Source of the DNA: Micrococcales bacterium
GTDB taxonomy: Bacteria; Actinomycetota; Actinomycetes; S36-B12; GCA-2699445
Direction: 5' to 3'
DNA length: 36,033 bases
Assembly (NCBI GenBank): GCA_002699445.1
Contig: PAAU01000063.1
Span: 1-36,033, forward strand
Part shown: piece by piece, positions 1 through 36,033 of the stretch
Numbering within the stretch: position 1 is the first letter of the stretch
How the letters are laid out: every line of letters begins with the position of its first letter
Translations under genes and position numbers: made by a program
Notes under the pieces: generated by a model
What the model was told of the DNA's origin: nothing
The model's input: only the letters and a program-made list of their open reading frames with translations
The model's database searches: none

Positions 1-491
1 GGCTCGGACCCATCCGCTGGCGTATAGGTCATGGTTAGCGTTCCGGGACCAGGCACTTTGAAGTCAGTCGCCCGGTACTGGTCACCAAACGCGTGGCGTC
101 CAACCACAATCGGCTTAGTCCAGCCGGGTACCAGCCGAGGGACGTTACTGATAATGATGGGCTCTCGGAAGATGACCCCACCAAGAATATTGCGGATTGT
201 CCCATTAGGGGACCGCCACATTTTCTTCAATCCGAACTCTTCAACTCGCGCCTCGTCGGGAGTGATCGTCGCGCATTTCACTCCGACGCCGTACTCCTTG
301 ATGGCGTTGGCTGCGTCGACGGTGATCTGATCATCGGTCGCGTCTCGGCTCTCAACACTTAAATCGTAGTACTTCAGATCAACATCCAGGTAGGGCAGTA
401 TCAGCTGCTCCTTGATGAACTCCCAGATGATGCGGGTCATCTCATCGCCATCAAGTTCTACGACTGAATTAGCAACTTTGATCTTGTTCAT
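1..491 (-). CDS. icd: NADP-dependent isocitrate dehydrogenase, N-terminal part
   Basis: Oxidative decarboxylation of isocitrate to 2-oxoglutarate with NADPH production, cytosolic TCA step. Only the first 163 codons are present and the gene runs off the left edge. The translation starts [20 protein letters not shown] and continues through [34 protein letters not shown] and GDQYRATDF. These are the substrate and NADP-site blocks of the eukaryote-like homodimeric IDH1 family, not of the monomeric or E. coli-type enzymes. The ATG at 491 follows an AGGAG ribosome binding site 6 bases upstream. It lies 30 bases after the mdh stop, so the two are probably co-transcribed, an arrangement common in actinobacteria. 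The family call is firm; nothing can be said about the C-terminus. Confidence 0.95.
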
Positions 492-521
492 ACTTGCTCC
501 TACTGCACTAGTTGCGAATAG

Positions 522-1478
522 TTAGAGTTCCTTGACATCCTCTTGCTTGGCTCGAACTGCCTCTGCAGCTTCTCGCAATCCCGCAAGCTCTGATTCAGTG
601 AGATCGGTCGCCACGATGCGGCGAACCCCTTCTCGTCCGATCTCGGCTTCTACGCCTAGGTATACACCGCTGATGCCATGCTCTCCCTCTACCCAGGCAC
701 AGACTGGCATCACCTCACCCGAGTCTTCGATGACCGACCGAGCCATTCTGGCTGCAGCCGCAGACGGCGCATAGTACGCCGAACCTGTCTTGAGTAACGC
801 AACGACTTCTGCACCGCCGTTGCGAGTACGAGTAACTAGTTCCTCAATCTCCTCAGCCGACAGCAGGTCCGAGAGTGGTTTCCCGTCGACGTTGCAAGAG
901 GACGGAACTGGAACCATAGTGTCGCCGTGCGACCCCAACGTGAGCGTGGTGACGCTTCCGACGGGGACCTGCAGCTGCTCGGCGACAAAGTTCGTGAAAC
1001 GAGCGGTATCGAGCATGCCCGCTTGACCAAGAATTCGGTGTTTCGGAAATCCGGTGACAATTTGCGCAAGAGCAGTCATCTCATCTAACGGATTCGCCAC
1101 ATTGATGATCACTGAATCCGGGGCATGCTTGGCGATATTCTCCGCCACCGAGCGCATTATTCGCGCATTTGTTTCAATGAGATCCATCCGGCTCATGCCG
1201 GGTTTACGTGGTAGTCCAGCCGTGATAACAACAATATCTGAACCCTGGATGGCCTCATACCCTTCACCAGATTGGCCAGTGGTTTGGCCGATGACCTGGG
1301 TCTCGAAACCTTCAACCGCTCGCGATTGATTCAAATCCAGGGCGAGGCCCTCAGCTTTGCCATCTACTACATCTGTAAGTACTACCGTTTCGAAGACGTC
1401 GTATTCTGCCAACCGCTGTGCGGTCGTAGAACCGTAGAAACCGGCCCCAACTACTGTCACTTTGCCCTTACGAGACAT
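522..1478 (-). CDS. mdh: NAD-dependent malate dehydrogenase (LDH-like type)
   Basis: Interconverts malate and oxaloacetate in the TCA cycle. The protein has 318 residues, normal for the LDH-like tetrameric MDH group. The Rossmann motif GAGFYGS is at residues 11-17 with Asp36 set to bind the NAD ribose. The mobile loop RKPGMSRMDL (91-100) has Arg at the specificity position where lactate dehydrogenases carry Gln, so the substrate is malate. Asn129 (NVANP), the Asp157/Arg160 pair (LDTARF) and catalytic His184 (GSHGDTMVP) are all present. An AGGAGG site sits 7 bases before the ATG at 1478. It lies between the DUF3017 gene upstream and icd downstream, all on one strand. The 136-base gap upstream could hold its own promoter, but I could not assign one. 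Confidence 0.96.
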   Translation of the reverse strand: MSRKGKVTVVGAGFYGSTTAQRLAEYDVFETVVLTDVVDGKAEGLALDLNQSRAVEGFETQVIGQTTGQSGEGYEAIQGSDIVVITAGLPRKPGMSRMDLIETNARIMRSVAENIAKHAPDSVIINVANPLDEMTALAQIVTGFPKHRILGQAGMLDTARFTNFVAEQLQVPVGSVTTLTLGSHGDTMVPVPSSCNVDGKPLSDLLSAEEIEELVTRTRNGGAEVVALLKTGSAYYAPSAAAARMARSVIEDSGEVMPVCAWVEGEHGISGVYLGVEAEIGREGVRRIVATDLTESELAGLREAAEAVRAKQEDVKEL

Positions 1479-1614
1479 GAAGACTTCCTCCTAATAGACG
1501 ACTGAGTTTTGCCGGACACGGCCGCTGCGCCGACGATGGGCGCTATCTCCCTGCCAAGCGATTCATTAAGCCTATCTGCGACGTCCTTCTTAGTCTGTCA
1601 CCGGGTCCGGGCGG

Positions 1615-1965
1615 TCACTGGACGGGCGTAATCAAAGCGAGTACAACCAGCGATGCCGCGAGAACGGACAAGGTAACCAGGTCTATGGTCCGGGTCCGAA
1701 CTACTAAAAGACCAGCCCTTCTAGTGGGCAATACCGCCCGCAGAATCAGGGCTGTTATCGCCGAGGCGGCCAGTACAAGCGTTCCGAGCCGAAAGTCGAC
1801 CAACATCAAAACTAAGCCAACCGAACCGACCAGGATCACTATCAAAAGTGGACCATAGCGATCTCGACGCCCAATCCCCTCTAGAGCTACTACGTTCAGC
1901 GGGAGATCTACCGGCTCGACTTCGCTCGGTCCCTGATCTCCGTCGGAGTCATCGCTTTGACTCAT
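1615..1965 (-). CDS. DUF3017 family membrane protein
   Basis: Small integral membrane protein of unknown function, 116 residues. An acidic N-terminal tail (about 1-35) is followed by three hydrophobic segments near residues 38-56, 60-80 and 95-113. The link [14 protein letters not shown] between the second and third is the characteristic conserved part of DUF3017. The ATG at 1965 overlaps the folD stop by four bases (ATGA), which indicates translational coupling. A DUF3017 gene between folD and mdh is the usual actinobacterial arrangement, and this position supports the call as much as the short sequence does. No enzymatic residues are evident and I assign no role. Confidence 0.85.
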
Positions 1966-2807
1966 ACGCGCTCCGCGGCCTCAACGACATTCACAAGGAG
2001 CATGGCCCGCGTCATGGGCCCAGCCCCACCTGGCATGGGAGCTAACCAACTGGCGGTCTCCCGCACATCCGGTGCGACATCGCCCACGAGACCCGCATCC
2101 GTTCGCGTAATTCCGACATCCAACACTGTTGCACCTGGCCGGATGTGGTCAGAAGTGATGAGTCCAGGCACCCCTGCCGCGCTAATCACGATGTCGGCCG
2201 ACTGTGTGTGTTGGGCTAAATCCTGAGTCCCGGTGTGACATAGCGTGACTGTGGCATTTTCACTGCGACGTGTGAGCAGCAGACCCAGCGGGCGACCTAC
2301 CGTGACTCCTCGACCTACTACGCAGACTTCCGCCCCATCTATGGGTACTTCATACCGCCGAAGGAGGGTAACGATCCCTCGTGGCGTGCAGGGCAATGGT
2401 GCCTCGATCCCTAGGACGAGCCTCCCCAGATTCATCGGGTGTAATCCGTCGGCATCCTTAGCGGGGTCAATAAACTCCAGGGCTCGCCCCTCATCAAGTT
2501 GTCGAGGCAGCGGTAGCTGAACGATGTAACCCGTGCACTCGGGATTACGATTCAGTTGATCGAGTTCCGTTTCCAGCTCAGCCTGAGAAATATTTGCCGG
2601 GAGATCAACTCGGATCGATCGGATGCCAACCTGCTCACAGTCGCGATGTTTGCCGGCAACGTAGGCTGAACTTCCCGGGTCATCCCCGACTAGAACCGTC
2701 GCTAGTCCAGGAGTCCTACCTGCTGCAGTCAAGGCAGCGACTCGACTGGTCAGCTCGTCCTTTATCTCGGCCGCGGTAGCTTTTCCATCCAGAATCTGCG
2801 CTGTCAC
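1962..2807 (-). CDS. folD: Bifunctional methylene-THF dehydrogenase / methenyl-THF cyclohydrolase
   Basis: Makes 10-formyl-tetrahydrofolate from methylene-THF, the one-carbon donor used by PurN and PurH encoded just upstream. I chose the GTG at 2807 (281 residues, protein beginning [15 protein letters not shown]). It overlaps the previous stop as GTGA and fits the family N-terminus. The in-frame ATG at 2858 would add 17 residues lying inside the upstream gene. Visible features are the catalytic Tyr49 and Lys53 in [16 protein letters not shown], the folate motif QLPLP at 97-101, the loop DADGLHP, the nucleotide-binding run [12 protein letters not shown] and the C-terminal signature [14 protein letters not shown]. 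Length and motifs are complete. The dehydrogenase is expected to be NADP-linked, which the sequence alone does not prove. Confidence 0.95.
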
Positions 2808-3724
2808 TCCGCCATTGTCCCACCGCTTACCCGCCGTGACCCACGACCCGCCAGCCAAACTGCAAGGATCACCAAAATCAACCCCAGCCAGGCTGGCGGG
2901 CCCAGCACCAGGTCTGCACTGGGAAATAGCAAGTCAAGTGTCAATCCGCCGGCCAGCTGTCCAGCGATAGAGAGCAGACCAAACAACAAAACGCCTAGGC
3001 CTCGGACTGCCCAAGCGGCCAATGCGATGAAGGCAAGCCCAATAGGGCCGCCCAAGTAGAGAAATGGATCGGCCGGAAAAGATGCGACTTCGATGATCCC
3101 AGCCACGATGCCCACGAGTACCGCGAAAAATAGGACCGTAAATCCCACAACGAAATTCACTACCGCTGCCGGCATGGCTCCCTCTGCGGCCGCGGAAACT
3201 CGAGCATTGATCGCTTGTTGCACTGAGATCCCGATACCAGCACTGGCCGCCAGTGACACTGCGATCAGTGCTGCCCCCCCGCCGACCAAAAACGTGCCCC
3301 AACCGGAAACTGCGACCGCAACCAAAGCCAAGAATGCGGCCCCGGCTCGCTGTGGGCTCACAGGTAACACCCCGGCTGGGCTTAGTCCTAAGCGGTCAAC
3401 GGCTAAGGAGCCTGCCACCTGACCGGCCACGACAGCCACGATAAAGGCCGTAACCCCGACCACCGCAACCGTAAGGCCTTGGGTGGTGACCAGCCAGGCA
3501 CCGCCCATGCCTCCCAACAACTGCCACGGACGTAGCGTTTTCCCCCGTAGGGCATGAGGAATGCGCGACAGCCCGGTTCGAATCTGTTTCGACAGCAATG
3601 TGATCAACAAGGCCAACAGGAGACCAATACCGAAACTGATGGTCGCGGCCAGTAGCCCCCCGCCGACTTCCACCGACAGCCCTGCATTGATTCGGGATTG
3701 CAGGGCAACGAGTGCGCCCACCAC
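2804..3724 (-). CDS. DMT-superfamily transporter of the YdcZ (DUF606) type, two-repeat form
   Basis: Polytopic inner-membrane protein of about 306 residues with roughly ten hydrophobic segments. It is an internal duplication of the YdcZ/DUF606 unit. The first half carries [15 protein letters not shown] followed by [14 protein letters not shown]. The second half, near residues 165-200, carries the matching [17 protein letters not shown] followed by AVVNFVVG. The exported substrate is unknown. The start is uncertain: the GTG at 3724 has no obvious ribosome binding site and leaves the first helix short. The frame stays open upstream into the purH end with only weak start codons (for example ATT). 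It sits between purH and folD, and its stop overlaps the folD GTG, so it is translated as part of the operon. Confidence 0.85.
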
Positions 3725-3752
3725 AAATGCTGCAGTGGGCGTGCGCCAGCGG

Positions 3753-5303
3753 CTAGTGCCAAAAATGGCGGGTGCCTGTCAGATACATGGTGATTCCCGC
3801 ATTCGACGCGGCCTCGACCAACTCATCATCACGGACCGACCCACCCGGTTGAACAACAGCCTGAATGCCGGCATCGATCAGGACCTGTAGGCCGTCAGGA
3901 AATGGGAAAAATGCATCTGAGGCTGCCACCGACCCTGCCGCGCGATCTCCAGCACGCGCGACCGCAAGCCGGGCCGAATCCACTCGGTTTACCTGACCCA
4001 TACCAACCCCAACCGCAGCTCCATCAGCCGCCAACAGGATCGCATTACTTTTTACCGATCGGCACGCCCGCCATGCAAACTCTAGATCTGCCAAAGTTGT
4101 TGGGTCAGCCTTGCCACATGCCAAGGTCCACTCCCCTAAGTCATCACCCGGACCATCTATTCGATCGGGTCGCTGCAGCAAAAGTCCGCCCGTGATGGCG
4201 CGGAATTCATTCTCGGTGGTGACTCTCGGTGGATCTACTAGCAAGACTCGAAGATTCTTCTTCGCGGAGAGAATTTCTAAGGCATCAGCATGAACTTCGG
4301 GGGCCACCACCACTTCGGTGAATACCTCTGAAATAGCGGTTGCCGTAGGAGCGTCAATCGGTCCATTAGCCGCTACCACTCCGCCAAAGGCTGAAACAGG
4401 ATCTGTGGCTAAGGCCTTGGTGTAGGCCTTAGCCACAGATTGACCAATAGCTATGCCACATGGGTTAGCGTGCTTGATGATCGCAACGCACAGCTCAATC
4501 TGATCGTAGGCTGCGCGAAGCGCGGCATCAGCATCAACATAGTTGTTGTACGACATTGGCTTGCCCTGCAATTGCCGTGCGTTCGCGAGGCCACCCGAGT
4601 TCGCTGAACGGTAGAGTGCCGCTGGCTGATGGGGATTCTCGCCGTAACGCAGTACGTCTGCCCGACGCCAAGACGCACCTAGCCAGAATGGGAAGCCGGT
4701 TTCGTCCGGAACAACTACCTCGCCGAGCCACGACGCTACTGCGATGTCATAGCTAGCAGTATGCGCAAACGCTTTGGCGGCAAGTTGCTCACGCTGCTGC
4801 AGAGTAAAGCCACCGGCGGCAACGGCAGTAAGAACTATCGAATAATCATCGGGGTCTACGACAACCGCCACGTTTGCATGATTCTTGGCCGATGCCCGAA
4901 CCATCGCCGGGCCACCGATGTCGATCTGCTCGATACATTCTGGTTCGGTTGCACCAGAGGCCACAGTTGCGGAGAAAGGATACAAATTCACTACAACAAG
5001 CTCGAAGGCGGCTATGTCCAGCTCCGCGATGGCCGCAGCATGATCCTCTCGACGCACATCAGCGAGCAGGCCAGCGTGCACACCCGGGTGAAGCGTCTTT
5101 ACACGCCCATCGAGGCACTCGGGAAAGCCCGTGACCTCCGCCACCTGGGTGACGGGCACTCCAGCGGCTTCGATTTGAGATGCCGTTGAACCAGTCGACA
5201 CGATCTCCACACCTGCCCGATGAAGCGCAGCCGCGAGCTCAGGCAGACCGCTCTTGTCATAGGTGGACAGAAGTGCCCGACGTACTTTTACAGTTTCGCT
5301 CAC
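3753..5303 (-). CDS. purH: Bifunctional AICAR transformylase / IMP cyclohydrolase
   Basis: Catalyses the last two steps of IMP synthesis in the cytosol: formylation of AICAR with 10-formyl-THF, then ring closure. The protein has 516 residues, normal size. The N-terminal MGS-like cyclohydrolase domain (about 1-200) has [13 protein letters not shown] and [15 protein letters not shown] (66-80). The C-terminal transformylase domain has YGENPHQPA (220-228), [13 protein letters not shown] (251-263), the catalytic Lys277-His278 in KHANPCGIA and AFGGVVAAN. The protein ends in RHFWH where most family members end RHFRH, a minor change. The GTG at 5303 overlaps the purN stop (GTGA), so it is translationally coupled to purN. 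It uses formyl-THF made through FolD encoded downstream. Confidence 0.97.
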
Positions 5304-5914
5304 GGCAACGCCGCCTTTCTTCCCTCAAGGGTGTATCCGGTTGTCGCCAGTTGGGCCAACACCTCAACGAGCTGCACTCGTTCTACAGCTTTGACCCGTT
5401 CGTGAAGTGAGTCGGCGTCGTCATCAGGGGCTACCGGGATAGCTGATTGAGCAAGAATGGGCCCGGAATCTACTCCTGCGTCGACTAAGTGGATGGTGCA
5501 GCCAGTCATTCTCACGCCGTAGTCAATAGCGTCCGGTACGGCGCGTGCACCAGGGAATGCCGGCAGCAGTGATGGATGGCTATTAACAATCTTGCCTGGA
5601 AATCTATCCAGGAAGGCCGGAGCCAGCACTCGCATGAATCCCACTGATACCAGCCATTCGGGCGCCAGTTGAGCTGTCTGATCTGCTAGATCACGATTCC
5701 ACGTCGCACGTGAATCGTAATTACGTGGATCCAGAGCCACCACCGGAACACCCGCACGCACTGCACGTTCTTGGGCTGGACAACCCGGCCGGTCGGTCAC
5801 TAACCCTACGATTTCCACGGGATAGTCAGGTTCGGAACTCGCATCGAGTAGAGCCTGGAAGAGGGTGCCCTGGCCCGATGCCATGGCCACCATTGGAGCA
5901 CCGTTCACGACCAC
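5300..5914 (-). CDS. purN: Phosphoribosylglycinamide formyltransferase (GAR transformylase 1)
   Basis: Transfers a formyl group from 10-formyl-THF to GAR, the third step of purine synthesis. The protein has 204 residues. The catalytic triad is complete: Asn111 and His113 in [14 protein letters not shown] and Asp149 in [10 protein letters not shown], with the same spacing as the E. coli enzyme. The phosphate-binding N-terminal loop reads [14 protein letters not shown], slightly different from the common SGSGTNLQAL, but the glycines are kept. The start is GTG at 5914. The in-frame GTG two codons later is better spaced from TAGGAT, so the exact start is uncertain by two residues. Its end overlaps the purH GTG. 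Confidence 0.96.
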
Positions 5915-5950
5915 ATCCTACGGAGGTCGGACCTACCTATTGTCTTCGGC

Positions 5951-7441
5951 TTAAGCGTGTGGGTCGACACGATCATCGTTTATCGCAGGATCAACATCAT
6001 TTGGGTCACGTTTGCGTGCGACCCGATCACGTAGGTCGATCGCTACCGGTTTGGCATCCGACGCAATCGTAGGTAGCAGGGCCCAGATCACAGTGCCAGC
6101 CAAGCAGACCACGGCCGCTAACGCGGCCGATCCGAAACTCGGCCCCAGATAGTTCAGCTGCTCGGTACCCAGCGAGCCGCCGGCGAGTCGCGACAGTACG
6201 AACCAACTCACTCCTATTAGCCCTGACAGCAGTAAGGCTCTGATCAGGCGTCGGCTGAGCTCATGGATGGGTTGCATTCGCTGAACCCGCATGGCTGCCA
6301 TCGCCGCCCCGAAGGCCACCAGGATGGGCAACATGGCGGTCCAGTCCGGGCTTTGCGTTGGCAGAATCTGCAGGATCGGCAGATCCGGAATAGCGGGGGC
6401 ACTATCGGCAAATGGCGAGATCGTTTCATTTCCTATCGCGATACCGGATCCGAGCGCGTACGAACCCGCCCACACGACGAGATTCGGCAGGAAGGCGAGC
6501 TGAAGCAGGACTAGCCCCACTTGCTCTCCGGTGGTCACTGCCACGGTGCTCTGCACCGAGACCACAGCATCCCAACTCGCAACCAAACCCACCATTATGA
6601 CTAGCACGCCGAGCACAAGGGGAACAGCTAAAGCCCACCTGGCGCCTTTGAGAATGGGAGACCGAGCAGTCCTGCCAGTCTCGCGCCGCCAACCCCACCA
6701 GCCTGCCACCAGAGCGCAGATCACGCCTGCTACAAAGGCGGTCACCAAGGAGAACTGCCCGCTACCCCACAGCAGGGTTACTGCCGCGACTCCCATTACG
6801 TAAGTCATCAGTCCAAGCAATACCGGCGCCTGAGTTTGTTCACCAAACTGTCGACTGGCGAACCGGCCAGCACGATGCAGTGGAAGAAGGCAGACGAGCA
6901 TTAAGCCAAGCGGCAGTAATGTAACGACTCCGTTAGATGTGCTGAACCCCATGTGATGACCTGCGAGCCACAGCCAGGGCGCCACGGTGATCGGTTGCTC
7001 AACCTGCGCCACTACAGCGACTAAGAGACTCAGGATGAGACCGGCCACTACCGCCCAAATCGCAGCGACCACAGCAGCCAACGATGCGGGGAGTTTAGGC
7101 GCGCTCCGCGTGAGAAACAAGAGTCGCAAAAACGCGACCAGCAGCGACCGCCAGCGATGTCGAGGGGGTACGAACTCTAAAGCTTTGGGAACCAGATTCC
7201 CCAACTTCCCTGATTCATGCGGCACACCTTGTGAATGTTGCTCACTATCTTGGTCTTCAGCAGATTCAGGTACCGTCTCCGCGGACTCGTGGTCTTGACT
7301 TAGATCGGCATCCGCCGACTCCGCAGCCAGCTCCCGGTCAACCACCGACACCGACCCTCCTAGAGTCAAAGAATCATCGTCGTCTCGCGAGGCGCGAGAC
7401 AGCATGCGACCAACCGCTGCAAAGGGACGAGATCCTGGCAT
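5951..7441 (-). CDS. DUF6350 (PerM-like) multi-spanning membrane protein
   Basis: Membrane protein of about 496 residues, unknown biochemical role. In databases DUF6350 members are often named cell division protein PerM. The first ~95 residues are polar and strongly acidic (Asp/Glu/Ser-rich), followed by a basic patch (RHRWRSLL) and about ten membrane segments. Conserved family blocks are visible: WLWLAGHHMG with LPLGLMLVCLLPL, and QLAFLPNLVVWAGSYALG running into IAIGNETISPF. The C-terminus is charged (RDRVARKRDPNDVD). It sits 36 bases before purN and 56 bases after sucD on the same strand, the standard actinobacterial neighbourhood for this family. The ATG at 7441 has only a weak ribosome site, and a later ATG within the acidic region is possible. 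Confidence 0.87.
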   Translation of the reverse strand: MPGSRPFAAVGRMLSRASRDDDDSLTLGGSVSVVDRELAAESADADLSQDHESAETVPESAEDQDSEQHSQGVPHESGKLGNLVPKALEFVPPRHRWRSLLVAFLRLLFLTRSAPKLPASLAAVVAAIWAVVAGLILSLLVAVVAQVEQPITVAPWLWLAGHHMGFSTSNGVVTLLPLGLMLVCLLPLHRAGRFASRQFGEQTQAPVLLGLMTYVMGVAAVTLLWGSGQFSLVTAFVAGVICALVAGWWGWRRETGRTARSPILKGARWALAVPLVLGVLVIMVGLVASWDAVVSVQSTVAVTTGEQVGLVLLQLAFLPNLVVWAGSYALGSGIAIGNETISPFADSAPAIPDLPILQILPTQSPDWTAMLPILVAFGAAMAAMRVQRMQPIHELSRRLIRALLLSGLIGVSWFVLSRLAGGSLGTEQLNYLGPSFGSAALAAVVCLAGTVIWALLPTIASDAKPVAIDLRDRVARKRDPNDVDPAINDDRVDPHA

Positions 7442-7497
7442 GGGCTGATCGTGTCATCCGATGGGCACGACAGCGTGCAGCGACTCGGCCGGACCTG

Positions 7498-8367
7498 CTA
7501 CCGGGTCATAATTTTGCGCATCAAGTCCGCAGTCTCGCTTGGAGTCTTGCCGACCTTTACGCCAACGGCCTCCAGGGCCTCCTGCTTTGCAGCTGCGGTA
7601 CCAGCTGATCCAGAAACGATGGCCCCTGCGTGACCCATGGTTTTGCCCTCTGGCGCCGTGAACCCAGCTACGTAACCAACAACGGGCTTATCGACGTACT
7701 GCTCGATGAAAGCCGCTGCTCGCTCTTCGGCATCTCCACCGATCTCGCCGATCATGACAATCGCATCCGTTTCGGGGTCATCTTGAAAAGCCGCAAGACA
7801 GTCAATGTGGGTGGTCCCGATAATGGGGTCACCACCGATCCCCACACATGTCGAAAACCCGATATCTCGCAACTCATACATCATCTGATAGGTGAGAGTC
7901 CCCGACTTGCTGACGAGCCCAATGCGGCCGACCTGGGTGATGTCTGCAGGAATGATCCCCGCATTGCTTTGTCCCGGCGAAATGATCCCAGGACAGTTCG
8001 GCCCGATGATTCGTGTTAGATCAGCGTTGCGGGCGTACTGGAAGAAGGACGCGGTGTCGTGCACCGGGATACCTTCGGTGATTACCACTGCTAACGGGAT
8101 CTGAGCGTCGACCGCTTCCTCGACAGCAGCCTTCGCGAAGCGCGGTGGCACGAAAACTACCGAGACGTTAGCCCCGGTCTCTGACATTGCAGCTGCGACA
8201 TCGTCGAAAACTGGAATACCGTCCACTTCTTGGCCCGCCTTGCCAGGCGTGACGCCAGCCACTACCTGCGCTCCACTAGCCACCATGCGACGGGTGTGCT
8301 TTGTTCCCTCTGATCCGGTCATTCCCTGCACCAGGATCTTGCTATCAGAGTTAAGGAAGATTGCCAT
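7498..8367 (-). CDS. sucD: Succinyl-CoA synthetase, alpha subunit
   Basis: Works with SucC to convert succinyl-CoA to succinate with substrate-level NTP formation in the TCA cycle. The protein has 289 residues. The CoA-binding fold begins with [14 protein letters not shown]. The active-site segment is complete, with phosphorylated His246 in [10 protein letters not shown], at the same number as in E. coli SucD. Also present are [20 protein letters not shown] and [16 protein letters not shown]. The ATG at 8367 lies 15 bases after the sucC stop, with GGAG in the gap, so the subunits are made from one transcript. Confidence 0.97.
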
Positions 8368-8382
8368 TGCTATGAGCTCCGA

Positions 8383-9555
8383 TCAGGATCCAGCTAGTTC
8401 AGCTACCCGACGGGCAGCTCCATCCATAGTTTCTACAAGTTCGATTACGTCGTGCTCTGCTTCCTGAAGGATCCTGCGCCCCTCTGCAGCGTTGTTGCCA
8501 TCAATACGACACACGATGGGCTTAGTGACGCTCTCGCCTTTTTCCGCCAGCATGTTCAAAGCGCCGACAATTCCGTTCGCGACAGCATCACATGCGGTAA
8601 TGCCTCCGAAAACATTGACAAAGACTGCGCGAACAGATGGATCGTTGAGAACGATGTCTAGACCGTTAGCCATTACCTCGGCACTGGCACCGCCACCTAT
8701 GTCCAAGAAGTTGGCTGGTTCAACTCCTCCGAAATCCTCACCCGCATAAGCCACCACGTCCAAAGTTGACATCACCAGACCAGCGCCGTTCCCGACAATG
8801 CCGACTTCACCGTCCAACTTCACGTAGTTCAAGTCCAAATCACGAGCCCGCAACTCAATCGGATCAATGCTGCTGGTATCCACCAGATCGGCATGATTAG
8901 CGTGGCGGTAGTCGGCGTTACCGTCTAGCGTCACCTTGCCGTCGAGAGCAAGAACTGTTCCGTCCGGAGTTTTCACCAACGGGTTCACTTCGACTAACGT
9001 GGCGTCCTCTCGGATCATCACGTCCCACAGCTTCTGCAGGACGACTGCGACCTGTTCAGCTACCTCAGCGGGAAAGTTAGCCGCTTCCACGATTTGGGCC
9101 GCACGCGCGGCATCTACACCTTCGATGGCATCCACTCGGATCTTGGCCAACGCTTCTGGATTAGTAGCTGCCACCTCTTCGATTTCTACGCCACCCTCAA
9201 CTGAAGCCATCGCTAAGAAAGCGCGCTCCGCCCGATCAAGCAGGAAGGAAACGTAGTATTCGTCGGCAATCTCAGCCGCTTCAGTCACTAATACCCGGTG
9301 AACTGTGTGGCCCTTGATGTCCATGCCCAGAATATTCTTTGCATGGTTAGCCGCCTCGTCGGGGTTAGTCGCAAGCTTGACGCCACCGGCCTTGCCGCGA
9401 CCGCCGGTCTTCACCTGAGCCTTGACCACGACCGTAGTGCCAATTTTGCCGGCTACCTCAGCCGCCATCTCAGGCGTGGTAACAACCTCGCCGGGTACTA
9501 CGGGCACCTCGTGCTCGCCAAACAAATACTTAGCCTGATACTCGAACAGATCCAT
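8383..9555 (-). CDS. sucC: Succinyl-CoA synthetase, beta subunit
   Basis: ATP-grasp subunit of succinyl-CoA synthetase that binds nucleotide and succinate. I use the ATG at 9555, giving 390 residues beginning [12 protein letters not shown], the invariant family N-terminus. It is preceded by GGAGG at a 9-base distance. The frame is open for 34 more codons upstream, but those residues have no family match. Motifs seen are [18 protein letters not shown] (46-63), [19 protein letters not shown], the CoA-ligase segment FLDIGGGAS and the [14 protein letters not shown] stretch. It is the first gene of the long minus-strand block reaching to icd, so its promoter lies in the 195-base divergent gap upstream. 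Confidence 0.97.
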
Positions 9556-9750
9556 CTGTGGCTGCCTCCAGTTCACGGACGGTTGCAGCGTACCCGCGAA
9601 GCCTCGTGGCCATAACGACCGGGTACCTCTTGACTTGCTCACCGACAACGCAACCAACCCGCGGCATCAAGGTAACTGTATCGAAACAGCTGGTACTGCC
9701 CCGCACGCCTTCCAACGACTAAGCCACATTCTGCTCTACTGTGATGAGCC
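9556..9750. other. Divergent intergenic region between sucC and the lipase-like gene
   Basis: This 195-base gap must hold the start signals for the sucC-led block (minus strand) and for the plus-strand hydrolase gene. The sucC ribosome binding site GGAGG is at its left edge. I looked for -35/-10 pairs, riboswitch-like folds and operator palindromes on both strands and found nothing convincing. No reading frame here resembles a gene. The upstream extension of the sucC frame (to 9657) is judged non-coding. Confidence 0.5.
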
Positions 9751-10776
9751 GTGAGCCAGGAAAATGAGACTGACTGTTTCCCGTCGGGCAGCGCAGCAGC
9801 AACTAGTGAAACAGTGGCCGGATTCCTACATTCTGAGGCTCGAAAACGCATTCAGCGAGCCAAACGGACTACTCGTCGCAGCGCTGCTGCTGTCTTCAGT
9901 ACCAGCGGGGTACGTGGTACCGCGATAGAAATTGCCTGGCTCGCGACGCATATTGCTATGTATCCATTGGGTCTGGCCGAGGAAAAAGTTCGGGCCGAAG
10001 TGGAACGTCACAATCTCGAAGGACTCCCGCCCGTGCAGCGGGGACTGTTTATTGGTGACGTAGAGGCGGCAGGCACCCCAATCATCTTGGTACACGGCGT
10101 CATCGACAACCGCAGTGTCTTCACGTTGCTGCGTCGCGCTCTGCACAAACGCGGATTTGGTCGGGTGGTCACGTTGAACTACCCGAGATTCATCCGGGAC
10201 ATGCGTTCCGTCGCACAGCAACTGGCCGATCTCGTGGAAGAAGTAACGCGAGAGACTGGATACGAGCGAGTACACATAGTGGGGCATTCGATGGGTGGCT
10301 TAATCGGCCGCTACTACGTCCAGCGCATGAACGGAGATCAACGAGTCCACACCCTGGTAACTCTAGGAACTCCTCACGGTGGCAGTGTTCCGGCCTGCCT
10401 AGTTCCAGCAGGAGTTTTTCGCCAGCTCAGGCCACGATCAGACATAGTCCAGGAGCTAGATGAGCCAGCTGCCGAGTGTAAGACGCGTTTCCTAGCCGTG
10501 TGGTCCGACTTAGATCAAGTCATTATTCCCAAGCGGAACGCCCGTATAACCCATCCTGACTTGCGGGCCCGCAATGTCTTCGTCCGAGGTATTGGGCATA
10601 TGTCTTTGCCCGTCGATGGCAGAGTGGTTCACGAAATTTGCACTACCCTGGCGCACCTAGGTCATGACGGTAGCGTTTTGGCCGATGGGGCAACATCCAT
10701 TGGCAGTTCGCACCACCGACGAGCGGCACGACAGCAAGCTAAGGCTCGTCGGCTAGCGCGACGGATCGCCGGCTAG
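9751..10776 (+). CDS. Alpha/beta hydrolase, lipase/esterase-like (PGAP1/EstA type)
   Basis: Predicted serine hydrolase, probably on acyl esters; the substrate is unknown. The protein has 341 residues. The oxyanion segment LVHGVIDNRSVF is near residue 113, and the nucleophile elbow GHSMGG has Ser180, followed by LGTPHGGS. An acidic residue in WSDLDQVI (Asp253 or Asp255) and His283 in GIGHMSLP complete a plausible triad. The N-terminus has a weak hydrophobic patch (about 57-75) but no clear signal peptide. The C-terminus is very basic (RRAARQQAKARRLARRI). The start is GTG at 9751 with no strong ribosome site, so a later GTG is possible. It converges on pcrA, and their stop codons share the palindrome CTAG. 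Confidence 0.85.
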   Translation: MSQENETDCFPSGSAAATSETVAGFLHSEARKRIQRAKRTTRRSAAAVFSTSGVRGTAIEIAWLATHIAMYPLGLAEEKVRAEVERHNLEGLPPVQRGLFIGDVEAAGTPIILVHGVIDNRSVFTLLRRALHKRGFGRVVTLNYPRFIRDMRSVAQQLADLVEEVTRETGYERVHIVGHSMGGLIGRYYVQRMNGDQRVHTLVTLGTPHGGSVPACLVPAGVFRQLRPRSDIVQELDEPAAECKTRFLAVWSDLDQVIIPKRNARITHPDLRARNVFVRGIGHMSLPVDGRVVHEICTTLAHLGHDGSVLADGATSIGSSHHRRAARQQAKARRLARRIAG

Positions 10777-13322
10777 AGCTTCTCGACCGGGGCGTAGCGC
10801 AAAAGCAGCCGTTTGGTGCCCGTTGAGCCGAAATCAACAGACGCTTCGGCTCGGTCACCTGCACCTGACACTGCTACCACGGTGCCCATCCCAAATTTGT
10901 CATGAATAACCCGATCACCCGGATCCAGCACTACGACTGGCTTACTGTTCCGTGGACTGCCACTCGACGCTGCCGATCCACCCCGGCTGGGGGAACGCCA
11001 GGTCGTCGCACTTGTCTGCGCTTGCTCACCGGTTCGCTCCCAATGAATCAACCTCTCTGGAATCTCCGCCAGGAAACGTGAAGGCGGATGGGACTCCGGG
11101 GCACCCCAAGCAGATCGAGAGAGCGCGCGAGTCAGATAGAGGCGATCCATAGCTCGCGTGATTCCTACGTACGCTAGGCGACGCTCCTCTGGCATCTCGT
11201 CAGTATCGAAGGTTCGGGCATGCGGGAAAATCCCTTCCTCCATCCCGGTGAGAAAGACGACCGGGAACTCCAGGCCCTTCGCGGTATGCAGCGTCATCAG
11301 AGTTACCTGACCATCTTGGCCATCCGGTATCTGATCTGCATCGGCCACCAGTGCTACTCGTTCGAGAAAACCAGGCAGGTCTGGATCTTCAGCGATGGCC
11401 TCGAAGTCCTGTGCTACCGACTCCAACTCGCCAAGGTTCTCTACCCGACTTTCATCCTGCGGATCATCGGAATCCCGCAAGGATGCAAGGTAGTTGGATC
11501 GCTCCAGCGCCTCCGTCAGGATGGCCGAGGGACCGGCCCCGCCGTCTGCAATTTCTCGCAACTCAACCATGACGGAATGGAAAGCACGGATCGCATTGGC
11601 CGAGCGTGAGGCTAGCGTTGCGATCTCGTCGACCCGCGCACAAGCTTCGTCAAAGGAAATCTGATGTCGCGAGGCGAAAGCGGCTAGTTCGCTTTCGGCC
11701 TTATCTCCAATACCGCGACGCGGCACATTGAGGATCCGGCGAATACTCACATCATCCGCCGGGTTTGCGATCGCACGTAAATAGGCCAACGCATCGCGAA
11801 CTTCGCGACGCTCGTAGAACCTCACCGCACCCACGACGCGGTAGGGCAATCCGACCCGGATCATGATTTCTTCCAGACTTCGCGATTGGGCATTGGTCCG
11901 ATAAAAAATCGCTACGTCTTGCGACTTGGCCTGTCCAGCATCGGAGAGCCGATCGATTTCTTCGGCAACGAATCGAGCTTCACTGTGCTCGTCGTCGGCG
12001 GCGTACCCGATGAGTTGCGAACCGCCTGCTTTAGCGGACCACAATCGTTTATCAGCTCTGCCATGGTTATTGGCGATTACCGCGTTTGCAGCATCCAAAA
12101 TGTTCTGGGTTGACCGGTAGTTTTGCTCAAGCTTCACCGTGCGGGCGTTCGGAAAGTCCTTTTCGAACTCATCAATGTTGCGGATCGTGGCCCCACGGAA
12201 TGCATAAATCGACTGATCAGCATCACCAACGACACACAGCTGGCCAACTTCATCGCGCTGAGCCGGGCTTGATCCGCCCGCTACTAGTTCTCTCACCAGG
12301 ACGTATTGAGCATGGTTGGTGTCCTGGTACTCATCAACAAGCACGTGACGGAAACGCTGACGGTAGTAGTCAGCAACTTCCGGGAACAGCTGAAGCAATG
12401 CCACAGCGTTACCAATCAAATCATCAAAATCCATGGCATTCGCGATTGCCAGTCGGCGCTGGTACTCACTGTAGATGGCGGCAATGCCCTCGAGGTAAGG
12501 ATCAGGCTGCGTTTCGGCGTCTTTAGCTACCTGGGCTGCGAAGGTCTCGTGATCAATCAGCTCGTTCTTGGCAGTGCTGATCCGAGCCGCTACTCCCCGA
12601 GGCGTGAACTTCTTGATGTCGAGATTGAGTTCCTTGACGGCAAGGGTGATGAGTCGTTGACTGTCGGCTGAGTCATAGATCGAAAAGTTGCGGGACATGC
12701 CTAACCGCTGCGCATCACGACGCAAAATTCTTACACAAGCCGAATGAAATGTTGAGACCCACATTCGTTCCGCTGACGGGCCTATGAGCTCCACGATCCG
12801 TTCTCGCATTTCGGCAGCGGCTTTATTCGTGAACGTAATAGCTAAGATTTGGCCGACGCGAGCGTCCCCAGTCGCCAACAAGTGGGCGATACGTCTAGTG
12901 AGCACTCTGGTTTTGCCGGAACCTGCACCAGCGACAACTAACAAAGCGGGGCCTCGATGGCTAACCGCTACTTCCTGTGCCTCATTCAAATCGGCGAGGA
13001 GATCGGTTGCCGAGGCGGTATCTCGGCGCTTCGGCAGCGCTGCTTGAGCAGCCATGCCAGTATCTCCAACAGATCTCACTGTCGCGTCTCCGTCTACCTG
13101 GACCTCGGAGCGCGGTTTCAACAGGTCAGTCACGGCAGCGTCGAGGCGAGATTTGGCCAAGCCGGAGTCCGACTCGGTGGAATCGTTCCCAGAAGCGACT
13201 GGAAATGACGGGTCACCTGGTTCCAAATCAGCCTCGGTCACTAGGTACGGATCGTCAGCGCTTGGTTCCTCTCCCGATCCAGGATCGCGGGGGGAACCGG
13301 AGGAGGGAAGAGATCGTGCCAC
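10773..13322 (-). CDS. pcrA: ATP-dependent DNA helicase PcrA/UvrD (SF1A)
   Basis: 3'-5' DNA helicase/translocase acting in nucleotide excision repair and clearing of stalled complexes. The frame gives 849 residues. The Q motif LNEAQEVAV is near 112, Walker A AGAGSGKT is at 131-138, motif Ib region ITFTNKAAAEMRER follows, and the Walker B-type DEYQDTN is at 330-336. GDADQSIYAFRGA, QNYRSTQNIL, LMTLHTAKGLEF and YVGITRAMDRLYLTRA complete the helicase core. The last ~50 residues (DPGDRVIHDKFGMGTVVAV onward) form the Tudor-like tail found in PcrA. The start is unsure: the GTG at 13322 has no ribosome site. The ATG at 13055 (760 residues, TTGGAG upstream) would give the length of mycobacterial UvrD1. 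The extra 89 residues are acidic and low-complexity, as in some actinobacterial PcrA N-termini. Confidence 0.93.
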   Translation of the reverse strand: MARSLPSSGSPRDPGSGEEPSADDPYLVTEADLEPGDPSFPVASGNDSTESDSGLAKSRLDAAVTDLLKPRSEVQVDGDATVRSVGDTGMAAQAALPKRRDTASATDLLADLNEAQEVAVSHRGPALLVVAGAGSGKTRVLTRRIAHLLATGDARVGQILAITFTNKAAAEMRERIVELIGPSAERMWVSTFHSACVRILRRDAQRLGMSRNFSIYDSADSQRLITLAVKELNLDIKKFTPRGVAARISTAKNELIDHETFAAQVAKDAETQPDPYLEGIAAIYSEYQRRLAIANAMDFDDLIGNAVALLQLFPEVADYYRQRFRHVLVDEYQDTNHAQYVLVRELVAGGSSPAQRDEVGQLCVVGDADQSIYAFRGATIRNIDEFEKDFPNARTVKLEQNYRSTQNILDAANAVIANNHGRADKRLWSAKAGGSQLIGYAADDEHSEARFVAEEIDRLSDAGQAKSQDVAIFYRTNAQSRSLEEIMIRVGLPYRVVGAVRFYERREVRDALAYLRAIANPADDVSIRRILNVPRRGIGDKAESELAAFASRHQISFDEACARVDEIATLASRSANAIRAFHSVMVELREIADGGAGPSAILTEALERSNYLASLRDSDDPQDESRVENLGELESVAQDFEAIAEDPDLPGFLERVALVADADQIPDGQDGQVTLMTLHTAKGLEFPVVFLTGMEEGIFPHARTFDTDEMPEERRLAYVGITRAMDRLYLTRALSRSAWGAPESHPPSRFLAEIPERLIHWERTGEQAQTSATTWRSPSRGGSAASSGSPRNSKPVVVLDPGDRVIHDKFGMGTVVAVSGAGDRAEASVDFGSTGTKRLLLRYAPVEKL

Positions 13323-13359
13323 CAGATGAGTCTACGACGCCGCTTCGACGCGTCTCGCA

Positions 13360-15054
13360 CTACTGACGGAGCCGGTACTTTCGCTTGACGGATTCCCCCC
13401 AAGGGCTCTTCTTACCTCCGATGAGATCGATCTTGATCCGACTTACTCCGGGGCGCTTCACCTTGATCCCGATGCAGTAATCGCCATTGGTCGCGGGGAC
13501 CGTCTTACGCGCCCGCCATTGGCCGCTCGGTGGACGGTGTAACACCCGCAGCTGAGCCTCGGCCGGCGCGCCGGCTACGGCTCCACACAACTTGACTCGC
13601 TTGCCCGATTTACTGCGCGCGGGCTTTACGAGCGTCACCTTGGCTGGGTCGATCGCCAACTGTCTGGTCTGGGTACTCTCCGTCACCCGTGTTTTGCCTT
13701 GTCTGAGTACCGTTCGGACGTCGAAGTCTCCTGGATTACGGAGCCCCTTTTCAACGAGATACTTGCGACCAGTAACAGGTACTGTCGCCCGTGTTTTGAA
13801 CTTTTTCTTGTCTTTTTTGCGGAACTGCAACTTGATCGCTGATCCCTCAGGCGCCCGACGGACTACGCCTCGGTAAGCCACCGGGGTATTTACATATGTC
13901 CGATCTGCCGCCAACTTCTTCAGCTTCAGCCGAGCCGGCTTAGTCGCAGCTAACGGAGCACCTGCTCCGTTTCCTAACCCTCGCAGAATCACGTCGCCAT
14001 ATCCGGCGCCTACCGTGACCGATATCTTGCCATCAGATCGCAGAGGGATATCAACCAATTGACCCTGTTCGGCGCCCTGGTCAAACGTCACGGTTTCCGC
14101 ACTCTTGATACTCAAAGATTCAGGAGCATTCAAAGCAAATTTTTGCAGTTGCACCCGCTGGACTGGGTTCTCGACCGCTGGTACCGGAACCGTTATGTCG
14201 TAGGAGCGAGAGGTGTAGGAACTGCTCGCCCCGAGTCGGCAGGCCGGCTGATCGAGTCCAACCCCCGTTTCCGTGTTCATAAGTGTCGAGGGAGCGTCTG
14301 GAGCCCCCGCTGGCCGTTCCGTTGTAGAAGATTGGCACGGTCCCCGCGTCTCGGCTACTCCGGTCCAAAACGAGGTCGCAGCATTGGCGCCATCCCAGGT
14401 CAATGACACGTGGATATGGTCGCGATGACAGTAGGTGTTGTACGAACCAGATTGTTTCTTTGAGCAGCCTGAATACTCTCGCCAGCCGTCTTCCGGTCGG
14501 TATACCCGCCACATCTTGTCATCCCATATTAAGTACATGATGCCCATGCGCCGGGCCATGGCACCCAACTCCCCATTGGGGCCGGGTGCGGTCAGCCATT
14601 CGAGAAAGGCGTCTGCTTTCGCCTTCTGATCTGGCACTGCGGCATTGACCATCCAATCAACCGCGCGACCTTCCTCATGCTCGCTGATACCCGAGGTAGC
14701 GCAGGAGCGAATGATGTAGGTGGTGTAGGCCCCGTAGGTCTCCTCCAAAAGTTCTGACAGCCGGGCCGCCCCTGGCTTGGCCCAGGAACTGCAAATTTTC
14801 TGGCCCTGGTATTCCGCCTGCCAGTCCAAGGCAGGCGGAATTGCAACCTTTGGAGCTGGGACCGGAGCGGGTGCTGCAGTTGCACCCAACGTCACTGAAC
14901 TCGCAAGTAACCCAACACCGGCGAACAAAATCGCTGCTCGCTTGAGCCAAATGCCTTTATTTCGTGCCACAGGGGAAGTTTCGGCAGCCTGTGGAAAATC
15001 CTTAACCACGGGCGCAAAGTTTTCAGTAACTGGGGACAATGGCAATATTGCCAC
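13360..15054 (-). CDS. Secreted LAS-type (VanY/M15-like) peptidase candidate with two C-terminal beta modules
   Basis: Predicted exported protein of about 564 residues, probably acting on the cell wall. A signal-type helix (about 37-60, after RNKGIWLKR) is followed by a Pro/Ala linker. The catalytic-like domain (about 75-235) has SEHEEGRAVDW with His126 and Asp133 and DHIHVS with His213 and His215. This HxxxGxAxD plus HxH set is the zinc-site pattern of LAS/M15 peptidases and of the actinobacterial ARB-07466-like domain. Cys88, Cys118, Cys197 and Cys209 could pair as disulfides. From about 370 there are two tandem beta-sandwich modules, each with a Lys/Arg-rich strand and a TVPVT or TVPAT turn. 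The start is uncertain: GTG at 15054 lacks a ribosome site, and the GTG at codon 29 would give a classical short signal peptide. Substrate and activity are inferred. Confidence 0.75.
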   Translation of the reverse strand: MAILPLSPVTENFAPVVKDFPQAAETSPVARNKGIWLKRAAILFAGVGLLASSVTLGATAAPAPVPAPKVAIPPALDWQAEYQGQKICSSWAKPGAARLSELLEETYGAYTTYIIRSCATSGISEHEEGRAVDWMVNAAVPDQKAKADAFLEWLTAPGPNGELGAMARRMGIMYLIWDDKMWRVYRPEDGWREYSGCSKKQSGSYNTYCHRDHIHVSLTWDGANAATSFWTGVAETRGPCQSSTTERPAGAPDAPSTLMNTETGVGLDQPACRLGASSSYTSRSYDITVPVPAVENPVQRVQLQKFALNAPESLSIKSAETVTFDQGAEQGQLVDIPLRSDGKISVTVGAGYGDVILRGLGNGAGAPLAATKPARLKLKKLAADRTYVNTPVAYRGVVRRAPEGSAIKLQFRKKDKKKFKTRATVPVTGRKYLVEKGLRNPGDFDVRTVLRQGKTRVTESTQTRQLAIDPAKVTLVKPARSKSGKRVKLCGAVAGAPAEAQLRVLHRPPSGQWRARKTVPATNGDYCIGIKVKRPGVSRIKIDLIGGKKSPWGESVKRKYRLRQ

Positions 15055-15153
15055 GCCGACAAATACTTAAACCGTCATATAGCGGACACTGATGCCGGAA
15101 TGCATTATTCGACACGCGAAAGAGAGAAAACGCGACAAAATCATGAGGTACCT

Positions 15154-15873
15154 ATGACACCAGACATTTATCCCAAACGACTACTCGCAGTGGGGGCCCA
15201 CCCAGATGATATCGACTTTGGGTTAGGCGGGACCGTCAATTCCCTTGCAGTCAGTGGAACCGAGGTCGCTTACTGCGTAATTACTGACGGTGATGCGGGG
15301 GGCTTTGACCCAACTGTTCCTCGAGAGAACATCCCACAAATACGTCGAACCGAGCAGCGCGCGGCCGCCGATATTCTGGGCGTTGCCCGCATTCATTTTC
15401 TTGGATATCCCGATGGCAGATTGACAATTACCCAAGACTTGAGACGCGATATAAGCCGTATTATTCGAAAAGAAACACCAGATGTTGTGGTTATTCAATC
15501 TCCAATACGAAATATCAATGAAATGTACGCGAGCCATCCCGATCATATTGCAGCTGGTGAAGCAGCAATGAACGCTATTTACCCGGATTCACGAAATCCA
15601 TTCGCTCACCCCGCCCTCCTCGATGAGGAAGGACTCGAAGCCTGGACGGTGCCGCAAACCTGGGTAACTGGCTATCCCGAACCAAACCACTGGATGGACA
15701 TCACATCGACGTTCGAGCGCAAGATTGAAGCGCTACGCGCACACGTCAGCCAGACTGCCCATATGGCGGACCTGAAAGAGCGAATGCGAAACCGAGCTGA
15801 GTCAGTCGCGGCCAGCGGGGGCCTAGCTGCCGGTCGTGCCGCTGAAGCCTTTCGGGTAATCGACACCCGATGA
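15154..15873 (+). CDS. PIG-L (LmbE-like) family deacetylase
   Basis: Zinc-dependent N-deacetylase of the PIG-L/LmbE/MshB superfamily, 239 residues. I chose the ATG at 15154, which has GAGGT about 5 bases upstream; the in-frame ATG at 15100 lacks one. The metal/catalytic motif AHPDD is at 15-19 (His16, Asp18 as base, Asp19) and the second motif SHPDHIAAGEA supplies His131. The substrate is unknown: it is shorter than MshB or Mca and has Ile instead of Glu after HPDD, so a mycothiol role is not supported. The middle of the gene (about 15420-15560) is near 40 percent GC, clearly AT-richer than its neighbours, which suggests a separate history. It converges on guaA with only 8 bases between the stops. 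Confidence 0.87.
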   Translation: MTPDIYPKRLLAVGAHPDDIDFGLGGTVNSLAVSGTEVAYCVITDGDAGGFDPTVPRENIPQIRRTEQRAAADILGVARIHFLGYPDGRLTITQDLRRDISRIIRKETPDVVVIQSPIRNINEMYASHPDHIAAGEAAMNAIYPDSRNPFAHPALLDEEGLEAWTVPQTWVTGYPEPNHWMDITSTFERKIEALRAHVSQTAHMADLKERMRNRAESVAASGGLAAGRAAEAFRVIDTR

Positions 15874-15881
15874 GGGTTGCG

Positions 15882-17447
15882 TTACTCCCATTCAATAGTT
15901 CCGGGCGGTTTACTCGTGATGTCGAGTACCACTCGGTTGATTTCTGGAACCTCATTAGTGATGCGGCTCGATACTCGCGCGAGCAGCTCGTTCGGTAACC
16001 GCGCCCAGTCAGCTGTCATTGCATCCTCGCTGGTCACCGGTCGCAGCACGATTGGATGACCATAGCTTCGCCCATCACCCTGAACGCCAACTGATCGGAC
16101 GTCGGCCAGCAGGACTACCGGAAGTTGCCAAATAGTCCGGTCCAATCCGGCCGCCGTCAATTCTTCCCGCACAATGGCGTCGGCAGCGCGAAGGATTTCA
16201 AGTCGCTCTGCATCAACAGCGCCCACGATACGAATAGCTAAACCCGGACCGGGGAAAGGATGCCGCCAGACCATCTCCCCCGGCAGCCCTAACTGTTCAC
16301 CCACTTCGCGAACCTCATCCTTGAAGAGTGTCCGCAGCGGCTCGATCAAAGCGAATTCCAGGTCTTCCGGCAAACCGCCAACATTGTGGTGACTCTTAAT
16401 GTTTGCGGTACCGCTCCCACCCCCAGATTCCACCACGTCGGGGTAGAGCGTGCCTTGGACTAAGAACCCAATACTGTCGCCGCGCTCGTCGCTTTCTGCG
16501 ATGAGATCAGCTTCCGCTGCTTCAAAGACTCTAATGAACTCTCGGCCGATTATCTTGCGCTTCTCTTCGGGATCGGAAACACCAGATAACGCCGAGAGGA
16601 ATCTATCGGCAGCATCAACGGTAACCAGTCGCACCCCAGTCGCCGCCACGAAATCGCGCTCCACTTGTTCACGCTCGCCGGCTCGCAGAAGACCGTGATC
16701 GACAAAGACGCACGTCAATCGGTCCCCGATCGCGCGCTGAACCATGGCGGCTGCGACGGCGGAATCCACCCCGCCCGATAAGCCACAAATTGCTTGTCCT
16801 TCACCGACCTGCCGGGCGATGCCCTGGATTTGAGTCTGGATGATCCCCGCAGTGCTCCAGTTCGGCTCTAAGCCGGCTATATCGAGTAAGAAGGTCCGTA
16901 AGATCTGCTGCCCATGCTGGGTGTGCACCACCTCCGGGTGGAACTGGACTCCGGCCAGTTGCCGGTCGACGTCCTCAAAAGCTGCAACTGGGGCTCCTGG
17001 AGTGCGGCCGATGACCCGGAAACCTGCCGGTGCCCGCTCCACGGCATCGCCGTGCGACATCCATACTTGCTGCTCTTCAGGCAGTTCCGCGAACAAACGT
17101 GAATCGATAGCAGCTACCTCCAGTCCGGTGGCGCCGTACTCACGACTACCGGTTTGGGCCACATCTCCACCCAGAGCCTGCGCCATAGCTTGGAATCCGT
17201 AACAGATCCCAAACACCGGGACACCCAACTCGAATATCTTCGGATCAAGACTAGGAGCGTCGCTCGCGTACACGCTGGCTGGACCGCCCGATAGCACTAG
17301 CGCCGCCGGATTTCGTGCCGAAATCTCTCCAGCCGAAGCGGACCCAGGCACAATCTCGGAAAACCGCCCAACCTCGCGCACTCTGCGTGCGATGAGCTGG
17401 GCGTACTGGGCTCCGAAGTCCAACACGAGCACGGGTCGTTGATCCAT
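15882..17447 (-). CDS. guaA: GMP synthase (glutamine-hydrolysing)
   Basis: Converts XMP to GMP using glutamine and ATP, following GuaB. I use the ATG at 17447 (521 residues, [15 protein letters not shown]). The frame extends to a TTG at 17480, but those 11 residues do not fit the family. The glutamine amidotransferase domain (1-190) has its nucleophile Cys82 in [15 protein letters not shown] and the partners His170 and Glu172 in [10 protein letters not shown]. The ATP pyrophosphatase loop is GLSGGVDSA (222-230). The C-terminal dimerisation domain contains the XMP-site run [12 protein letters not shown] and the usual end [15 protein letters not shown] sequence lies about 12 bases upstream of the ATG. 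It is divergent from the YjbQ-like gene with a 57-base shared gap. Confidence 0.97.
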
Positions 17448-17504
17448 ATTGCTGTAGTTCCTCAGTCGGGGATTATCCAAGGTAACCGATTAGGCTGTCG
17501 AGCT

Positions 17505-17906
17505 ATGGACACCACCGTGCTGCGTTTGCACACCGGACTCACCCTCGTGACTGATATCACCCGAGAAGTGGGCGATTTCGCCGCTTCGCATGATGACGGC
17601 CTCGTCAATGTCTTCGTGCCACATGCCACCGCTGGAGTGGCTCTTATCGAGACTGGATCAGGGACCGAACCGGACTTCGCCGAGGCGTTAGAGCGACTTT
17701 TGCCCACTAAAGATATTTACCGGCACCGCCACGGTAGCGTCGGTCATGGACGTGATCACGTCTTGCCAGCCTTCATTTGTCCCTCGCTGAACATTCCGGT
17801 GCTAAGTGGCCGATTGACTTTGGGAACTTGGCAGAGCGTGGTGCTCATTGATCCCAACGGGGACAACCCGGACCGCGCTGTCCGCCTGTCATTCCTGCCT
17901 GGATAA
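17505..17906 (+). CDS. YjbQ/UPF0047 family protein
   Basis: Small cytosolic protein of 133 residues. Members of this family, such as E. coli YjbQ, show secondary thiamine-phosphate synthase activity, but the physiological role is not settled. The family signature is clear: His40 in VPHATAGVALIE, the histidine-rich HRHGSVGHGRDH (about 74-85) and the end block SGRLTLGTWQSVVLID. I start at the ATG at 17505. The longer frame from 17439 would begin inside guaA and lacks family similarity. The ribosome site is weak. It is divergent from guaA and converges on the GMC oxidoreductase. Confidence 0.88.
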   Translation: MDTTVLRLHTGLTLVTDITREVGDFAASHDDGLVNVFVPHATAGVALIETGSGTEPDFAEALERLLPTKDIYRHRHGSVGHGRDHVLPAFICPSLNIPVLSGRLTLGTWQSVVLIDPNGDNPDRAVRLSFLPG

Positions 17907-17931
17907 TCATCTCGGTAGGAATGATACTCGC

Positions 17932-19638
17932 TTAGCTCACCGCAACGATCGGCAAATGAAGGGCGCCTGGGGCATCATCGGGCACCACGGGACTCTTCGG
18001 CTCAATCGGCTCTACCCGTCGATAGGCTTCGCCGGATATGGGTCGGGGATCCAACTCACCCTTGTTAGGCCACATCGCCATGGCTCGTTCTGCTTGAGCC
18101 GTGATGGTCAGCGAGGGGTTCACCCCTAAGTTAGCCGTAATAGTTGAGCCGTCTGTGATGTGCAGACCCTCATATCCGTAAACACGATGGTACGGGTCAA
18201 CGACTCCCTTTTCTGGATCGTCCGAAATGGTTGCCCCACCCACAAAGTGAGCGGTGGCGGGAGCCGAGATGATGTCAAAAATACTACCCATGGTGAAGCC
18301 TTTGAGTCGTTTAGCCGTTCGGCGTACTGATTCATTGGCCGAAGGTATCCAGGTGGGGTTAGGTTCGCCCTCACCCTGTTCGGTTGTGAGAGCGACTCGC
18401 CCACCAATCCCCCGCCTGGTGATGACGTTGAGGGAGTTATCTACCGACTGCATCACCAGCGCGATAACTCCACGCTCGGACCAACGTCGGACAGAAGGAA
18501 TTACTTGACGCGGCTTCTTGACGGCCGTACGTACCCACGTCTTCCAACGAGGAACTCCGGGCTCTTTGTCTGTGAGAATGGTGGACAACATTCCCATCGA
18601 GTTCGATCCCTTGCCGTAACGTACCGGCTCGATGTGTGTGTCAGGCTCCGGATACCAGGACGACGTGATTGCGACTCCACGAGTGAAGTCAACCTTCTCT
18701 CCGGGTGGCGCCATGGCACCGACTATGCTTTCGGAGTTCGTTCGAGACAACTTGCCCAACGCCGAACTGATCCGGTGCAGATGTCCTGCCGCCTTCATCC
18801 GATGCAACAGTCGCTGGGTGTTGTATGTCCCAGCAGCAACGATGACTTGCTCCGCGGTAAACGTCCGTCGCCCTCTCCTGGGCAGGATGCCGGTGTGCTC
18901 AGTGTCTACTGCAAAGCCCCCACCAGCAATCGGCTTCAGCTCTTGGACGGTAGTCAGCGGATAAACGACGGCTCCATGCTGCTCCGCTAGACCAAGGTAG
19001 TTCTTCGGCAGGGTGTTCTTTGCGTTGTGCCGACAGCCCGTCATGCATTCGCCACATTCGATGCAACCAGTCCGGGAGGGGCCAGCGCCCCCGAAGAACG
19101 GATCCGGCGTCTCCACGCCAGGACCCTCACCAAAGAACACCCCAACTGGAGCCATTCGAAAGGTATGGCCAACTCCCATCTCGTCGGCTACTGCACGCAT
19201 GATCTCATCAGACGGCGTCATTGTGGGATTATCCACAACTCCTAGCATCCGTGACGCTTGGTCGTAGTAGGGCGCCAGTTCCTCAGCCCAATCGGTGATG
19301 TGGCCCCAATGACGATCCGTGAAGAACTTCTTCGGCGGGACGTACAAAGTATTCGCGTACACGAGAGAACCGCCGCCCACTCCGGCGCCAGCCAACACGA
19401 CCACATCCTTCAAGACATGGATTCGTTGGAGGCCCCGCATACCCAGGCGCGGCGCCCAAAAAAACTTGCTCAATCTCCATGACGTCTTGGGGTAATTCTT
19501 CTCATCGAAGCGACGACCCGCCTCCAGAACCGCTACTCGATAACCCTTTTCAGTGAGTCGCAATGCTGAGACCGCACCCCCGAATCCAGACCCAATGATG
19601 ACCACGTCGTAGTCGAAGGAATCCATCTGATCACTCAT
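17932..19638 (-). CDS. GMC-family FAD oxidoreductase, ChoD (cholesterol oxidase)-like
   Basis: Flavoprotein oxidoreductase of 568 residues, most like the mycobacterial protein annotated ChoD, whose true substrate is uncertain. The FAD Rossmann motif VVIIGSGFGGAVSALRL is near residues 12-28, followed by LEAGRRF and the GMC loop GAGVGGGSLVYANTL (84-98). The Cys cluster GCIECGECMTGC (Cys192, Cys195, Cys198, Cys202) precedes RHNAKNTLPKNYL, as in ChoD-type GMC proteins. The C-terminal GMC segment has ATAHFVGGATI and DGSTITANLGVNPSLTITAQAE. The ATG at 19638 overlaps the SSADH stop (ATGA), so the two are coupled. The ChoD relative in Mycobacterium also lies next to guaB3-guaB2, which supports orthology. 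Steroid oxidation is not shown by the sequence. Confidence 0.85.
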   Translation of the reverse strand: MSDQMDSFDYDVVIIGSGFGGAVSALRLTEKGYRVAVLEAGRRFDEKNYPKTSWRLSKFFWAPRLGMRGLQRIHVLKDVVVLAGAGVGGGSLVYANTLYVPPKKFFTDRHWGHITDWAEELAPYYDQASRMLGVVDNPTMTPSDEIMRAVADEMGVGHTFRMAPVGVFFGEGPGVETPDPFFGGAGPSRTGCIECGECMTGCRHNAKNTLPKNYLGLAEQHGAVVYPLTTVQELKPIAGGGFAVDTEHTGILPRRGRRTFTAEQVIVAAGTYNTQRLLHRMKAAGHLHRISSALGKLSRTNSESIVGAMAPPGEKVDFTRGVAITSSWYPEPDTHIEPVRYGKGSNSMGMLSTILTDKEPGVPRWKTWVRTAVKKPRQVIPSVRRWSERGVIALVMQSVDNSLNVITRRGIGGRVALTTEQGEGEPNPTWIPSANESVRRTAKRLKGFTMGSIFDIISAPATAHFVGGATISDDPEKGVVDPYHRVYGYEGLHITDGSTITANLGVNPSLTITAQAERAMAMWPNKGELDPRPISGEAYRRVEPIEPKSPVVPDDAPGALHLPIVAVS

Positions 19639-21206
19639 TTCATTCCCACTTTCTTCATCAGCCCTACAGCCGTCGAGAGCAACTCACCCCAGCGTTCATC
19701 GCTGAGACCGAACTGAGGCCCGTAACCAAGAGCGCGCTGGACTGCGATTGTTTGAGCCTCGGTATATTTCAACAAACCATCGTCACCGTGTCTGCGCCCC
19801 ACCCCGGAGTCACCCATTCCACCCATTGGGGAGCCCAGAGTGCCCCACGCCGCGGCGTAGCCTTCATTGATGTTGACGGTACCGGAATGCAACTGTTCCC
19901 CTATCGCTTTGGCACGCCCAACATCGCGGCACAACACCGAGGAATTCAAGCCATACCTGGTGTCATTGGCCAGCCTTACCGCATCATCATCGGAGTCGAA
20001 GGGATACAACGACACAACCGGACCGAACGTTTCTTCACGACATATCGTCATGTCAGCACTAACGTCGCTCAGCACAGCTGGCTCGAACGCAAAGGGTCCG
20101 AGGTCCGGTCGAGCTCGTCCTCCTGCCAACAAGGTCGCCCCTTTACTGACGGCTTCTTGGACTTGACTTTCCACTGCCTGCAAATGTGCAGCGGAGATTA
20201 GGGACCCGATTTCTGCACCCCAGCCGATTCCCACTTCGATCTTCAAGGATTTGACGCGGTCAACGAAGGCAGGAACAAACTGATCCCAAATATCCCGCTG
20301 AACGTACATTCGCTCCATAGAGACACACAATTGGCCATTGTTGGCAAAACAGCCTCGGACTGCCGTCGTCACGGCCCGATCCAGATCAATGTCATCACAT
20401 ACGATCATGGCGTTCTTGCCGCCCAGCTCCATCGAGCAGCCTTTCAACTGCTGACCACATTGAGCCGCAAGAATGCCACCGACTCGAGTGCTTCCGGTGA
20501 ACATGAGGTAGTCGCACTGTTCAACGAAGTCTTTGCCTAACTTCAAGCCGTCCCCCACCACAACTTGAAAGGCGTCATCGGGAACGCCAGCTTCGTGCAT
20601 TAAGTCAACGATCCATAGTGCCGTGAGCAAAGTCTTGTCGTCTGGTTTGAGCACGACTGAGTTACCCGCTATTAGGGCCGGTATCGCATCAGAAGCAGCC
20701 ATACTGAGCGGATAGTTCCATGGCGCGATAATCCCCACCACACCTTTGGCAAGCCGTCGTTCTTCGGCTCCCACTAAGACGGGAAGAGCCCCGCGGCGTC
20801 GCTTTGGACTGAGTAAGCGCTGCGCATCACGCGCGTAGTGTCGGGCGTTGACGCAGACGTCAAGGAGTTCCTCCAAAGCATCTCTGCGCGCTTTTCCGGT
20901 CTCCCACTGAATCACGTCCAGGATCTCATCGCGCCGCTCCAGCAGCAGATCATGCAACCGCAACAAGATGCTGGTTCGCTCTTTCAACGGTCGGTTAGCC
21001 CATGCATGTTGCGCCATCCGCGCAGAGGCAAATGCCGTGATTACATCGTCGATGTTTGACTCCGGAACACTAGCTAGATGCCGAAGATCAATCGGACTGA
21101 CCACCTCCACCGACTGTCCAGAAGTACTGTGCAGCTGAGATGTGAGTCTAGAAATCAGACTGGGATCAAGACCCGCATGAGTTGCGGTATCTACTGTGAT
21201 GGCCAT
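19635..21206 (-). CDS. gabD2: Succinate-semialdehyde dehydrogenase, GabD2-like
   Basis: Aldehyde dehydrogenase of 523 residues, expected to oxidise succinate semialdehyde to succinate, linking 4-aminobutyrate or 2-oxoglutarate shunts to the TCA cycle. ALDH landmarks are complete: APWNYP with Asn164, Lys187 in VVLKPD, the FTGSTRVGG loop, Glu260 in MELGGKN and catalytic Cys294 in NNGQLCVSMERMYV. The last third (VNINEGYAAAWGTLGSPMGG, then GVGRRHG and LLKYTEAQTIA) matches the mycobacterial GabD2 group closely. GGGAGG lies 5-6 bases before the ATG at 21206. It is translationally coupled to the downstream GMC oxidoreductase, hinting that the pair act in one pathway. Substrate identity is by family resemblance. 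Confidence 0.88.
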   Translation of the reverse strand: MAITVDTATHAGLDPSLISRLTSQLHSTSGQSVEVVSPIDLRHLASVPESNIDDVITAFASARMAQHAWANRPLKERTSILLRLHDLLLERRDEILDVIQWETGKARRDALEELLDVCVNARHYARDAQRLLSPKRRRGALPVLVGAEERRLAKGVVGIIAPWNYPLSMAASDAIPALIAGNSVVLKPDDKTLLTALWIVDLMHEAGVPDDAFQVVVGDGLKLGKDFVEQCDYLMFTGSTRVGGILAAQCGQQLKGCSMELGGKNAMIVCDDIDLDRAVTTAVRGCFANNGQLCVSMERMYVQRDIWDQFVPAFVDRVKSLKIEVGIGWGAEIGSLISAAHLQAVESQVQEAVSKGATLLAGGRARPDLGPFAFEPAVLSDVSADMTICREETFGPVVSLYPFDSDDDAVRLANDTRYGLNSSVLCRDVGRAKAIGEQLHSGTVNINEGYAAAWGTLGSPMGGMGDSGVGRRHGDDGLLKYTEAQTIAVQRALGYGPQFGLSDERWGELLSTAVGLMKKVGMK

Positions 21207-21326
21207 GGAGCCTCCCGGCGTTACCTACCAAAGTAGAACAAAGGGGCGTATCCCCGCAGCCCAGAACGGCATACCCAACCCGTCCGGACGCGACTTCTGG
21301 GGCGATCTGAGGACCAGGAAGGATGA

Positions 21327-23075
21327 TTACTCGGTGACAATCAACCATGTTTCTGGCCAATCGGCCTCAAAAACTTGAATCGCTTTCCGTCGCGTTTCTT
21401 CATCCCAGCCCAGCTCGGCACTCAGAATGTCCGCAACCGCCTCCACCGCCCCTCGACCAGCATCGGGGGTTTCCAGCGCGACTCTAGTCCGCCGAACTAA
21501 TACGTCGGCAATCGAGCGGGCACCTTCATCACGAACTGCAACTACTGCTTCTGCAACGAGATAGGGAGCTCGTGGATGAAGCCGTTCGCCCAGAGATGCG
21601 TCATTGTCGATGAGATCAACAACACGTGGCGCTCGATCTCCATGTCGGCGCAACAGGTGCACGACCAAGCGCTCCGACATATCCCATTCACGAGCCAATC
21701 TGCTGCGGGACTGCCATAACTCGGCAAAATTGTCAGCACCTACCAGCGGGAGATTGTCTGTCTCCGAAATGGGGGGATCGCCGCCGACGTACGCTGACCG
21801 CTCGACGATGGCCGCGTCTACGGCGTCTTCCGCCATTACCCGGTAAGTGGTGTACTTGCCACCAGCGATCATGACCAGACCGGGCAACGGTCGCAGCACC
21901 ACGTGTTCCCGAGACATTTGGGTGGTCGTTTCATCATCATCTTCACTGACAACCTCTGTCGCGACCAGGGGACGCAGACCACAATAAACGCCGATAATGT
22001 CTGATCGATCTAGCGGCTCGGCTAGCCAACGATTGGTTTGATCCAACAGATATTCGATATCCGCAGGATCGGCGTGAGGATCGGCTAGATCTCCTTCATA
22101 ATCCGTGTCGGTAGTTCCTATCAGCCAACAGTCGTCACCCCAGGGGAGCAAGAACAGCACGCTAGTCGGCGTTCTGGCAATCACTGCGTTACCGGATCGA
22201 ATCCGATCGCGTGGCACGACAAGGTGGACGCCCTTGGCTTGCCGCACCTGGGCGCCCTCGGGTTCGATACCAGCAACGCCGCGAAATTCGTCGGTCCAGA
22301 CCCCCGTGGCGGACAGCACACATCGGGCGTAGACGTCGAGTTCGCGACCATCTACCGCTACCCGAGCACCGATGACTCGCTCCCGTTCCGCGTCTAAAGG
22401 CTCCCTGATCACCCCGACGGCTGCACAGCGAGTAACAACCGCGGCACCGGCACCTGCCGCTGAGCGTGCCAGTGCCAGCGTGTGTCGTGCGTCATCGATT
22501 TGAGCGTCGTAAAACCTCACTGCCGACTTAATCCGGTCGGCCGCAAGTCCTGGTGCGATACCTCGAACAGCTGCTCGGGATAACGTCTTAGGTCGAGGCA
22601 TTGTGCCGCCGTAGGCGCCCACTCGGGACAACATGTCGTAAAGAGTGACGCCCGCACCGATGTACGGCCGTTCCCAAGTAGGACCCGACAGCGGCAATAA
22701 GAATGCGAGTGGTTGTACGAGGTGGGGAGCTATCCGGTCCAGAAGTAAGCCGCGCTCGGTCAATGCCTCGTGTACCAGACCGAACTCACGATGTTCGAGG
22801 TATCGAAGTCCGCCGTGAGCCAACCTGCTCGATCGACTAGAAGTGCCCGCCGCCAAGTCAGTTTGCTCAACTAATCCAACAGCCAAGCCCCGGCTTGCTG
22901 CATCAAATGCTGATCCACAGCCAACGACTCCACCCCCAATCACCAAGACGTCTAGCGGATTCTCTGGTGTGGCCGCTTCCAGTCGCTTGATCGATTCAAC
23001 TCTGTAGCCAGGCGTGAGCGCATCAGAGTGACCTGATCCCGCTGCTTCACTCGTTAGCTCAACTTTGACATCCAC
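21327..23075 (-). CDS. glpD: FAD-dependent glycerol-3-phosphate dehydrogenase
   Basis: Oxidises glycerol 3-phosphate to dihydroxyacetone phosphate at the membrane, passing electrons to the quinone pool. The protein has 582 residues. The FAD motif LVIGGGVVGCGSAFDAA is near 44-60. The family block GTSSRSSRLAHGGLRYLE, the DARHTLALAR segment, WLIGTTDTDYEGD, GVYCGLRPLV and IAGGKYTTYRVMAEDAVD follow in order. The C-terminal helical domain (about 470-582) is complete. The GTG start at 23075 has a weak ribosome site and about 25 non-conserved residues precede the conserved region, so the start could be later. It is 121 bases upstream of the SSADH gene and 53 bases downstream of guaB3, same strand. 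Confidence 0.94.
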   Translation of the reverse strand: MDVKVELTSEAAGSGHSDALTPGYRVESIKRLEAATPENPLDVLVIGGGVVGCGSAFDAASRGLAVGLVEQTDLAAGTSSRSSRLAHGGLRYLEHREFGLVHEALTERGLLLDRIAPHLVQPLAFLLPLSGPTWERPYIGAGVTLYDMLSRVGAYGGTMPRPKTLSRAAVRGIAPGLAADRIKSAVRFYDAQIDDARHTLALARSAAGAGAAVVTRCAAVGVIREPLDAERERVIGARVAVDGRELDVYARCVLSATGVWTDEFRGVAGIEPEGAQVRQAKGVHLVVPRDRIRSGNAVIARTPTSVLFLLPWGDDCWLIGTTDTDYEGDLADPHADPADIEYLLDQTNRWLAEPLDRSDIIGVYCGLRPLVATEVVSEDDDETTTQMSREHVVLRPLPGLVMIAGGKYTTYRVMAEDAVDAAIVERSAYVGGDPPISETDNLPLVGADNFAELWQSRSRLAREWDMSERLVVHLLRRHGDRAPRVVDLIDNDASLGERLHPRAPYLVAEAVVAVRDEGARSIADVLVRRTRVALETPDAGRGAVEAVADILSAELGWDEETRRKAIQVFEADWPETWLIVTE

Positions 23076-23128
23076 AACGCCACGGTAGTGCAGATAATCG
23101 GCTCACGATGTGACCGCCCGCGCTAGAC

Positions 23129-25755
<2,627 letters not shown>

Positions 25756-25825
25756 TCAAACCTCGCTGTGGTCGGGCTTTCAGGGTAACGGCAGGCAACC
25801 AGCCTTGCCACGACCCGTTCCCGAG

Positions 25826-26425
25826 TTAGGGAATTAATCCGCGGCGCAGACCTTCAGCGACCGCGTGGCCCCGATCCGAAACTATCAATTTTCGAAATAG
25901 ACGACGGGCGTGAGTCTTCACGGTGTCTTCTGACAGGTACAACTCTTTACCGATCTGGGCATTGCTGAGGCCTTCGCTCATACCTCGCAGCACCTGCTGT
26001 TCCCTTTCCGTCAAACTCGGTCCAGCTTTTTGCCGTTGCTGCGGGATGTCTGCTCCCGAACGACCTCCGACGAGTGCGGCTAGAACCGCGGCAATCTCTT
26101 GCGGCGAAGCATCTTTCGCGAGGTATCCGCTTGCTCCCACCGTGACCGACTCCGCCACCGACTGTGGCGCCTCACCCGTTGTCAGCATCACTACTCGGGC
26201 GCGGGTATCCAGGTCGAGCAGTTTCCGCAAAGCTTCGAGTCCGCCCATTCCCGGCATTTGAACATCTAGGAGAACGACATCGGGCAACTCAACCGGATAT
26301 CGCGCCAGCATCTCCTCACCGCTAGCAGTGGTACTAACACCGGCGACCTCTGGGATGGAGGTGAGGGATCTCTTTATCGTTGCACGCACACCGGGAGAGT
26401 CATCGCAGACCATGATTGAGGCCAT
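25826..26425 (-). CDS. bldM: BldM-like response regulator (receiver + LuxR-type HTH)
   Basis: DNA-binding response regulator of 199 residues. The receiver domain (1-118) keeps the acidic pair Asp8/Asp9 (VCDDSP), the phosphoacceptor position Asp54 (LLDVQMPGMGG), Thr82 and Lys104 (YLAKDAS). The C-terminal LuxR-type HTH (about 135-199) reads LTEREQQVL, GLSNAQIGKELYLSEDTVKTHARRLFRKL, close to Streptomyces BldM. The position next to guaB also matches the Streptomyces bldM locus. In Streptomyces BldM controls aerial growth and sporulation genes and works without normal phosphorylation; here the target set is unknown. No sensor kinase is adjacent. GGGAGG lies just before the ATG at 26425. The 223-base region upstream contains nested inverted repeats that may be an operator. 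Confidence 0.87.
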   Translation of the reverse strand: MASIMVCDDSPGVRATIKRSLTSIPEVAGVSTTASGEEMLARYPVELPDVVLLDVQMPGMGGLEALRKLLDLDTRARVVMLTTGEAPQSVAESVTVGASGYLAKDASPQEIAAVLAALVGGRSGADIPQQRQKAGPSLTEREQQVLRGMSEGLSNAQIGKELYLSEDTVKTHARRLFRKLIVSDRGHAVAEGLRRGLIP

Positions 26426-26512
26426 GCCACCTCCCGGTGCTTCACAAACATCTTGCTCCGGCAGAGCCTCACGGTCCAGTTACGAGTCCTTTGACCCAAG
26501 TTGTCCTGTTGT

Positions 26513-26536
26513 GAAACGCGAGTTTCGAATGTTCGA
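26513..26536. promoter_or_regulatory. Nested inverted repeats in the bldM upstream region
   Basis: Two abutting small palindromes lie about 90-110 bases upstream of the bldM start. One is GAAAC-gcga-GTTTC (26513-26526), the other TCGAA-tg-TTCGA (26525-26536). They are the clearest dyad symmetry in the 223-base gap 26426-26648, which otherwise shows no gene. The second resembles half of a LexA-type box (TCGAAC-N4-GTTCGA) but has the wrong spacing. The bound factor, if any, is unknown, and chance is possible for repeats this short. Confidence 0.3.
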
Positions 26537-26648
26537 TACCCAAACCCTAGTGAACCTTGCTCCTCCTCGCTGGTTATTGGAAAGTTGATCAACCTCGCCC
26601 GGTGTCACCTACGTCCCTGGGAACCCGAGTATCCCCCACGTTCCTCGA

Positions 26649-27473
26649 CTAGTGACCAGCCACGTGGCGTCCCTCCCAGTGGGAACCCAGCCCGGGTGGG
26701 AGACGCTGAGAAATAAACGAAAGAGCATCAGTTGCTGCGGCCTGCTGAGCGGCTGTTGCACGATCTCCTAAGACTCTTACCGCCGGCCACAGGATGGGTC
26801 GCAGTTGCAACGTCTGCGCCAAGTCCACTGCCTCAAGAAGCTGATCATCCCCATCAGCGGTTTTCGACATATCTCGGGCGACACCCAGAAAAAGTAAGGA
26901 TTTAGCTAGGTGCCGCGGTGAACGAGCTGCTTCAGATTTGGCTTGGTTCGCGTGGTAGATAGCCGTGGCGGCATCCTCCGTCAAGAGTGCCACCTCGGAC
27001 CTCACCCAGTGGTAGCGCACCTGATCCCGCCAACCGTTAAGTAGCTGCGCTACTTTCGTCAAAGTCGCCGCCGCCTCACTTGCTTGTCCGCGGCCAACAC
27101 AATCCGCCGCTAGTCCAATGAGTCCGTCCACTTGAGCAGAGCCTGGACCGAGACACGCTAATTCGTCGTGGGCTACCGCCTGCTCATGTTCGCCTATCTG
27201 ACGTAATCCTGATGCGAGCGTGGCTGCCGCAAGTCCACGAACTTCTGATACCTCGGATGGCTTCGAGGTGACGAGGTTACGCTCAAGGAGTTGCAGCGCT
27301 GCTTGTGCCGCACGGTAATCCCCCAACGCCATCAGACATACCGAATATGCCCACGTCGACCAGGAGTCGTCGTTCTCCTTCAGTGTCAACAAACCATCGA
27401 GCGGGGCATTGGTGATAGCGCTCCACGCATCTTTTTGTGCGTTAGATCCCATACGAGAGTTCAGTGACCGCAT
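26649..27473 (-). CDS. Helical-repeat (TPR-like) protein of unknown function
   Basis: Not recognised as a named family. The protein has about 274 residues, is Ala/Leu-rich, soluble and almost entirely alpha-helical. Pairs of helices such as WSTWAYSVCLMALGDYRAA, RGLAAATLASGLRQIGEHEQA, IGLAADCVGRGQASEAAATL and RSEVALLTEDAATAIYHANQ follow the TPR pattern of small and large residues. This suggests a protein-interaction solenoid rather than an enzyme. The start is either ATG 27473 or ATG 27452; both overlap the 3' end of the merR gene, so the two are probably translated together. It sits between that regulator and bldM. A role as an interaction partner of the regulators is only a guess from position. 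Confidence 0.7.
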   Translation of the reverse strand: MRSLNSRMGSNAQKDAWSAITNAPLDGLLTLKENDDSWSTWAYSVCLMALGDYRAAQAALQLLERNLVTSKPSEVSEVRGLAAATLASGLRQIGEHEQAVAHDELACLGPGSAQVDGLIGLAADCVGRGQASEAAATLTKVAQLLNGWRDQVRYHWVRSEVALLTEDAATAIYHANQAKSEAARSPRHLAKSLLFLGVARDMSKTADGDDQLLEAVDLAQTLQLRPILWPAVRVLGDRATAAQQAAATDALSFISQRLPPGLGSHWEGRHVAGH

Positions 27474-28344
27474 CCTTCAAGGATGGCGGTCGAGCGGCTT
27501 CATGCTGAGTTTCGGACCAACCAGGGCCTAGCAATACAAACTCAGGGGCGGGTCGCATCGGTGGAAGGGCGCTTATGACATCAGCCTCAGCATGTTGCGG
27601 CAGTTGCGCCCACAAACCAATCTTGCGCGGTCGTACTCGTTTGACTGCATCGCTCATAGCGGCAGCAGGCACATTGTTCCCGAGGAGTACGGAAGGAGTT
27701 CCGTCGCTCAGGAGCGCAGACTGCAAGGCAAGCAGCGGCAAAACGTGCTCCTCATTGGGGGCACAGCCCAACAAAACCGGTCGGGAGCCACTTACGCTGT
27801 CTGGCATCGTACTCAGTAGTGCGCTGGTTACTCCGTGGGCGAGCACATGTTCGACATCAATGCCCTCTCCGGTTCGAGCCCAGCGATCTCCCACAGCAAC
27901 TAGTACTGGCGAAATAACCTCATTCCAGGTTTCCACCACACCGTGATCCTCTATCAGTCCCGAGAGAGTCGCTGTTATTGCGTTGCCATCTAGGGCCATC
28001 GCGGCCCGCGCGAGCCCCCGTTGATGTTCCGTGCCCACCGGAAGGGGAATGATTCGCCCACCGCCTGAGCGGCCGTGACTAGGAATCGGCTGTTCCCCAA
28101 CTTGGGGTAGGGCGCTGGCCGCGACTGCCTCCGCAGCGGGATAACCAGCCTGCAACAGGCGAGCAGCTACTCGTAGTCGCTCAATGTCGCTTTCGTTATA
28201 TCGTCGGTGGCCACCAGCGGTCCGAATGCTAGGACTTAAGTCGTAGCGACGATCCCAGGTTCGTAAAGTTGCTGCAGTTAAGCCAACTCGAGCCGCCGCC
28301 TCAGCCACGGACAGCGAGGCAGACGTCGTTGCAGCACTGTTCAT
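27442..28344 (-). CDS. MerR-family regulator with cobalamin-binding-type sensor domain
   Basis: Predicted transcription factor, 300 residues from the ATG at 28344, which has GGTGGAG upstream. A GTG at 28380 would add 12 residues. The N-terminal winged HTH (about 10-75) has SVAEAAARVGLTAATLRTWDRRY and RTAGGHRRYNESDIERL. The C-terminal part resembles the CarH/LitR B12 module. A helical bundle (about 105-180) ends in RWARTGEGIDVEH, giving the W-x9-EH motif (Trp155, Glu165, His166). A Rossmann-like half follows with CAPNEEHVLPLLAL, where His200 matches the cobalamin lower ligand, followed by LLGNNVP. The residue after Trp155 is Ala, where light-switching CarH has His. It is divergent from whiB and overlaps the helical-repeat gene. 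Ligand binding is inferred. Confidence 0.82.
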   Translation of the reverse strand: MNSAATTSASLSVAEAAARVGLTAATLRTWDRRYDLSPSIRTAGGHRRYNESDIERLRVAARLLQAGYPAAEAVAASALPQVGEQPIPSHGRSGGGRIIPLPVGTEHQRGLARAAMALDGNAITATLSGLIEDHGVVETWNEVISPVLVAVGDRWARTGEGIDVEHVLAHGVTSALLSTMPDSVSGSRPVLLGCAPNEEHVLPLLALQSALLSDGTPSVLLGNNVPAAAMSDAVKRVRPRKIGLWAQLPQHAEADVISALPPMRPAPEFVLLGPGWSETQHEAARPPSLKDAVTELSYGI

Positions 28345-28424
28345 ACCTTGAGTCTCCACCGATAGACGTGAATGCGCCACTGGACATTCCCTAGAGGCTC
28401 CGAAAAACGTATTGGCGTTTCATG

Positions 28425-28453
28425 TTGACGAACTTATGCAACAGTTCTACAGT
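28425..28453 (+). promoter_or_regulatory. Predicted housekeeping-sigma promoter of whiB
   Basis: TTGACG (28425-28430), a spacer of exactly 17 bases, then TACAGT (28448-28453). Transcription would begin near 28460, about 15 bases before the ATG at 28475, leaving a short leader with the AGAGGAGA ribosome site. Its position also argues against the longer whiB frame that opens at 28412, because that start would lie upstream of the transcript. Confidence 0.7.
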
Positions 28454-28474
28454 AGGAGCAACAGAGGAGAGATC

Positions 28475-28768
28475 ATGGCCAACCTAACTCGACTACCAGG
28501 ACCCAATGCCGATCTCTGGGATTGGCAACTCGAAGCCGCCTGCCGCGGAATTGACTCCGAGGTTTTCTTCCACCCGGAACGAGAGCGCGGTGAAGCGCGC
28601 GAGCGTCGTGAGCAAGCAGCCAAACAAATATGTGCTGCATGCCCAGTACGCCAAGAATGTCTCGAACATTCGCTAGCGGTCAAAGAGCCCTACGGCGTAT
28701 GGGGTGGCCTCGCCGAGCATGAGCGCGCTGCCCTACTGAAGCGCCAAAAGCTTTCTGCGGTCTGCTGA
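28475..28768 (+). CDS. whiD: WhiB-family iron-sulfur regulator, WhiD/WhiB3 type
   Basis: Wbl protein of 97 residues that should bind a [4Fe-4S] cluster and contact the primary sigma factor. The N-terminal run LPGPNADLWDWQLEAACRG is diagnostic of the WhiD/WhiB3 subgroup. The cluster cysteines are Cys23, Cys53, Cys56 and Cys62 (CX2C in ICAACPVRQEC). The GVWGG turn is at 74-78 and a basic tail HERAALLKRQK follows; an extra Cys ends the protein. I start at the ATG at 28475, which has the strong AGAGGAGA site. In Streptomyces WhiD is needed for spore maturation, and mycobacterial WhiB3 is a redox regulator. The neighbourhood (bldM, guaB, groEL) matches Streptomyces whiD. Redox or nitric-oxide sensing is expected from the family, not shown here. 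Confidence 0.92.
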   Translation: MANLTRLPGPNADLWDWQLEAACRGIDSEVFFHPERERGEARERREQAAKQICAACPVRQECLEHSLAVKEPYGVWGGLAEHERAALLKRQKLSAVC

Positions 28769-28784
28769 CGGACTCAAGTAAAGA

Positions 28785-28830
28785 ATGACAATGGGGTCGC
28801 CCAGTAGGAACTGGGCGACCCCATTGTCAT
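28785..28830. terminator. Bidirectional hairpin terminator between whiB and groEL
   Basis: Perfect inverted repeat with 20-base arms (28785-28804 and 28811-28830) and a 6-base loop TAGGAA. The stem core is GGGGTCGCCCAG paired with CTGGGCGACCCC. It lies in the 74-base gap between the convergent whiB and groEL stops. On the groEL (minus) strand the stem is followed by TTCTTTACTT, a usable U-rich tail. On the plus strand no T-run follows, so termination of whiB would rely on the stem alone. Confidence 0.88.
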
Positions 28831-28842
28831 GAGTTTCGCTAC

Positions 28843-30501
<1,659 letters not shown>

Positions 30502-30521
30502 TTACGGGAACTCAGACACGG

Positions 30522-30552
30522 CGACGCCCCGAGGACATGCCCCGGGGCGTCG
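30522..30552 (-). other. Stem-loop in the groES-groEL intercistronic region
   Basis: Perfect 10-base inverted repeat (CGACGCCCCG at 30522-30531 and its complement at 30543-30552) with an 11-base loop, extendable by a G-U pair. It sits 15 bases after the groES stop and about 40 bases before groEL. No T-run follows on the transcribed strand, so it is more likely an mRNA processing or stability element, or an attenuator, than a full terminator. Confidence 0.65.
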
Positions 30553-30567
30553 TGTGTCAGGAGTTGA

Positions 30568-30867
30568 TCATTTCTCTACGATCGCGAGCACGTCGCGAGC
30601 CGAGAGGATGAGGTACTCCTCGTTGTTGTACTTGACTTCAGTACCGCCATACTTGCTATAGATCACGGTGTCGCCGACGCTGATGTCAACGGGGATACGA
30701 TTTTCCCCATCATCATCGAAGCGACCGGGGCCGACAGCCACGACCTTGCCCTCTTGGGGCTTCTCCTTGGCGGTGTCCGGAATGACCAGACCAGACGCGG
30801 TAGTCTGCTCCGCGTCCAACGGTAGGACCACAATGCGGTCCTCTAGCGGCTTGATAGAGACTGACAC
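30568..30867 (-). CDS. groES: Co-chaperonin GroES
   Basis: 10-kDa co-chaperonin of 99 residues that caps the GroEL cage. The N-terminal [10 protein letters not shown], the mobile loop around [28 protein letters not shown] and the end [16 protein letters not shown] with [15 protein letters not shown] are all present. The start is GTG at 30867 with GGGAGG about 8 bases upstream. It is the first gene of the groES-groEL1 operon. Two CIRCE operators upstream indicate HrcA-mediated heat-shock repression. Confidence 0.97.
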
Positions 30868-30954
30868 GTCTCGACCTCCCCTTTCGGGAATGTAATTTCC
30901 AACAGATTGAAGCGCGTCCGCCGACCGTTATCGCGGTTACGGTCCCCGTCCGCA

Positions 30955-30981
30955 CTAGCACTCTCCTACGGACAGTGCCAG
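30955..30981. promoter_or_regulatory. CIRCE operator, groES-proximal copy (imperfect)
   Basis: CTAGCACTC, 9 bases, CAGTGCCAG. This matches the HrcA-binding CIRCE consensus TTAGCACTC-N9-GAGTGCTAA with four mismatches. It lies about 90 bases upstream of the groES start and downstream of the predicted promoter, so bound HrcA would block elongation or initiation. Confidence 0.8.
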
Positions 30982-30985
30982 GTCA

Positions 30986-31014
30986 ACCGTAGGCCTTGAT
31001 TAGCACTCCGTCAA
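30986..31014 (-). promoter_or_regulatory. Predicted groES-groEL promoter
   Basis: On the minus strand TTGACG (31014-31009), a 17-base spacer and TACGGT (30991-30986) form a plausible vegetative promoter. The -35 box lies in the spacer of the distal CIRCE element, so HrcA binding and RNA polymerase binding would be exclusive. The -10 match is modest. A second TTGACC at 30986-30981 lacks a good -10 partner. Confidence 0.5.
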
Positions 31015-31026
31015 GAAGAGTGCCAG
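31000..31026. promoter_or_regulatory. CIRCE operator, distal copy
   Basis: TTAGCACTC, the 9-base spacer CGTCAAGAA, then GAGTGCCAG. The left arm is a perfect CIRCE arm and the right arm differs at two positions. Two CIRCE copies before groES is the arrangement known in Streptomyces and related genera. The hrcA gene is not in this window. Confidence 0.92.
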
Positions 31027-31078
31027 CTGTTTTTCAGGTTCTTCTCCTCAGAGTCTCAGTCGGCGGCACCATGGGGGG

Positions 31079-32293
31079 ATGCTCGAACTCTCGCCTGCGG
31101 AGCTATTAGCCCCCGAAACTAAGGAAATTTGGGTAGCGGCAGATACTCTCGAGGAGCCGACACCAGCCGACATAATTCGCTTACGCCGCATAGCTCCCGA
31201 TCTGCCAACGGACCTAGTCTCGGCCGTCATAACTCAAGTTCAACTGCGGCGAAAAGCACGTTCATCGTTGGGAGATGTCGCCAATCGCATGCTGTTCACC
31301 GCAGCTGGACTGCAGCAGAGCACGCCACCGGCCACAGCGTCCCGCCGAGCGCGACGCCTGGTTGACCTGGGGATGACGTCTGTCCTAGATGTCGGCTGCG
31401 GTATCGGAGTCGATGCTATGGCCAGCCAGCGAGCAGGACTGACAGTTACAGCTATCGAGAAGGACCCGGTCACCGCCGCATTCGCGACGGTGAACCTGGA
31501 ACAGCAGGTCAGAAATGATGATGCTGTGGTGGGCACTCTGCCCCTGTGCGATGCCACTTTCTTCGACCCAGCCCGACGGAGCCAAAACCGACGCCTCATG
31601 TCCCCTGACGACTGGTCGCCGAGCTGGTCCTGGATCACCAAGTATGGCGAAGGTAGACCTAGAACCGTAGCTAAGGCCGCACCTGGTATTCCCCATGACC
31701 GAATTCCAGCAAGATGCGCGGCTGAGTGGGTAAGCCTCGATCATCGGCTGATCGAGACCTGCATTTGGTTCGAGGGTCTTGCCGCCGGTTTGCCTCGACG
31801 GAGCGCGGTCCTACTGCATCAGCAGTCTGACCCGTGGAAGGTAGGCGAAGAATCAGTTCTCGGCACTGACGATGAGTCACAGCCTGCTCCACTCGGCCCA
31901 GTCGCTGACTGGATCTTGGAACCCGACCCCGCCATCATCCGTTCGCACCTCATCGACACCCTGGCGGAAAGGATTGGCGCGGTGGGACTTAGTTCGGATA
32001 TCGCTTACCTCACGTCCAATCACCCCCCCGATCCGTCATGGGCGCAGCGCCTGAAAGTACTCGATGAAGTACCCGCCGGCGGCAAAGCACTTCGACTCGA
32101 ACTGCGGCGGCGAGAGATCGGCAAAGTCGAAATCCACACCAGGGGTCTCGGGATAGATCCCACTCGCTTGCGACGTTCCCTGAAATTGAGTGGATCCGGT
32201 CCTCTACATCATCTATTACTGACACGCGTTGCCGGTACTCCGACGGGCTTTCTGGTTCAACCTGACTCTCCAAAATCGAAAATAGGCAGCTGA
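31079..32293 (+). CDS. SAM-dependent methyltransferase with C-terminal THUMP-like domain
   Basis: Class I methyltransferase of about 404 residues; the substrate is unknown but nucleic acid is likely. The SAM-binding motif I is SVLDVGCGIGVDAMA (101-115) with acidic Glu127 in AIEKDP. The expected catalytic tetrapeptide region reads ATFFDPARRS (159-168), the FDPARR variant typical of this actinobacterial family, in place of NPPY. The C-terminal third (about 330-395, LKVLDEVPAGGKALRL through GPLHHLLLTRVAG) matches the THUMP-like domain. The start is uncertain: the ATG at 31079 directly follows a G6 run too close to act as an ideal ribosome site. It is divergent from groES across a 211-base region holding the CIRCE sites, and is followed closely by azlC. 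Confidence 0.83.
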   Translation: MLELSPAELLAPETKEIWVAADTLEEPTPADIIRLRRIAPDLPTDLVSAVITQVQLRRKARSSLGDVANRMLFTAAGLQQSTPPATASRRARRLVDLGMTSVLDVGCGIGVDAMASQRAGLTVTAIEKDPVTAAFATVNLEQQVRNDDAVVGTLPLCDATFFDPARRSQNRRLMSPDDWSPSWSWITKYGEGRPRTVAKAAPGIPHDRIPARCAAEWVSLDHRLIETCIWFEGLAAGLPRRSAVLLHQQSDPWKVGEESVLGTDDESQPAPLGPVADWILEPDPAIIRSHLIDTLAERIGAVGLSSDIAYLTSNHPPDPSWAQRLKVLDEVPAGGKALRLELRRREIGKVEIHTRGLGIDPTRLRRSLKLSGSGPLHHLLLTRVAGTPTGFLVQPDSPKSKIGS

Positions 32294-32296
32294 ATC

Positions 32297-32962
32297 GTGG
32301 CGTCGATCAATACCCAGGCGGTCACCATCGGGGTAGCCACTGGCGCTTATGGCATTTCCTTTGGCGCCTTGGCAGTTGGAGCGGGATTCAGTTGGTTCCA
32401 AGCAATGACCTTTTCGATTTTGATGTTTACCGGGGCCTCCCAGTTTGCTGCTATCGCCATAGTTGCCGCGGGTGGGGCACCCGTGGCCGCAGTGTTGACG
32501 TCTTGGTTGCTGGGAATTCGCAACGGGCTGTACGCAGTTTCGCTATCTCAGCGACTCAATCCAAAGGGTTGGCTCTTGCCGGTTACCGCCCAACTGACCA
32601 TCGATGAGTCCACCGCGACGGCGATATCACACGAGGAACCAGACAACTCTCGTCCCCTGCAGCAAGCGTTCTACCGCACTGGGATTGCGGTATTCCTCTT
32701 CTGGAATGTGGGTACCTTAGTCGGCGCTCTCGGCGTAAACGCTGTTGGTGATCCCAGCGATTGGGGACTGGACGCTGCCGCACCAGCGGCCCTGCTGGCC
32801 CTGCTATGGCCTCGCCTGTCCGATCGCACCGCACGCGTAACGGCCTTGTGGGCTGTCGCCGTAGCACTCGTCACAACACCACTGCTACCACCTGGAATGC
32901 CGGTTCTTGCGAGCGCGCTGGTTGCGCTCTTTATTGGGCTGAGGCGGCCATCATGTGGCTAG
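32297..32962 (+). CDS. azlC: AzlC-family branched-chain amino acid exporter, large subunit
   Basis: Polytopic membrane protein of 221 residues that pairs with AzlD; characterised members export branched-chain amino acids or analogues. The family N-terminal block is clear: GAYGISFGALAVGAGFSWFQAM, then MFTGASQFA and SWLLGIRNGLYAVSLSQRL, with QLTIDESTATAI a little later. Several hydrophobic helices follow, ending with GMPVLASALVALFIGL. The start is GTG at 32297, three bases after the methyltransferase stop, so transcription is probably shared. Its 3' end overlaps azlD by 10 bases. Confidence 0.9.
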   Translation: MASINTQAVTIGVATGAYGISFGALAVGAGFSWFQAMTFSILMFTGASQFAAIAIVAAGGAPVAAVLTSWLLGIRNGLYAVSLSQRLNPKGWLLPVTAQLTIDESTATAISHEEPDNSRPLQQAFYRTGIAVFLFWNVGTLVGALGVNAVGDPSDWGLDAAAPAALLALLWPRLSDRTARVTALWAVAVALVTTPLLPPGMPVLASALVALFIGLRRPSCG

Positions 32963-33255
32963 TTGTTGTAGTCGGATCGCTTGGTTGCTACCTGATCAAG
33001 TTACTCGGCTACGTCGTTCCTCAAGACTGGCTCGCGGGCGAGCGATGCAATCGTGTCAACACTTTACTTCCCATCGCGCTGCTGAGTTCACTCGTGGTGA
33101 TACTGACTCTGAGTGGCAGCAGCGGCCCGTTGCTCGACGCCCGACTCGCGGGGGTTGCGGTTGCCGCGGTGCTGTTAGTGCTGCGCGCACCATTCTTAGT
33201 CGTCGTAGTCGCAGCTGCGGCGACCGCGGCACTTCTTCGACTTGTCGTTGGCTGA
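32953..33255 (+). CDS. azlD: AzlD-family small membrane subunit
   Basis: Small membrane protein of 100 residues with about four hydrophobic segments. It begins MWLVVVVGSLGCYLIKLLGY and continues with TLLPIALLSSLVVILTL and VAAVLLVLRAPFLVVVVAAA. This topology, with the NTLLPIALL and LRAPFLVVV blocks, fits AzlD, the obligate partner of AzlC. I start at the ATG at 32953, with GAGG 8 bases upstream. The open frame extends further 5' through azlC, but that part is out-of-frame azlC sequence. It ends 4 bases before the convergent repeat-protein gene. Confidence 0.87.
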   Translation: MWLVVVVGSLGCYLIKLLGYVVPQDWLAGERCNRVNTLLPIALLSSLVVILTLSGSSGPLLDARLAGVAVAAVLLVLRAPFLVVVVAAAATAALLRLVVG

Positions 33256-33259
33256 GTAG

Positions 33260-36033
33260 TTATCCAGTACCGAACTGAGTGGGTATCCCGGCGGTAAAGG
33301 TCACTGTCGCTTTCGGCCCTGACCCCACCGTAGTTACTGCTCGCACTTGGACCGAGTAACTCTGATTGGGTCGTAACTTGGCGAACTTGCGCTGAGACCT
33401 CCCATTGGCCTTCGGAACCCAGTCTTGAGACTTCCACCGCGAATACCCTTTGCTGCGGCTATCCCCACTCTTCTTGATCCGCGTCTGGTAGGACACCAGC
33501 GGCCCACTACCGAGCTTCTTGGGCCGCTTCCACGTCACAACCGCCGACGTCGGGCTCCGCTTCTGCGCCGGAGCATTCAATTTCCGCACCTTGCCCGGCA
33601 GCGCTTGATCCGAAGCTCCCGCGTTTGCATTCGCTTTCACCCTTAGTGCCACACCAGCCAACGCCACCGAGTCGGGACTACCGATCGCGTTGGACTTTAG
33701 CTTGAGCATGCCGGCCGATGATCCGGTGTTTTGCGGCGCGTATCGGACTTTGACGCGACAGGCGTTACCTGGCTTAATGGACTTCTCCAAGCAGTCGGTC
33801 GCCTTGATGAGCACGAACTCGTCGTCATCATCAGACACTCTCACTTTTTGCATGCGCAGCGGACCATCACCCACGTTGTTGATTACAGCCTGACTGGTGG
33901 CGCTTTCGCCCACATCTACTGAACCGAAGTCAACGAGGTCGGCCTCAACGATTGCTTGAATGCCCTCACCTGTGATCGGGATCCAGTCCGGACTGGACGC
34001 GCCGTCTGAGGTCACTTGAACCTGAACTGATCTGGGCCCTACGTTGTCTGGCGAGAATCGGATGGGGACTTTACAGGATTTCTTGGGCAGGAGTGTCTTG
34101 ATTTTGCAGCCCTTACCTTCGCTGACGAATTCCTCAGTATTTCCGAATACCCGAGTTTGACGAACTCGAATAGGGGCGTTACCCGAATTGCGCACCAGAA
34201 GGGTTTTCTTGACTGAGTCGCCGACTGGCACCCGACCAAAGTCTGCAATCGTCGCCGACAGTTGACCGATCAACCCGATTCCCTGCACCGAGAACTGATC
34301 AACGCTGGTCCAACTATTACTCGTGACACGAATAGCTGCAGCACGCGGACCACCGGAACGCGGGGCGAACTCGAGTGTGGCTCGGCAGGATTCTCCGGAC
34401 GGAATCTTGCCATCACGACAATTTCCCTGCTTGATGGAAAACTCGTTGCCTGAGACCCGCAACTTTTTGATCCGTAGCGGAGCGGCGCCCACGTTACGGA
34501 CCTTTATCTTTTGCTCGGCACGACTACCAACTGCGGTGGCATCGAATCTCTTCACCTTGGTAGCCAGCACCGCAGTTGCGGCCCTGCCGCCGACGGGCAG
34601 AAATGAGTCTCGGCCGACCTTTCGTTCGACGCGCAGTTCAGCCGCTCGAATTCCCAAGTCACTTGGATCAAACTGCATCCTCACATCGCAGACGTCCCCT
34701 GGCTTGAGTTGCTTCCGGCAGTCGGAGTCATTGACGACACGAAAATCTCCTGATTCCGTTACTTTGACTCGCTCGATTTTGAGTGCGCCATCACCCTCAT
34801 TCTCGATGGTCGCAGTGCCTCGCTTGCTACCGCCGATCTCGGTTGGATTCTTGAAGGGCACCGACTTAACTGTCAATGGTGCTCGCGGTGTTATGGCTCC
34901 GACTGGAATTTGAGAAGCGGAAGACCGCACACCCAAGTTTGCATTGGACTCGACTTCAACGACGGCGGCGTACGAACCGTCCACCCTTTCCGAATCGAAG
35001 ACAACAGTCACCGAACAGGTCTTCCCAGGCCTCACTGAGACGTCCATGCATCCTGAGGGGTCGGGGATACTGAAGTTTGGCGATGCCGCGCGGTTGGCAT
35101 CGAAGACCTTGAACTTGGTGACTCGCAGGTCTGCGGTACCCACGTTTTTCAGCGTTAGTTGCTCATCAGAATCGTATTTATCAATGATGGTGGCATCGAG
35201 AGCTCCGTCAATAACTGCGTAGGTTCCAGTACCCGATAGGCCGACTTCGAGCGTCGCATTGGACGCATCTGACTCGACCGTTAGCGTTCCGGATGCGGGC
35301 CCAGCATTCGAGGGAAGCGCTTTCGGAGCGAATTTCAGCTGAACATCGCAAGATTCACCAGGTCCTAAAAGCTTGCCACTACAAGGATCCGCAACCACCG
35401 AGAAACCGGCGCTCTTGTCATTCTCAGAGAGAACAACCTGACTTATCTTGGCAGATCCGGCAAACTGACCATCTGCGGAATTTCGAACCGTGAGCACCTT
35501 GGTCTCACCGTTGGTGCCCACCTCGACTTCACCGAAGTCAACCTTCGAAGCGGCCAACTTTCCGACGGCACCGGAGCCCGCCAGTGAGACCTCCATCTTC
35601 TCATTGACTGCATCCGAATCCACTAGCAGCACCGCGGCTTTCTCTCCGATCGATGCTGGTTCGAACTTAACTTCGATATCGCAGGCGCCACCCTTGGCGA
35701 GCGTTTTACCCGTGCATTTGTCATCCACGATGAGGAAGCGCCCGGCTTGTTTCTCTTCGATAGCGGTACCAGTCACCTTCACTGGAGCTGAAGTAGACGA
35801 GTCAACGTTCTTCAACGTGACGACAGCACGCTTCGGTCGCGCCAAATCCACGAGACCGAAATCCAGAGCCTCGGCAAACAGTTCCCCCTGCACACCATTG
35901 CCTTGGACAGCAAGTTCGGTTGAGACGAAGCCCGGCTCTGAAACGTCCCAGCTAGCTGCAAGTGGCCCTAACCGAGCCGGCGTTAAGGTCCAATCTCCCC
36001 GACATTCATCGGTAAAACTGATTTTTCCGTCTT
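33260..36033 (-). CDS. Large repeat protein: ASH/choice-of-anchor-D domains plus terminal Fn3, N-terminus missing
   Basis: The frame is open to the right window edge (at least 923 residues), so the true start and any signal peptide lie outside. Numbered from the GTG at 35893 (877 residues), seven complete beta-sandwich repeats of about 100 residues fill 8-750, and part of another lies upstream. A typical unit reads VDFGxVxVG, then VxNxGxxPLRI, a Cys pair around LxPGxSC, FxPxxxGxRxA and ends in LxGxG. This is the ASPM-SPD2-Hydin-like or choice-of-anchor-D pattern. A fibronectin type III domain follows (about 766-870, SAVVTWKRP and YSVQVRAVTTVGSGP). There is no LPxTG or C-terminal membrane anchor. 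A secreted or surface structural/adhesive role is likely; the ligand is unknown. Confidence 0.8.
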   Translation of the reverse strand, partial: DGKISFTDECRGDWTLTPARLGPLAASWDVSEPGFVSTELAVQGNGVQGELFAEALDFGLVDLARPKRAVVTLKNVDSSTSAPVKVTGTAIEEKQAGRFLIVDDKCTGKTLAKGGACDIEVKFEPASIGEKAAVLLVDSDAVNEKMEVSLAGSGAVGKLAASKVDFGEVEVGTNGETKVLTVRNSADGQFAGSAKISQVVLSENDKSAGFSVVADPCSGKLLGPGESCDVQLKFAPKALPSNAGPASGTLTVESDASNATLEVGLSGTGTYAVIDGALDATIIDKYDSDEQLTLKNVGTADLRVTKFKVFDANRAASPNFSIPDPSGCMDVSVRPGKTCSVTVVFDSERVDGSYAAVVEVESNANLGVRSSASQIPVGAITPRAPLTVKSVPFKNPTEIGGSKRGTATIENEGDGALKIERVKVTESGDFRVVNDSDCRKQLKPGDVCDVRMQFDPSDLGIRAAELRVERKVGRDSFLPVGGRAATAVLATKVKRFDATAVGSRAEQKIKVRNVGAAPLRIKKLRVSGNEFSIKQGNCRDGKIPSGESCRATLEFAPRSGGPRAAAIRVTSNSWTSVDQFSVQGIGLIGQLSATIADFGRVPVGDSVKKTLLVRNSGNAPIRVRQTRVFGNTEEFVSEGKGCKIKTLLPKKSCKVPIRFSPDNVGPRSVQVQVTSDGASSPDWIPITGEGIQAIVEADLVDFGSVDVGESATSQAVINNVGDGPLRMQKVRVSDDDDEFVLIKATDCLEKSIKPGNACRVKVRYAPQNTGSSAGMLKLKSNAIGSPDSVALAGVALRVKANANAGASDQALPGKVRKLNAPAQKRSPTSAVVTWKRPKKLGSGPLVSYQTRIKKSGDSRSKGYSRWKSQDWVPKANGRSQRKFAKLRPNQSYSVQVRAVTTVGSGPKATVTFTAGIPTQFGTG
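33644..36033 (-). repeat. Array of protein-level tandem repeats (ASH-like domains, each with a Cys pair)
   Basis: In the numbering from 35893, complete repeats span roughly residues 8-108, 114-223, 229-332, 338-437, 441-539, 544-643 and 648-750. Their cysteines are 60/71, 171/182, 282/293, 392/402, 492/503, 596/607 and 701/712, always 10-11 residues apart. A further unit at 35894-36033 shows its second Cys only. The repeats are diverged in DNA sequence, so the array is ancient rather than a recent expansion. Confidence 0.8.

Follow-up and report, generated by a model that had tools for sequence, protein, structure and literature searches.

To our knowledge, control of WhiD orthologues is poorly known, and the locus described here raises the question of whether one of them is governed by a vitamin B12-dependent regulator encoded next to it. 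WhiD orthologues (WhiB3 in mycobacteria) are iron-sulfur regulators of development and the redox response (PMC4255298). In the window, i.e., the whole stretch of 36,033 nucleotides that was analyzed, a whiB gene is divergent from a gene for a MerR-family protein (Table 1) that the first-pass annotation had likened to CarH. On balance, we judge it rather probable that this protein is a cobalamin-binding CarH-like MerR regulator with repeat operators at whiD and at an open reading frame (ORF) of 67 aa. It is probably a repressor, the position of the predicted sites being the sole ground for preferring repression to activation. The first-pass annotation included neither the conserved site predicted within the whiD promoter nor the second putative target.

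Table 1. Coordinates of the genes, domains, codons and predicted regulatory sites (positions in the window unless a contig is named)
Feature	Position	Strand	Evidence
CarH-like MerR regulator, 300 aa, open frame (merR/P0001)	27442..28344	-	ORF, Pfam, AlphaFold, Foldseek
MerR helix-turn-helix DNA-binding domain, residues 12-73	28126..28311	-	Pfam MerR_1, 1.8e-16, over curated cut-off
B12-binding_2 four-helix bundle with Trp155, Glu165, His166	27820..28020	-	Pfam, 4.2e-7, over curated cut-off
Trp155 codon	27880..27882	-	
Glu165 codon	27850..27852	-	
His166 codon	27847..27849	-	
Rossmann-type B12-binding domain, residues 190-276, with GxxxP (222-226) and GPGW (273-276)	27517..27777	-	Pfam, 0.052, under cut-off here; alignment to CarH/CtMerR
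Codon of His200, predicted lower ligand	27745..27747	-	
whiB gene, WhiD type, divergent from merR	28475..28768	+	Pfam Whib, 3.1e-26
TPR-like protein gene, directly 3' of merR	26649..27453	-	Sequence; weak TPR match; gene order kept in relatives
NarL/BldM-type response regulator	25826..26425	-	Profile matches; syntenic in relatives
Predicted operator formed by TGACGAACTTA and TGCAACAGTTC, direct repeats of 11 bp each	28426..28447	+	Aligned intergenic regions, matrix score
Predicted whiD core promoter: -35 TTGACG (28425-28430), -10 TACAGT (28448-28453)	28425..28453	+	Layout kept in 63 loci
67-aa ORF, MNLMYKVKHYTNKVLYTFFGPAELDEHNDP...	G000 contig C6:77886-78136 (L204, L206, L209)		Without Pfam match; near-copy of whiD operator in promoter

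Domain architecture and solved relatives

The first-pass reading of a CarH-like, B12-type regulator is supported by domain content, aligned residues, and closest relatives. The domains follow the order of CarH and other class I LitR proteins (MerR, then B12-binding_2, then B12-binding), with the Rossmann part falling below the profile threshold in the window protein. These profile searches had been proposed as a check. In homologues from the same order, B12-binding_2 was matched in 32 of 32 and B12-binding at an E value of ≤0.01 in 29 of the 32. W30, R33, and Y34 of the MerR domain are invariant in the 143 Actinomycetes homologues that form the conservation set.

The solved proteins closest in sequence are CarH of Thermus thermophilus (TtCarH; 1.1e-15) and CtMerR of Chloracidobacterium thermophilum (8jbs; 6.1e-12), with profile matches of 1e-32 and 1.2e-18, respectively. 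An AlphaFold model built from 32 sequences (mean pLDDT, 87.5) had full-length CarH, CtMerR, and the isolated CarH cobalamin domain as its best PDB matches in Foldseek, with TMt values of 0.68 to 0.82 against isolated cobalamin-binding domains. The protein shares with CarH the MerR domain, the Wx9EH helical bundle, and the Rossmann domain with a lower-ligand His, and the operator predicted in the window resembles that of CarH in its 11-bp tandem layout, which takes in the -35 element. Unlike CarH, to which it is only 24% identical by structure match, it lacks the adduct His, has ExHxxP in place of the GxxH-type loop, and is encoded at a groEL-whiD-guaB locus that does not adjoin carotenoid genes; its score against the NCBIfam CarH equivalog was 80.9 bits, compared to a cut-off of 400. 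CtMerR (8jbs/8jbt) has the same architecture and the Pro of GxxxP; it is a light-responsive adenosylcobalamin (AdoCbl) protein in which Arg takes the place of the adduct His, as Ala does in the window protein. It differs in retaining the GxxH glycine, which is Asn197 in the window protein, and its target gene is not known to be related.

Conservation of the predicted cobalamin pocket

All four residues on which the first-pass annotation rested are where it placed them: Trp155 is followed after nine residues by Glu165 and His166, and His200 lies 34 residues past His166, the corresponding distance in TtCarH being 35. HMMER aligns them with W131, E141, H142, and H177 of TtCarH, and the prediction that Trp155, His166, and His200 share a pocket rests on this alignment to CarH rather than on distances. 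Conservation among the 143 homologues is high for Glu165 (141), His166 (139), His200 (139), Pro226 (140), and Gly222 (138) and lower for Trp155 (120). CarH-like regulators in which this predicted vitamin B12 pocket is conserved occur in many actinobacteria, among them the Nanopelagicales-type bacterium of the window.

The EH pair and His200, which lie in two different domains, are also lost together. Both are present in 138 of the 143 proteins, EH without His200 in none, His200 without EH in one, and neither in four (Fisher P value of 3e-7, ignoring descent). The four proteins without His200 (two from Cellulomonas, L106, and L144) all lack EH, which is missing from just one other protein. On the tree, this joint loss amounts to three or four changes, too few independent pairs for significance in a tree-corrected test. 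Near-invariance and joint loss nevertheless argue against the degenerate, cofactor-free sensor that the first-pass annotation had entertained for the window protein. Trp155 is replaced by Phe, Gln, or His in 21 homologues that retain EH and His200, and the upper ligand may therefore differ by lineage, AdoCbl perhaps not being the ligand throughout. In L078 to L080 and L104, from several actinomycete lineages, Gln or His occupies the Trp155 position with EH and His200 intact, a possible change of upper ligand.

Locus and distribution

The regulators reported beside merR were correctly typed. The divergent whiB is closest to the Streptomyces-type gene adjoining bldM, i.e., whiD (65 to 67% identical), and a NarL/BldM-type regulator lies downstream of merR. 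The TPR-like gene probably shares an operon with merR, as its likely ATG (27453) overlaps the 3' end of merR, and it is syntenic with merR across many relatives. Most merR copies in the order share the arrangement groES-groEL-[whiB divergent]-merR-(TPR)-(bldM type)-guaB, whereas in Streptomyces-like genomes the homologue sits away from the groEL-whiD-guaB locus. None of the conserved neighbors (groES-groEL, whiD, TPR, bldM type, and guaB) is a carotenoid gene, and the association with carotenoid genes, or with other genes induced by light, that marks CarH and class I LitR proteins was not found among them.

A merR match was present in 53 of 60 relatives searched, some of these being weak and confined to the DNA-binding domain, and in 209 of 395 genomes of the class at 1e-15; the relatives include metagenome-assembled, incomplete genomes. 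No cobalamin riboswitch reached the gathering score within positions 22000 to 36033, and three subthreshold matches lie elsewhere in the genome. A cobalamin adenosyltransferase gene was found in the genome of the window. Its co-occurrence with merR was considered as a sign of AdoCbl use and rejected: the gene is present in 62 of 63 merR genomes and in 15 of 16 without a strong merR match and, being near universal, lends no specific support to cobalamin use by the MerR protein.

A predicted operator in the whiD promoter

CarH operators consist of tandem 11-bp repeats (nnnnTnnACAn), one of which includes the -35 element (PMC9304148). Alignment of the merR-whiB intergenic regions revealed a similar layout, with paired 11-bp repeats (in another example, TGACCAACTTA and TGAAGCGGTTC) at the interval between the -35 and -10 elements. 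In the window this spacer is 17 bp long and is filled by the head-to-tail repeats. Every one of the 63 promoters has TG at the start of its second repeat unit. Self-identity of the promoters peaks at a lag of 11 (0.44, the highest of lags 6 to 16). The CarH core TnnACA is inexact in the window units (TGACGA and TGCAAC); some homologues have it in exact form, as does the first unit of the second site described below. Exact pairs spaced at 11 bp occurred in five whiD promoters (0.3 expected) and in none of the upstream regions of displaced merR homologues. As such pairs are too few to carry the argument, a 22-bp matrix trained on the whiD promoters was used, with leave-one-out scoring and a threshold of 11.0 (the 99.9th percentile of shuffles).

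The threshold was exceeded by 61 of 63 merR-adjacent whiD promoters, the exceptions being L066 and L097, and by none of 14 WhiD-type promoters without an adjacent merR, all of which lacked repeats and scored ≤1.6 (Mann-Whitney P value of 4e-9), although the homologues are related and these counts overstate independence. The 14 controls include six Streptomyces-type whiD genes adjoining bldM and G010, a genome of the same order in which whiD, groEL, and the TPR gene are present and merR and the repeats are absent. The exact operator pattern was found only at the whiD promoter in the genome of the window and only at the whiB-merR promoter in 40 other genomes. The CarH-like regulator appears, from sequence comparison, to act on a repeated site inside the neighboring whiD promoter, which would make B12, and perhaps light, an input to a stress/redox regulator.

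A second predicted target

The sole further good site in the genome of the window is a near-match, TTGCACAAGTTTTGCAACAGTTCTA, on another contig directly before the 67-aa ORF. Orthologues of this ORF in G025 and G041 are divergent from merR itself and keep the repeats. Repeats can be seen upstream of the ORF at site scores of 18.9 in G000, 10.1 in G001, 12.9 in G004, 11.9 in G007, 12.2 in G025, and 3.6 (weak) in G041; in the fragmented assembly of G007, merR was not found. Upstream of the ORF in G009 (-1.6) and G014 (-2.7), both without a strong merR match, there are no repeats. No WhiD-type whiB was found in G025 and G041 (83% and 70% complete, respectively), which have merR and the repeats, and the site therefore tracks merR rather than whiD.

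Proposed mechanism and the question of light

From these comparisons we infer the ligand, DNA binding, the sign of regulation, and the trigger, including any response to light. His200 would ligate cobalt from below, and the helical bundle (Trp155, Glu165, and His166) would cap the upper face, probably of AdoCbl. The loaded protein would assemble and set its DNA-binding domains head to tail on the repeats, and RNA polymerase would thereby be blocked at whiD and, in the lineage of the window, also at the 67-aa ORF. Repression would be lifted when B12 is scarce or when the cofactor or its adenosyl group is lost.

The position of the TtCarH adduct His (H132) is occupied by Ala156 in the window protein and by His in none of the 143 homologues, and the bis-His light state of TtCarH is consequently not expected. 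The first-pass annotation had anticipated switching chemistry different from that of TtCarH on this ground, and the TtCarH H132A variant remains mostly tetrameric after light (PMC10442372). Release would proceed without the bis-His state, which favors a sensor of B12 level. The annotation went too far, however, in treating the missing His, and Pro203 in place of the ExHxxG glycine, as signs against light sensing. The adduct His is not universal among light-responsive B12 proteins: CtMerR, SasPcob, and AbDPcob, which have Arg, Gln, and Tyr at this position, respectively, all respond to light (PMC11796333). Pro203, for its part, is what most of the family has (95 of 143 homologues). A CtMerR-like, Glu-based light response is possible.

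The protein could accordingly be a true photoreceptor whose AdoCbl form represses whiD in the dark until green light breaks the Co-C bond, with CtMerR-like release; we regard this as possible but lean against it. The light-responsive cobalamin-domain signature of SignatureFinder comprises GxxW, EH, GxxH, and GxxxP (PMC11796333). The window protein has three of these elements (GxxW at 152-155, EH at 165-166, and GxxxP at 222-226), and all four occur in 17 of 143 homologues. Its order also includes planktonic freshwater lineages; L033, whose merR homologue is a close one, belongs by its annotation to Candidatus Nanopelagicales. Against a photoreceptor are Asn197, which turns GxxH into NxxH, the behavior of TtCarH H132A, and the absence of carotenoid genes from the conserved neighbors.

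Decayed and DNA-binding-only forms

In the Cellulomonas orthologues L036 and L039, the locus is kept and all four cobalamin residues are gone. In Aeromicrobium (L037:5794-6219), a MerR protein of ∼90 aa (counted from the likely ATG) consists of the DNA-binding domain only and is divergent from a whiB whose promoter has three tandem 11-bp repeats. These forms suggest that the core function lies in DNA binding and that the sensing of a cofactor can be lost. The Aeromicrobium copy, as a lone DNA-binding domain, resembles BldC-type proteins, which are MerR-like and bind direct repeats; BldC has no effector domain, in contrast to the window protein.

Such forms lend some weight to a regulator that is cofactor free or has another ligand, in which the pocket would be structural and DNA binding constitutive or tuned by a partner, as in CarA and class II LitR. 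The subthreshold Rossmann domain of the window protein and the Trp155 replacements point the same way. We nevertheless consider this reading unlikely, as EH and His200 are nearly invariant and are lost jointly and as G222 and P226, which belong to the signature of light-responsive AdoCbl domains, are also retained. Less likely still is that the repeats serve WhiD itself, the BldM-type regulator, a sigma factor, or some other protein and that merR merely travels with the locus: they do coincide exactly with a core promoter of the sigma-70 type, and such a promoter by itself conserves TTGAC and the -10 element, but they are missing from Streptomyces-type whiD beside bldM and from G010, are present with merR in G025 and G041, where no WhiD-type gene was found, and precede the unrelated 67-aa ORF.

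The reading of a cobalamin-responsive repressor may extend to the whole class. We propose, tentatively and with less confidence than for the window protein, a class-wide cobalamin (possibly light) input into the WhiD/WhiB3-type regulator, in which an ancient CarH-like repressor without the adduct His acts on an 11-bp-repeat operator of the whiD promoter in many Actinomycetes. Several times over, this repressor would have lost its cofactor or been reduced to the DNA-binding domain, with the operator kept. Class V LitR of Micrococcales is said to be without a B12-binding domain (PMC9758184), and the window protein differs from it in retaining the pocket residues. The Cellulomonas orthologues, encoded at the shared locus, no longer have any of the four residues, so class V LitR may represent decayed members of this family.

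Implications

If the proposed mechanism is correct, a B12-dependent, and perhaps light-dependent, switch at whiD would make redox regulation depend on a vitamin that is scarce and photolabile, both in the abundant actinobacteria of fresh water and in many others, and CarH-like proteins would extend beyond carotenoid control. The family would also offer a natural H132A-like series for B12 photochemistry, with an exact predicted site at 28426-28447. A literature search of open-licence papers found no B12-type MerR protein linked with whiB or whiD.

Other operator-like sites and minor observations

Additional operator-like sites provide leads only. One is shared by two genomes of one genus (L243, ∼1479-1503, and G056:C28:64940); in G030 it precedes a gene for a fasciclin-type lipoprotein (named by eye), and the site in G056 is similar. 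In G001 the operator matches at a cytochrome oxidase subunit III-like gene. Four Streptomyces-type homologues located away from whiD (L082, L083, L085, and L087) have, by eye, copies of a TGCRTCG... unit spaced by 11 bp directly before their own starts, possibly reflecting autoregulation. Elsewhere in the window, the minus strand at 33260-35893 encodes a protein of 877 aa in which repeated Ig-like domains of the ASH/HYDIN type are combined with a fibronectin type III domain at the C terminus.
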